Part shown: in pieces, positions 1-64,000 of the stretch
Layout of the letters: each line of letters opens with the position of its first letter
Position numbering within the stretch: position 1 is the first letter of the stretch
DNA from: Myxococcales bacterium
GTDB taxonomy: Bacteria > Myxococcota_A > Polyangia > Haliangiales > Haliangiaceae
Assembly: GCA_016794525.1 (NCBI GenBank)
Contig: JAEUJY010000050.1
Coordinates: 1 to 64,000, forward strand
Reading direction: 5' to 3'
Length of the DNA stretch: 64,000 nucleotides
Translations under genes and position numbers: made by a program
Notes under the pieces: model-generated
Told to the model about the DNA's origin: nothing
The model's database searches: none
The model's input: only the letters and a program-made list of their open reading frames with translations

Positions 1-379
1 CGGCCATCGGCTCGGCGGCCTCGGCCCACGCGACCGCGGCCGGCTCGGGCATCGGCGGCCGCATCGCGACCATCACGCTGGCGGTCGCGTCGTCGGTGAC
101 GGTGACGGTCAACTCGACGGTGGCGAAGCCGGCGCCCTGGCCGGTCACGGTGCAAGCGCCGGCCGGCAGGCCGGTGACGCTGAACCCGCCGCCGCGATCG
201 AGCGTCGCGGTCTTGGTGACCGCGCCGCAGCGGATCGTGACGCGGACGCCCGCGGCCAGCGGCGCGCCGCCGGCGTCGACGACGACGCCCTCGATGGCGC
301 CGGGGCCGGCGGCGACGACCACGGCCGGCGTGGCGATCAGGGCCGACAGCAGGAACAACAGGCGGTGTGCGCGGGTCAT
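1..379 (-). CDS. Secreted carboxypeptidase-regulatory-like domain protein, 3' end outside the window
   Basis: The first 126 codons are visible, starting at ATG 377-379 and open to the window edge. Residues 1-23 form a signal peptide (basic start MTRAHR, Leu-rich core, cleavage near VVAAG). The rest looks like a carboxypeptidase regulatory-like (Ig-like) domain: GAIEGVVVDAGGAPLAAGV followed by a glycine-rich strand and GLPAGACTVT. Such domains often begin TonB-dependent receptors or large adhesins, but the remainder is not visible. The ATG overlaps the TGA of the upstream MG2 gene (ATGA), so the two are probably translated together as parts of one cell-surface module. Export is well supported; the specific function is unknown. 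Confidence 0.72.
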   Translation of the reverse strand, partial: MTRAHRLLFLLSALIATPAVVVAAGPGAIEGVVVDAGGAPLAAGVRVTIRCGAVTKTATLDRGGGFSVTGLPAGACTVTGQGAGFATVELTVTVTDDATASVMVAMRPPMPEPAAVAWAEAAEPMA

Positions 380-2094
380 GGGGTGCCTCCCAGCGCCGCG
401 GTGATCGGGCGCCACTCGAACCGTCGGTAGCCGCGGGTGGCGAGCAGCGCGTCCATCGCCGCGGCCGCCTCGGGCTTGTCGCTGAAGTAGAAGTTGGGCT
501 CCTCGATCGGATCGGCGCTGGTCGCGCCGAGCTCGGGCTCGAGGTACATGCGGGCCAGGATGCGCGCCGACTTGTCGTCGGCGTACGCCAGCACGGTCTC
601 GTCGACCACCGCCACCGCCACCGACGCGGCGACCGGCTTGCCGCTGGCGTCGGTGGTCTTGACCCGCAGCTTGACGCGGTCGCGCGGGGTGTAGGTCGGC
701 TTGTCGGGCGTCAGTTCGACGCGCAGATCGGCGCCGGCGCGGTGGTAGACCAGCCGCTCGGCGAGCGGCTCGCGGCTGGCCGAGAACAGCGTCACCCGCG
801 CGACGCCCTGGCCGACGACCGCGGGGTCGACCGGGATCTCGACGACGGTCGGCTGGCCGGCGACGACGTCGAAGCCGCCGCTGCCCAGCCGGCGCTCGCG
901 CATGACCGCGACCACCTCGAGGTGGCGGGCGGTGTTGCAGGTGGCGGCGATGCGGACGACGTCGGGCGTCGTCGGGTCGACGCTGCGCAGCACGCAGCCG
1001 CCGGGCTTGCTGGCCGGCACGTCGTAGCGCGCGGTGATGCCGACCGGCTTGGTGATCACGACCTGGTAGCGGCGGTCGGTGGCCGGCGTCAGCTCGAAGC
1101 GCCCCATGCCGTCGTGGAGCGAGCGGAACTCGGCGACGGTCTGGCCGCGCTCGTCGACGACCTTGCCCTCGACGTCGGCCGGCTTGCCGATCAGCGTCTT
1201 GGCCATGAAGTAGACCCGGCCGGGCACGCCGTCGATCAGATCGCCGCCCTCGGGGTAGAGGCCCAGCTGCAGGCTGGTCATGACGATCGGGATGCGCTTC
1301 TGGATCGACTCGGTGACGCCGCCGTCCTCGGCGAGGATCGTCAGCAGGCCGTCGCCGCGGGCCATCGTCGTCGGCAGCGTGAAGCGCGCGGTGGCGTGGC
1401 CGGCGCGATCGGTGGTCAGCGTCAGCCGCTGCACCTCGGCGTCGTCGATCGTGACGATCGCGGTCAGCGCGCGGTTGGCGAAGGGCTCGCCGGTGGCCTG
1501 CTTGATCTCGACCGCCGCGGCGACCGGGTCGCCGGCGCCGTAGGCCTTGCGCAAGAGCTCGAGCGTCTTCTGCAGCCGCGGCGCCTGGTAGGTGTTGACG
1601 ATCAGCGTCCGCTCGTCGGTGGTGCCGTCGTCGGCGCGCAGCACCAGCTTGTACTCGCCGCCCTCGAGCGTGTCGGCCAGCGGCAGGTCGTTGCGGGCGA
1701 CGCCGTGCTGGGCCAGCACCCGCTTGGTGGTGACGATCGCGCCGCGCGGCGACACCAGCTGGATCGTCGTCGCGACCGGCGGCCCGGCTTGCAGCGTGCC
1801 GGTGGCGCGCAGGTCGGCGCGGAACCAGACGGTCTCGCCGGGCTGGTACAGCGGCTTGTCGGTCTGCAGGTAGGCGCGCTTGGTCGCGGCCCGCTCGAAG
1901 TAGCTGGCGATCGCGGCGTCGAGGCCGGGCGCGCCGGCGGTGAGCGCGGCGGGCACCAGCGCGGCCAGCTGGTGGTCGGTGGGGGTCGTGGCGATCGAGA
2001 TCGGGGCGCGGGCCGGGGGCGGCGACGTCGTCGCCGTGCCACCTCCGCCGCAGCCGATCGCGACCGCCAGCATGAGCGGCGGCAGGTTCCTCAT
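376..2094 (-). CDS. MG2-domain lipoprotein (alpha-2-macroglobulin-like fragment)
   Basis: 572 residues. The N-terminus is a short hydrophobic signal ending in AVAIGCGGGG, a probable lipobox that would anchor the protein to a membrane. Residues about 75-180 contain the YLQTDKPLYQPGETVWFRA-type signature of the macroglobulin MG2 domain, and a second related block (VELTPDKPTYTPRDRVKLRV) lies near residue 460. In bacterial alpha-2-macroglobulins and myxobacterial surface proteins these Ig-like domains form an elongated scaffold. The thioester CxEQ motif of full macroglobulins is not seen and the protein is much shorter than they are, so a protease-trapping role is not supported. The final TGA overlaps the next gene's ATG, so the two are probably co-translated. 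A structural or surface-binding role is inferred. Confidence 0.8.
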   Translation of the reverse strand: MRNLPPLMLAVAIGCGGGGTATTSPPPARAPISIATTPTDHQLAALVPAALTAGAPGLDAAIASYFERAATKRAYLQTDKPLYQPGETVWFRADLRATGTLQAGPPVATTIQLVSPRGAIVTTKRVLAQHGVARNDLPLADTLEGGEYKLVLRADDGTTDERTLIVNTYQAPRLQKTLELLRKAYGAGDPVAAAVEIKQATGEPFANRALTAIVTIDDAEVQRLTLTTDRAGHATARFTLPTTMARGDGLLTILAEDGGVTESIQKRIPIVMTSLQLGLYPEGGDLIDGVPGRVYFMAKTLIGKPADVEGKVVDERGQTVAEFRSLHDGMGRFELTPATDRRYQVVITKPVGITARYDVPASKPGGCVLRSVDPTTPDVVRIAATCNTARHLEVVAVMRERRLGSGGFDVVAGQPTVVEIPVDPAVVGQGVARVTLFSASREPLAERLVYHRAGADLRVELTPDKPTYTPRDRVKLRVKTTDASGKPVAASVAVAVVDETVLAYADDKSARILARMYLEPELGATSADPIEEPNFYFSDKPEAAAAMDALLATRGYRRFEWRPITAALGGTP

Positions 2095-2250
2095 GGCGGC
2101 AGGAAACGCGCCGCGATCGCGATGGATCTAGCCGCGCGCGCGTGCGGTTTCCCACCCAAGGATCCGGGCCGCGCCGGCGTCTTACCGAGCGGTGACCGCC
2201 GTGCGCCGGGGCCGTCGTCGACGGGGCGTGCGCCCGGCGCCGTCCTCTGT

Positions 2251-2256
2251 CATGCT
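2251..2256 (+). promoter_or_regulatory. -10-like box for the small membrane protein gene
   Basis: CATGCT lies six bases before the ATG at 2263 and there is no Shine-Dalgarno sequence, which suggests leaderless transcription. The same arrangement recurs across the window. Confidence 0.45.
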
Positions 2257-2262
2257 CAGCGC

Positions 2263-2520
2263 ATGAGCAACGCGCTGGTTCGTCGTGGCGGTGGCAGCGG
2301 CATCGTGCCGGGTGTCTGCAGCCTCTTCGTGCCCGGCGTCGGTCAGCTGGTCAACGGCGAGACCGACAAGGCGATCGGGGTGTTCGCGGTGTGGGGCATC
2401 GCCGGGCTCGGGTTCCTGGGCGCCATCCCGCTGATCGGCGGCGTCGCCGCGCTGGTCGGCGTCGCGACGCACATCTACGCGGTCGGCGACGCCTACGTGC
2501 AGGGCCGCCGCAAGCGCTGA
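2263..2520 (+). CDS. Small two-helix membrane protein (TM2-like)
   Basis: 85 residues. After a short basic N-terminus (MSNALVRRGGG) come two hydrophobic segments, about residues 13-45 and 48-72, joined by a NGETDKA turn. The layout GVCSLFVPGVGQLVNGETDKAI resembles TM2-type proteins (G-x-G-Q-x-x-n-G before a second helix). No catalytic residues are evident. The start is set by the CATGCT box six bases upstream and by the basic residues preceding the first helix. It faces pckA tail to tail across a GC-rich hairpin. Function unknown; inner-membrane location is likely. Confidence 0.75.
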   Translation: MSNALVRRGGGSGIVPGVCSLFVPGVGQLVNGETDKAIGVFAVWGIAGLGFLGAIPLIGGVAALVGVATHIYAVGDAYVQGRRKR

Positions 2521-2524
2521 CGCG

Positions 2525-2549
2525 CCACGCCGGCGGCGCGGCGGCGTGG
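2525..2549. terminator. GC-rich hairpin between convergent genes
   Basis: CCACGCCG at 2525-2532 pairs perfectly with CGGCGTGG at 2542-2549 across a nine-base loop. It lies between two convergent stop codons, so it could end transcription in both directions. There is no T-tract. Confidence 0.45.
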
Positions 2550-2598
2550 GCCGCCGCCGTCGTCGCTGACCCGCCCATCCTCGGTGGCCGGCCGCGCG

Positions 2599-4185
<1,587 letters not shown>

Positions 4186-4348
4186 GGGTCCTCGTTGGGG
4201 GTGGAGAAACGTCCGGCAGGTATACACCACGGCCCCTGCCCAGGCATCGGCCCCGGCGGTCCCGTCGGGATCGTTTGCCGCACTGCGCAACGCCGCGGAA
4301 CCCCCGCGAAAGTCGGCGGCGAATCGGCCTCGGTCCCACCGCTGCGGC

Positions 4349-4377
4349 TTGACACCGCAGCGATCGCCGGTGACTGT
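4349..4377 (+). promoter_or_regulatory. Promoter: TTGACA - 17 bp - GACTGT
   Basis: A perfect -35 hexamer TTGACA (4349-4354) is followed after exactly 17 bases by GACTGT (4372-4377), six bases before the ATG at 4384. The -35 box sits in the loop of an inverted repeat, CTGCGG (4342-4347) / CCGCAG (4355-4360), which could be an operator. This is the only promoter in the window with a clear consensus -35. Confidence 0.55.
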
Positions 4378-4383
4378 CCCGGC

Positions 4384-5004
4384 ATGCGCGCCACCCCCGT
4401 CGTCTGGTTCCTCGCGTGGTCGGGCGTCGTGGCCTGCGGGGGGGACGACGGCGCGGCGCTGCCGCCGGTGGTCGGGATGTGCGGGGACGGTGGGGCGCCC
4501 TCGGCCAGCCCCGCGGCCCTGCTCGATCGCCCGCCCACCGCGATCCGCGTCGAGTGCCTCGACGGCGTCTACGAGAACACCGGCGTCGCCCAGGGCGGCG
4601 ACTTCTACACCAACACCTACGTCAGCCGCATGGAGCTGCGCCCCGACGGCGCGATGGCGGCGCTGCGCTGCACCTTCGAGGGGCCGCTCAGCAACCCGCC
4701 GGCGCAGCGCGATCCGCGCAGCGTGATCGCGTCGGTCCAGGTCGGGCTGGTGACCGATCCGACCGGCGTCGCGTTCACCGCCACCGCCGCCGACCGCCAG
4801 CCCGATCCGTTCTACGTCGGCACCTGCGAGGCCACGCTGAGCACCGCGCGCTGGGGCTTCTGCGTCGTCGACGGCGCCGGGATCGTCGAGCCCGGGCCCG
4901 GCGACACGACCTGCGCCCACGTCACCGAGGCCGGCGACCTCGAGCTGATCGAGCACACCACGACCACCCGCTACACGACGCTGGCCACCAAGATCGCCGA
5001 CTGA
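4384..5004 (+). CDS. Putative lipoprotein of unknown function
   Basis: 206 residues. The N-terminus has a hydrophobic stretch ([12 protein letters not shown]) directly before CGGDDG, a good lipobox (VVAC) with aspartates just after it. The mature part is rich in Cys and Thr (MCGDGG, VECLDG, RCTFEG, GTCEAT, FCVVDG, TTCAHV), consistent with disulfide-stabilised folding outside the cytoplasm. No known domain was recognised. The start is supported by the TTGACA/GACTGT promoter that places transcription at about the ATG. It is followed by a tandem repeat and a strong hairpin. Export is fairly certain; function unknown. Confidence 0.72.
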
Positions 5005-5049
5005 CCGCGTGGGGCGCGCGTGCGCGCTCGCGTCCACCTTGCCGTCAGC

Positions 5050-5160
5050 GCGTGCGCTCTCGCGTTTCGCCTGGAGTCGCCCCCGATCGTCGGTGCGTGC
5101 GCTCTCGCGGTGCGCCTGGAGTCGCCCCGATCGTCGGTGCGTGCGCTCTCGCGTTTCGGG
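5050..5160. repeat. Tandem repeat, unit 44-45 bp, about 2.5 copies
   Basis: Copies begin at 5050, 5095 and 5139, each opening with GCGTGCGCTCTCGCG; the first two continue through CGCCTGGAGTCGCCCC and GATCGTCGGT. A further diverged partial copy precedes 5050. The array is non-coding, lying between the lipoprotein stop and a perfect hairpin. Confidence 0.75.
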
Positions 5161-5183
5161 TGGGGGCCCCACGTCTTGTGGGG

Positions 5184-5206
5184 GAGGGTCTTTTCGAAAG
5201 ACCCTC
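5184..5206. terminator. Perfect 10-bp-stem hairpin between convergent genes
   Basis: GAGGGTCTTT pairs with AAAGACCCTC around a three-base loop. It lies directly next to the stop codon (5208-5210) of the minus-strand gene and downstream of the plus-strand lipoprotein. The T-run on one side and A-run on the other fit a bidirectional intrinsic terminator. Confidence 0.7.
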
Positions 5207-5207
5207 A

Positions 5208-5717
5208 CTAGTCTCTGGGCGGGCCGTCGTTGCGGAGCGTGTCGTCGACGAACTCGAGCACCTCGCGCACCATCGCCCCGAAGTCGTCGTAGAAGATCTG
5301 ATCGATCTGGTTGGCGGCGGGATCGAACAGCAGGACCGGGCACTCGCCGCCGTCCTCGGCGCGGCCGGTGTCGAGGCAGAACCACTCGGCGGCGTTGGCG
5401 CCCTTGCCGACGACGATCAGGTGGTCGGCGAGCTGGTTGGCGGCGCGCGCCGACAGCGTCGTCGACACCACGTCGGTGGCGGGGTCGTCGGCGGCGAGGC
5501 CGCAGAAGTCGTGGACCACGGCCAGATCGGCGGGGATGCCCATCGCGCCGTAGCGGCGCAGGAACTCACGGTACGACGGCGGGAAGCTGGTGCCGAGGCG
5601 CTCCTCGGCGGCGGCGACGGCGTCCTCGGCCGCGGGGCCGGCGATGACGCAGCGGCGCTCGATGTCGGCCAGCCGGCGCCGCACGCGCTCGATCAGATCG
5701 ACGATGTCGGACTGCAC
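5208..5717 (-). CDS. SMI1/KNR4-like protein
   Basis: 169 residues from GTG 5717. Residues 25-60 ([26 protein letters not shown]) are the classic opening of the SMI1/KNR4 (SUKH) fold, and the C-terminal half ([15 protein letters not shown]... PVLLFDP) fits the rest of it. Bacterial members are often immunity proteins against nuclease or deaminase toxins, but no toxin gene adjoins it, so an immunity role is only a possibility. The start is supported by CATAAT six bases upstream of the GTG. A terminator hairpin abuts its stop codon. Confidence 0.82.
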
Positions 5718-5723
5718 GGTCCG

Positions 5724-5729
5724 ATTATG
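5724..5729 (-). promoter_or_regulatory. -10 box CATAAT for the SMI1/KNR4 gene
   Basis: On the minus strand CATAAT (five of six consensus bases) ends six bases before the GTG at 5717, with no ribosome binding site between. It decides the GTG start. Confidence 0.55.
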
Positions 5730-5761
5730 CACGGGCCCGGCGCCAGCGCATCCGTCGCCGG

Positions 5762-7018
5762 TCACCGATCGGGTTCCGGATGGGCAGCGCGCCAGCGCGA
5801 ATAGATCGCTTGACAGAAGCGGTGGACGCCGTGCACGACGACCACGCTGCGCAGCGACGGGAACAGCTCGAACGCGTGGTGCGCCAGCGGCAGCTCGACG
5901 AACGCGACCGTCGCGCCGCGGGCGCGCGCGGCGCGCACGAACTCGCGGGCCATGCGGATCGGCACGAGGTTGTCGCGGGTGCCGTGGATGACCATGAACG
6001 GCGGCGGCGCGGTCGGGCGCGCCAGCTGCGCCAGCGGCGACGCCGCGGCGTAGGCGTCGTGATCGTCGAGCGGGCGCTTGAGCACGACCCGCGCCAGCAC
6101 CAGCTCGCGGAACGCGCGGTGGCGGAAGGTGCGGGCGCCGTCGGTGAAGTCGTAGACGCCGTAGTACGAGACGCAGCCGGCGAGCGAGGTGTCGACCTCC
6201 TCGAAGCCGGGCTGGTAGCGCGGGTCGTTGGCGGTGAGCGCGGCGAGGCTGGCCAGGTGGCCGCCGGCCGAGCCGCCGCCGATCATCACGAACCGCGGAT
6301 CGCCGCCGTGCTCGGCGACGTGGGCCCGCACCCACGCCAGCGCGCGCTTCACGTCGATCAGGTGATCGGGGAAGGTCGCGCGCGGCGACAGCCGGTAGTT
6401 GATCGACACGCACACCCAGCCGGCGCGGGCCAGCTCGTGGACGGTGAGCAGGCCCTGCTGCGCCTTGTTGCCGATCACCCAGCCGCCGCCGTGGACGTAG
6501 AGGAACACCGGCCGCGGCCCGGCGCCGTCGGCGTGGCGGTAGACGTCGAGGCGCTGCCGGCGGTCGGGGCCGTAGGCGACGTGGGCGACGCAGGTCACGT
6601 CGCGCGGGCGGCGCGGCAGCGGCCACACCAGCCGGCGCCACGGCGTCGTGGGATCGTACGCGGCGCGCAGCTCGTCGTGGATGTGATCGTGGTAGTCGCG
6701 GCCCAGCGCGTCGCGCAGCGCGCGCTCGACCAGGTTGGTGGTGCGGGCCGCGGCGATCAGGTGGTGGCGGAGGATCAGCGCCGACACCACGAGCGCCGCG
6801 CCGCCGATCCAGCCCGGCCACGCGGCGGCGCCGCCGGCCAGCGCCAGCGCGGCGCCGACGCCGAGCTGCAGCGCGAGCTGGTGCAGCGGCAGCTCGCTGA
6901 TGAGCCAGCCGACCGGCCAGGTGGCGACGGTGGCGACGCCGGGCCAACGCGGCGGCGCGATCGAGATCAGGGCGGCCAGCGCGCAGACCAGGCCGAAGGC
7001 GAACAGCACCCAGGGCAT
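5762..7018 (-). CDS. Membrane-anchored alpha/beta hydrolase (HSL-type esterase)
   Basis: 418 residues from ATG 7018. The first ~110 residues contain two or three hydrophobic helices (MPWVLFAFGLVCALAALI; LGVGAALALAGG). The catalytic part then shows the HSL oxyanion motif HGGGW near residue 180, the nucleophile elbow GGGSAGG near residue 255, the acid in GTRDNLVP and the histidine in AHHAF. This is a complete carboxylesterase triad of the hormone-sensitive-lipase group, which hydrolyses short- to medium-chain esters. A longer reading from ATG 7096 exists, but its extra residues are low-complexity Arg/Ala and AACCAT lies eight bases before 7018. The true substrate is unknown. Confidence 0.85.
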   Translation of the reverse strand: MPWVLFAFGLVCALAALISIAPPRWPGVATVATWPVGWLISELPLHQLALQLGVGAALALAGGAAAWPGWIGGAALVVSALILRHHLIAAARTTNLVERALRDALGRDYHDHIHDELRAAYDPTTPWRRLVWPLPRRPRDVTCVAHVAYGPDRRQRLDVYRHADGAGPRPVFLYVHGGGWVIGNKAQQGLLTVHELARAGWVCVSINYRLSPRATFPDHLIDVKRALAWVRAHVAEHGGDPRFVMIGGGSAGGHLASLAALTANDPRYQPGFEEVDTSLAGCVSYYGVYDFTDGARTFRHRAFRELVLARVVLKRPLDDHDAYAAASPLAQLARPTAPPPFMVIHGTRDNLVPIRMAREFVRAARARGATVAFVELPLAHHAFELFPSLRSVVVVHGVHRFCQAIYSRWRAAHPEPDR

Positions 7019-7149
7019 GCCGGCCGATGGTTGCGTGGTCGCCGCGTCCGCGCAAGCGTGCGCGCCGCGCGATGCGCGGGACCTGCGCGTGGTCACGTCG
7101 CGCCGCGACCGCGATCCTCGACCACCTTGGCCATTCCCAGGCGCTTGGG

Positions 7150-7155
7150 CACAAT
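7150..7155 (+). promoter_or_regulatory. -10 box CACAAT
   Basis: CACAAT (four of six consensus bases) ends six bases before the ATG at 7162 of the small 78-residue protein, with no Shine-Dalgarno sequence. Confidence 0.5.
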
Positions 7156-7161
7156 CGCCGC

Positions 7162-7398
7162 ATGGCCAAGACCGCTTGCCCCGTCACCCGCACCCAGTTC
7201 ACCGAGAAGGCCGAGGCCCTGAAGGTGGTGATCAACGGCACCGAGTTGCTCGCCGACGTGAAGGAGTTCTCGACCGGCTCGTTCGGCTGGTACCTCAACG
7301 GCAAGATCGTCGTCACCGTCGACGGCAAGCCGCTGTCGGTGCAGGTCGGGATGAACCTGACCGTGGTCGGCAGCAAGGAGGCCGAGAAGGGCGGGTGA
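7162..7398 (+). CDS. Small conserved-looking protein of unknown function
   Basis: 78 residues, starting MAKTACPVTRTQF. It has alternating hydrophobic strands (LKVVING, GKIVVTVDG, VQVGMNLTVVG) that suggest an all-beta fold, no signal peptide, no membrane segment and one cysteine. The upstream in-frame ATG at 7027 would add Arg-rich residues; the CACAAT box places the start at 7162. An inverted repeat GGTGAC/GTCACC (7394-7414) overlaps the stop codon. No family was recognised. Confidence 0.65.
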   Translation: MAKTACPVTRTQFTEKAEALKVVINGTELLADVKEFSTGSFGWYLNGKIVVTVDGKPLSVQVGMNLTVVGSKEAEKGG

Positions 7399-7414
7399 CC
7401 GGCACCGCGTCACC
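7394..7414. terminator. Short hairpin over the stop codon
   Basis: GGTGAC (7394-7399, containing the TGA) pairs with GTCACC (7409-7414). It lies in the 28-bp gap between two convergent genes. The six-base stem is modest. Confidence 0.3.
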
Positions 7415-7426
7415 GCCGCGCGGCGA

Positions 7427-8311
7427 TCACTTGGGGCGCGGCAGGTTGGCCGGGAAGGTGCCGGCGTCGATCACCGCCAGCTCCATGTCGGCGTCGCCGA
7501 TCCCGAACGCGCGCTGCGCCAGCGAGATGAACGGGATGACGCGCCAGCGGGCCAGATCGGCCGGCGGCTCGGCGCACATCGCGTAGACCACCATCCAGTA
7601 GCGATCGACCGGATCGGGCAGGCTGGCGGCCAGCGCGACCAGCTCGCCGTCGGGGCCCGACATCCGCGGCTTGCGGAACGCCTGGTAGAGCAGGCCCTCG
7701 ATCTCGTGCTGGCGCAGCGCCAGATCGGGCAGCGCCACCAGGAAGTCGCGCAGCTCGAAGCGGTGGTCGTCGATCAGCTTGCCCAGCGTGACCGCGCGCA
7801 GCGTGAACATCTCGATCGCGACGGCGATCAGGCTGCGCAGCCGCAGCAGGCGATCGTCGATGTACGCGGCGGTGCGGTGGGCCTGGGCGGCGGCGAAGAT
7901 GTCCTGGGCCTCGTACGGCGCGATCCGCAACGCCAGCCGGAGCTGCTCGAGGAAGGTCAGCTCGCCCTCGTGGATCAGCTCGTCGGCGACGCACACCTCG
8001 CACGCCATCGCCATGGCGGTGATGCGGTGCAGCCGCGCCGGCAGGCCCTTGGCCATCGCCGGGATGCGGGCGGTGGCGCTGCCGGCGAAGTTGACCGCGT
8101 CGGAGGCCATCTCGATCAGCAGCTTGGCGTTGGTCGCCGACACGCCGGCGAACATCTCGTGCTCGGCGAGGTAGCGGGCGAGCACGTCGCGCTCGCGCTG
8201 ATCGACCGCGCCGTCGGCGTTCATCGCGCCGATCATCGCCTCGACCAGGAACCGCCGGGGATCGTTGGGCCGGAGGGTGCCGGCGATCACGTCCTTGGCG
8301 CGCGTCTCCAT
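7427..8311 (-). CDS. TerB-like protein
   Basis: 294 residues, mostly alpha-helical. Residues 22-45 (EAMIGAMNADGAVDQRERDVLARYL) carry the TerB signature ADG-x-D-x-x-E in which acidic residues bind a divalent metal; a second, weaker copy (CVADELIHEGELTFLEQL) lies near residue 105. TerB-like proteins are cytoplasmic or membrane-peripheral, originally linked to tellurite resistance but widely used as metal-sensing partners. No other ter genes are nearby, so tellurite resistance is not implied. A TAAGCT box seven bases before the ATG overlaps the TAA stop of the neighbouring upstream gene. Confidence 0.8.
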   Translation of the reverse strand: METRAKDVIAGTLRPNDPRRFLVEAMIGAMNADGAVDQRERDVLARYLAEHEMFAGVSATNAKLLIEMASDAVNFAGSATARIPAMAKGLPARLHRITAMAMACEVCVADELIHEGELTFLEQLRLALRIAPYEAQDIFAAAQAHRTAAYIDDRLLRLRSLIAVAIEMFTLRAVTLGKLIDDHRFELRDFLVALPDLALRQHEIEGLLYQAFRKPRMSGPDGELVALAASLPDPVDRYWMVVYAMCAEPPADLARWRVIPFISLAQRAFGIGDADMELAVIDAGTFPANLPRPK

Positions 8312-8318
8312 CGGCGGC

Positions 8319-8324
8319 AGCTTA
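8319..8324 (-). promoter_or_regulatory. -10 box TAAGCT
   Basis: On the minus strand TAAGCT ends seven bases before the ATG of the TerB-like gene. Its first three bases are also the TAA stop codon of the upstream membrane-protein gene. Confidence 0.45.
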
Positions 8325-9263
8325 CCAAAACCCGCGGGCGAGCGCGTCGATGGTGCCCACCGTTGCCACGGCGATCAGCGCGGCCACCGCCGCGGGCGCC
8401 AGCGCCGGCGGGGCCTGCGCGCCCCGCGCGCGCACGCCGGCCAGCCCGAGCACGACCGCCGCCGCGACGGCGATCACGATCCACGGCGCGTAGCGGCGGG
8501 CCGGGTGGCGGGCGGCGATCGCGGTGCGGGCCTCGCGCAGCGCGGCGGCGTCGATCGTCGGGTGGGCGGCGCGCCACGCCGCCAGCTCGCGCTCGATGGC
8601 CCGGCTGCGCTCGGTGGCCATGACGGTTTGGTAGGTCGGATCGGGGCGCAGCCGCAGCTCGCCGATGACCAGCGCGGCGTGGGCGCCGCCGGCCAGCGCC
8701 AGGGCCAGGCCGAGCTGCGCCAGCTGGCCGCGGCGGTGCGGCCCGGGCAGCCGCGCCAGCAGCGCGCCGCCGATGCGGCGGGCCGCGACCGCGGCGGCGA
8801 GCGCGGCCACCAGCGTGACCGGCACGACCACCGCGGCGCGCGCGGCCCCCAGCCGGCGGTGCAGCCACGCGCCGTCGCCGACGCCGTCGGCGGTGCCGAT
8901 CGCCAGGTACAGCGCGGCGTGGATGGCCAGCGCCCACGCCGCGGCGAGCGGCGCCAGCCCGCCGCGCCGCCGCGCCCACGCGCCGAGGAGCGCGGCCACC
9001 GCCAGCTCGACCGCGATCCCGGCCAGCGACACCGCCGCCAGCGCGACCGGCGACCAGCGCGCGCTGCCGCCGTACTCGATCCAGCCGCCGGCGAACAGGT
9101 AGACGTGGAGGTCGGTCACCGAGCCGCCGACCGCGTACGCGGCGCCGCCGTGGCCGGCCAGCTCGTGCACCACCAGGCCGGCGCGGCTGATCACCAGCGA
9201 CACCGCCAGGCACCACGCGGCCACGCGCGCCACCGCGGCGGCCGGCGAGGAAGGTGCGCTCAC
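8322..9263 (-). CDS. Multi-pass membrane protein with M50-like HELAGH motif
   Basis: 313 residues from GTG 9263 (ATG 9284 would add seven). About six hydrophobic segments are visible. The second carries VVHELAGHGGAAYAVGG, which resembles the active-site helix of site-2 proteases and M50B-like membrane peptidases, but with one extra residue: HELAGH is HExxxH rather than HExxH. A GSVTDLHVYLFAGGWI stretch follows, as in many M50-like proteins. Either the motif is degenerate and the protein is a non-protease homologue, or zinc is bound differently. The C-terminal half has a periplasmic loop and two more helices. It is divergent from the PEGA barrel gene across only 27 bp. Confidence 0.72.
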   Translation of the reverse strand: MSAPSSPAAAVARVAAWCLAVSLVISRAGLVVHELAGHGGAAYAVGGSVTDLHVYLFAGGWIEYGGSARWSPVALAAVSLAGIAVELAVAALLGAWARRRGGLAPLAAAWALAIHAALYLAIGTADGVGDGAWLHRRLGAARAAVVVPVTLVAALAAAVAARRIGGALLARLPGPHRRGQLAQLGLALALAGGAHAALVIGELRLRPDPTYQTVMATERSRAIERELAAWRAAHPTIDAAALREARTAIAARHPARRYAPWIVIAVAAAVVLGLAGVRARGAQAPPALAPAAVAALIAVATVGTIDALARGFW

Positions 9264-9278
9264 CGCGCAAGGATGGCA

Positions 9279-9284
9279 TATCAT
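9279..9284 (+). promoter_or_regulatory. -10 box TATCAT
   Basis: TATCAT ends exactly six bases before the ATG at 9291, with no Shine-Dalgarno sequence. It lies inside a near-palindrome, GGATG-GCATAT-CATCC (9271-9286), between the two divergent starts. Confidence 0.5.
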
Positions 9285-9290
9285 CCGCCC

Positions 9291-10547
9291 ATGGCCGGTC
9301 GCTGGATCCCCGCCGTCGTGGTGATCGCGAGCCTCGGCGCCGCGCGCGCCGACAGCCGCCGCACGGTCCACGTCGAGACCACCCCGCCGGGGGCGACGAT
9401 CTACCTGGGCGACAAGGACGGCGAGGTGCTCGGCACGACGCCGGCCGACGTCAAGCTGGCGCCCGGCGATCAGGTGCTGGTGATCGCGCTCGACGGCTAC
9501 CTCGACGAGGTCGTGCCGGTGCCGGTGCCGGCGGCCAGCGGGCGCGCCGGCAAGCGGCCGATCGAGATCGATCCGATCCGGATGCGCGCCGCCGAGTCGA
9601 TGCTCGAGATCAAGGGCACCGCGCCCGACGGCGCGCGGGTGCTGGTCGACGGCGAGGATCGCGGCGCGCTGCCGCGCCGGCTCGAGGTGGCGCCGGGCCC
9701 GCACCAGGTGCAGGTGATGGTCGGCGACAAGGCGGTGTGGGACGAGTGGGTCGAGCTCGACAGCGGCGCCGAGCACGTCGTGACGGTGACGCCGGTCGTC
9801 GACGAGCCGCCGCCGCCGGATCCGGCGCGCCCGCGCGGCCCGCGCCCGCCGCTGGCGATCGTGCGGGTCGGCCCCGATTTCGGCTGGCGTAGCCTCCGCT
9901 ACCAGGCGGCCGGCGACGCGATGTTCACGCCGTCGTTCTCGTCGCGGGTGCTGACCGCGGTGCGCGTCGAGGCCGAGCTGGCGCCGTGGCGGCTGACGCC
10001 GGCGGCGCGGCCGGTGTGGCCGCTGGCGCTGGTGGTGGGCGGCGGGTTCGCGCCGGCCGACGCGGTCGTCGCCGGCAGCCGGACCACCGATCAGTTCTGG
10101 CGCACGACCGAGGTCGGGCTGCGCTACCGGCTCGGGCTGGGACGGCACGCGGCGATCGCGGCGGACGCCGGGTGGGCGCGGCTGATCTGGGCGTTCCGCG
10201 GCGATCAAGAGGACACGCTGCCCGACACCGACTACCAGACGGTGCGGCTGGGGCTGCGCGGCGAGGGCGCGGTCGGCCCGATCACCGGCTGGCTGGCGAT
10301 CGCCAACCAGGTGGTGGTGAGCGGCGGGCCGCTGCCGGATCGCTTCGCGACCGCCGACGCCGACGGCTTCGCGCTGCGGCTGGGCGGGCGCGCGACGCTG
10401 CTCCGCGGTCGGCTCGAGGCCGGCGCCGAGTACCAGCTGACCAGCTTCTCGTGGTCGTTCGAGCCGGTGATGGGCGGCGACTACCAGGCCACCGGCGCCA
10501 GCGATCGGGTCGACAGCGCGCGCCTGTGGGTCGGCGCGACGTATTGA
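9291..10547 (+). CDS. PEGA-domain outer-membrane barrel-like protein
   Basis: 418 residues. A signal peptide (residues 1-21, ending AARAD) is followed by a PEGA domain at about 24-85 (VETTPPGATIYLGDKDG; GTTPADVKLAPG) and a second one at about 105-170 (VLVDGEDRGALPRRLEVAPG). After a proline-rich linker (about 172-188), residues 190-418 alternate hydrophobic and polar residues with many aromatic turns and end in LWVGATY, a C-terminal pattern typical of outer-membrane beta barrels. PEGA domains are thought to bind cell-wall or surface polymers, so the protein may join peptidoglycan to the outer membrane. The start is set by the TATCAT box. Confidence 0.8.
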   Translation: MAGRWIPAVVVIASLGAARADSRRTVHVETTPPGATIYLGDKDGEVLGTTPADVKLAPGDQVLVIALDGYLDEVVPVPVPAASGRAGKRPIEIDPIRMRAAESMLEIKGTAPDGARVLVDGEDRGALPRRLEVAPGPHQVQVMVGDKAVWDEWVELDSGAEHVVTVTPVVDEPPPPDPARPRGPRPPLAIVRVGPDFGWRSLRYQAAGDAMFTPSFSSRVLTAVRVEAELAPWRLTPAARPVWPLALVVGGGFAPADAVVAGSRTTDQFWRTTEVGLRYRLGLGRHAAIAADAGWARLIWAFRGDQEDTLPDTDYQTVRLGLRGEGAVGPITGWLAIANQVVVSGGPLPDRFATADADGFALRLGGRATLLRGRLEAGAEYQLTSFSWSFEPVMGGDYQATGASDRVDSARLWVGATY

Positions 10548-10648
10548 TGCGGCGCTGAGGCTCGCGCGGGCGCCCCTCGGACGTGCCGCGCGCGGCCGGC
10601 GCGGCGCGCGCCCGGGAACCGTTCGCCGCGCGCGGTGTCTGACCGCCC

Positions 10649-12655
10649 ATGCGCCATCGCCCCTGGCCGCTCATCGCCCTCGGTGCGTCCGCGTTGTGCC
10701 GGCCGGTCGCCGCCGACGTGATCCGCAGCGACGAGCGCGGCGCCGAGCTGGCGATCGCGCAGCCGCGGGTGACCGCCGAGCTCGGCGACGGCGTCGCCTA
10801 CCTGCGCGTGCGCTACGACGTCGTCAACGCCAGCCGCTTCGCCGATCGCGCGCGGGTGCAGCTCGAGCTGCCGACCGGCGCGGTCGTCGTGGGGCTGCGC
10901 CAGCGCACCGGCGGCGCGTGGATCGCCGGGCGGCTCGAGGCGGCCGAGGCGGTGGAGGCGCGGCTGGCGGCGTACGTCGACGCGCCGTTCGTCGCGGCCC
11001 GCGGCGCGGTGGCGCTGACCGGCGCCGGCGCGTTCCACGATCTGACGCTGACGTACGTGCCCCCGCGCGGCCGGGTCGGCGTCGAGTACGAGGTGGTGGT
11101 GCCGGCGTGCTACGCGCACGGCGAGTGGGTGGCGGTGGTGCCGCGGCTCGAGGCCGACCCGGCGCTGGCCGTCGCGCGCGGCCGCGTCGACGACGCCGCC
11201 GACGTGGCCAAGCGGTGGGGCGAGCCGGTGGTCGACGCGTGCGAGCACATCGTCGGCTACGACACCGCCGACCCCGCCGACCACGTGCTGGCGTGGCCGG
11301 CCCGCGCCGCGACCGGCCTGCGCCTCACCGACGCGCGGCTGACCGCGCCGGGGGTCGCGGTGCGCGACGTCGAGCTGGCGATCGCGCCGCGGCTCGCGCC
11401 GCCGCCGGTGCGACCGACGGTGGTGTTCGTGCTCGACGCGTCGAAGAGCCAGGGCGCCGACGGCGTCGCCGCGCAGCTGGCGATCGTGCGCGGCTACCTG
11501 GCCCACCAGCCCGACGCGCGGGTCGAGGTGGTGGTAGCGCGGCGCGCGGCGACGCGGCTGTTCGGCGACGTCGTGCCGGCGGCGACCGTCCCAGCCGCGC
11601 TGGCGGCCCGGGCCACGGCGCTGACGGTGGGCAACGGCTCGCACCTCGAGCGTGGGCTGGCGCTGGCCGCGGACATCCTGGCCGCGGCGCCGGGCCCGCG
11701 CCGGCTGGTGGCGTTCACCGACGACCGGCTGCGGCCGGCGCTGACCGACGACGCGCTGCGCGCGGCGCTGGCGCGGCTGCCGGCCGACGCGATCGCCCAC
11801 GTCGTCGTCCCCCACGCCGGCGCCGCCGAGGTGTGGACCGATCGCGACAGCCACTTCGCCGGAGTGATCGCGCCGTGGGGCGGCATCGCCGCGACGGTCG
11901 GCGCCGCCGGCGATCCTGCGCCGCTGGTCGAGCTGGTGCGGCCGATCGCGCTGCGCGACGTCGCGGTGGGCGACGAGGTGATCGCCGACGAGGTGCGCGA
12001 GGGGCAGGGGCTGCGCTGGCTGACCCAGACCGACGCCGCGGCGCCGGTGACGGCGTGGCTGTGGGGCCGGCGGGTCGAGGCCACCACGCTGGCGGCGCCG
12101 GTCGATCGCATCCGGGTGGCGCGGCTGGCGCTGGCGCGGTTCGAGGAGCTCGACGACGCGGCGGTGCAGGCGCTGGCCGGGCTGGCCCACGCGACGACGC
12201 GGCTGACCTCGCTGATCGCCGACCAGCCGAGCTGGACGCCGGGCGGGCTGCCCGAGGTCGAGCTGGGGTTGCGCGGCGGCGACAGCTGGTCGTCGATGTG
12301 CGGCGTGCCGATGGGGCTCGGCGGGGTCGGCCGGATCGGCACGATCGGCCACGGCGGCGGCACCGGCAGCGGCGACGACCGCGCGCCGCCCGACGTGCGC
12401 GCGCTGCTGGCGGCGCGGATCGCCGGCTGCGCGGCGCCGCTGGGCCCGCGGCCGTGGCGGCTCGCGGTCGACGTCAGCACCACCGGCGTCGAGGTGGTCG
12501 ACGTCGCGGCCACGCTGGCCGGCGTCGACGACGCGGCGCTGGCGACGCGGGTCGAGGCGTGCGCGATCGAGGCCGGCTGGGATCTCGATCTCGACGCCAG
12601 CTTCGCGCGCTACACGACGACGTTCCCGGCCGCGTTCGCCGGCCCGCCGCCGTGA
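10649..12655 (+). CDS. Secreted VIT-VWA protein with AgmX-like C-terminal domain
   Basis: 668 residues. Signal peptide 1-22 (ending PVAAD). Residues about 30-150 form a vault-like/VIT beta domain (LRVRYDVVNASRFADRARVQLELP); residues about 255-390 are a von Willebrand A domain with an intact MIDAS start (VFVLDASKSQG, the DxSxS pattern). Near residue 561 lies GRIGTIGHGGGTGSG, a glycine-histidine motif familiar from myxobacterial AgmX/PglI-type proteins. The last ~80 residues (RLAVDVSTTGVEVV... VEACAIEAGWDLDLDASF) resemble the C-terminal domain of that group, used in gliding-motility or TonB-like proteins. A role in surface assembly or adhesion is inferred. Confidence 0.8.
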   Translation: MRHRPWPLIALGASALCRPVAADVIRSDERGAELAIAQPRVTAELGDGVAYLRVRYDVVNASRFADRARVQLELPTGAVVVGLRQRTGGAWIAGRLEAAEAVEARLAAYVDAPFVAARGAVALTGAGAFHDLTLTYVPPRGRVGVEYEVVVPACYAHGEWVAVVPRLEADPALAVARGRVDDAADVAKRWGEPVVDACEHIVGYDTADPADHVLAWPARAATGLRLTDARLTAPGVAVRDVELAIAPRLAPPPVRPTVVFVLDASKSQGADGVAAQLAIVRGYLAHQPDARVEVVVARRAATRLFGDVVPAATVPAALAARATALTVGNGSHLERGLALAADILAAAPGPRRLVAFTDDRLRPALTDDALRAALARLPADAIAHVVVPHAGAAEVWTDRDSHFAGVIAPWGGIAATVGAAGDPAPLVELVRPIALRDVAVGDEVIADEVREGQGLRWLTQTDAAAPVTAWLWGRRVEATTLAAPVDRIRVARLALARFEELDDAAVQALAGLAHATTRLTSLIADQPSWTPGGLPEVELGLRGGDSWSSMCGVPMGLGGVGRIGTIGHGGGTGSGDDRAPPDVRALLAARIAGCAAPLGPRPWRLAVDVSTTGVEVVDVAATLAGVDDAALATRVEACAIEAGWDLDLDASFARYTTTFPAAFAGPPP

Positions 12656-12658
12656 GCC

Positions 12659-14716
12659 CTACCAGATCGCGCAGGCCTCCGTCGGGGCCATCGGCGCGCC
12701 GGCCGGGCACGCGAACGCCTGCGCGAACTGCGGCAGGTTGCGCAGCGCACCGTTGATCCGCCACTTCGGCGGCGCGTGCTCGTCGACGGTGAGGCGGCGC
12801 ACCGCCTCGGCCTCGCGATCGTGCGCGCACCACGCCTGGCCGAGCCCGACGAAGAACTGCTGATCCTCGCTGAGCCCGTCGGCGACGTAGGTCTTGTCGG
12901 CGCCGGCGCGCAGCTGGCGGTAGGCCAGGAACGCGAGCTTGATGCCGCCGAGGTCGGCGATGTTCTCGCCCAGCGTCAGCGCGCCGTTGACGTGGTGGCC
13001 GGGCACCGGCTCGAACGTCGCGTACATCGTGGCCAGGCACTGGCCCTTGGCCCGGAACTGCGCGAGGTCCTCGGGCTGCCACCAGTCGCGCTGGTTGCCG
13101 ACGGCGTCGTACTGCGCGCCCTGATCGTCGAAGCCGTGGGTCAGCTCGTGGCCGACGACCATGCCGATGCCGCCGAGGTTGGCGGCGATCGAGCGATCCT
13201 TGCCGAAGAACGGTGGCTGCAGGATGCCGGCCGGCAGCCCGGCGTTGTTGGCGCCGGGGTTGTAGTACGCGTCGACGATGAACGGCGGCAGCAACCACTC
13301 GCCGCGGTCGACCGGCTGGCCGCCCTTGGCCGCCTGCCGCCGGCCCTCGGCGGTCATCGCCGCCAGCGTGTTGCCGGCGAAGTTGGCGCGATCGATCGCG
13401 ACGTCGTAGGTGCGCCACGCGTCGGGGTAGCCGATCAGCGCCTCGAGCCGGGCCAGCTTGGCGCGCGCCTGCACCTTGGTCGCCGCGCTCATCCACGGCA
13501 GCGCGCCGAGCTGCGCGTCGAGCACGTCGGCGATCGCCGCGAACAGCTGCTGCGCGGCGTCGCGCGACTCGCCCGGAAAGTACGCGGCGACGTAGCGCTG
13601 GCCCAGCAGATCGGGCAGCGCCGCGGCGGTGGCGTCGACGCAGCGCTTCCACCGCGGCGGCGGCTCGCCGACGCCGGTCAGCGCGGCGCGGAGCTTGAAC
13701 GTCTCGTCGTCGAAGCGCGCCGGCAACGCCAGCGGCAGCGCGTCGAGCACGCGCACCGTCAGGTACGCCTGCCAGGTGGCCGGGCGGCTCGCCTTGAGCA
13801 CCGCCGGCAGGCCCTGGAAGTACGCCGGCGACGTCACCGCCAGCTTGCCCGGGCTGGGGTTGCCGATCGCCGCGACGTAGGTCTTCCAGTCGAAGCCCGG
13901 CACCATCGCGGCCAGGCCGTCGAGGTCGGTGGGGTTGTACATGCCGCTGACGTCGCGCCGCTCGACGCCGGACTTGGTCAGCGTGGCCAGCGCGGTCTCG
14001 AGCGCGAGCACGTCGGCGGCGAGGCCGGCCGCGGCCTTGCCCTTGCCGGCCAGCTCGAGCAGCGCCTGCACGTGCGCCAGGTACGCGGCGCGCGGCGCGG
14101 CGAACCCGGCGTCGAGGTAGTAGTCGCGATCGGGCAGGCCGAGGCCGGCGGTGTCGAGCGTCAGGATGGCGGTGCGCGCGTCGAGGTTGTCGGCGATCGC
14201 GCTGAAGGTCCACAGCGCGCCGATCTGCGCGCGGTGCAGCGCGGTCACCGCGGCGCCGAGGCCGCGGGCGTCCTTGGCCTTGGCGATGGCGTCGAGCAGC
14301 GGCTTGACGCCGTCGAGGCCGCGCCGCTCGATGGCGGCGGTGTCGAGGCACGACGCGTAGTAGTCGCCGAGCTGCCGGCTGGCGGCGTCGACCGGCGTGG
14401 CCGCGGCCTCCTCGAGGATGGCGTGCTGCGCCGCGCGGTTGCGCTCGGCGAGCTCGGCGAAGCGGCTCCAGCCGGGGCGGTCGGCGGGGATCGGGTGGCT
14501 GGCCAGCCAGCCGCCGCACGCGTACTGGTAGAAGTCGGTGCACGGGTCGGCGGCGCGATCGAGCGCGGCGGCCTCGAGGCCGACGTCGGCCAGCGACACC
14601 GCGACGGTCGGCGGGCCGGGCGGCCGCGCCGGGCCGGTGGGGGCGGGCGTGCCGCCGCAGGCGACGGCGGCGAGGGCGGCGGCGCCGACGAGCGGCGAGG
14701 CGAGGCGGCGGATCAT
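12659..14716 (-). CDS. pepO: M13 family zinc metallopeptidase (neprilysin/PepO-like), lipoprotein
   Basis: 685 residues, typical M13 length. The N-terminus ends in LAAVACGGTP, a good lipobox. Catalytic features are complete: zinc motif HELTH in VVGHELTHGFDDQGAQYD (about residue 505), third ligand in ENIADLGGIK (about residue 565), and the substrate-binding NAxY/F-like block YYNPGANNAGLPAGILQPPFF. M13 enzymes cleave small peptides on the outer side of the membrane, so nutrition from prey or peptide clearance is a reasonable role. An AGGAG ribosome binding site precedes the ATG. It meets the VIT-VWA gene tail to tail with only three bases between stops. Confidence 0.95.
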   Translation of the reverse strand: MIRRLASPLVGAAALAAVACGGTPAPTGPARPPGPPTVAVSLADVGLEAAALDRAADPCTDFYQYACGGWLASHPIPADRPGWSRFAELAERNRAAQHAILEEAAATPVDAASRQLGDYYASCLDTAAIERRGLDGVKPLLDAIAKAKDARGLGAAVTALHRAQIGALWTFSAIADNLDARTAILTLDTAGLGLPDRDYYLDAGFAAPRAAYLAHVQALLELAGKGKAAAGLAADVLALETALATLTKSGVERRDVSGMYNPTDLDGLAAMVPGFDWKTYVAAIGNPSPGKLAVTSPAYFQGLPAVLKASRPATWQAYLTVRVLDALPLALPARFDDETFKLRAALTGVGEPPPRWKRCVDATAAALPDLLGQRYVAAYFPGESRDAAQQLFAAIADVLDAQLGALPWMSAATKVQARAKLARLEALIGYPDAWRTYDVAIDRANFAGNTLAAMTAEGRRQAAKGGQPVDRGEWLLPPFIVDAYYNPGANNAGLPAGILQPPFFGKDRSIAANLGGIGMVVGHELTHGFDDQGAQYDAVGNQRDWWQPEDLAQFRAKGQCLATMYATFEPVPGHHVNGALTLGENIADLGGIKLAFLAYRQLRAGADKTYVADGLSEDQQFFVGLGQAWCAHDREAEAVRRLTVDEHAPPKWRINGALRNLPQFAQAFACPAGAPMAPTEACAIW

Positions 14717-14809
14717 CGGGGCTCCTGGCGGTCTGTCGTTCTACCACGCGCGCTTGCGCGGCCGCGGGGTTCGCTCGTATGACCGCGTGGTGCCGAGCTC
14801 GGAGACGCG

Positions 14810-15676
14810 GTGAGCGCGGGCGCGCGGCGCTGGCCGGCGCTGGCGATCGTCGCGGCGGCGACGCTGTGGGGCCTGCTCGGCGTGTTCGGCGCGCGGGCGC
14901 TCGCGCTCGGCGTCGCGCCGCTGGAGATCGCGCTCGTGCGCGCGCTCGGCGGCGGCGCGCTGTTCGCGGCCCACGCGATCGCGACCGGCGCGCGCTTCCC
15001 GCGCGGCCGCGACCTGGCGACGACGATCGGCTTCGGGCTGATCGGCGTGAGCGTGTTCTACGGCGCCTACCTGGCGGCGGTCGACGCCGGCGGCGCCAGC
15101 CTGGCCAGCGTGCTGCTGTACACCGCGCCGGCGTTCGTCGCGATCGCCGCGGGGCCGCTGCTCGGCGAGCGGCCGGGGCGGCGCGAGGCGGGCGCGGTGG
15201 CGGTGACCGTCGTCGGGGTGGCGCTGGTGTCGCTCGGCGGTGGCGCCGACGGGCGCGCCACCGGCCGCGCGGTCGGGCTCGGCGTGGTGGCCGGCGCGAC
15301 CTACGCGCTCTACTACCTGTGGGGCAAGCGCGCGTTCACCCGCCACGCGCCGGCTGCGCTGTACGCAGTCGCGATGCCGGTCGGGGCGCTCGGCCTGGCG
15401 CCGTTCGTCACCGTCGCCGCGCACCCGCCGGCGGCGTGGGCCTACCTCGCGGCGATGGCGACGCTGTCGACGTACCTCGCGTACCTCTGCTACGCCGCCG
15501 GGCTGCGCCACCTGCCCGCGACCCGAGCCAGCGTGATCGCCGCGCTCGAGCCGGTGGTCGCGGCGGCGCTCGCCGCGATCGTCCTCGGCGAGCGCCTCAC
15601 GCCGCTGGCGCTGGTGGGCGCCGCGCTGGTCGTCGGCGCGGCGATCGCGCTGGCCGGCCGCGCGGCGTCGACGTGA
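14810..15676 (+). CDS. EamA/DMT-superfamily transporter
   Basis: 288 residues with about ten hydrophobic helices in two homologous halves, each an EamA domain: [21 protein letters not shown] opens the first, and [18 protein letters not shown] the second, ending in [19 protein letters not shown]. That last motif (EPV... GE) is a hallmark of drug/metabolite exporters of the RhaT/YdcZ type. Substrate cannot be inferred; amino acids, sugars or metabolites are all possible. GTG start with GGAG five bases upstream. Convergent with the DUF4476 gene (12 bp between stops). Confidence 0.92.
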
Positions 15677-15688
15677 CCTGGCTGGAGC

Positions 15689-16378
<690 letters not shown>

Positions 16379-16442
16379 GGGGTTGTGGCTGGGACGGCGG
16401 TGGGGTAGCGCGTATTCACGGGGCCCCGTGGTAAACGAGGGC

Positions 16443-17231
16443 GTGGCACGTCGTCGGACCAAGCTCGTGGCCGCGGCGCTGGTGGTGGTGGTCGGCTACC
16501 CGCTCCTGCTGGTGATCCTGGGCTACGCGCTGGCCGGCCGGGCCGCCGACACCGTGCGCGACCGGCTGGCGCAGTCGCTCGACGGCGAGGCCCGGGTCGG
16601 CGCGGTCGAGCTGGGCCTGGTGCGCGGCCGGGTCGCGGTCGACGATCTGGTGGTCGAGCGCCACCACCTCGGCACGCTGCGGCTGGCGATCGATCACCTC
16701 GAGGTCGACGTCGCGCCGCTGGGCGCGGTGGTGTTCGCGCACGAGCCGCGCCGCGTCTTCGTGCGCGGCGCGCACATCGCGATCTCGGGGGCCGGTGCGC
16801 TCGATCTGCCGCAGCGCGAGCGCCGGGTGCTCACGCTGGGCGGGCTCGAGGTGGTCGACAGCGATCTGGCGCTGGTCGTGACCACCGCGTGGCCCGAGCT
16901 GGGCCAGGTGCGGCTGCACCTCGATCGGTTCCGCGCCGGGCGCACGGTGCTGCGAACGCCGCTGTCGTGGGTGTTCGCGCTCGAGGAGCTCGAGGCGCGG
17001 GTCGAGCTGCCGGGCGACGCCGACTTCGCGCTGCGCTACGCCGCCGGCAAGCTGTCGGCGGTGGGCGGCGTGTTCGGCGATCAGCCGGTCGAGATCGCGA
17101 TCGAGCTGCCGCGGACGCCGGGGCCCGACGAGCCGGCCCAGCTGCGCGCGCTGGCGTTCGAGCTTGGCAAGCGGCTGGTGATCGAGCGCGGCAAGCGCTG
17201 GCTGACCCGTCGGCTGCTGTTCGGGCGGTAG
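16443..17231 (+). CDS. AsmA-like single-pass membrane protein
   Basis: 262 residues from GTG 16443. One N-terminal transmembrane helix (residues 8-30, VAAALVVVVGYPLLLVILGYAL) precedes a large periplasmic part in which beta-rich segments recur (GRVAVDDLVVERHHLGTLRLAIDHLEVDV; RVLTLGGLEVVDSDLALVV). The layout is that of short AsmA/DUF748-type proteins, which shape the outer membrane or carry lipids between membranes. Family assignment rests on architecture only. A second possible GTG lies five codons upstream. A GAGG run stands very close to the chosen start. Confidence 0.6.
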   Translation: MARRRTKLVAAALVVVVGYPLLLVILGYALAGRAADTVRDRLAQSLDGEARVGAVELGLVRGRVAVDDLVVERHHLGTLRLAIDHLEVDVAPLGAVVFAHEPRRVFVRGAHIAISGAGALDLPQRERRVLTLGGLEVVDSDLALVVTTAWPELGQVRLHLDRFRAGRTVLRTPLSWVFALEELEARVELPGDADFALRYAAGKLSAVGGVFGDQPVEIAIELPRTPGPDEPAQLRALAFELGKRLVIERGKRWLTRRLLFGR

Positions 17232-17270
17232 CCGCGTCGATGGCATCGGGCGGCGAGGGCTGGCGAGTGT

Positions 17271-17340
17271 CCGGGGCCGGACATCCGCGGGTGTCCGGGG
17301 ATGGCCGGAGCGCCGGACGAAACCGGACGGAATCCGGCCG
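17271..17340. repeat. Cluster of CCGG sites upstream of the HNH gene
   Basis: CCGG occurs at 17271, 17277, 17295, 17305, 17313, 17323 and 17334: seven in about 67 bp where about one is expected at this base composition. Four are spaced 8-11 bp apart. GTGTCCGGGG occurs twice. The stretch lies in the gap before the HNH endonuclease-like gene. Confidence 0.6.
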
Positions 17341-17418
17341 TTTTGTCCGAGATTCGGACGGACGTCGCGAGGCGTCGCGGGGTTGCGGCTGGCGCGCGGC
17401 TTGCTGAGAGGTTGGGGC

Positions 17419-18801
17419 ATGGTGGACAGGGCAGCGGGCGGACCGATGGTGGACGAGGCGGCGGCTGGGCCGGTGGGCGCGGCGGGCGTGGACGATTGGC
17501 GCGAGGTCGACCGGACGCTGCGCGGGCTGGCGCGACGGCGGGCGGCGCTCGACGTCGAGGAGGCCGCGTGGCTGCGGCGGGCGCGGGCGCTTGGCGTCCA
17601 TCGCGAGCTGGGCTTCGCGTCGTTCTTCGAGTACGTCGAGCGCGTGCTGGGCTACGCGCCGGGACCGGCGCGCGAGCGGTTGCGGGTAGCTGACGCGCTG
17701 GCGGTCTTGCCGAAGCTGCGGGCCGCGATGTCCGCCGGCGACGTCGCCTACAGCGCGGCGCGGGAGCTGACCCGGGTCGCGACGGTCGACACCGAGGCGG
17801 CGTGGCTGAAGGCGGCGGCCCAGCACACCGTGCGGGAGATCGAGGACATGGTGAGCGGGCGACGGCGGGGCGATTCACCCGACGACCCGCCGGACCCCGC
17901 CGCGCGGCTGCACGAGCTGCGGCTGCTGCTGCCGGCGGCGGTGCTGGGCAAGTTCACCGCGGCCCGCCGCGCGCTGGAGGCGGCCTGCGGGCACCCGCTG
18001 ACCGACGGCGACCTGCTGGCGACCTTGTGCGATGGGCAGCTGGCGGGCGCCGGATCCCACGTGGGAGATGCGGCGGCGGGCTCCGCGGCGGCGGCGGGTT
18101 CGGCGGCGGCGTCGAGGCCCATGTATCAGATCGCGATCACGCGGTGCACCGACTGTATTCGCGCGTGGCAGGACGTCGCCGGGCACACGATCGAGATCAG
18201 CCAAGCGGAGCTGGCGCAGGCGTCGTGCGACGCGGAGTTGCTCGGGCGCGTCGACGGCGACCAGCCGGCGCGGGTGACCAAGACGATCCCGCCGCGGACC
18301 CGGCGCGCCGTGCTGCGGCGGGACCGGGGACGGTGCGTGGTGCCGGGGTGCCGCAACGCGCGGTACGTCGACGTGCATCACATCGTGCCGCGCGCGCAGG
18401 GCGGCACGCACACGCCGAGCAAGCTGGCGGCGCTGTGCTCGGCGCACCACAAGGCGGCGCACGATGGCCGCCTGCGGGTCGAGGGTGCCGCGCCCGGCAA
18501 GCTACGCTTCGTGCACGCCGATGGGCGGCCGTATAGGGTTCCCCCGTCCCACGTGGGAGATGGCGAAGCGGCCCCGCCCCAAGTCGGCGGCGAGCCCGCG
18601 GCGGCTCCAACGCAGGTGGGCGCCGCGGGTGGGGCGCCGCCCGCCGCTCGTCGCCACCGCGGGGCGCAGGCGCCAGCGGCCGCGAGCGCGAGGCGCTCCA
18701 GGAAGGCGCGCGGCCGCGAGCGGGCAAGCGCGCCGCTCACCCGCGGTAGGAGTCGTCCTGCTCGATCTTCGAAAGCACCCAGTCGAACTCGCCGGCGGTG
18801 A
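17419..18801 (+). CDS. DUF222-type HNH endonuclease-like protein
   Basis: 460 residues from ATG 17419, which follows a GAGAGG ribosome binding site. The first ~200 residues are a helical DUF222-like domain (LRGLARRRAALDVEEAAWL; GYAPGPARERLRVADAL). Near residue 295-345 is an HNH domain: CVVPGCRNARYVDVHHI, then LAALCSAHHKAAHDG, with the HH and following H needed for metal-dependent nuclease activity. The linker and tail have repeated SHVGD/QVGG/TQVGA peptides encoded by copies of a 12-bp palindrome, and a very basic C-terminal tail. Such proteins are abundant in myxobacteria and actinobacteria, often as multicopy families; no substrate is known. It overlaps the opposing gene by 65 bp. Confidence 0.85.
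   Translation: MVDRAAGGPMVDEAAAGPVGAAGVDDWREVDRTLRGLARRRAALDVEEAAWLRRARALGVHRELGFASFFEYVERVLGYAPGPARERLRVADALAVLPKLRAAMSAGDVAYSAARELTRVATVDTEAAWLKAAAQHTVREIEDMVSGRRRGDSPDDPPDPAARLHELRLLLPAAVLGKFTAARRALEAACGHPLTDGDLLATLCDGQLAGAGSHVGDAAAGSAAAAGSAAASRPMYQIAITRCTDCIRAWQDVAGHTIEISQAELAQASCDAELLGRVDGDQPARVTKTIPPRTRRAVLRRDRGRCVVPGCRNARYVDVHHIVPRAQGGTHTPSKLAALCSAHHKAAHDGRLRVEGAAPGKLRFVHADGRPYRVPPSHVGDGEAAPPQVGGEPAAAPTQVGAAGGAPPAARRHRGAQAPAAASARRSRKARGRERASAPLTRGRSRPARSSKAPSRTRRR
18055..18066. repeat. 12-bp palindrome TCCCACGTGGGA, copy 1
   Basis: Perfect palindrome inside the HNH gene, encoding part of SHVGD. An identical copy lies at 18547. Confidence 0.7.
18547..18558. repeat. 12-bp palindrome TCCCACGTGGGA, copy 2
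   Basis: Second perfect copy, again encoding SHVGD and again followed by GATG. Degenerate copies follow in the same reading frame. Confidence 0.7.
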
Positions 18802-20248
18802 CGTGGGTGCCGCAGTGGGCACAGGCGCCGGCGGCGGTGACCGTCAGCGGGGCGCCGCAGTTGCTGCACGCGCCGTCGGCCTTGGGCGGCCCCTTGCGCC
18901 CGGCGCTGCGGATCAGCGTCCAGTACTCGGAGTACTTGCGCTCGCGGTGCTTCGAGCCGCGGACGTGGCTGCCGTCGGCGGTCTTGATGACGTAGTCCTT
19001 GCCGGTGCCCCAGATGCGGATCGTCAGCGCGTCGAAGTGCTTGTCGCGGATCAGCTTGGCCGGGACCTGGTGGGTGATGCGCATGTCCTCGAGGACGTTG
19101 CGCAGGCCCTGCTTCTTGTACGCGTCGAGCCAGTACTGCAGGTAGTCGGCGAGGCCGTCGGACACGACCGCGCGGGCCGGGCCCAGATCGTTGGCGGTCC
19201 AGGCGTCGTTGACGACGCGGTAGACGTAGTGGAGCCGGGCCAGGATCGACGCCTCGGCGATCGCCGGATCTTCGGCGGTCAGCTGCAGCCAGCGCTGGTC
19301 GAGGTGATCGTCGCGGTACGTCGGCAGGTCGGTGCCGCGCTCGGGGGTCTCCTCGGCGAGGCTCGGCAGGTTGGTGCGCTCGTGGCGCAGGCCGATCTCG
19401 ACGACCTGCCAGTCGAACCGGCCGTTGTCGACGATCTCGCCGCACGACGGGCAGCGCTGGGTGCCGGCGGCGTCGACGGTCTGCCACGGCGCGCCGCAGT
19501 TGGGGCAGGGGAAGCTGCGATCCTGGTGCGGCGGCCGGGTGCGGGCCGTCGCGGCGCGGCGCACCAGCCAGCGCTCGACGGCGAAGCGCTTGCCGCCGTC
19601 GCCGGTGCCGACCGAGTAGTTGGCCTCGAACTCGAGGCCGACCTGCACCACCGCGTCGCCGGCGGCCAGCTCGTCGGCGGTGGGCACGCTGACCCGGTAG
19701 GTACGCATCGCGCCGATGACGACGCCGTGGACCGGCTGGCCGGCGGGCGGGCGGTTGGCGAGCGCGGCGCGCGCCTCGGGTCCGACGTACGGGGCCAGTT
19801 CGTCGAGGCGGCCGGGCAGGCCGCGGGCGCCGTGGGCGGTCGCGTACAGCCGGAACATGAAGTCCTCGAACACCACCCGCGAGAAGTCGGGATCGACGCG
19901 CAGCAGGTCGTCGATCGACGCGACCGACTGCTCGAGCTCGACCGGCGGGCCGCTGTCCCAGTCCTTGTTCTTGTGCTTCACCCACATGCCGTAGGCGATG
20001 AAGGCGATCACCAGCAGCAAGATCGGGATGCCGACCTTGGGGTAGTAGAAGCACAGCCGGATCAGCTGGAAGATCAGCTCGAAGATCGCGCCGCCGTCGC
20101 CGCCGCCCCCGCCCGAGCCGCCGCCGCCGCCGTGGCCGCCGCCGCCGGAGTAGCTGTCGCCGCCGCCGGGCCGGGCCCAGGCCAGCGCCGGCACGGCGAT
20201 CGCGGCCAGCGCGATCGCGGCGAGCCACCAGCGACGCCCGCGGGTCAC
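18737..20248 (-). CDS. Tim44-like membrane protein with two zinc ribbons
   Basis: 503 residues from GTG 20248. A signal or anchor (about 8-25) is followed by a Gly/Ser-rich stretch with YSGGGGH, a transmembrane helix (about 55-85), then a Tim44-like domain in two parts (about 105-200 and 300-420: VVSDGLADYLQYWLDAYK; LTIRIWGTGKDYVIK). Two CxxC pairs near residue 245 (CPNCGAP... CPSCGEI) and two at about 465 (CSNCGAP... CAHCGTH) form zinc ribbons. The bacterial homologues are membrane proteins of unclear role; the mitochondrial relative links import pores to Hsp70. The start overlaps the stop of the TPM gene (GTGA), so they are coupled. Its 3' end overlaps the HNH gene. Confidence 0.85.
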   Translation of the reverse strand: MTRGRRWWLAAIALAAIAVPALAWARPGGGDSYSGGGGHGGGGGSGGGGGDGGAIFELIFQLIRLCFYYPKVGIPILLLVIAFIAYGMWVKHKNKDWDSGPPVELEQSVASIDDLLRVDPDFSRVVFEDFMFRLYATAHGARGLPGRLDELAPYVGPEARAALANRPPAGQPVHGVVIGAMRTYRVSVPTADELAAGDAVVQVGLEFEANYSVGTGDGGKRFAVERWLVRRAATARTRPPHQDRSFPCPNCGAPWQTVDAAGTQRCPSCGEIVDNGRFDWQVVEIGLRHERTNLPSLAEETPERGTDLPTYRDDHLDQRWLQLTAEDPAIAEASILARLHYVYRVVNDAWTANDLGPARAVVSDGLADYLQYWLDAYKKQGLRNVLEDMRITHQVPAKLIRDKHFDALTIRIWGTGKDYVIKTADGSHVRGSKHRERKYSEYWTLIRSAGRKGPPKADGACSNCGAPLTVTAAGACAHCGTHVTAGEFDWVLSKIEQDDSYRG

Positions 20249-20886
20249 GAGCGCGGCCTCCGCTCGAGGTCGTGATCGAGCGCGTCGGGCAGCTCGTTGA
20301 TGTCGTCGGTCGCGCGCGGCAGCGCGGCGGCGAGGTCGGGGCCGAGCGCGGCGATCGCCGCGGCGGTGGCGGCGCCGCCCTGGGCCAGCGCGCGATCGAT
20401 GGCCGCCTCGTGGCGCGCCAGCGTCGCGGCCGGCACCGCGGTGACGACGCCGGTGTCGGCGACCACCGCGGCCATCCGCTCGGCCAGCGCGCAGTAGACC
20501 AGCACGCCGGTGCGGCCGCCGGTGTGGTGCACGCCGCGCTCGACGAACACCGCCCGCGCCGCGGCGACGACCGCGCGGCGGCGGACGCCGGCCGGGGTCA
20601 GCCAGCGCACCAGCGGCGTGGCCAGCGTCGCGGCGCCGCCGGCCAGCGCGCCGGCCAGCAGCGGATCGATCAGGAACGACGCCAGGCCGAACGCGTGATC
20701 GCTGTACAGCATGAACGCCAGGCCGAGCCAGGCGCCGACGATGCCTACCGCCAGCGGGACGTGGGGCCAGGCCCGGGCCCGCCGACGCACCGCGACCACC
20801 AGCTCGGCCGCCGAGGCGCGTTCGACGCCCTCGACGGCCTGCGCGAACGCGCGCTGGGCAGGCTCGTCGAGCCAGCGGATCGCCAT
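20245..20886 (-). CDS. TPM-domain membrane protein (Psb32/MOLO-1 type)
   Basis: 213 residues from ATG 20886. Residues 10-35 (RAFAQAVEGVERASAAELVVAVRRRAR) and 130-175 (FVERGVHHTGGRTGVLVYCALAERMAAVVADTGV) are the two halves of a TPM domain, here split by a pair of transmembrane helices at about 45-90. TPM proteins include plant Psb32 (photosystem repair) and many bacterial membrane proteins of unknown function; some have phosphatase activity. The gene overlaps the following Tim44-like gene by 4 bp, a pairing that suggests one membrane complex. TACAGT seven bases upstream supports the start. Confidence 0.85.
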   Translation of the reverse strand: MAIRWLDEPAQRAFAQAVEGVERASAAELVVAVRRRARAWPHVPLAVGIVGAWLGLAFMLYSDHAFGLASFLIDPLLAGALAGGAATLATPLVRWLTPAGVRRRAVVAAARAVFVERGVHHTGGRTGVLVYCALAERMAAVVADTGVVTAVPAATLARHEAAIDRALAQGGAATAAAIAALGPDLAAALPRATDDINELPDALDHDLERRPRS

Positions 20887-20893
20887 CGCCGCT

Positions 20894-20899
20894 ACTGTA
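20894..20899 (-). promoter_or_regulatory. -10 box TACAGT
   Basis: On the minus strand TACAGT ends seven bases before the ATG at 20886 of the TPM gene. No Shine-Dalgarno sequence is present. Confidence 0.5.
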
Positions 20900-20962
20900 C
20901 ACGAGCGGGGCGCGCCCGGGCCGGGCACGCGGCGGCAAGATCCGCCCGCGAGGCGGCGGCGC

Positions 20963-24664
<3,702 letters not shown>

Positions 24665-24821
24665 GGTAGCGCCGTCGGGTGCGTCGGCGCAATGGACGTG
24701 TCAGCGCACCCACGGGCGGTCGCCGGGGGTGCGACACCCCGCGCGACCCGCGGCCGCGGCGCTGGATCGGCTGTTAGCCCGGCGCCATGGTGGGCGGGGG
24801 TGGGGCCGGCGACGATGCGGC

Positions 24822-25286
24822 ATGCGGATCGCGATCGTGGTGATGCTCCTCGCGGCGGCCGGCGCCGCCCGCGCCGACGATGGGACGACCCGGGGGCGCG
24901 GCGCGGTCGCGATCCCGGTGCTGGCGGCCGACGGCGGGCCGGTCTACTGCACGCGCAACCTGGCCGGCGCCGCGGCGCGCCCCGACGTCGACGGCGGCTA
25001 TCGCCTGGTCGGCCTGGCGCCGGGCCGCTACACGGTGACGCTGGTGATGTCCCACGAACACATCGACGTGCTGCTGACGGTGCCGGCCGACGGCGAGGTG
25101 ATCGTGCCGCCGGTGATCGTGCGCGATCGCTGCCACAGCCTGGCGGTGGCGGTGCGCGGCGAGGCCGCGACGCCCACCGCGGCCAGCTGGGCGCTGCGCT
25201 ACGGCCGCAGCTACCGCGCCGCGTTCGGCGTGCGCGCCGACGAGGCGGGCTGGATGTCGGCGGCGAAGCTGCACCGCCGCAGGTGA
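24822..25286 (+). CDS. Small exported carboxypeptidase-regulatory-like protein
   Basis: 154 residues from ATG 24822. Signal peptide 1-20 (MRIAIVVMLLAAAGAARAD). The mature part has an Ig-like pattern, GGYRLVGLAPGRYTVTLVM near residue 65, typical of carboxypeptidase regulatory-like or PEGA-type beta sandwiches. Two cysteines (YCTRN, RCHSL) could form a disulfide. Its last 76 bases overlap the 3' end of menE on the other strand. Function unknown; a surface accessory role is plausible. Confidence 0.68.
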   Translation: MRIAIVVMLLAAAGAARADDGTTRGRGAVAIPVLAADGGPVYCTRNLAGAAARPDVDGGYRLVGLAPGRYTVTLVMSHEHIDVLLTVPADGEVIVPPVIVRDRCHSLAVAVRGEAATPTAASWALRYGRSYRAAFGVRADEAGWMSAAKLHRRR

Positions 25287-26521
25287 TCGGCGACGGCGCG
25301 GCGGTCGACCTTGCCGGCGGCCGACAGCGGCAGCGCGTCGACCAGCGCGAGGCGGCGCGGCCGCTGGTGGGCGGGCCAGGTGGCGATCGCCGCGGCGGCG
25401 GCGAGCGGATCGTAGGTGGCGTCGGCGACCAGCGCGGCGGCGACCAGCTCGCCCCAGCGGTCGTCGGCGAGCCCGACCACCGCCGCGGCGGTGACGCCGG
25501 GCAGCGCGGCCAGGCGGGCCTCGACGGCGGCGGGGTAGACGTTCTCGCCGCCGGTGATGATGACGTCGTCGACGCGGCCGACGACGTGGACGCCGTCGGC
25601 GTCGACGTGGCCGAGGTCGCGGGTGGCGAAGCCGGCGGCCAGCGACGGCGTCGGCTCGTCGAGGTAGCCGGTCATCAGCGCCGGGCTGCGCACGACCAGC
25701 GGCGCCGGCGCCGCCGCGGTGCCGCCGACGATCGTGACGCCCGGCAGCGGCGCACCGACGGCGTCGGGTGCGGTGGCGGCGTCGCCGGTGGCGACCTGGC
25801 CGAAGGTCTCGCTCATGCCGTAGGTGGTGACGACCGGCAAGCCGCGGGCGCGGGCCCGCGCGACCAGCGCCGGCGCGGCGGCGGCGCCGCCCAGCAAGAT
25901 CGCCCGCAGCCGCGGCCCCGGCCGCGCCGCGGGATCGTCGAGGAAGGCGGTCAGCTGCGCCGGCACCAGCGACGCCAGCGACACCGTCGGGTGGGCGAGC
26001 CCGCGCGCGTCGCCGAGCACGATCGGCCGCCGCCCGGCCAGGCAGCGCACGACGATCGCCAGGCCGCCGACGTGGCCGAGCGGCAGCGCCAGCAGCCAGG
26101 CGTCGTCGTCGCGCCAGCCGAAGTGCGCGGCGCTGATCGCGGCGGCGCCGGCGGCGGCGGCGCGCGACAGCACGACGCCCTTGGGCCGGCCGGTGGAGCC
26201 GGCGGTGAACACGACGAACGCGGTGTCGGCGGGCACCGGCGTCGCGGCGACCCGCGCCACCAGCGCGGCGCGCTCGTCGGCGCTGGTGCGCGCCGGGATC
26301 AGCGCCAGCGGCTGGCGGCGCTCGAGCGCGGCGACGATCGCGACGACCGTGGCGACGTCGGCCTGGGCGATCAGCGGTGCGGCGTGGCCGGGGGCAGCGG
26401 TTGGCAGCGCGGCGGCGGCGGCGGCGGCGGCCAGCCCGGCGAAGTCGAGGGTGGCGTCGGCGGTGATCAGCGCGGGGCGCGCGCCGGCCTCCCGCGCGGC
26501 GGCGACGATCGACAGCGTCAC
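25211..26521 (-). CDS. menE: o-Succinylbenzoate-CoA ligase
   Basis: 436 residues. An adenylate-forming (ANL) enzyme: P-loop VVFTAGSTGRPKGVVLS near residue 115, TTYGMSETFG near 230, hinge TRDLGHVDADG near 320, GRVDDVIITGGENVYP, and the catalytic-lysine region LPLSAAGKVDRR near 405. MenE activates o-succinylbenzoate with ATP and CoA; the product goes to MenB, which is not in this window. Identity as MenE rather than another acyl-CoA ligase rests on its place after menC. GTG start overlapping the menC stop (GTGA). A ~25-residue tail after AVADHLRR overlaps the opposing gene. Confidence 0.93.
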   Translation of the reverse strand: MTLSIVAAAREAGARPALITADATLDFAGLAAAAAAAALPTAAPGHAAPLIAQADVATVVAIVAALERRQPLALIPARTSADERAALVARVAATPVPADTAFVVFTAGSTGRPKGVVLSRAAAAGAAAISAAHFGWRDDDAWLLALPLGHVGGLAIVVRCLAGRRPIVLGDARGLAHPTVSLASLVPAQLTAFLDDPAARPGPRLRAILLGGAAAAPALVARARARGLPVVTTYGMSETFGQVATGDAATAPDAVGAPLPGVTIVGGTAAAPAPLVVRSPALMTGYLDEPTPSLAAGFATRDLGHVDADGVHVVGRVDDVIITGGENVYPAAVEARLAALPGVTAAAVVGLADDRWGELVAAALVADATYDPLAAAAAIATWPAHQRPRRLALVDALPLSAAGKVDRRAVADHLRRCSFAADIQPASSARTPNAAR

Positions 26522-27494
26522 GGCGCCACCGCCAGCCGCGCGATCGCGCGATCGAGGTCGCGCGGCGCGAGCCCGAGCCCGTCGGCGACCGCGGCGAGCG
26601 GGCCCCACGCCGCCAGCGCCGGGTGGTCGCCGAGGCCGTGGATCGCCGTCGGCGCCAGCGCCAGCGCCAGCGCGCGGGCGGCGGCGAAGGCGATCGGCCC
26701 CTCGAGCGCGTGGCTGATCAGCGCCGCCACGCCGTGGGCGCGGGCCTGGGCCGCCAGCGCGCGGCACGCCGCCGGGCCCAGCACCGTCGGCTTGAGGATC
26801 AGCGCGCCGATCGCGCCGCCGGCCAGCGCCGCCGGCAGCCAGCGATCGCGATCGGGCGCGGCCAGGCTCTCGTCGAGGGCGATCGGCACCGCCGGCGCCG
26901 CCGGCAGCGCGTCGGTCAGCCCCGGCGCGGGCTCCTCGACGTAGGCGAGCCCGAAGCCGGCCAGCGCCGCGAGGCGGTCGGCGACCTCGGCCCGCGGCCA
27001 CGCCTGGTTGGCGTCGGCGGTGAGGCGCGCGCCGGGCGCGACCGCGCGGATCGCCGCGACCCGCGCGCGATCGTCGACGCCGTCGAGCTTGAGCTTGAGC
27101 CCGCGGGCGCCGGCGGCCAGCGCGGCGAGCGCCGCGGCCGGTTCGTCGACCACCGCGGCGGCGGCGAGCGCGGCGTCGGCCGGCGCGCCCCACGCCTGCG
27201 CCAGCGGCTGGCCGGCGCGCGCCGCGGCGAGGCTGGCGGTGGCGGTGGCGATCGCCCACGCCGCGCTGGGGCTGGTGATCGGCGCGCGCGGATCGCGCTG
27301 CCACGCGGCGAGCTCGGCGGTCGCGCGCGGCAGCGGATCGTCGCCGAAGCCGGGCAGGGGCGCGGCCTCGCCGAAGCCGCGGGCGTCGCCGTCGGTGAGC
27401 GCGAGGATCGTCGCGGCCCGGGTCGGCCACCGCCCGCGCGCCGCCGCGCCGGTGGCGGCCACCGCCCAGGTCACGGCGGTCGTCGTCGCGCGCA

Positions 27495-27495
<1 letters not shown>
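26518..27495 (-). CDS. menC: o-Succinylbenzoate synthase
   Basis: 325 residues, an enolase-superfamily enzyme that dehydrates SHCHC to o-succinylbenzoate. Catalytic features are present: the KxK acid/base pair in GLKLKLDG (about residue 137), metal ligands in TADANQAW, YVEEP and IALDES, and the second lysine in ALILKPT (about residue 240). A relaxed N-terminal capping domain precedes them. The ATG overlaps the menA stop codon and the stop overlaps the menE start, both by 4 bp. Alanine content is unusually high even for this genome. Confidence 0.93.
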
Positions 27496-28396
<901 letters not shown>

Positions 28397-28400
<4 letters not shown>

Positions 28401-30181
28401 GGCGTCGCCTCCGCCGCGCGGGCCGCGGCGGCGGGCGGCGTCGGGGTGGCCGGCGCGGCCAGCTGGGCCAGCGCCCGGGCCCGGGTCGCGCGGGCGCCGT
28501 CGGCGGCGACCACCGCGTGGATCAGCCGCGGGCCGGCGCCGCCGCGGGACCACGCCGCCGCCAGCTCGTCCGGATTTCGGACGGACGTCGCGGCGACGCC
28601 GAAGCCGGCGGCCACCGCCACTGGATCGAGCGCCGGCGGGGTCAGCCACAGCTCGCGGTAGACCGCGGCGTCGACGCCGGCCGCCGCCAGCGGCAGGTCG
28701 TCGAAGATGTGGCCGCCGCGGTTGTCGACGACGACGACCGTCACCGGCAGGCCGGCGAGCGTCGCCAGGCTGCCGACGTCGTGGGCGAACGCCACGTCGC
28801 CGAGCACCAGCGTCGTCGGCCGGCCGCTGGCCCACGCCGCGCCGGCGGCGCCGGCGATCAGCCCGTCGATGCCGGCGGCGCCGCGCTGGGTCAGCACGCG
28901 GACGTCGGCGGTGGTCGCCGGCACCTCGTCGATCACGCGGATCGGCAGCGAGTTGCCGATCGCCAGCAGCGCGCCGTCGGCGAGGCCGGCGACCACGCGG
29001 GCCAGCAACTCGGGCTCGCCCCACGGCCCCGGCCACGCGCGCGCCGCTGTCATCGCCGCGGCGACCCGGCGATCGGCGTCGCGCCACGCCGCGGCCCAGC
29101 CGGCGCTCGGCGCGGGCAGCGCCGCCGCCAGCCGGGTCAGCGTGTCGGCGACCTCGCCGAGCAGCAGCGCGTCGGCGCGCGAGTCGCCGTCGGGCCAGCC
29201 GCCGTCGGCGACGATCACCCGCGCGGCGTCGGCGGCCAGCCGCGGCCACGCCATCGCCACCGGCTCGCCGCCGAGCTGCAGCACCAGGCTCGGCGCCAGC
29301 GCCGCGCCCAGCGGGCTCGCCGCGATCAGCCCGCCGTGCTCGACCACGACGACGTCGTCGGCGCGCGGCGCGAACCGCAGCTGGCTGCCGGCCTCGGCGA
29401 CGATCGGGTAGCCGGTGGCGCGGGCCAGCGCGGCCACCGCGGCGCGGTCGGCGGCGCGGGCCACCGACGCGGCGGTCGCGAGGATCACCCCGCGCGGCGC
29501 GGCGGCGAGGCGGGCCGCGGCGTCGGCCAGCGCGGCGTCGGCGACCCGCAGCCGCGACGGCGCGGCCACCGGCGGCGGCAGCGCGATCAGCCGCGCGACC
29601 TCGGCGACCGCGGCGTGCTCGGCGGCGGTCACCGGCGGCGCCGGCTCGAGCGGCTTCACCAGCGGCACGTTCAGGTGCGCCGGCCCCGGCGACGGGCCGC
29701 GCGCGGCGAGCACCGCCTGGAACACCTTGCGCCGCGCGGCGGCCAGCGCGACCGCGCCGCCGTCGGCGACGCCGAGGTCGTCGAACCGCCGGACGAAGCC
29801 GCCGAACAGCCGCTGCTGATCGATCGTCTGCGACGCGCCGGCGCCGTGCAGCGCGGTCGGGCGGTCGGCCGAGACGACGATCAGCGGCACGCCGGCCAGC
29901 GACGCCTCGATCACCGCCGGCGCGTAGTGCGCGGGCGCGGTGCCCGAGGTGCAGATCAGCGCGGCCGGCTGGCCGCTGGCGCGGGCCGCGCCCAGCGCGA
30001 CGAAGCCGGCGCTGCGCTCGTCGATCACCACCCGCCGCGCCAGCCGCGGCGCGCGGGCCAGCGCCAGCGCCAGCGGCGTCGAGCGCGACCCCGGCGACAG
30101 CACGACGTGGGTGACCCCGGCGTCGGCCAGGCTGGCGACGATCAGATCGACCCACGCGGTCTGGATCGCCGCCGTGGTCAC
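28397..30181 (-). CDS. menD: 2-Succinyl-5-enolpyruvyl-6-hydroxy-3-cyclohexene-1-carboxylate synthase
   Basis: 594 residues, a thiamine-diphosphate enzyme that joins isochorismate and 2-oxoglutarate (SEPHCHC synthase). Signatures: VVLSPGSRSTPLALAL near residue 27, ICTSGTAPAHYAPAVIEAS near 75, VSADRPTALHGAGASQTIDQ near 103, and the ThDP-binding block LVLGDVAFAHDVGSL...VVVVDNRGGHIF near 455-495. GTG start overlapping the menF stop codon (GTGA); stop overlapping the menA ATG. The low-complexity Ala/Pro tail (last 25 residues) is probably disordered. Confidence 0.95.
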
Positions 30182-31572
30182 CGCGGCGCCTCCAGCCCCA
30201 GCGCGTCGGACAGCGCGCGCAGCTTCAGCTCGGTCTCGGCCAGCTCGGCGGCGGGGTCCGACGCGGCGACGATGCCGGCGCCGGCGAACAGGGTCGCGGT
30301 CGCGCCGGCCAGCAGGCCCGAGCGGATCGCCACCGCGAACTCGCCGTCGCCGGCGGCGTCGAACCAGCCGACCGGCGAGGCGTACCAGCCGCGCGGCGTC
30401 GGCTCGTGCGCCGCGATCCACGCCACCGCGTCGGCGGTCGGGGTGCCGCCGACCGCGGGCGTCGGGTGCAGCGCCGCCACCAGCTCGAGCACGTGCGCGC
30501 CGTGGGCCAGCTCGCCGGTGATCGGCGTGTGCAAGTGCAGGATCTGGCGCAGCGTGCGCACCGCCGGCGCGCCCGGCACGTCGAGCGTGCGGCAGCGCGG
30601 CGCCAGCGCCGCCTCGATCGCCGCCACCACCCACGCGTGCTCGGCGCGATCCTTGGCGCTCGCCGCCAGCGCGGCCGCGGCCGCGGCGTCGTCGCCGGTG
30701 CGCGCGCACGAGCCGGCCAGCGCCTCGCTGTCGACGACGCGGCCGCGCTTGCGCACCAGCCGCTCGGGGCTGGCGCCGACGAACGCCGCGCCGCCGCGCG
30801 CCACCGCGAACCGGGTGCACGCCGGCTGGCGCCGGCCGAGCTCGGCCACCACCGCCGCCGGATCGATCGCGCGGGCCAGCTCGAGCACGCGGGCGCGCGC
30901 CGCCACCACCTTGCGCAGCTCGCTGCCGGCGATCGCCGCGCGGATCTGCTCGATCTCGTCGTGCCACCGGTTGGCCGGCAGGTCGTGCTGCGCCACCACC
31001 GCCGCGGCCGGCGCCGCGATCGGCGTCGCCAGCGCGGCCAGCGCCGCGGCCAGCTCGGCGTGCAAGGTCGCGCGCTCCGGTCGATCGCCGGGCGCCAGCG
31101 TCAGCACCAGCTGCGCGTCGCCGTCGTCCTTGACGTAGCTCCACCGCGGCAGGACGAAGCTGGCGTCGCCGAGCCCGGCCCACGCCGGCGCGTCGGCGCT
31201 GCCCGGCGCGAACGCGAAGCCGCCGAACCAGCGCGGCGCCGGCGCCTCGCCGATCCGCTCGGCCCGCGCGCCGATCGCCGCCGCCGCCGCCGCGATCTCG
31301 GCGAACCGGCCGCGGCCGCGCGCGGTGATCGCGGCCGCCACGCCGGCGCCGGCCCAGGCCGCACCGCCGTCGCGCGGCTCCCACACCACCGCGTCGGGGC
31401 TGGCGTGCAAGAGCGCCGCGGCGGGCGCCAGCGGCGCCGGCAGCGCCACCTGCACCAGCGCCGCGCGCTCGAGGCGCGCCAGCCGATCGAAGGCGCGCTC
31501 GAGCACCGCCGCGGCCGGCGGCGCGCCCGGTCCGTCGGTGCGGACCAGCGTGGCGGACGCGGCGTGGGTCAT
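30178..31572 (-). CDS. menF: Isochorismate synthase
   Basis: 464 residues. The chorismate-binding fold is at the C-terminal half: ELRKVVAARARVLE carries the conserved base lysine, followed by FVGASPERLVRKRGRVVDSEALAGS, and at the end GRVRL-like blocks ending in FAVAIRSGLL and GAGIVAASDPAAELAETELK, which contain the Mg-binding glutamates. The enzyme converts chorismate to isochorismate, the entry to menaquinone synthesis here because it lies immediately before menD. Siderophore-type EntC is the main alternative and is excluded by context. ATG overlaps the menG stop (ATGA). Confidence 0.94.
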   Translation of the reverse strand: MTHAASATLVRTDGPGAPPAAAVLERAFDRLARLERAALVQVALPAPLAPAAALLHASPDAVVWEPRDGGAAWAGAGVAAAITARGRGRFAEIAAAAAAIGARAERIGEAPAPRWFGGFAFAPGSADAPAWAGLGDASFVLPRWSYVKDDGDAQLVLTLAPGDRPERATLHAELAAALAALATPIAAPAAAVVAQHDLPANRWHDEIEQIRAAIAGSELRKVVAARARVLELARAIDPAAVVAELGRRQPACTRFAVARGGAAFVGASPERLVRKRGRVVDSEALAGSCARTGDDAAAAAALAASAKDRAEHAWVVAAIEAALAPRCRTLDVPGAPAVRTLRQILHLHTPITGELAHGAHVLELVAALHPTPAVGGTPTADAVAWIAAHEPTPRGWYASPVGWFDAAGDGEFAVAIRSGLLAGATATLFAGAGIVAASDPAAELAETELKLRALSDALGLEAPR

Positions 31573-32309
31573 GCCGCGCCCCGGCTCGGCGTGCCGACGT
31601 AGAGGTTGCACACGCCGAAGGTCAGCGGCACCACCTCGAGCACCTTCAGCCCGTTGGCGGCCATCAGCTGCGCGAACTCGTCGGGCGGCGGGAACGCCGC
31701 GATCGACGTCTGCAGGTAGCGGTACTCCTTCGATCCCGACAGGAGCGCGCCCAGCCGCGGCACCACCTGGCGGATGTGGAAGCGCGCCAGCGGCGCCATC
31801 ACGCCGCGCGTGGGCTCGCCCAGCTCGAGGATCGCCACCCGGCCGCCGACCCGGCACACCCGCGCCATCTCGGCCAGGCCGCGCGCGCGATCGGGCACGT
31901 TGCGGATGCCGAACGCGATCGTCACGGCGTCGAAGCTGCCGTCGTCGAACGCCAGCGCCTGCGCGTCGCCCAGCACCAGGCTGACCCGGCCGTCGAAGCG
32001 GGTCACCTTGCCGGCGCCGACCTCGATCATCTTGGCCGACGGATCGACGCCGATCACCGCGGCGCCGGGGTGGCGGCGGGCGATGTCGATCGCCAGGTCG
32101 CCGGTGCCGGTCGCGACGTCGAGCACGCGGCACGCGTCGGTCTTGGGCAGCGCCAGCGCGGCGACGGTCTTCTTGCGCCAGCGCTTGTCGACGCCGAACG
32201 ACATGACCCGGTTGAGCAGGTCGTAGCGGCCGGCGATGCGGTCGAACATCGCGCCCGAGCCGGGGGCCGGGGGCGACGACGGGGACGAGGCGAGGGCGGT
32301 GTCGGTCAT
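31569..32309 (-). CDS. ubiE: Demethylmenaquinone methyltransferase (UbiE/MenG family)
   Basis: 246 residues. The family opening MFDRIAGRYDLLNRVMSFGVDKRWR lies at about 21-45, SAM-binding motif I is VLDVATGTGDLA near residue 64, and post-motifs include LGDAQALAFDDGSFDAVTIAFGIRN and SGSKEYRYLQTSIAAFP. It performs the last step, C-methylation of demethylmenaquinone with SAM. With no ubiquinone genes nearby and menaquinone genes following, menG function is the likely one. Joined to its neighbours on both sides by ATGA overlaps. Confidence 0.95.
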   Translation of the reverse strand: MTDTALASSPSSPPAPGSGAMFDRIAGRYDLLNRVMSFGVDKRWRKKTVAALALPKTDACRVLDVATGTGDLAIDIARRHPGAAVIGVDPSAKMIEVGAGKVTRFDGRVSLVLGDAQALAFDDGSFDAVTIAFGIRNVPDRARGLAEMARVCRVGGRVAILELGEPTRGVMAPLARFHIRQVVPRLGALLSGSKEYRYLQTSIAAFPPPDEFAQLMAANGLKVLEVVPLTFGVCNLYVGTPSRGAA

Positions 32310-33457
32310 GGGGCAACTCCGGCGAGGCGGCGCGCGTGCAGCCGCATGTGGCCGCGCTGGATGCCCTCGCTCGCGAGGGCCCGCAGCGCGGCGAGGTTCG
32401 AGGCCAGGCCGACCGCCGCCAGCACGATCGCCAGCTCCTGCGTCGACGTCACCGCCACCAGCTCGAGCGCGGCGCGCACGCCGGGCGCCTGGGTCCCGCC
32501 GCCGACCAGCCCGAGCGCCAGCGGCAGCTCGATCGCGCCGCACAGCCCGGTGGCGGTGCGGCGCCAGGTGGCCAGCGGCCGGTAGCCGCCGGCCAGCGCC
32601 GCGAAGCCGTGGGCGCCGGCCTCGATCGCGCGCCAGTCCTGGCCCAGCGCCACCGCGGCGGCGTCGACGCCGTTCATGACGCCCTTGTTGTGGGTCACCG
32701 CGCGCGCGACGTCGAGCTCGGCGAACCGGCTGGCGCGGGCGATGCCGTCGGCGATCGCGTCGCCGCCCACCGCGTCGGCGGTCAGCTCGCAGCGGGCGCG
32801 GGCCCGGCGGCCGAGCGCGAGGTTGGTCAGGATGCGCAACAGCGCGTGGCCGTCGAGCGCCTCGGCGATCCGCGGCGCCACCGCCTCGGCGACGGTGTCG
32901 ATCAGGTTGGCGCCCATCGCGTCGCCGACGTCGACGTCGAGCTCGACGACGACCGCGCCCTCGGCGGCGTCGAGCACCCGGGCCCGGGCCGCGCGGCAGC
33001 CGCCGCCGCGCGCCACCATCCGCGGGATCGCGGCGTCGCCCAGCGCGCACAGCTCGCCGGCCAGCGCGGCGATCGTCGCCGGCGCCGCGGCGGCGTCGGC
33101 GCAGCCGTCGACGTGGATCTGCGCGGTCATCAACGACGGGTCGGCGTCGCCGGTGAAGCCGCCGCCCAGCCGCGCCATCCGCGCCGCCGCCGACGCCGCG
33201 GCCACGACCGACGGCTCCTCGACCGCCATCGGCACCAGGTAGTCGCGCTGGTTGACGCGCAGGTTGAGCGCCAGCGCCAGCGGCAGGCCGGTCGTGCCGA
33301 TCACGTTCTCGCTCATGCGATCGGCGGTGGCGACGTCGAGCCCGCCGCCGCGCGCCAGCCACGCGCCGGCCTGCGGCGACAGCGACGGCTGCACGTGGGC
33401 CACCCGCTCGGCCAGCGGCCGCGCGTAGAACCCGGCGATGCGGCTGGTCGGGCGCAC
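32306..33457 (-). CDS. mvaA: Hydroxymethylglutaryl-CoA reductase, class II
   Basis: 383 residues, shorter than eukaryotic class I enzymes and without their membrane region. The four catalytic groups of class II enzymes are visible: Glu in ENVIGTTGLPLALALN, Lys in THNKGVMNG, Asp in GQDWRAIEAGAHGF, and His near the end in QRGHMRLHARRL. The CoA/NAD-binding segment DAMGANLIDT is also intact. It reduces HMG-CoA to mevalonate, so the organism makes isoprenoids through the mevalonate route. GTG start one base after the polyprenyl synthase stop; its stop overlaps the menG ATG. Confidence 0.93.
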   Translation of the reverse strand: MRPTSRIAGFYARPLAERVAHVQPSLSPQAGAWLARGGGLDVATADRMSENVIGTTGLPLALALNLRVNQRDYLVPMAVEEPSVVAAASAAARMARLGGGFTGDADPSLMTAQIHVDGCADAAAAPATIAALAGELCALGDAAIPRMVARGGGCRAARARVLDAAEGAVVVELDVDVGDAMGANLIDTVAEAVAPRIAEALDGHALLRILTNLALGRRARARCELTADAVGGDAIADGIARASRFAELDVARAVTHNKGVMNGVDAAAVALGQDWRAIEAGAHGFAALAGGYRPLATWRRTATGLCGAIELPLALGLVGGGTQAPGVRAALELVAVTSTQELAIVLAAVGLASNLAALRALASEGIQRGHMRLHARRLAGVAP

Positions 33458-33458
33458 G

Positions 33459-34550
<1,092 letters not shown>

Positions 34551-34576
34551 GTGGGCGGCTCCTGGAGTCGGCGAAC

Positions 34577-34593
34577 CTGCATCATTGATGCAG
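34577..34593. promoter_or_regulatory. Palindromic operator-like site upstream of the quinone operon
   Basis: CTGCATC-ATT-GATGCAG, arms of seven bases with a three-base centre, lies 27 bp before the ATG of the first operon gene. It sits at the edge of an AT-rich stretch (34594-34660) that is the only plausible promoter area for eight genes. A dimeric repressor site is a reasonable reading; no regulator is known. Confidence 0.4.
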
Positions 34594-34746
34594 TCAGACA
34601 TTTCAAAGATTCATGAAAGTTTCGAAGATTGCAAGGAACTCTGGCGCAAAGAGCCAAGATCACTCGAAGAAGCGCCGGGGATCCCCGCCCATGTCGCATC
34701 CCCAGCGCTGCCCGCCGCCCAGCGCCCGCGCGACGCCCCCGCCATA

Positions 34747-34752
34747 TATGAT
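34747..34752 (+). promoter_or_regulatory. -10 box TATGAT for the PilZ gene
   Basis: TATGAT (five of six consensus bases) ends eight bases before the ATG at 34761. The GAGG between them is too close to the expected transcript start to serve as a ribosome site. Confidence 0.5.
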
Positions 34753-34760
34753 CGAGGCCG

Positions 34761-35852
34761 ATGCAACGGTCGCGGCCTAGCCGGGCACCGCGCGTGGTGG
34801 CGCGCTGTCGGGTCGAGTTCGAGCGACTCGATCGGCGGGTGGTCGCCGAGTCCGAGGACCTGTCGCGGCGTGGCGCGTTCGTGCGCACCGACGAGCTGCT
34901 GCCGACCGGCGCCGTCACCGAGCTCGACCTGACCCTGCCCGACGGCACGCCGTTCCGGGTGTTCGCGCGGGTCGCGCACCTGCTGTCGCCGTCGGCGGCG
35001 CGCGCGCTCGGCCGCCACGTCGGCATGGGCTTCGAGTTCCTCGAGGTCGAGGGCGGCGCCGACGTGTTCGCCCGCCACCTCGACGACCTGATCGAGGAGC
35101 TGACCCCGCCGCCGGCGGCGGTCGCCGACGTGCTGCACGTCGTCCTGGCCGAGCCCACCGCGCCGCTGCGCGCGCGGATGGCCACCGCGCTGGCCGGGGC
35201 CGGCTTCATCGTCGAGGAGTTCGCCGACGGCGCCAGCGCCTACGCCGCCTGCGCCCACCGCCCCCCCGACGGCATCATCACCGCGACCGCGATGGACGGG
35301 CTCGACGGCGCGACGCTGGTGCGGACGCTGGCCGCCCACCCGCGGCTGGCCAGCGTGCCGGTGGTGATGGTGTCGGACGACGCCTCCGACCTGACCCGGC
35401 TCGAGGCGTTCCGCTCCGGCGTGCGCGACTACATCACGCGGCCGTTCCTCGACGAGGAGCTGGTGATCCGGGTCCGCCGCGCCACCGCGTTCGCGCCGCG
35501 GGGCCCGGGCGAGGGCGGCATGCTGCGCGGCGATCTCGCCGAGATCTCGGTGGCGACGCTGCTGTCGCTGTTCGAGTTCGAGCGCAAGTCGGGGATCCTG
35601 GTGGTCATCGACGGCACCCGCGCGGCCCGGCTGTTCGTCGCCGGCGGCCGGGTGGTCAAGGTCGAGATCGGCAAGAGCGACGCGCCGGCCCGCGAGCGGC
35701 TGATGGCGGTGCTCGACTGGCACAGCGGGCACTTCGAGTTCTCGGGGTGCGAGGTGGTCGGCGCCGACGAGGTCGGCCTGCCCACCACCCAGCTCTTGCT
35801 GGAGCACGCCCGCGTCCGCGACGAGAGCGGCCGCCCGCCCCCGTCGCAGTAG
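34761..35852 (+). CDS. PilZ - pseudo-receiver - DUF4388 protein
   Basis: 363 residues in three domains. Residues 8-105: a PilZ-like domain (RVVARCRVEFERL, SEDLSRRGAFVRT), with the RxxxR and D/NxSxxG-like elements of c-di-GMP binders partly kept. Residues 122-240: a response-regulator fold whose key positions are replaced; the phospho-acceptor block reads IITATAMDGLDG (Ala in place of Asp) and the lysine is Arg in ITRPF. Residues 255-345: DUF4388/PATAN domain (MLRGDLAEISVATLLSLFEFERKSG), used in myxobacterial and cyanobacterial phototaxis and gliding regulators. It may pass a c-di-GMP signal without phosphorylation. No operon partner is evident. Confidence 0.85.
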   Translation: MQRSRPSRAPRVVARCRVEFERLDRRVVAESEDLSRRGAFVRTDELLPTGAVTELDLTLPDGTPFRVFARVAHLLSPSAARALGRHVGMGFEFLEVEGGADVFARHLDDLIEELTPPPAAVADVLHVVLAEPTAPLRARMATALAGAGFIVEEFADGASAYAACAHRPPDGIITATAMDGLDGATLVRTLAAHPRLASVPVVMVSDDASDLTRLEAFRSGVRDYITRPFLDEELVIRVRRATAFAPRGPGEGGMLRGDLAEISVATLLSLFEFERKSGILVVIDGTRAARLFVAGGRVVKVEIGKSDAPARERLMAVLDWHSGHFEFSGCEVVGADEVGLPTTQLLLEHARVRDESGRPPPSQ

Positions 35853-35954
35853 CGTCGCACGCTGTCGCACGCAGAACGGTGGTCGTCGTCGGAATCGACC
35901 CGGCGTACGCTCGGTTGTCCACCGGCGGCGCGGGCTGCGCATCCACGAGGGCAC

Positions 35955-38581
<2,627 letters not shown>

Positions 38582-38588
<7 letters not shown>

Positions 38589-38614
38589 GCCGCCCGGCCG
38601 GCGCCGCTCACAGC
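38582..38614. terminator. Hairpin embedding both convergent stop codons
   Basis: GCTGTGAGC (38582-38590) pairs perfectly with GCTCACAGC (38606-38614); the loop has further GGCC pairing. The TGA of the plus-strand gene and the complement of the minus-strand TGA each lie in one arm, so the hairpin could terminate both transcripts. Confidence 0.6.
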
Positions 38615-39471
38615 GCGCTGGCGACGATCACGTAGGCGTCGACCCGCTTGGCGTCGTCGGTGACGCCGAACAGCGCGGTCGCGAACAGCTTGAGCCGCTC
38701 GCCGCTGAGCCGGGTCGCGACGTTGGGGCCGATCAGCAGCTGCCGCTCCCAGGCGGGATCGTCGAACAGCTCCTTCTCCAGCGCGAACTTCAGCTCGGCG
38801 CCGACGCGCAGCCGCTGGCGATCGATCACCTCGTAGCTGGCGGCGGCGGTGATCCCGGCCTCGGGGTTGGGCACCCAGACCGTGCCGCCCATGCCGTCGC
38901 CGCTGCGGGTGACGTTCTGCTCGTAGAACAGGTTGGCCGCGCCGAACAGCTTCGCGCCGTACAGCGCGTCGCCGAGCAAGAGCCGCCCCTCGGCGCGGGT
39001 CGGGCCCAGGTGCAGCGGGTGCCACTCGAGGTAGACCACCGGGTTGCCCGGCGTGCGGCCGTAGACCGGATCGACCGCGATCCGCGCCTCGATCTGGCTG
39101 CCCTCGCGGGTCCAGCTGCCGCCCTCGTCGGTCAGGTTCTCGTAGACGTCGAGCTGGATGCGATCGGTGATGCCGACCTCGAACTCGAGCTGCAGGATGT
39201 TGTAGGCGTCGTCGTGGCGCGGGTCGCGGATGCGCCACCACACCTCGGCCTCCATCGCGCCCTTGTCGAGCTTCCAGAAGCGGGTCGCGCCGAACGTGCG
39301 GTCCTGGGTGTAGGCGGGCGACGGCGCGCCGGGCTCGCCGCCGCCGCCGTCGGCGCCGAGGCCGGGGCCGGCCGAATAGCCGTCGGCGCTCTGGGCGTGG
39401 GCGGCGCGCGCGAGCGCGAGGGTGGTGAGCGCGGCGGCCGCGAGGCCCGCGCAGGACGAGGTACGGCTCAT
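38608..39471 (-). CDS. Exported beta-barrel-like protein of unknown function
   Basis: 287 residues from ATG 39471. Signal peptide 1-30 (ending AHAQS), a Gly/Asp-rich linker, then alternating strands with aromatic girdles (FWKLDKGAMEAEVWW, LQLEFEVGITDRIQLDVYE, FGAANLFYEQNV, VWVPNPEAGITAAASYEV) and an amphipathic end DAYVIVASAL. This is the look of a small outer-membrane porin-like barrel, but no family was recognised. A TACGAT box eight bases upstream supports the start. Divergent from the next gene across 55 bp. Confidence 0.65.
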   Translation of the reverse strand: MSRTSSCAGLAAAALTTLALARAAHAQSADGYSAGPGLGADGGGGEPGAPSPAYTQDRTFGATRFWKLDKGAMEAEVWWRIRDPRHDDAYNILQLEFEVGITDRIQLDVYENLTDEGGSWTREGSQIEARIAVDPVYGRTPGNPVVYLEWHPLHLGPTRAEGRLLLGDALYGAKLFGAANLFYEQNVTRSGDGMGGTVWVPNPEAGITAAASYEVIDRQRLRVGAELKFALEKELFDDPAWERQLLIGPNVATRLSGERLKLFATALFGVTDDAKRVDAYVIVASAL

Positions 39472-39479
39472 GGCGGCGC

Positions 39480-39485
39480 ATCGTA
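39480..39485 (-). promoter_or_regulatory. -10 box TACGAT
   Basis: On the minus strand TACGAT ends eight bases before the ATG at 39471; no Shine-Dalgarno sequence. Confidence 0.4.
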
Positions 39486-39513
39486 GCCAGATGCTCGCGG
39501 CCTGGGGGGCTGC

Positions 39514-39519
39514 TACGGT
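39514..39519 (+). promoter_or_regulatory. -10 box TACGGT
   Basis: TACGGT ends seven bases before the ATG at 39527. It lies within 55 bp of the divergent gene's own box. Confidence 0.45.
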
Positions 39520-39526
39520 CAGCACG

Positions 39527-40267
39527 ATGAAGCGGTGGATCGTCCCCAGCCTGCTGGTGGCGGCGTGCGCGGCGGCGCTGCTCCTGTGGCGCGACAACCG
39601 GGCGCTGCGGCGTCAGCTCGCGCAGCGGCCCGCCGCCGCGGCGGTCGATCCCTGGACCGCGGCGCCGCCCGCGCCCGAGGCGAGCGACGCGCGGCCGGGC
39701 GGCTCGCCGCTGGCCGGGCTGCTCGGCGGCAAGCGCCTCGGCGGCTCGGGGCCGCCGCCGACGATCGCCACCAGCCCGGGCGAGTCGCGCCTCGAGCGCC
39801 GGCTGCGCCGCCAGGAGCAGCTCGCCGCGCTGCTCGGCCGCGAGCCCGGCGAGAGCGAGGAGGCGTACAAGGCGCGCATCCTGCCGCTGCTCGAGATGGC
39901 GCTCGGCGGGCGGCGCGCCGACCTCGATCAGCTGCGCAAGGACGCCGAGGCCGCCGCCGGCGTCACCCCCGATCAGCGGGCCAAGCTCGACGAGGCGTTC
40001 GCCGGCGTCTACGACGAGGTCGTGGCGTTCACCGATCAGGCGGTCGCCGACGGCTCGCTCACGCCGTACGACCGCAACGTCAAGGGCCTGCTGCAGTACG
40101 CCGGCGGGCTGGGCGCGATCCTCGAGGGCGCCGAGGCCCGGGTCGGCAGCATCCTCACGCCGGCGCAGGTGCAGGCCATCTACGCGTCGGGCTTCGAGTG
40201 GGGCGAGTACCTCGGGGTCACCGCGCCCTGGGAACGTCTGCACGCCCCCCCGCCGCGGCCGCAATAG
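39527..40267 (+). CDS. Single-pass membrane protein with helical periplasmic domain
   Basis: 246 residues from ATG 39527. One N-terminal helix (residues 5-21, IVPSLLVAACAAALLLW), a short coil, a Pro/Gly-rich linker (45-85), then a charged alpha-helical region (RLERRLRRQEQLAALLGREPGESEEAYKARI; TPDQRAKLDEAFAGVYDEV) to the end. The second half resembles the helical Spy/CpxP-like or metal-sensor domains that also contain TPxQRxKL, but the match is weak. The start is set by the TACGGT box. It precedes the FHA-GGDEF gene on the same strand with 56 bp between. Confidence 0.62.
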   Translation: MKRWIVPSLLVAACAAALLLWRDNRALRRQLAQRPAAAAVDPWTAAPPAPEASDARPGGSPLAGLLGGKRLGGSGPPPTIATSPGESRLERRLRRQEQLAALLGREPGESEEAYKARILPLLEMALGGRRADLDQLRKDAEAAAGVTPDQRAKLDEAFAGVYDEVVAFTDQAVADGSLTPYDRNVKGLLQYAGGLGAILEGAEARVGSILTPAQVQAIYASGFEWGEYLGVTAPWERLHAPPPRPQ

Positions 40268-40323
40268 CTGGGAAACTTGCGTCGGGCCCCGGGGACCGCG
40301 ATATAACCCTCAGAACGGTCCCT

Positions 40324-41256
40324 GTGAGCCAGACTCGCAATAGCGGCACGCTGATCCTGGCGGCTCCGATCGAGCAGCCGGCGCGGCCGACCTCGACCGG
40401 CGAGGCGTGTCTGGTGCTCCTGCACCCGCCGGGCCCCGACATCGGCCGCCGCACCGGGCTGGCCAAGCAGCTGTACATCGTCGGCCGCGACACCGACGCC
40501 GACCTCGTGATCTCGCGCTCGGCGGTCTCGCGCCACCACGCCCAGCTGCTGCGCGAGGCCGACGGCTCGTGGTGGGCGGTGGACCTCGGCTCGACCAACG
40601 GCACCTTCGTCAACGAGCAGCGCGTCCAGCGCCAGCCGCTCGCCGACGGCGATCAGGTGCGCTTCGGCGACGCCATCTTCAAGTTCCTGTCGGGCGCGAA
40701 CATCGAGAGCGCGTACCACGAAGAGATCTACCGGATGACCATCCTCGATGGTCTCACCGGCATCCACAACAAGCGCTACTTCCTCGAGTTCGTCGACCGC
40801 GAGCTGGCCGGCGCCAAGCGCCACGGCCACGCGCTGTCGCTGGTGATGTTCGACATCGACTTCTTCAAGAAGGTCAACGACGAGCACGGCCACCTGGCCG
40901 GCGACCAGGTGCTCAAGGAGGTCAGCGGGCGCCTCAAGTCGCGGATGCGGCGCGAGGACCTGTTCGCTCGCTACGGCGGCGAGGAGTTCGCCTGCGTGCT
41001 GGCCTCGACCGGCCTCGACGGCGGCGTGATCTTCGCCGAGCACGTCCGCCACCTGATGGCCGAGCGGCCGGTGATCTGGAACAACACCGCCATCTCGGTC
41101 ACCGTCAGCCTCGGCGTCGCCTGCGCCTACAACGAGCCCAACATCGATCCGCCGACGCTGATCAAGCGCGCCGACGACAACCTCTACGCCGCCAAGCGCA
41201 ACGGCCGCAATCAGGTCGTGCCGTCGCCGCAATCCATCGGCTTCCCCGCCCGGTAG
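40324..41256 (+). CDS. FHA-GGDEF diguanylate cyclase
   Basis: 310 residues from GTG 40324. Residues about 35-125 are an FHA domain ([19 protein letters not shown] and [11 protein letters not shown]), which binds phosphothreonine. Residues 140-300 are a GGDEF domain: [28 protein letters not shown], active site RYGGEEF near residue 219, and a primary inhibition site RxxD (RRED) five residues before it. All features for making c-di-GMP and being inhibited by it are intact. The FHA domain suggests control by a Ser/Thr kinase, several of which are encoded in this window. A hairpin follows directly after the stop codon. Confidence 0.93.
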
Positions 41257-41257
41257 C

Positions 41258-41277
41258 CCGGTGGTGGTCACCACCGG
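41258..41277. terminator. Hairpin one base after the GGDEF stop codon
   Basis: CCGGTGGTG pairs perfectly with CACCACCGG around a two-base centre, starting two bases after the TAG. It is a strong GC hairpin without a T-tract; it may instead be the left end of the structured element that follows. Confidence 0.45.
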
Positions 41278-41432
41278 ACCGGCCGCGGAGCCCATGGGCG
41301 GCGTTGCCGGTCCCCCCCGAGCGCCTCACGTACAGACGTACGCTCGGCCTCGGGGCCCCACCGTCGCCTTGCCCCTGGGCTTCCTCGCGCGGTCCAGCTA
41401 GACCACCACCACCTTCGCCGTAGCCAGCCTCC
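41278..41432. other. Structured non-coding stretch between GGDEF and mutS2
   Basis: No gene is supported in this part of the 356-bp gap. It contains CGTAC-AGAC-GTACG (near 41329-41342) enclosed by CGAG/CTCG, and it is bounded by GGTGGTGGTC at 41261 and the related GACCACCACC at 41401, giving a folded outline. It could be a non-coding RNA or an interspersed repeat. Confidence 0.35.
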
Positions 41433-41588
41433 CGGTCGCGGTCACGGTCACGGTCACGGTCGCGGCCGCGGTCACGGCCACGGCCACGGTCACGGTCGCG
41501 GTCGCGGCCACGGTCACGGTCGCGGTCACGGCCACGGTCGCGGTCGCCGTCGCGGTCGCGGTCGCGGTCCCGGTCCCGCTCCCGCTCC
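41433..41588. repeat. Hexanucleotide array (GGTCAC/GGTCGC), about 26 units
   Basis: A continuous six-base tandem array of CGGTCG and CGGTCA units with a few GGCCAC and CGGTCC variants. It precedes mutS2. Read on the minus strand it would give Asp-Arg-Gly-Arg repeats, but no gene there is credible. Confidence 0.9.
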
Positions 41589-41605
41589 CCTCGTGCTAAG
41601 AGGGG
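41587..41605 (+). promoter_or_regulatory. Hairpin covering the mutS2 ribosome binding site
   Basis: CCCCTC (41587-41592) pairs with GAGGGG (41600-41605); the AGAGGGG ribosome site of mutS2 lies in the right arm. Folding would hide the site and could reduce translation. Confidence 0.4.
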
Positions 41606-41612
41606 CGCCGTC

Positions 41613-44045
41613 ATGCAAGGTCTGGATCCCCAGACGGCCGCCGACCTCGGCTGGCCGACGCTGATCGACCACTGGGCGGCGCGCGCCGCGACCGCCCGGG
41701 GCGCGGCGGCGATCCGCGCCGAGGTCGGGCTGCCGACGATCGACGCCGCGCGCGCGCGCATCGCCGCGGTCAGCGAGGCGCGCCACCTGGCCGCGATCGA
41801 CGCGGCGGTGCCGCTGGGTGGCATCGACGAGCTCGGCCCGGCGATCGCCCGCGTGCGCAAGGCCGCGGCGCTCGACGCCAGCGAGCTGGTCGCGGTCGGC
41901 CGCACCGGCCAGGCGCTGGCCCGGGTGCGCAGCCACCTGCGCAAGCACGCCGACGTCGCGCCGGCGCTGGCCGCGATCGCCGCCGCGATCGCCGACCTCG
42001 GCCACGTCTTCCACCCGATCCTCGAGGCGTTCGACGCCGACGGCAAGCTGGTCGATCACGCCAGCCCGGCGCTGGGGCCGCTGCGCAAGAGCGTCGTCGC
42101 GCTGACCGCGCAGCTCGATCGGCGGATGGAGGAGCTGGTCAACGACCCGCGCTACGCGCCGCTGCTCCAGGACGACTACTACACGCAGCGCGAGGAGCGC
42201 TACGTGCTGCCGGTGCGCACCGACGGCAAGGGCTTCGTCAAGGGCATCGTCCACGGCACGTCGCACAGCGGCCAGACGATCTTCATCGAGCCCGAGGAGA
42301 TCGTCGATCTCAACAACCGCAAGAAGCTGGCCGAGTGCGAGGTCGCCGACGAGGAGCGCCGGATCTTCGCGCGGTTGTCGGGCTGGGTCGCCGAGGAGGC
42401 CGACGGCTTCGACGCGGCGATGGTCGCCGCCGGCGCGCTCGACGTGATCGTCGCCGGTGGCCGCCTCGCCGAGGATCTGATCGCGGCCGCGCCCGAGCTC
42501 GATCCCGCGCCGCGGGTCGCGCTGCTCCACGCTCGCCACCCGCTGATGCTGCTGGCCGGCCGCCGCTGCGTCGCCAACGACGTCACCGTCGCCGCCGGCG
42601 GCTGCCTGGTGATCTCGGGCCCCAACGCCGGCGGCAAGACCGTCGCGCTCAAGACCACCGGGCTGTGCGCGCTGATGGCGCGCTGCGGGCTGCACCTGCC
42701 GGCCGAGAGCGGCAGCGCGATCGGCTGGTTCACGGCGGTGCGCTCGGACATCGGCGACGCCCAGAGCCTCGAGGCCAACCTGTCGACGTTCACCGGCCAC
42801 GTCACGCGGCTGCGCGAGCTGCTCGCCGACGGCGGGCCCGGCATGCTGGTGCTGATCGACGAGATCGCCGTCGGCACCGATCCCGAGCAGGGCGCGGCGC
42901 TGGCCCAGGCGGTGATCGAGGCGCTGGCCGCGCGCGGCGTCACCGCGATGGTGACGACGCACTACGAGCGGCTCAAGGCGGTGGCGGCGACCGACGCCCG
43001 CTACGCCAACGCGTCGGTCGGCTTCGACCTCGAGAAGCTCGAGCCGACGTTCAAGCTGCACCTCGGCGTGCCCGGCAGCTCGGGCGCGCTGGTGGTGGCG
43101 CGGCGGGTGGGCCTGCCGGCCGAGGTCGTCGATCGCGCCGGCGTGATCCTCGGCGACGTCGGCATGAGCGTCGAGCGGCTGCTGGCGTCGGTGGCCGATC
43201 AGCAGCGGCGCATCGAGGAGGAGCGGGTCGCGCTCCTGGCCGAGCTCGAGGCGGTCGAGGCCGATCGCCAGGCGTCGCGGATCGCCCGCGATCGCGCGCG
43301 CGCCACCGGCGATCGCGAGCACGTCCGCACCCACAGCGAGGCGCTCGGCGCGCTGCGCGAGGCCCGCGCCGAGGCCGAGCGGGTGCGGCTCGAGCTGCGG
43401 CGCAAGGAGCGCGCGGCGCGCCAGGCCGACGTCCAGCAGGCGCGGCGCCAGCTGGTGCAGGTCGGCACGCAGGTGTCGCGCCACGAGCCCAAGCCGCCGC
43501 TGCCGCCCGGGCGCGCCGCCCGCGACGGCGAGCTGACGCCGGGGACGCCGGTGATCGTGCCGTCGCTGCGCGGCCGCGGCGTCGTCGCCGGCGCGCCCGA
43601 GCGCGGCAAGGTGCCGGTGCAGCTGGGCGCGATGCACGCGCTGGTCGATCTGGCCGAGGTGCTGGTCGACACCCACAAGCAGGCCGGCGCCGCGGTGGCG
43701 CGCGAGCGCAAGGCGGCGGCGCCCGCCGCGCCGACGCCGGCGCCGGCGGTGGCGATCGTCGACGGCACCGATCCGGCGAAGGCCGGCGCGCGCACGCCGT
43801 CGACCACGCTCGACGTGCGCGGCAAGCGGGTCGACGAGACGATCACCGACCTCGATCGCTTCCTCGACGAGGCGCTGCTCACGGGCAAGGACGCGATCTT
43901 CGTGCTGCACGGCCACGGCACCGGCGCGCTGCGCGCCGCGGTGCGCGAGCACGTCAAGCGGCACCCCGCGGTGAAGTCGGCGCGGCCCGGCGAGGGCAAC
44001 GAGGGCGGCGACGGCGTGACGGTCGTGTTGCTCAAGGACGCCTGA
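41613..44045 (+). CDS. mutS2: Endonuclease MutS2
   Basis: 810 residues. MutS core with ATPase: Walker [15 protein letters not shown] near residue 337, then [19 protein letters not shown] (Walker B) near 415 and [10 protein letters not shown]. The mismatch-recognition domain I of MutS is absent, as expected. Coiled region at about 525-600. C-terminal Smr domain from about 730: [19 protein letters not shown] and the conserved [16 protein letters not shown]. MutS2 suppresses recombination by cleaving branched DNA and, in some bacteria, splits collided ribosomes. The coiled and linker part is Ala/Pro-rich. Preceded by a long tandem repeat and a possible translational hairpin. Confidence 0.96.
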
Positions 44046-44098
44046 CGCCGGTGCAGGTAGGAGGCGGGCGCACGCGGTGTCCGGCCGCGTACACCCGC

Positions 44099-44114
44099 TG
44101 TCCGCGCGCGGACA
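44099..44114. repeat. Perfect 16-bp palindrome TGTCCGCGCGCGGACA
   Basis: It lies about 55 bp after the mutS2 stop codon and may act as a terminator or protein site. Confidence 0.5.
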
Positions 44115-44192
44115 CCGCCAGGCTGCGCGTGCGGGCTGGCGCGCCCACTCGCCGGCGACTCGACCGTCCGGTGCGATCGATGAGTTCCGCGT

Positions 44193-44261
44193 AGTTGCGC
44201 GGTCAGACCAGGGTGCCGTGACAGCGATGTCGGGGCTCGCGCTCGGTGCGACCGCGCAACT
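44193..44261. repeat. 12-bp perfect inverted repeat with 45-base loop
   Basis: AGTTGCGCGGTC at 44193-44204 pairs exactly with GACCGCGCAACT at 44250-44261. CGCGCAACTG recurs at about 44339. The surrounding 44046-44423 gap holds no gene but several other palindromes. Confidence 0.65.
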
Positions 44262-44358
44262 GTCGCAGGGTCGCGTCCCACGACACGCACGATCGTCGTC
44301 GAGAAACGACGTTCAGTCGCCCCGTGACGACGTTCGCCCGCGCAACTGCCCGACGCCA

Positions 44359-44370
44359 CGTCGATCGACG
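44359..44370. repeat. 12-bp palindrome CGTCGATCGACG
   Basis: Perfect palindrome in the same gap; CGTCGATCG is repeated about 20 bp further on. Confidence 0.45.
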
Positions 44371-44423
44371 CGGCCTCGGCGTCGATCGCGGCGTTGGTCC
44401 AGGGTTCGCAATGCAGCGCCGGC

Positions 44424-44594
44424 ATGGACACGCAACGCCTCGATCAAATCGTCCGTCGTCAGCGCACCCGCACCCACCGCGACCTCGCGTTCTCGGTGGC
44501 CCTCGCCGTGCTCGCGACCCTCGGCCTCGGCGCGCTCGCGCAGAGCGCCCGCGGCGCGACCCTCGCCCCGATCAGCATCACGACCCGGCGCTGA
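44424..44594 (+). CDS. Small single-pass membrane protein, 56 residues
   Basis: MDTQRLDQIVRRQRTRTHRD is followed by one transmembrane helix (residues 21-42, LAFSVALAVLATLGLGALAQ) and a short tail LAPISITTRR. The very basic N-terminus predicts that it stays in the cytoplasm. Codon use is normal for the genome (third base almost always G or C) and a terminator hairpin starts ten bases after the stop, both supporting a real gene. An upstream in-frame ATG at 44394 is less likely. Function unknown. Confidence 0.55.
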   Translation: MDTQRLDQIVRRQRTRTHRDLAFSVALAVLATLGLGALAQSARGATLAPISITTRR

Positions 44595-44603
44595 GTTCCT
44601 GGA

Positions 44604-44621
44604 GGGCTCGTCGCCGAGCCC
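44604..44621. terminator. Hairpin between convergent genes
   Basis: GGGCTCG pairs with CGAGCCC around TCGC, in the 28-bp gap between the small membrane protein and the CobW-type gene. Confidence 0.55.
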
Positions 44622-44622
44622 A

Positions 44623-45624
44623 TCACACCAGCGGCTGGCCCAGGGTCTCGCCCAGGTTCACCAGCAGCGAACGCAGCGTCGCCGCGGTCATGCCGCGGGC
44701 GATGAACACCAGGCGGGTACGGTGATCGTCGTCGGGCCAGGCCGCGAGCTGCGCGGCCGGGTGGACGACGTGGCCGACGCTGTGGAGCACGACCGGCGCG
44801 GTCTCGCCGACCACCGCGACCAGCCCCTTCACGCGCAACAGCGCGCCGCCGTGGATCTGCGTCATCAGCGAGAGCCACAGCGCGAGCGGCCCCATCCGCA
44901 CCGGCTCGGCGAAGCACGCCACGTCGGTGATCAGCTCGCCGTGCGGCGCGGCGGCGCCGGCCGGGCGCGCGGTGGCGGCGCGCAGCCAGTGGGCGAGCGC
45001 GGCGCCGTCGTCGGCGTGGACCGCGGCCACCGCCGTGAGCGCGCCCTCGACGTCGTCGGTGGCGGCGTGGACGATCGGCACCGCCGGGTGGCGCGCGCGG
45101 ATCGCCGCGACCGTCGGCGCCGGATCGGCGAGGTCGGTCTTGGTGACGATGATCCGATCGGCCAGCGCCACTTGCACCGCGGCCTCGCGGTGGCGCGCCA
45201 GCGTGGCGGCGCCGTCGACCGCGCCGACCACGGTCACGACGGCGTGCGGGCGGTAGGCGCGGGCCAGGAGCGGGTGCTGCACCAGCGTCGCGATCACGCC
45301 GGTCGGGTCGGCGACGCCGGTGGTCTCGAGCACGACGCGATCGATCGCCGGCAGCTCGCCGCGATCGAGCTGCGCCCGCAGCTCGGCTAGCGCCCGCACC
45401 AGATCGCCGGCGACGGTGCAGCACACGCAGCCCGAGCCGAGCACGATCGCGTCGCCGCGCACGTCGCGGACGAGGTGGTGGTCGATCGCGACCGCGCCGA
45501 CCTCGTTGATCAAGACCGCGGTGCCGGCGAAGGCCGGCGTCGCCAGCAGCCGGTTCAAGAGCGTGGTCTTGCCGGCGCCGAGGAAGCCGGTGAGCACCGT
45601 GACCGGCAGGCGGGCGTCGCGCAT
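44623..45624 (-). CDS. COG0523 (CobW-type) GTPase / metal chaperone
   Basis: 333 residues from ATG 45624 (a GTG at 45642 would add six). Walker A GFLGAGKTTLLN at the start, NEVGAVAIDHHLV, the metal-binding CxCC motif in SGCVCCTV (about residue 70), LETTGVADP and the TKTDLADP nucleotide motif. The C-terminal CobW_C domain spans about 240-330 (MTQIHGGALLRVKGLV; WPDDDHRTRLVFIARG). Members hand zinc, cobalt or other metals to client enzymes using GTP. It is last in an operon after a zinc-ribbon membrane protein and a lipoprotein, 12-30 bp downstream, which favours a zinc role. Confidence 0.9.
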   Translation of the reverse strand: MRDARLPVTVLTGFLGAGKTTLLNRLLATPAFAGTAVLINEVGAVAIDHHLVRDVRGDAIVLGSGCVCCTVAGDLVRALAELRAQLDRGELPAIDRVVLETTGVADPTGVIATLVQHPLLARAYRPHAVVTVVGAVDGAATLARHREAAVQVALADRIIVTKTDLADPAPTVAAIRARHPAVPIVHAATDDVEGALTAVAAVHADDGAALAHWLRAATARPAGAAAPHGELITDVACFAEPVRMGPLALWLSLMTQIHGGALLRVKGLVAVVGETAPVVLHSVGHVVHPAAQLAAWPDDDHRTRLVFIARGMTAATLRSLLVNLGETLGQPLV

Positions 45625-45654
45625 CGCCGCCGAGTCTTTCACACTTGCCGGCGG

Positions 45655-46677
45655 TCAGCCGCCGGTGAGCGTCAGCACCGCGCGATCGTCCGCGACCTCG
45701 TCGAGCGGCGGCGCGGTGCCGGCGCGGAACTGGGCGTGGCTCGACAGCGTCGTCTCGAAGCGCCCGGCCACCGGCAGCGGCGCGCCGAGGTCGACGGTGA
45801 CGGTCCCGACCTGCGTGCGCACCAGGCCGATCAGCTCGGCCTCGGCGCCGGCCGGCAGCCCGTCGAGCGCGAGCAGCTGCCGCTCGGCGAGGCGGGTCAG
45901 GTCGACGGCGATCGTCGCGCGCGCGCCCTCGAGCGCGGTCAGCTGGTAGGTCGCGGTCTGCTTGACGTAGGCGCCGCCGATCCGCAGGAGCGTGATGACC
46001 CGCCAGCGCGCGCCGACGCCGATCGGCTCGGCGGGCCACGGCACCATCGCCGCCAGCAGCCGCTGGTGCAGCTCGTCGGTGGCGAGCTCGACGTCGGGGC
46101 GCGTGGCGCCGGGGTCGTCCTCGAAGCGCGCGTCGGCGAGCCGGCCGCTGGCGTCGAGCGCGGCGGTGACGCGGCGCCGCTCGAGCAGCGCCCGCCAGCG
46201 CGCGGTCAGCTCGTCGGTGGCGGCGGCGGTCGCGGGCGCGTCGGCGGCGACCGCGCCGGGCAGGCCGCGCAGCGCCAGCGTCGCGCCGGTGGCGGTCGGC
46301 GTGACGACGTACGCGAAGCCGTCGGTGACCGCCGGCAGCGCGGTGGGGCCGGTCCACGCGCCGAGCTGGAAGCGGTGGATCGTGACCTCGGCGCGCACGG
46401 TCAGCGTGCGCTCGGGGCCGGCGGTCAGCGCGTAGCGGCGCACCGCGCGCGGCGCGGCGCCTGGCTCCAGCAGCGTGGCCCGCACCTCCTTGGGCATCGG
46501 CGGGTGCGGCTCGTCGAGCGCAGGCGGCCGCGCCCCGAGATCGTGGACCACCGGGCCGACCTCCATGCCGGCGTCGATGGCCGGCGGCGGCGGCGGCGGC
46601 GTGCGCTTCTTGCCGCCGCACGCGACCGCCACCAGCGCGAGCGTGATCGCGAGCAGGTTCGGGGCGGCGCGGCTCAC
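45655..46677 (-). CDS. Lipoprotein of unknown function
   Basis: 340 residues from GTG 46677. The N-terminal signal ends in LVAVACGGKKR, a good lipobox, then a Pro-rich linker. The rest is beta-rich with charged loops (RRYALTAGPERTLTVRAEVTIHRFQLG; WRVITLLRIGGAYVKQTATYQL); no known domain. The GTG overlaps the stop codon of the zinc-ribbon gene (GTGA) and the metal chaperone follows, so the three are probably one transcript. It could be a periplasmic partner of the same pathway. Confidence 0.75.
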   Translation of the reverse strand: MSRAAPNLLAITLALVAVACGGKKRTPPPPPPAIDAGMEVGPVVHDLGARPPALDEPHPPMPKEVRATLLEPGAAPRAVRRYALTAGPERTLTVRAEVTIHRFQLGAWTGPTALPAVTDGFAYVVTPTATGATLALRGLPGAVAADAPATAAATDELTARWRALLERRRVTAALDASGRLADARFEDDPGATRPDVELATDELHQRLLAAMVPWPAEPIGVGARWRVITLLRIGGAYVKQTATYQLTALEGARATIAVDLTRLAERQLLALDGLPAGAEAELIGLVRTQVGTVTVDLGAPLPVAGRFETTLSSHAQFRAGTAPPLDEVADDRAVLTLTGG

Positions 46678-47606
46678 TGGCACGTGCGCATGCAAGCGTC
46701 GAGGCCGGCCACCATGCCCAGGAGCTCGGGCAGCGGCACGCCCTGGTCGGGGCACGGGATCTGGCTCAGCTGCCGGACGCACTGCCCCGCGGCGGTCGCG
46801 TCGAACTGCGGGCAGCCGGCCGAGGCGGCCAGGCCCTGCGAGGTGAGCATCTTGATCTCCTCGCAGGTCGCGGCGGCGGGCGGGCCGCCCCAGCAGGTCG
46901 CGAGGCGCCGGCACGCGGCGTCGACCGCCTCGGTGACGAACTCGCCGACGGTGTCGACGCTGCCCGCGGTGCCGCCGGCGGGCGGCGGCGGCGGCGGGTT
47001 GATCTGCCCCGGCGCGATCGGCGGCAGGTCGGGATCGGCGGCGCCGGTGCCGGGCGCGATGTCGGGCGGGGGCGTGCCCGGGATCGGCTGCATCTGATCG
47101 GGGTTGGGCGGCGCGCCGCTGCCGCGGCCCTGCCACGGATCGGTCGGCAGCTGATCGGTCTGCATGCGCTCGGGCGCCGGGCCCAGCGCGCGCCGCCGGT
47201 GCGGCTTCTTGCCGTCGCCGCTGAACAGCAGGATCGCCAGGCTCGCGAGGATCGCCACCGCGGCGATCGCCGCGACCAGCAGCGGCCAGCGCCGCCGCCA
47301 CGACGACGGGCGGCGCGGCGTCGGCGCCGCGGCGATCACCACCGGCGGACCGGCGGCGGTCGCGACCGCGGGCAGGCCGTTGCCGCTCGGGGCCGCGGCC
47401 GGGCCCGACGGCAACCCGGGCGGCGGGCCGCTCGGCGCCGCCGACAGCGAGCCGAGCTGGATCACCGACCCCATCGCCGCGGTGGCGCCACCGCGGGCGG
47501 TCACCAGGTCGGCCTTGCAGTGCTTGCAGCGCCCGGCGATGGGATGGATCGCACCACCACACGCCGGACAGGACACGCGAACCTCGGCCAGGGCTGGTTG
47601 TGCCAT
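46674..47606 (-). CDS. Zinc-ribbon membrane protein with Pro-rich periplasmic part
   Basis: 310 residues. Residues 13-35 carry a zinc ribbon (CPACGGAIHPIAGRCKHCKADL); after a disordered Pro/Gly stretch comes one transmembrane helix (about 112-133, WPLLVAAIAAVAILASLAILLF), then a Pro-rich linker. The C-terminal ~85 residues contain six or more cysteines (AACRRLATCW, ATCEEIKM, AGCPQFD, GQCVRQL, IPCPDQG, ACMRTC), which suggests a disulfide-bonded domain outside the cytoplasm. A GGGAAGAG ribosome site precedes the ATG. First gene of a three-gene operon with a lipoprotein and a CobW-type metal chaperone. Function unknown. Confidence 0.75.
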   Translation of the reverse strand: MAQPALAEVRVSCPACGGAIHPIAGRCKHCKADLVTARGGATAAMGSVIQLGSLSAAPSGPPPGLPSGPAAAPSGNGLPAVATAAGPPVVIAAAPTPRRPSSWRRRWPLLVAAIAAVAILASLAILLFSGDGKKPHRRRALGPAPERMQTDQLPTDPWQGRGSGAPPNPDQMQPIPGTPPPDIAPGTGAADPDLPPIAPGQINPPPPPPAGGTAGSVDTVGEFVTEAVDAACRRLATCWGGPPAAATCEEIKMLTSQGLAASAGCPQFDATAAGQCVRQLSQIPCPDQGVPLPELLGMVAGLDACMRTCQ

Positions 47607-47720
47607 CGTCTCTTCCCATCAATGTGCCAGGCCCACCCCGGCCCCGCAACCGCGCCCTTGCGCCCGCCCCTCGCGCCAGCCCTTGCGCCAGCCCCTGGGG
47701 GCCCTACAGTTGCCCCTCAC

Positions 47721-48506
47721 ATGGGTCGTCCGAAGCCGTTGCCGCCGCCGCGCCTGGTCCGCCACGAGGTCGCGGTGACCGGGCTCGACCCGCGCCACGA
47801 CGGCGTGACGATCGCGCACCTCTCGGACATCCACGTCGGCAACCTGACGCCGGCCAGCCACGTGCGCGCGGCGATCGACCTGGCCAACAGCGTCGCGCCC
47901 GACGTCGTCGCGCTGACCGGCGACTACGTGTGCTGGCGCAAGCACGAGGTCGGCCTGTTGCGCGAGCAGCTCGGCGGCCTGCGCGCGACGCGGGTCGCGG
48001 CGACGCTCGGCAACCACGACTACTTCACCGACGCCCGCGGCGTGCGCGGCGCGCTGGCCTCGCACGGCTACGACGTGCTCGACAACCAGCACACGACCGT
48101 CGAGGTGCGCGGCGCGCCGCTGCGGCTGGTCGGCGTCGACGATCCGGTCACCCACCACGACGACGTCGACGCGGCGTTCGCCGGCGCGGCGTCCGACGAC
48201 GCGCCCGGGGGCGCGCCCGCCGGCACGACGATCGCGCTGTGCCACGACCCCGAGCTGGCGCCGACGCTGATCGGCCGCGGCGCGCGGCTGGTGCTGTCGG
48301 GCCACATGCACGGCGGCCAGATCTACCTGCGCGGCGTCACCGATCGCATCATCGCGCGGATGGGGCGCACCTACCGCCGCGGCTTCTACCCGATCGACGA
48401 CGGCCACCTCTACGTGACGCCGGGCGTCGGCTTCTCGGGCGTGCGGGTGCGCGTCGGCGAGGGCACCGGCTCCGAGGTCGCGGCGTTCACGCTGCGGGCG
48501 GCGTGA
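47721..48506 (+). CDS. Metallophosphoesterase
   Basis: 261 residues. Calcineurin-like motifs in order: SDIHVG (about residue 34), GDYVCW (72), GNHDYF (98), CHDPELAP (175) and SGHMHGGQ (195), a complete dinuclear metal site. The nearest known types are YkuE/YaeI-like phosphodiesterases that act on lipids or cyclic nucleotides. No signal peptide, so it is cytoplasmic or peripheral. Its stop codon overlaps the start of the following kinase by one base (TGATG), indicating translational coupling. TACAGT lies ten bases before the ATG. Confidence 0.9.
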   Translation: MGRPKPLPPPRLVRHEVAVTGLDPRHDGVTIAHLSDIHVGNLTPASHVRAAIDLANSVAPDVVALTGDYVCWRKHEVGLLREQLGGLRATRVAATLGNHDYFTDARGVRGALASHGYDVLDNQHTTVEVRGAPLRLVGVDDPVTHHDDVDAAFAGAASDDAPGGAPAGTTIALCHDPELAPTLIGRGARLVLSGHMHGGQIYLRGVTDRIIARMGRTYRRGFYPIDDGHLYVTPGVGFSGVRVRVGEGTGSEVAAFTLRAA

Positions 48507-49618
48507 TGGCGGACGGGCCGTTGCTGCAGGGGCGCTGGCGCGTCGGCGCGCCGCTCGGCCGCGGCAGCCAGGGCCAGACCTTCGTCGCCGTCGAGGTGGC
48601 CCGGCGGCAGGAGGTCGTGGTCAAGCGGGTCAAGCTGGGCGCCGGCTGGAAGTCGTTCGAGCTGCACGAGCGCGAGACCAAGGTGCTGGGTCAGCTGCGC
48701 CACGCCGGCATCCCGCGGCTGTACGCCGCGTTCGAGGAGCCGGCCGGCACGTTCAACCTGGTGATGCAGCGCATGCCCGGCAGGGATCTGCGCGCGCTGG
48801 TCGGCGCGCAGCGGCTGTCGGAGCTCGAGCTCAAGGACATCCTGGTCCGCGCGCTGGAGATCCTCGACTACCTGGCGACGCGCACGCCGCCGGTGGTCCA
48901 CCGCGACATCAAGCCGTCGAACCTGATCCGCGATCGCGACGGCACGCTGGCGCTGGTCGACTTCGGCGGCGTCGCCGACGGCGCGTCGGCCAACGGCTCG
49001 ACCCTGGTCGGCACCTACGGCTACATGGCGCCCGAGCAGCTCCACGGCCAGGCGACGCCGGCCACCGATCTGTACGCGCTCGGCGCGACGATCGTCGCGC
49101 TGGCCGGCGGGGTCGAGCCCGAGGACGTGCCGCGCAAGGGCCTGGCGATGGATCTGGCCAAGCACCTGCCGGCGATGAGCAAGCCGCTGCGCGACGCGCT
49201 GACCGCGATGGTCGCGCCCGATCCCGATCAGCGGCCGGCGCGCCCGCGCGACGTGCTGGCGCTGCTGGCCAAGGCCCGCGAGCCCGAGCCCGAGCCGCGG
49301 CGGCCGGCGCTGCCGCCGTCGGCGGCGTTGATCGCGCCGGGGTCGCGGGCGATCGCGCGGCCGGTGTTCACCGACATCCCCGAGCCGCTGCGCGCGGCGC
49401 TGCGGCTGGCGCTGCTCGGCGTCGCCGCCGGCGGCTGGGTCGCGCTGACCGTGCTGGCGGTGACCGTGCGCGCGTTCGGCGGGATGATCGGCCTGCTCGC
49501 CGGATCGGTGCGGCGCCCGTCGGTGCGCAGCGCCTCGGCCGACGTCGCCGACGTGTTCACCGACGGCCGCGACGGCTTCGCCGACCTCGCCAAGCGCGCG
49601 GTCGCGCGGCGGCGCTAG
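48506..49618 (+). CDS. Membrane Ser/Thr protein kinase
   Basis: 370 residues. Kinase domain at 10-270: [19 protein letters not shown] with the ATP-binding lysine, [16 protein letters not shown] and [11 protein letters not shown] hydrophobic region at about 305-340 ([33 protein letters not shown]) makes one or two membrane passes, with a short tail of ~30 residues outside or in the membrane. No sensory domain is present, so the cue is unknown. Translationally coupled to the metallophosphoesterase. Confidence 0.9.
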
Positions 49619-49623
49619 CCGAG

Positions 49624-49647
49624 CCCCAGCGCGGCGATTCGCTGGGG
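49624..49647. terminator. Hairpin between convergent kinase and TonB-like genes
   Basis: CCCCAGCG pairs perfectly with CGCTGGGG around eight bases, in the gap between the two stops. Confidence 0.55.
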
Positions 49648-49670
49648 ACCGTCCGAGTTGCGAGCGCGAC

Positions 49671-51026
49671 TCAGTACGGCTCGAAGCGCTGCTTCGACAG
49701 CCGGCGCGCGTTGAGCGCGGTCAGCTCGACGGGGGAGTAGGCGTCGGCGCCGCCGGCCGGCAGGTGGGCGCGGATGAAGCCGATGACCTCCTTGCGCACG
49801 GCCTCGCCGGCGGCCAGCTCCTCGGCGGTGCCCTCCTCGGCGGCGTCGTCCCACAGCTCGAAGATCGCGGCCCGGCGCGCGGCGGCGTCGAGGTCGGCGC
49901 GGGCCCACGCCCGGGCCAGGTGCTTGCGCACGGTGACGGCGGCCTGGGCCAGCTGGCGCTTGCGGTCGGTGGCCTTGAGCTCGAGCCGCTCGGCGCGGGT
50001 CTTCTCGAGCCACGCCCGCTTGGCGTCGGCGTACGGGTCGAGCCCGCCCTGGCGCATGACGAAGTCGGTGATGTCGCCGGTCGCGCCGACCAGCGGCACG
50101 ATCACCTCGTCGATGTCCTCGTCCTCGGGGCGCTCGGGACCGGGCATCGCGATCGGATCGGGATCCGACGGATCGCGCTTGGCCTCGCGCACGTCCTTCC
50201 ACGGATCGTTGTACCAGCCCTCGAGCTTCTTCCCGACGGTGCGCGGCAGCTTGGGCACGACGTCGAGCAGCGGCAGGTGGAACTCGACCGACGGCCGATC
50301 GTGGAATGTCACGTCGCCGTTGCGATCGACGGTGACGGTGAAGCCGGGCTGATCCGATCGGTAGGTGCCGCCGCCGGCGGGGTGCAGCTCGCCCGACTTC
50401 TTGATCGGCGGCGGGGGTGGCGCGCCGCCGCCGAGGTTGGCGCGCTCGGCGACCGCGCGCGGCGACAGATCGACCGGCTGCGGCCCGCGCATGTCGAAGA
50501 TGCTGGTGCCGGGCGGCCCGTCGCCGGTGGGGCCGCCGACGGTGGCGTCGCCGCCGCCGGTGGCCGGCGCCAGCTCGCCGCTCGCCGCGGGGGCGGCCCC
50601 CGCCGGGGTGGTCGCGATCGCCGGGCCCCGGGGCGGCGGGGTGGCGGGCGCGCGGGGGGGCGGCGGCGCGCTGGCGGGCGGCGGCGCGGCGGTGGCGGTG
50701 GCGACGGGCGCGGTCGGCGGCGGCAGCGTGACCAGCGCGATGTCGATGGGCGGCGGCGGCGGCGGGCGATCGAGCACGGTCACCGTCGTCGGCGGGACCC
50801 GCGGCGGCGGCGGCGGCGCGTCGATCGACGCCAGCACCCCCATCAGGCCGACGTGGGCCACGGCCGACACGACCACGGCGAGGGTCCCGAACCGCACCCC
50901 GATAGGACCGGCAACCGGCCGGGATCGTTGCCCGGGGTCGCCGCCCGGCGGATCGCCCGGCGACCCGGGCGACACCCGCGACGAGGTGGCTGACAGTTGC
51001 CGGTGCATGGAGCGAGGACTGGCCAT
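49671..51026 (-). CDS. Proline-rich TonB-like membrane protein
   Basis: 451 residues (a second ATG at 51008 would shorten it by six). One transmembrane helix at about 48-68 (LAVVVSAVAHVGLMGVL), then a long proline-rich rod (about 72-150, several runs of PPPPP) as in TonB and AgmX proteins, and a C-terminal ~200-residue charged region (EGWYNDPWKDVREAKRDPSDPDPIAM; ERLELKATDRKRQLAQAAVTVRKHLA) without a recognised TonB C-terminal fold. It could transduce energy or motion to the outer membrane. It is divergent from the ECF sigma factor gene, which suggests shared control or a common surface system. Confidence 0.7.
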   Translation of the reverse strand: MASPRSMHRQLSATSSRVSPGSPGDPPGGDPGQRSRPVAGPIGVRFGTLAVVVSAVAHVGLMGVLASIDAPPPPPRVPPTTVTVLDRPPPPPPIDIALVTLPPPTAPVATATAAPPPASAPPPPRAPATPPPRGPAIATTPAGAAPAASGELAPATGGGDATVGGPTGDGPPGTSIFDMRGPQPVDLSPRAVAERANLGGGAPPPPPIKKSGELHPAGGGTYRSDQPGFTVTVDRNGDVTFHDRPSVEFHLPLLDVVPKLPRTVGKKLEGWYNDPWKDVREAKRDPSDPDPIAMPGPERPEDEDIDEVIVPLVGATGDITDFVMRQGGLDPYADAKRAWLEKTRAERLELKATDRKRQLAQAAVTVRKHLARAWARADLDAAARRAAIFELWDDAAEEGTAEELAAGEAVRKEVIGFIRAHLPAGGADAYSPVELTALNARRLSKQRFEPY

Positions 51027-51062
51027 GGCCCCACGCGGGGCCGAACCGATCGAGGGGACCCC

Positions 51063-51698
51063 ATGAGCCTACCGCTTGCCGGTGTGCTGTCGCGCCTGTT
51101 TCGCCGTGGCCCCGACGCGCTCTTGCGCGCCGCCGCCGCGGGCGATCAGGACGCGCTCGGCCGGTTGTACGACGACCACGTCGATGGCCTGTACGCGTTC
51201 GTGTTCTACCGGGCCGGCAAGGACGCCAGCCTGGCCGAGGACATCGTCCAGGAGACCTTCGCGGCGGCGCTGGGCCGGGTCGACGACTACGATCCGGCCC
51301 GCGGCTCGATCGGCGCCTGGCTGACGACGCTGTCGCGCAACGTGATCCGCGATCACCTGCGCCACCACCGCCGCGCCGACGAGGTCGCCGATCGCTGGGA
51401 TCGCATCGACGCCTCGCTGGCGCAGATCTACGACGCGCTCGCGCGCACGCCGCTGCCCGGCGACGTGCTGGCCCGCGCCGAGACCCGCGACCTGGTCAAC
51501 ATGACCATCGCCCACCTGCCCGAGCAGTACCGCACGGCGCTGGCGCGCAAGTACGTCGACGGCCAGAGCCTCGAGGATCTGGCCGCCGATCTGGGCGTGT
51601 CGGTCGACGCGGCCAAGTCGCTGCTCGCCCGCGCCCGCCGCGCCTTCAAGGAAACCTTCTCCACCCTGGGCCACGCGCTCAGCGAGGTGCAGCCATGA
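51063..51698 (+). CDS. ECF-type RNA polymerase sigma factor
   Basis: 211 residues from ATG 51063, after a GAGGGG ribosome site. Region 2: LGRLYDDHVDGLYAFVFYRAGKDASLAEDIVQETFAAAL (about residues 35-75) with the WLTTLSRNVIRDHLR promoter-melting helix. Region 4: LPEQYRTALARKYVDGQSLEDLAADLGVSVDAAKSLLARARRAF (about 155-200), a clear helix-turn-helix for -35 recognition. Extracytoplasmic-function sigma factors respond to surface stress through a membrane anti-sigma. The partner is evidently the next gene, which overlaps by 4 bp (ATGA) and carries a FecR domain. Confidence 0.94.
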   Translation: MSLPLAGVLSRLFRRGPDALLRAAAAGDQDALGRLYDDHVDGLYAFVFYRAGKDASLAEDIVQETFAAALGRVDDYDPARGSIGAWLTTLSRNVIRDHLRHHRRADEVADRWDRIDASLAQIYDALARTPLPGDVLARAETRDLVNMTIAHLPEQYRTALARKYVDGQSLEDLAADLGVSVDAAKSLLARARRAFKETFSTLGHALSEVQP

Positions 51699-54600
51699 CC
51701 ACCGACCGCGATCGCGACGACGACGTGCTCGAGCAGAACCTGACGACGCTGCTGGCCGGCTCCGACCCCGCGGCGCCGAGCCCGGCGGCCCGGGCGCGGA
51801 TGCGCGCGCGGCTGGTGGCGCGCCACGGCCAGGCGGCGCCGCGCCGCTCGCCGGTGGCGATCGCCGGCTGGGGGCTGGTGGCGGCGGCGGCCGGCGCGAT
51901 GGTGGTGGCCAACCTCGGCGGCGGCGGCCACGGCGCGCCGCCCGCCCCGCGCGAGGCGCAGGCCAAGGCCAAGGCGTCGACGACGATCGCGCTCGCCGAC
52001 GGCACCACCGCCGAGCTGGGCCTCGGCGGCAAGCTCACCGAGCTGGGGCCGCGCAAGGTCAAGGTCGAGGGCGCGGTGCTGCTCGACGTCGCGCCCGGCG
52101 CGAGCCGCTTCCAGGTGGTCACCGGCGCCGGCGAGCTGTCGGTGCTGGGCACCCGGTTCCTGGTCGAGGCCACCGGCGAGACCACGACGACGTCGGTCCT
52201 GCGCGGCGTGGTCGCGCTTCGCTCGGGCGGGCAGGAGGCGGTGCTGCACGCCGGCGAGCAGGGCGTCATGCAGAAGGGCGTGCGCCCGACCCGCGGCCCG
52301 GCGCCGCGGCTGTCGCACCTGGTGAGCTGGGTGGCCGAGCGCCGCCGGCGCGACGAGCGCCCGGCCGCCGGCCCGATGCGCTCGGGGGCGCTGGTCGCGC
52401 GCAACCCGCAGTGGCAGGAGCAAGAGTTCCCGCTGCCGATGGCGGCGCTCACCGTCGACGTGCAGCTCGAGAACCAGATCGCGCGGGTCGCGCTCGATCA
52501 GACGTTCCACAACCCGCAGGACCAGACCCTCGAGGGCGTCTACAAGTTCGCGCTGCCGCCGGGCGCGGCGGTGTCGCGGCTGGCGATGTACGTCGACGGC
52601 CGGCTCACCGAGTCGGCGGTGGTCGAGCGCATGGCCGCGCGGCGCATCTACGAGGACGTCGTCTACCAGCGGCGCGATCCCGCGCTGCTCGAGCAGATGG
52701 GCAGCGGCAAGGTGTCGATGCGGATCTTCCCGTTGCCGCCGCACCAGGACAAGCGCGTCGTGCTGGCCTACACCCAGCCGCTGGCGCGCACCTACGACGA
52801 TCTGACGCTGACCGTGCCGCTGCCCGAGCTCGACCAGCCGGTCGGCGAGGTCGGCATGCAGGTCAAGGTGGTCGGCTGCGCGGCATGCGAGATCACGTCG
52901 CCGAGCCACGCGGTCGCGGTGCGGCCGGTCGGCGCCGACGCGGTGGTCAGCTACCGCGCGCAGCAGCAGCAGCTGGGCGACTCGCTGGTCCTGCGCGTGC
53001 GCCAGCCGGCGCCGGCGGTGGCGGTGGCGTCGACGATCGCCGACGCGCAGCGCTACCTGCTGGTGCGGGTGCGGCCCGAGCTGCCGGCGACCGAGGTCGC
53101 CGATCGGCCGAAGCGGTGGGTCATCCTCGACGACACCAGCGCGTCGCGCGGCCCGACCGAGCTGCGCGCGCAGGCCGAGCTGATCGATCACCTGGTCGAC
53201 GACATCGACGAGCACGATCAGGTCATGGTGGTGGCGTTCGACGCCACCCACCGCCGCTACGGCACCTGGCAGGACGCGATGGCGATCGATCGCACGGCGC
53301 TGCGCGCGTTCCTGACCAAGGACGCCGGCCTCGGCGAGACCGACCTCGGCCAGGCGCTGGCCGGCGCGGCGCAGCTGCTCGACGGCCAGCCCGGCTACGT
53401 GGTCTACGTCGGCGACGGCGCCGCGACCGGCGAGCGGCGCACGATCGACGAGCTGCGCGACGCGATCGCCGGCAAGGCGACGTTCATCGGGCTGGGCGTC
53501 GGCGACGGCGCCGACCTGACGACGCTGTCGGCGCTGGCCGACGCCACCGGCGGCGTCGCCGCGGCGGTCGACCTCGGCGACGATCTGGCGTGGCGCGCGC
53601 TCGATCTGGTGGCCGCGCTGTACACCGCGCGGATCACCGGGCTGACCGCCAGCCTCGACGGCCCCGGCCCCGAGGTCAGCGCGCTGTTGCGCACCCACCA
53701 GGTGGCGGCCGGCGAGGACATCGAGCTGGTGGTCCGGACGCCGGCCCGGGACGACGTGCGCGCGGTGACGCTGCGCGGCCAGCTCGGCGGGCAGGCGTGG
53801 TCGCAGACCGTCGACCTGACCCGCGCCGCCCGGGCGCCCGGCGACGGCGGCTACCTGCCGCGGCTGTGGGCGCAGCGCCGCCTCGAGGCGCTGCTGACCG
53901 CCGGCGATCGCGCGCTGGCGCCGTGCACGACGGCGCCGTGCCCGACCGACGAGGAGCGGGCGATCGCGGCCTACCACGCGCGCAAGGCCGAGATGGTCGC
54001 GCTCGGCACCGAGCACTTCCTGCTGTCGCAGCACACCTCGCTGATCGTGCTCGAGAACGACGCGATGTACGCGCAGTACGGCGTGCGCAAGGGCAGCGGC
54101 GAGACCTGGGCGCCGTACGCGCTGCCGGCGACCGTGCCGGTCACCGCGACCCCGACGGCGATCGCCGCGGCGCCGCTGTGGCGGCAGCCGCTGGTGTGGC
54201 GCTACCCGACGGGTGAGCAGCTCGACGAGCTGCAGCGCGAGATCGGCGGCGGCGTCGTCGGGCTGGGCCGGATGGGCGCGATCGGCCACGGCAGCGGCAC
54301 CGGCTCGGGCTACGGCTTCGGCGGCGTCGGCAACGGCCGGGGCGGCGGCGGCATGGTCGCGACCCGCGCCACCGCCGAGGCCAAGGTCGGCAAGAAGGAC
54401 GACGCGGCCGGCGAGGACGCGCTCGACGACGGCCTGGCCTACAAGGGCACGGCCTCGCCCGATCCGGCGCCGCCGGCCGACGCCGATCGCGCCGCCGCCG
54501 AGCCGTCGGCCAGCACCGCCGCGATGGATCGCGCGGGTGACAGCAACGCCGCCGCGACCGGCGGGACGGTCGCGGCCGCCGCGCCGCCGGCGACCCCGGC

Positions 54601-57076
54601 GGTGGTCACCGCGACCCCGATGCGCGACGTCGCGCAGAGCCGCACCGAGCCCGACGCGCCGTTCGACCTGCGCGCACGGCGCGCCGGGCCGGCCCAGCCG
54701 ATCGATCAGACGCTCGCGATCGCGGCGCAGCTCGGGCAGCGCCAGCAGGCGATGGCCTGGGGCGGGCTGGCGGTGGGGGGGCGGCTGGTGCCGGTCGCGC
54801 TGCAGTACAGCGGCGACTGGCGGCTCGACGATCTGACCCAGTGGCTGCCCGGCCTGGCGCGCACCGCGGTCGACGACGCGGTGGCGGCGCTGGCCGCCGA
54901 CGGCGGCAGCGGGCGCGGGTCGATCACCGACGACGCGGCCCGGATGCTGACCGCGGCGCGCGCGGCCCGCGGCGCCGGGCGCTGGACCGCCAGCGACGGC
55001 GCGACGATCGCCGTCGACGGCGGCGGCCGCTTCGCGATCCACCGCACCCTCGACGCCGGCGTGGTCGAGGACGCCACCTACGACGGCGCGACGCTGGCCG
55101 TGCGCTACCCCGGCCTCGACGTCGGCGCCGACCGCGCGATCGGCGACCGCGAGCCGGCGCTGCTGGCGGCGGCGCTGCCGCTGGTGGCGCCGCGCCCCGA
55201 GCACCTGGCGCGCTTCTACCGGGTCGCGAAGGTCGGCGATCGCCAGCTCACGCTGACCCCGGTCGCGGGCGGCGCGGTGCGGCGGCTGACCCTCGACGCC
55301 GACGGCGTCGTCGCCGAGCTCGCCGAGCTGCACGGCGCCGACGCCCAGGTCCGTCAGCGGGCGGTGCGCGCCGGCGACGGGTGGGCGGTGACGATCGACG
55401 GCGTGACCACGACGTGGCGGTTCCAGCCCGACGCCAGCGTGCAGATCGCGCCGGCGGCGCTGGCCGCGGTGACGCTCGAGCTGCCGCTCGACAACCTGCC
55501 GCTCGCGGCGCAGCGCGCGGCGGCGGCCGCCGCCGGCTCGCAGGCCTGGCGCCACCTCCAGCACCAGCTGGCCGCGTCGGCGCTCGCGGTCGGCGATCCG
55601 GCGCGGGTGGCGACGGTGGCGCGCGCGCTGGCCACCGCCGGCGCGCTGGCGCCGGGCGAGCTGGCGCTGATCAGCGGCGCCGCGCGCTGGCTCGACGATC
55701 GCACGCTGGCCACGCTGATCGGCGGCCAGGCCGGCGCGGTGGTCGACCACCTGCGGGTGGCGGCGCTCGCCAGCGGCCGGGCCAAGGGCGACGCCGCGCT
55801 GACGGCGCGGCTCGACGCCGAGCCCGGGCTGATCGGCGCGCTGGCCAAGCACCGCCAGCTGCTGACCGCGATCGAGCGCGGCGATCGCAAGGCCAGCGTC
55901 GCGGCGTTCCGCGCGCTCGCCGACCGCGGCGTGAGCGGCCCGCTGCCGGTGATCGCCGGGCTGCGCCTGGCCCAGACCTTCGCCTGGCAGGACCCGACGG
56001 TGGTCGGCCTGCTCGAGCCGATCGCGACCGGCCCGTACCGCAACCTGATCCGCCAGGAGGCCGCGTACCTCGCCGGCTACGGCGGTCGCGCCGGCACCGC
56101 CGCGGAGCGGTGGATCGCCCTGATGACCGACGTCGATCTCGCGGCCGAGCCGCCGGGGATCGACTACACCGCCTACGCGACGGTCACCGCCAGCGCGCGC
56201 GGCGCGCTCGGCTGGACCCAGGCCATGACGGCGTGGCGGCAGCGGGCGCTGGCCAGCGATCGCCTCGATCAGGTGCTGGCGTTCGTCCGCGCGGCGGCGC
56301 TGGCGCCGGGCGACGATCTCGACGCCGGGCTCGACCGCGCGCAGGCGCTGGCCGGCGACGACGACGCGACGGTGGCGCGGCTGTACGTGCTCGCGATCAA
56401 CAGCGGTCGCGCCGCCAAGGCGCAGGCGCTGCTCGACGCTGCGCTGGCCCGCCACCCCGATCGGCCGGCGCTGTTGCGGCTGGCCTCGAGCCGCGCCGCC
56501 AACCTCGGCGATCCGGTCCACGCCGCCGAGCTGCTCGACCGCGCGATGGCCGGCGAGGCCGATCAGCCGGTCGCGCTGACCCAGCTGCGCGACGACTACA
56601 CCCAGCTGATCGCGTTCCACGGCCAGGTGGCGCGCGCGACCACCGGCGCCGCCCGCGACGCCGCGATCGCCGCGGCGCTCGACGCCGGCCGCGACTGGCG
56701 CGCGATGGATCCCGACAACGCCGCGCGCGAGCGTCTGCTGGCCGAGCTCTTGCTCGGGGTCGGCCAGGACGACGAGGCGTGGCGCTACCTGTCGTCGCCG
56801 ATCGATCGCGCGCCGCGCGAGGGCGGGTCGTTCCAGACCGCGGCCGAGGTGCTCGAGCGCGCGGGCAAGCTGGATCAGGCGCTGGGGCTGTGGCGCCGCG
56901 CGTTCGCGATCGACGCCACCAACCCGACCTGGCTGCAGCGCCAGGCGACCACCGAGCTCGCGCTGGGCGACAAGGACGCCGCGCGTGCCACCGTGCAGAA
57001 GATCCTCGACCGCAAGTGGCACGTGCGCTGGGACGGCGTGCGGTACTGGGCCGAGAACGCCCGACGCTCGATGTGA
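51695..57076 (+). CDS. Giant FecR - VIT - VWA - TPR surface signalling protein
   Basis: 1793 residues. A short cytoplasmic N-terminus (1-50, Arg/Asp-rich) and one transmembrane helix (52-75) are followed by a FecR-like domain (94-190: GTRFLVEAT, RGVVALRSGG), a VIT domain (235-365: VALDQTFHNPQDQTLEGVYKFALP), a VWA domain (about 465-640) with an intact MIDAS (DDTSASR, GETDLG, YVGDGAATG), a glycine-histidine motif GRMGAIGHGSGTGSGYG near 857, a disordered Ala/Asp stretch, and ~750 residues of beta-rich then helical repeats. The ATG overlaps the sigma-factor stop, so it is probably its anti-sigma or sensor. The zinc-binding HxxxCxxC of classical anti-sigmas is absent. Confidence 0.88.
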   Translation: MTTDRDRDDDVLEQNLTTLLAGSDPAAPSPAARARMRARLVARHGQAAPRRSPVAIAGWGLVAAAAGAMVVANLGGGGHGAPPAPREAQAKAKASTTIALADGTTAELGLGGKLTELGPRKVKVEGAVLLDVAPGASRFQVVTGAGELSVLGTRFLVEATGETTTTSVLRGVVALRSGGQEAVLHAGEQGVMQKGVRPTRGPAPRLSHLVSWVAERRRRDERPAAGPMRSGALVARNPQWQEQEFPLPMAALTVDVQLENQIARVALDQTFHNPQDQTLEGVYKFALPPGAAVSRLAMYVDGRLTESAVVERMAARRIYEDVVYQRRDPALLEQMGSGKVSMRIFPLPPHQDKRVVLAYTQPLARTYDDLTLTVPLPELDQPVGEVGMQVKVVGCAACEITSPSHAVAVRPVGADAVVSYRAQQQQLGDSLVLRVRQPAPAVAVASTIADAQRYLLVRVRPELPATEVADRPKRWVILDDTSASRGPTELRAQAELIDHLVDDIDEHDQVMVVAFDATHRRYGTWQDAMAIDRTALRAFLTKDAGLGETDLGQALAGAAQLLDGQPGYVVYVGDGAATGERRTIDELRDAIAGKATFIGLGVGDGADLTTLSALADATGGVAAAVDLGDDLAWRALDLVAALYTARITGLTASLDGPGPEVSALLRTHQVAAGEDIELVVRTPARDDVRAVTLRGQLGGQAWSQTVDLTRAARAPGDGGYLPRLWAQRRLEALLTAGDRALAPCTTAPCPTDEERAIAAYHARKAEMVALGTEHFLLSQHTSLIVLENDAMYAQYGVRKGSGETWAPYALPATVPVTATPTAIAAAPLWRQPLVWRYPTGEQLDELQREIGGGVVGLGRMGAIGHGSGTGSGYGFGGVGNGRGGGGMVATRATAEAKVGKKDDAAGEDALDDGLAYKGTASPDPAPPADADRAAAEPSASTAAMDRAGDSNAAATGGTVAAAAPPATPAVVTATPMRDVAQSRTEPDAPFDLRARRAGPAQPIDQTLAIAAQLGQRQQAMAWGGLAVGGRLVPVALQYSGDWRLDDLTQWLPGLARTAVDDAVAALAADGGSGRGSITDDAARMLTAARAARGAGRWTASDGATIAVDGGGRFAIHRTLDAGVVEDATYDGATLAVRYPGLDVGADRAIGDREPALLAAALPLVAPRPEHLARFYRVAKVGDRQLTLTPVAGGAVRRLTLDADGVVAELAELHGADAQVRQRAVRAGDGWAVTIDGVTTTWRFQPDASVQIAPAALAAVTLELPLDNLPLAAQRAAAAAAGSQAWRHLQHQLAASALAVGDPARVATVARALATAGALAPGELALISGAARWLDDRTLATLIGGQAGAVVDHLRVAALASGRAKGDAALTARLDAEPGLIGALAKHRQLLTAIERGDRKASVAAFRALADRGVSGPLPVIAGLRLAQTFAWQDPTVVGLLEPIATGPYRNLIRQEAAYLAGYGGRAGTAAERWIALMTDVDLAAEPPGIDYTAYATVTASARGALGWTQAMTAWRQRALASDRLDQVLAFVRAAALAPGDDLDAGLDRAQALAGDDDATVARLYVLAINSGRAAKAQALLDAALARHPDRPALLRLASSRAANLGDPVHAAELLDRAMAGEADQPVALTQLRDDYTQLIAFHGQVARATTGAARDAAIAAALDAGRDWRAMDPDNAARERLLAELLLGVGQDDEAWRYLSSPIDRAPREGGSFQTAAEVLERAGKLDQALGLWRRAFAIDATNPTWLQRQATTELALGDKDAARATVQKILDRKWHVRWDGVRYWAENARRSM

Positions 57077-57089
57077 TCGCGCGCGCCGG

Positions 57090-57788
57090 CTACGGCGTCC
57101 AGGTCACGACCAGGCCGCCGACCTGGTAGCGGGTGCCGGGGCGGGCCTGGGGCGCGACGTCGATCGTCACGTCGTAGGCGCCGGCCGGCAGCGCGGTGCC
57201 GTCCTGGGCGACGCCGGTCCAGCGGAAGCTGCGGCCGATCGGCGCCAGGTCGCTGGCGATCGACGCGGTCACGAGCAGGTAGCGCGGCGCGCTCGCGCCG
57301 GCCGGCGTCGCGGCCAGCGCGACGTCGATCGGCCGGCCGACGGTGGCGGTGACGTCGACGTCGCGGTCGAGGTCGGCGCCGGTGAACGCCAGCGCGGTGG
57401 CGTCGAACTCGACGCCCTGCATGACGACGATCGCGCTCGCGCTGGCGTCGATCAGCGGTCGGCCGTCGCCGTACGCGGTGGCGTGGACGCGGTAGGTGCC
57501 CGCCCGGGGCGCCGGCGTCGGCAGCGCCCAGGTGAGCCGGCCGACGGTGGCCGGCACCGTCCCCAGGGCGATCGTCGGATCGCCGACGCGATCCGGCACC
57601 AGCCCCAGGGCCAGCTCGACGTCACCGTCGACGTCGGCGGCCCACGCGACCGCCAGCCCCTCGGCGGGCACCGGCACCAGCTCGACGGCGCCGCTGGGCG
57701 CGGTCACGCGCAGGTCGCGGATCGCCGGCGTCGGCGCCGGATCGGCGCAGGCGGCGGCCAGGCTCGCGAACAGCAGGGCGCGGCGCAT
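57090..57788 (-). CDS. Lipoprotein of unknown function
   Basis: 232 residues from ATG 57788. A short signal ends in LAAACADP, a lipobox. The rest is beta-rich with several Ig-like turns (GRPLIDASASAIVVMQG, TALPAGAYDVTIDV). No family recognised. The start is supported by a TATGCT box six bases upstream, which is part of a palindrome shared with the divergent acetyltransferase gene. It meets the giant signalling gene tail to tail, 13 bp apart. Confidence 0.72.
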   Translation of the reverse strand: MRRALLFASLAAACADPAPTPAIRDLRVTAPSGAVELVPVPAEGLAVAWAADVDGDVELALGLVPDRVGDPTIALGTVPATVGRLTWALPTPAPRAGTYRVHATAYGDGRPLIDASASAIVVMQGVEFDATALAFTGADLDRDVDVTATVGRPIDVALAATPAGASAPRYLLVTASIASDLAPIGRSFRWTGVAQDGTALPAGAYDVTIDVAPQARPGTRYQVGGLVVTWTP

Positions 57789-57794
57789 CGCCCG

Positions 57795-57804
57795 AGCATA
57801 TGCT
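57795..57804. promoter_or_regulatory. Palindromic AGCATATGCT: shared -10 of two divergent genes
   Basis: The palindrome presents TATGCT on both strands. Each copy ends exactly six bases before a start codon: ATG 57788 on the minus strand and GTG 57811 on the plus strand. The whole intergenic gap is 22 bp, so the two genes seem to be fired from one symmetric -10 element. Confidence 0.65.
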
Positions 57805-57810
57805 CTCCGC

Positions 57811-58389
57811 GTGGCCGAGATCGACACCACCGCGCCGCGCACGGTCGCGCTGGCGGACGGCGCCCCGCTGGTGGTGCGCCCCGCCGCCGTGGCCGACGCG
57901 CCGGCCGTCGCCGTGATCGAGCGCGCGCTGGCGCTGGCCGGCGACGGCATGGTCGTGGCCGTCGACCAGGTGCGCGACGCGACCGCCGAGGCCCACCGGA
58001 TCGACGCGATGTACCGCGGCTGGTCGGCGGGCGACGCGTCGATGATCGCGGTCGCCGCGCTGGCCGGCGAGGTGGTCGCGCACGCCAGCCTGCGGCAGCT
58101 CGCGCCGGCTCGCTGCCGCCACGTCGGCGTGCTGGCGATCGGCGTCGCGGCGACGGCGCGGCGGCGTGGCGTCGCCGCCGCGCTGCTCGGCTACCTGGTC
58201 GATCACGCCGCGGCCTGGGGGCTGGTGCGGCTCGAGCTGACGGTGCGCGCCGACAACGCGCCGGCGCAGGCGCTGTACCGGCGGCTGGGCTTCGTGGTCG
58301 AGGCCACCCGGGCGCGGTTCGTGCGCCTGGACGACGGGCGCTACGTCGACGACCTGGTGATGGTGCGGTTCCTGCCCGCGATCACCTGA
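57811..58389 (+). CDS. GNAT-family N-acetyltransferase
   Basis: 192 residues from GTG 57811. The acetyl-CoA binding signature is at about residues 105-130: LAIGVAATARRRGVAAALLGYLVDHA (V-x-x-x-x-RRRGVA). Upstream, APLVVRPAAVADAPAVAVIERAL is the usual GNAT start, and APAQALYRRLGFVVEATRARF is the late beta-alpha segment. Such enzymes acetylate amino groups of small molecules or proteins (RimI/ElaA-like). The substrate is unknown. The start is fixed by the TATGCT box; longer readings would be Ser/Arg-rich low-complexity. Confidence 0.9.
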   Translation: MAEIDTTAPRTVALADGAPLVVRPAAVADAPAVAVIERALALAGDGMVVAVDQVRDATAEAHRIDAMYRGWSAGDASMIAVAALAGEVVAHASLRQLAPARCRHVGVLAIGVAATARRRGVAAALLGYLVDHAAAWGLVRLELTVRADNAPAQALYRRLGFVVEATRARFVRLDDGRYVDDLVMVRFLPAIT

Positions 58390-58439
58390 CGCGGATCGGT
58401 TGAGGCGGCGTCGCGGAACACCGGCGGCGGCGCCGACGT

Positions 58440-58445
58440 TAGTAT
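58440..58445 (+). promoter_or_regulatory. -10 box TAGTAT
   Basis: TAGTAT (three consensus bases including the key A2 and T6) ends six bases before the ATG at 58452. Confidence 0.5.
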
Positions 58446-58451
58446 GCACAC

Positions 58452-59690
58452 ATGGATCCCTCGGCCCCAGGCCCCGAGCCTGGCACCCCGGCCGCGCCGG
58501 CGCCGCCGTCGCGCTCGGGTCGCAACGCGATCGCCGCGCTCCTCGAGGAGGTGCCGGCCAAGAGCTTCCTCAAGTTCCTCAAGATCTCGGCCAAGCGGGC
58601 GTTCCGGCTGCGCATCGATCCCGGCGAGGTGCTGCCCGCCGAGCGCTACGAGCTGGCCCACGCCAACCCGCCGATCGTCGAGCCCAACCTGCAGGCGTTC
58701 CTGGCGTGGCGGCGCTCGGTGCTGTTCCTGGTCGGCTGCGCGCTGATCCCGCTGACGATCATCGGCCTCTACAACGGGCTGTCGGGCAACCTCCCCGATC
58801 CGATCCGGTTCGTGAAGCTGGCGCCGGCGGTGGCCGAGGCGCTGTTCTTGATCATCGCCTGGACCCAGCTCAAGAACTGGGCGCACTGGCGGCGGCAGCG
58901 GCGCTGGCTGTTCTGGGGCTGGCTCCTGTTCTTGATCACCCCGTTCATCGTGTTCATCTACCCGCTGCGCACGATCATCGACGACTGGCATCGGCCCCAC
59001 AACAAGGCCGAGCTGATGGCGCAGAAGGACGCGCTCCTGGCGATGGGCGTCGACGGGGTCAAGCAGCGCATCCTGATGCCGTTCGTGTTCGCGATGATCG
59101 CGATGCTGCAGCTCGCGCCCAAGGCGATCTCGCTGATGCCGGGGCTGGTGCGCGCGTCGATGGTGGTCAAGCTGCTGTTCCCGGGCAGCTCGGCGCCGGG
59201 CTGGCTGATCGCGATGGCCGCGCCGATGTACGCGCTGCTGGCCTACGTCATCCTGATCATCCCCTACCAGTTCACCGGCGACCCGCGCTTCATCACCGGC
59301 ATCCTGCTGGTGGTGGTGGGGCAGGGCGTGCTGGCCCGCGCCGGGTTCCGGCTGGCGCGGCCGATGTCCGAGGACGAGGCGGTCAAGGCGATCAAGGTCG
59401 CGCGCAAGATCTACCTGCTGACGATGCTGCTGTCGGCGGTGATGATCGTCGCGGCGCTGTACGGCCTGGTGACCCAGCTGCACCTGCGCATCACCGACGT
59501 CGTGCTGACCGTGCTCAAGTTCGAGTCGAACGTGCTGATGCTGACGATGATCGGCGCCGACCTGGTGGTCACCAACCTCGACCGCGCCCGCACCTACACC
59601 GCGGGCGCCGACCACGTCGAGGACGCGGCCGAGCAGAAGATCGCCGCGTTCGTCGGCCTCGACGCGCCGCCCGGCCCGCCGCCCGCGTGA
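58452..59690 (+). CDS. Multi-pass membrane protein of unknown function
   Basis: 412 residues. After ~80 cytoplasmic residues there are about eight hydrophobic helices: two at 88-135 (VLFLVGCALIPLTIIGLYN; AEALFLIIAWTQL), one at 155-175 (LFWGWLLFLITPFIVFIYP), two near 210-245, two near 255-300 (LIAMAAPMYALLAYVILIIPY; ILLVVVGQGVLAR) and one or two at 315-370. No transporter or channel signature was recognised. The fold looks like a polytopic sensor or exporter, but this is only an inference. Confidence 0.7.
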   Translation: MDPSAPGPEPGTPAAPAPPSRSGRNAIAALLEEVPAKSFLKFLKISAKRAFRLRIDPGEVLPAERYELAHANPPIVEPNLQAFLAWRRSVLFLVGCALIPLTIIGLYNGLSGNLPDPIRFVKLAPAVAEALFLIIAWTQLKNWAHWRRQRRWLFWGWLLFLITPFIVFIYPLRTIIDDWHRPHNKAELMAQKDALLAMGVDGVKQRILMPFVFAMIAMLQLAPKAISLMPGLVRASMVVKLLFPGSSAPGWLIAMAAPMYALLAYVILIIPYQFTGDPRFITGILLVVVGQGVLARAGFRLARPMSEDEAVKAIKVARKIYLLTMLLSAVMIVAALYGLVTQLHLRITDVVLTVLKFESNVLMLTMIGADLVVTNLDRARTYTAGADHVEDAAEQKIAAFVGLDAPPGPPPA

Positions 59691-59691
59691 G

Positions 59692-60345
59692 TCACGGCGT
59701 GGCGGGCGCGGCGGGCTCGGCCGGCGGCTCGCCCGGCGCGGCCCCCTCGTCGGGCGCGGTGCCCTCGGTCGGCGCGGCGCCCTCGGCCGGCTCGGCGGTC
59801 GGCGGCGGCGCGGTCGGCGGCAGCACCTTCCAGTCGATGCTCCCGGTCTGGTTCTTGATCGTCACCTCGATGGTCAGCGCCTGGTCCGGCACCTGCGCGG
59901 TGCAGGTGAAGGTGCCCGGCACCGACGGCCGCACCGCCGCGCCGCAGCTCACGCCCGTCGCGGCGAGGCCGTTCTCCTTGAGGTTGGCGGCGATCGCGGC
60001 CTCGACCTTGGCGCCGATGATGAAGCCCTCGGTGATCGCGAACGAGACGTTGCCCGACTCGTCGTTCTGGGTGACCAGCACCTTGCCCTTCACGCCGCCC
60101 AGCTCGATCGTGCAGTCGAAGGTGCCACCCTTCTTGATCTTGATGCCGGTCGGGCAGGTGGCCTTGGCCTCGAGCCCGGTGTCGGCCTTGAGCCGCTCGG
60201 TGATGATCGCCTCGCCCTTCTTGCTGTCGATGGTCTTGCCACCGCACGAGGCCTGGAACGAGCACCCGCCGATGACGATCGGCAGCACGAGGTGGGCGAG
60301 GCCGAAACCGCGGCCGGGAGACGAAGTCGACGGGCGTTGACGCAT
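59692..60345 (-). CDS. DUF4333 lipoprotein
   Basis: 217 residues from ATG 60345. The signal ends in VIGGCSFQ, a likely lipobox. Two copies of a DUF4333-like fold follow: about 38-95 (GEAIITERLKADTGLEAKATCPTGIKIKKGGTFDCTIELGG) and 105-165 (VEAAIAANLKENGLAATGVSCGAAVRPSVPGTFTCTAQVP), each with a Cys pair that could form a disulfide. The remainder is a Pro/Ala/Glu-rich tail. DUF4333 proteins are secreted or lipid-anchored in actinobacteria and myxobacteria; function unknown. TACGAT six bases upstream supports the start. Confidence 0.83.
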   Translation of the reverse strand: MRQRPSTSSPGRGFGLAHLVLPIVIGGCSFQASCGGKTIDSKKGEAIITERLKADTGLEAKATCPTGIKIKKGGTFDCTIELGGVKGKVLVTQNDESGNVSFAITEGFIIGAKVEAAIAANLKENGLAATGVSCGAAVRPSVPGTFTCTAQVPDQALTIEVTIKNQTGSIDWKVLPPTAPPPTAEPAEGAAPTEGTAPDEGAAPGEPPAEPAAPATP

Positions 60346-60351
60346 GGGCCC

Positions 60352-60357
60352 ATCGTA
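60352..60357 (-). promoter_or_regulatory. -10 box TACGAT
   Basis: On the minus strand TACGAT ends six bases before the ATG at 60345 of the DUF4333 gene; no ribosome site. Confidence 0.5.
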
Positions 60358-60541
60358 CCGACATCCGCGGGACGCCGCGCCTCGCGACCGTGTTTCTCGT
60401 TGACAGCGCGCGCCGGCTTCTGCAAGGTGCAGATCTCGATGCGCGCGGGTGCGCGCGTCGGCGCGCGCCGGGGGATGTCGGGAAGGGACCACGCGAGTCG
60501 GTCCGGTGCGTGGCTCGTCGCGACTCGCCAGGGACCGTGTC

Positions 60542-61546
60542 ATGGAACGCAAGCTCGTCTCGATCCAGCGGATCGAATCGCTCGAACCCATCGTCGGCGC
60601 CGACCAGATCGTCAAGGCCCGCGTCATGGGCTGGGACGTCGTCGTCAAGAAGGCCGAGTTCGCCGTCGGCGATCCGTGCGTCTTCTTCGAGATCGACAGC
60701 GTCCTGCCCGACGGCGCGCCGTGGGCCGAGTTCATGCGGCCGCGCGGCTTCCGCGTGAAGACCGCCCGGCTGCGCGGGGTGCTGTCGCAGGGCCTGGCGC
60801 TGCCGGTGGCGATCCTGCCGGCCGACGCGGCGCGGCCGGCGCCCGACGTCGATCTGCGCGACCTGCTCGGCGTGACCAAGTACGAGCCGGAGCTGCCCGA
60901 CAGCCGCGAGGTCGCCGGGCCGTTCCCCGGCGCGGTGCCCAAGACCGACGAGATCCGCCTGCAGTCGGCGCTGGGCGTGCTCGACGAGCTGCGCGGCCAG
61001 CCGTTCTACGTGACGACCAAGTGCGACGGCACGTCGGCGACGTACTACCGCGCGCCCGACGGCGCGTTCACCGCGTGCTCGCGCAACTGGGCGCTGGCGC
61101 CCGGCCCCAACCCGGTGTGGCGGGCGGCCGAGCGTCACCGCCTGGCCGACGCGTTGCCGCCGGGGTTCGCGATCCAAGGCGAGCTGTGCGGCCCGGGCAT
61201 CCAGCGCAACCGGCTGGGGCTGACCGAGCTGGCGTTGTTCGTGTTCAGCGTCCACGACGTGCGCGCCGGTCGCCGGCTCGATCACGGCGAGCTGGTGGCG
61301 TTCGCCGATGCCCACGGCCTGGCGACGGTGCCGATCGAGGAGGTCGTCACCGGCGAGCCCGCCGCCAGCTACCCGCACTCGCTTGAGCACTGGCTCGAGC
61401 GCGCGCGCGGCCTGTACGCGGGCACGACCAACCGCAAGGAGGGCATCGTCGTCCGGCCGCTGACCGAGACGCTGTCGCCGACCCTCGGCGGCCGCCTGTC
61501 GTTCAAGGTCATCAACAACGACTTCTTGCTGAAGGACGAGGCCTAG
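60542..61546 (+). CDS. RNA ligase, DRB0094 (Rnl5) family
   Basis: 334 residues. The N-terminal ~110 residues form an OB-like domain (VSIQRIESLEPIVGADQIVKARVMGWDVVVKK). The nucleotidyltransferase core has motif I TTKCDGTS (nucleophile Lys near residue 160), motif III/IIIa AIQGELCGPG and FVFSVHDV, motif IV EGIVVRP, and motif V FKVINNDFLLKDE at the end. This matches the Deinococcus DraRnl group, which seals nicks with a 3'-OH RNA end, often where RNA lies beside DNA. Possible roles are repair of damaged RNA or of nicked RNA/DNA hybrids. A strong hairpin begins immediately after the stop codon and a helicase gene follows. Confidence 0.93.
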   Translation: MERKLVSIQRIESLEPIVGADQIVKARVMGWDVVVKKAEFAVGDPCVFFEIDSVLPDGAPWAEFMRPRGFRVKTARLRGVLSQGLALPVAILPADAARPAPDVDLRDLLGVTKYEPELPDSREVAGPFPGAVPKTDEIRLQSALGVLDELRGQPFYVTTKCDGTSATYYRAPDGAFTACSRNWALAPGPNPVWRAAERHRLADALPPGFAIQGELCGPGIQRNRLGLTELALFVFSVHDVRAGRRLDHGELVAFADAHGLATVPIEEVVTGEPAASYPHSLEHWLERARGLYAGTTNRKEGIVVRPLTETLSPTLGGRLSFKVINNDFLLKDEA

Positions 61547-61586
61547 CAGGTCGCTGAGCAACGCCGGAGGCGTTCTCGGCGACCTG
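61547..61586 (+). terminator. Large terminator-like hairpin after the RNA ligase
   Basis: CAGGTCGC (61547-61554) pairs with GCGACCTG (61579-61586) and an inner AACGCC/GGCGTT stem closes it. It starts on the base after the stop codon and could end the ligase transcript before the helicase gene. Confidence 0.6.
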
Positions 61587-61587
61587 C

Positions 61588-61620
61588 CCCGTGCCCGTGC
61601 CCGTGCCCGTGCCCGTGCCC
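61588..61620. repeat. Hexanucleotide array (CCCGTG), 5.5 units
   Basis: Five perfect CCCGTG units plus CCC, directly after the hairpin. It differs by one base per unit from the array before mutS2 (CACGGG versus CACGGT). Confidence 0.85.
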
Positions 61621-61716
61621 GATCCGTTCTCGATTCCCCGATCTCCTTCGGAGCAGACCGGGGGCAAGCCGGGCCCGGGCCTTGTGGGCGCGCGCGCCGC
61701 GTGCCAGGTTGCGTCG

Positions 61717-64000
<2,284 letters not shown>

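Follow-up and report, generated by a model that had tools for sequence, protein, structure and literature searches.

The locus lies in a 9.8-Mb genome assembly whose close kin are Kofleriaceae MAGs (Myxococcota, Haliangiales), and all positions given here are those of the window, that is, the whole stretch of 64,000 nucleotides that was analysed. Three open reading frames make up the locus, and their lengths and coordinates in the original prediction proved exact on recheck. The first encodes an ECF sigma factor of 211 residues (51063..51698, plus strand), the second a membrane protein of 1793 residues that is a candidate anti-sigma factor and sensor (51695..57076, plus strand), and the third, on the minus strand, an anchored protein resembling TonB and TolA (49671..50897, in a frame that extends to 51026). 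The proposed 4-bp overlap between the first two is equally exact, the ATG of the giant protein sharing the sequence ATGA with the stop codon of the sigma gene. The sigma protein comprises sigma regions 2 and 4 only, in about 200 residues, as expected for the ECF group (Pfam Sigma70_r2, 3.5e-17, and r4_2, 1.8e-12; TIGR02937 above cut-off), and its orthologues in Kofleriaceae are 62-89% identical and occupy the same genomic place. An in-frame GTG at 51003 is a possible alternative start. A gene for a protein kinase-like protein (48506-49618, plus strand) lies tail-to-tail with the TonB-like gene, and a kinase-like gene also adjoins the module in loci L044, L046, L049 and L052.

The giant protein begins with a cytoplasmic segment of about 53 residues, followed by a transmembrane helix, a FecR domain, a VIT domain, a VWA domain and a long C-terminal half with TPR-like repeats at its end. 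Only one strong transmembrane helix is predicted, at about residues 54-72 (51854..51910), with arginines enriched on its N-terminal, inside flank, and with this single inner-membrane helix the FecR-VIT-VWA module is predicted to lie in the periplasm. FecR, VIT and VWA had been proposed to be joined in one protein, and all three give Pfam matches above cut-off: FecR at residues 91-173 (3e-9), with a beta fold that continues to about residue 202 (51965..52300 with the fold included), VIT at residues 251-359 (52445..52771; 3.5e-25), and VWA at residues 476-622 (53120..53560; VWA_3, 3.6e-9). A failure of the FecR homology on profile search, which would have undone the original prediction, did not materialise, as the FecR part matches the solved periplasmic domains of the anti-sigma factor PupR (6ovk) and of BDI_1681 (4m0n), a putative Bacteroidetes anti-sigma factor, by both profile and fold. 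By the same two measures, the VIT-VWA part matches the heavy chains of ITIH proteins (best fold match ITIH1, 6fpy, E 3.8e-25), and the fold also resembles integrin headpieces. The order of VIT followed by VWA is that of ITIH, but the latter are eukaryotic secreted heavy chains, whereas a proposed anti-sigma part and a FecR part are present here. At the far end, a family profile places TPR-like repeats from about residue 1525 to near the C-terminus, with the best-scoring unit (TPR_19, above the Pfam cut-off) at residues 1723-1772 (56861..57010). The periplasmic part also carries an invariant CxxC (C395/C398) and a nearly invariant pair, C744/C749, which are possible disulfides or a redox or metal site.

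The pairing of sigma factor and sensor is conserved well outside this genome. Within the family, the two genes are adjacent in 18/18 orthologous loci and overlap by 4 bp in 17 of them. For a wider view, residues 1-827 of the sensor were used as the query for homologues, and named genomes, most of them MAG records, were scanned with patterns derived from the family alignment of this sensor. A very broad sensor alignment was also tried as the source of patterns and was rejected when no stretch of it was conserved enough. The scan fetched 76 loci, the presence of a sigma gene not being a criterion, and 58 of these could be evaluated, having both FecR and VIT and enough upstream sequence. An ECF sigma gene lies directly upstream in 57 of the 58: 20/20 in Myxococcota, 1/1 in Verrucomicrobiales (a MAG) and 36/37 among the other loci, nearly all of them from Planctomycetota. 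Additional FecR-VIT-VWA proteins of the same class, at paralogous loci, also sit behind ECF sigma genes. Adjacency, overlap and conservation of the neighbouring gene, the features of an ECF sigma/membrane anti-sigma pair, are thus all present, and the sigma-sensor pair is a dedicated one that recurs well beyond the gene order common to close relatives, albeit in a sample made up mostly of MAGs and scanned with patterns from this family. The synteny survey called for by the original prediction came out in its favour, with the order of sigma and sensor genes holding across genera and even phyla; its opposite, a sigma gene beside unrelated genes in relatives, was not what we found.

Several variants of the module were encountered along the way. 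Kofleriaceae contain a second, paralogous ECF plus FecR-VIT-VWA system (loci L063-L066, L068, L072 and L074), whose N-termini, where read (L063-L066 and L068), carry a zinc-type anti-sigma motif resembling Hx3Cx2C; the host genome has seven VIT proteins, and no copy of this system was found among them. Planctomycete sensors (L107-L155) have at least two further types of cytoplasmic domain, 'LIDAMCD...' and 'DDLFRNRIAAAL...', and mostly lack the metal-ion-dependent adhesion site (MIDAS). At loci L031, L056, L058, L060, L061 and L073, FecR-VIT-VWA-like proteins have lipoprotein- or signal-peptide-like N-termini with no sigma gene detected nearby, and they are likely to represent a sigma-free version of the module.

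The part of the giant protein proposed to restrain the sigma factor is the short segment on the cytoplasmic side of the membrane. This segment (residues 9-44, 51719..51826) carries a motif, [DE]xN[VIL]xxLL...P...ARxR[IM]xxxL, that is conserved in 19 orthologues and falls on two predicted helices at residues 9-21 and 30-44, in a model of low confidence (pLDDT about 40-70). Its distribution follows that of the sigma subfamily. A pattern search finds it in 32/35 loci with a close sigma subfamily, at least two of the three negative loci showing it by eye, and in 0/25 loci with distant sigmas. More distant relatives combine this periplasmic module with other cytoplasmic parts, including one with the zinc motif Hx3Cx2C, and same-class FecR-VIT-VWA relatives that have no sigma gene are lipoprotein- or signal-peptide-like and have no cytoplasmic part at all. 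Locus L071 is an exception, with a sigma gene beside a lipoprotein-like version that lacks an anti-sigma domain. Taken together, the pairing with a sigma gene, a motif that tracks the sigma subfamily and the exchange of one anti-sigma domain for another make it very probable that the giant protein is a one-protein anti-sigma sensor, which probably keeps the sigma factor inactive. The features of class I anti-sigma domains, either Hx3Cx2C or a bundle of about four helices, are not seen in the 1793-residue protein. The Cnr system, which senses metals through CnrX, provides a likeness in layout, in that CnrY/CnrH also relies on a short two-helix cytoplasmic segment. Class II domains are short segments whose two helices bind sigma4 and sigma2. 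The class II anti-sigma factor CnrY inhibits with two helices (PMC7406223), and going by the modelled helices, it is plausible that the segment described here belongs with the class II (CnrY-like) domains.

The divergent gene differs in several respects from its original description. Conservation of the encoded protein begins not at the ATG at 51026 but at an invariant valine encoded by a GTG at 50897, which is probably the real start. The 36-bp gap said to separate this gene from the sigma gene is therefore an annotation artefact of an over-extended reading frame, and the intergenic region measures about 165 bp from the GTG. The label 'TonB-like' is apt for the front of the protein, where an N-terminal transmembrane helix with a Ser-x3-His pattern (invariant in 11/11 orthologues) is followed by a proline-rich stretch, as in TonB and TolA. 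The pattern belongs to the SHLS motif, the point of contact of TonB and TolA with ExbB and TolQ (PMC12215075). Unlike TonB and TolA, however, the protein ends in an all-helical domain that is confidently predicted and matches no known family; a TonB_C domain at this end was considered and rejected, since neither Pfam nor searches with PDB profiles and by fold gave a match to it. In a sample of 284 Myxococcota genomes, 31 encode this C-terminal domain, so far seen in Myxococcota, and most of the domain-bearing loci that were read have the same transmembrane and proline-rich layout. As to the proposed membership of this gene in the system, it is a conserved divergent neighbour of the sigma gene in most Kofleriaceae loci with sequence to judge, but that association has so far been seen only in Kofleriaceae, and even there no such gene lies beside the sigma gene in L049 and none was found in L055. 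In eight loci examined outside the family that encode the domain, no sigma gene lies within short flanks. Facing the gene on the minus strand is an ECF-type promoter-like element, GGGCAAC-N17-GGTC (50906..50933), with a spacing that is fixed in most orthologues and the GTG start about 8 nt downstream. This element is not specific genome-wide (23 matches versus 5 in the control), and we therefore claim no regulon from it.

Another element lies upstream of the sigma gene itself. The promoter-like sequence CGACACC-N14-TGACA (50970..50995, plus strand) has a fixed spacing upstream of nearly every orthologous sigma gene, and its core, GACACC-N14-TGACA, occurs six times in the host genome, versus none for a reversed control. 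One copy is that of the sigma gene, and the other five each have a start codon 33-35 bp downstream. The genes so marked encode proteins of 121-301 residues, all with signal peptides or lipoprotein signals and several rich in cysteine; none of the five has a Pfam match. Enrichment extends to seven genomes of the genus (39 matches versus 3 in the control) and, with a longer pattern, to 28 Kofleriaceae genomes (40 versus 2). Twelve of the non-self sites are followed by a start codon at +33 to +35, and each of these 12 precedes a gene for an exported protein, as judged across the family by a simple hydrophobicity criterion. The element is also common to homologous pairs between species (L159/L221, 64% identical; L161/L201, 59%; L194/L212, 34%), and several sigma genes start at +34 or +35 from it. 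Several other matches have no start codon at +33 to +35, and because not all matched sites share this geometry, some of them must be chance. A search allowing two mismatches and anchored on ATG was discarded for returning mostly chance-like sites. We infer that the element is recognised by this sigma factor, and the simplest reading of these patterns suggests an autoregulated sigma factor with a small envelope regulon of exported proteins expressed from near-leaderless transcripts.

A few loci with this element deserve separate mention. Exported and often cysteine-rich proteins are encoded behind it at L188-L192 and L272, the latter holding two tandem paralogues with one element each. Another recurring context is found at L198, L200, L214 and L264, in three congeneric genomes and one from a different genus; TAGACC precedes the element in three of these four, and at L198, L214 and L264 the element precedes a gene for a signal-anchor protein of about 490 residues that mostly starts further downstream.

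With the pieces assembled, we think it probable that the locus encodes an ECF sigma/anti-sigma system that is autoregulated and keeps watch on the cell envelope, the giant protein being both anti-sigma factor and sensor. According to this model, the two-helix N-terminal segment would hold the sigma factor at the inner membrane, and one transmembrane helix would link it to some 1700 residues in the periplasm, where FecR, VIT-VWA and TPR together would form a sensor that binds a protein partner in the periplasm or outer membrane. Altered binding of the partner would free the sigma factor, most likely through regulated proteolysis at the FecR/transmembrane region as in FecR and RseA systems, for which such proteolysis is documented (PMC9249621). 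The freed sigma factor would then transcribe its own operon and a few genes for secreted proteins and lipoproteins from CGACACC-N14-TGACA promoters. More speculatively, the divergent TonB/TolA-like protein might transmit force from a motor to either the sensor or its partner. Gene order and its conservation, domain make-up, the motif and the geometry of the regulon are observed; sigma binding, sensing and proteolysis are what we infer. The self-contained sigma/anti-sigma system originally envisaged draws its support from the FecR homology and from pairing across genera and phyla.

Of the alternatives, classical signalling of the FecI/FecR type fares best, though we consider it unlikely. Here, an unlinked TonB-dependent outer-membrane transducer would contact the FecR domain, and VIT-VWA-TPR would be accessory. 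The locus does resemble PupI/PupR in having an ECF sigma factor with an adjacent single-helix anti-sigma protein and a periplasmic FecR domain homologous to that of PupR, and an anchor protein of the TonB/TolA type is encoded divergently. However, neither the locus nor its conserved neighbourhood contains a gene for an outer-membrane transducer with a signalling domain, and the predicted regulon includes no receptor genes. In addition, the cytoplasmic part is only about 50 residues long with a motif of its own, about 1500 residues of VIT-VWA-TPR come after FecR, and the divergent protein, which lacks TonB_C, has so far been seen to accompany the pair only in Kofleriaceae.

The original prediction went in a different direction, proposing that adhesion signals to transcription, with the VWA MIDAS binding an extracellular ligand. 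Its premise of an intact site is correct: the DxSxS...T...D motif of MIDAS-dependent adhesins is present, and D480, S482, S484, T549 and D574 are invariant in 19 Kofleriaceae orthologues. The site is intact in Verrucomicrobiales and some planctomycete homologues as well, and the likeness to ITIH heavy chains and integrin headpieces would suit an adhesive role. The conclusion drawn from it nevertheless appears improbable to us, given that the protein has one inner-membrane helix and no element that crosses the outer membrane, which would put the module in the periplasm, and that most planctomycete homologues replace these residues (D480 by E, T549 by L, and D574 by A, S, T or G) while retaining the sigma gene; the FecR-VIT-VWA module is also used by relatives with no sigma gene. 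Periplasmic topology and the loss of MIDAS with retention of the sigma gene are more in keeping with a protein-protein sensor that reads the state of the envelope than with an adhesin at the cell surface. Finally, VIT-VWA and TPR being common protein-interaction modules, and sigma-free lipoprotein versions and the L071 arrangement being on record, the giant protein might be a structural scaffold of the envelope whose gene simply shares a transcript with the sigma gene, a target of the sigma factor and not its inhibitor, but this is very improbable in the face of a conserved cytoplasmic segment that goes with the sigma subfamily and gives way in paralogues to a zinc anti-sigma motif.

The preferred reading, of a one-protein anti-sigma sensor for the envelope, has precedents. 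ECF/anti-sigma pairs and FecR domains are known, as in principle are anti-sigma factors that are their own sensors, such as RsgI and RsiV. RsgI of Clostridium thermocellum is a large multi-domain anti-sigma factor for an autoregulated sigma factor (PMC4711584), and as is proposed for the protein described here, it combines a cytoplasmic inhibitor, a transmembrane helix and a C-terminal sensor module in one large chain. It differs in partnering SigI instead of an ECF sigma factor, in carrying carbohydrate-binding modules instead of VIT-VWA-TPR and in facing the Gram-positive cell surface instead of a periplasm. Our literature search found no ECF system with VIT-VWA-TPR for its sensor and no mention of FecR together with 'VIT domain', and the papers that mention anti-sigma, VWA domain and sigma factor together concern other subjects, judged by text or title; tables in ECF classification and planctomycete papers may mention the architecture. 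With members in three or more bacterial phyla, the gene pair looks like a widespread and apparently undescribed means by which bacteria gauge the state of their envelope. A bolder version, which we hold only tentatively and rather doubt, treats FecR-VIT-VWA-TPR as a transferable periplasmic cassette for sensing that in Myxococcota, Planctomycetota and Verrucomicrobiota has become attached to a number of unrelated anti-sigma domains and sigma subfamilies. It would form an undescribed class of envelope signalling, and in Kofleriaceae a motor protein of the TonB/TolA type would control the release of the sigma factor by mechanical gating.

Bacteria sense their surroundings to a large extent through ECF systems, and the sensor is often unknown. 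The locus provides a candidate inhibitor segment together with predictions of a promoter sequence and of a regulon made up of exported proteins. VIT-VWA, best known from ITIH proteins, is here likely to serve as the periplasmic sensor of a signalling system, and one domain cassette recurs as the likely sensor beside ECF sigma factors in phyla that do not lend themselves easily to study.
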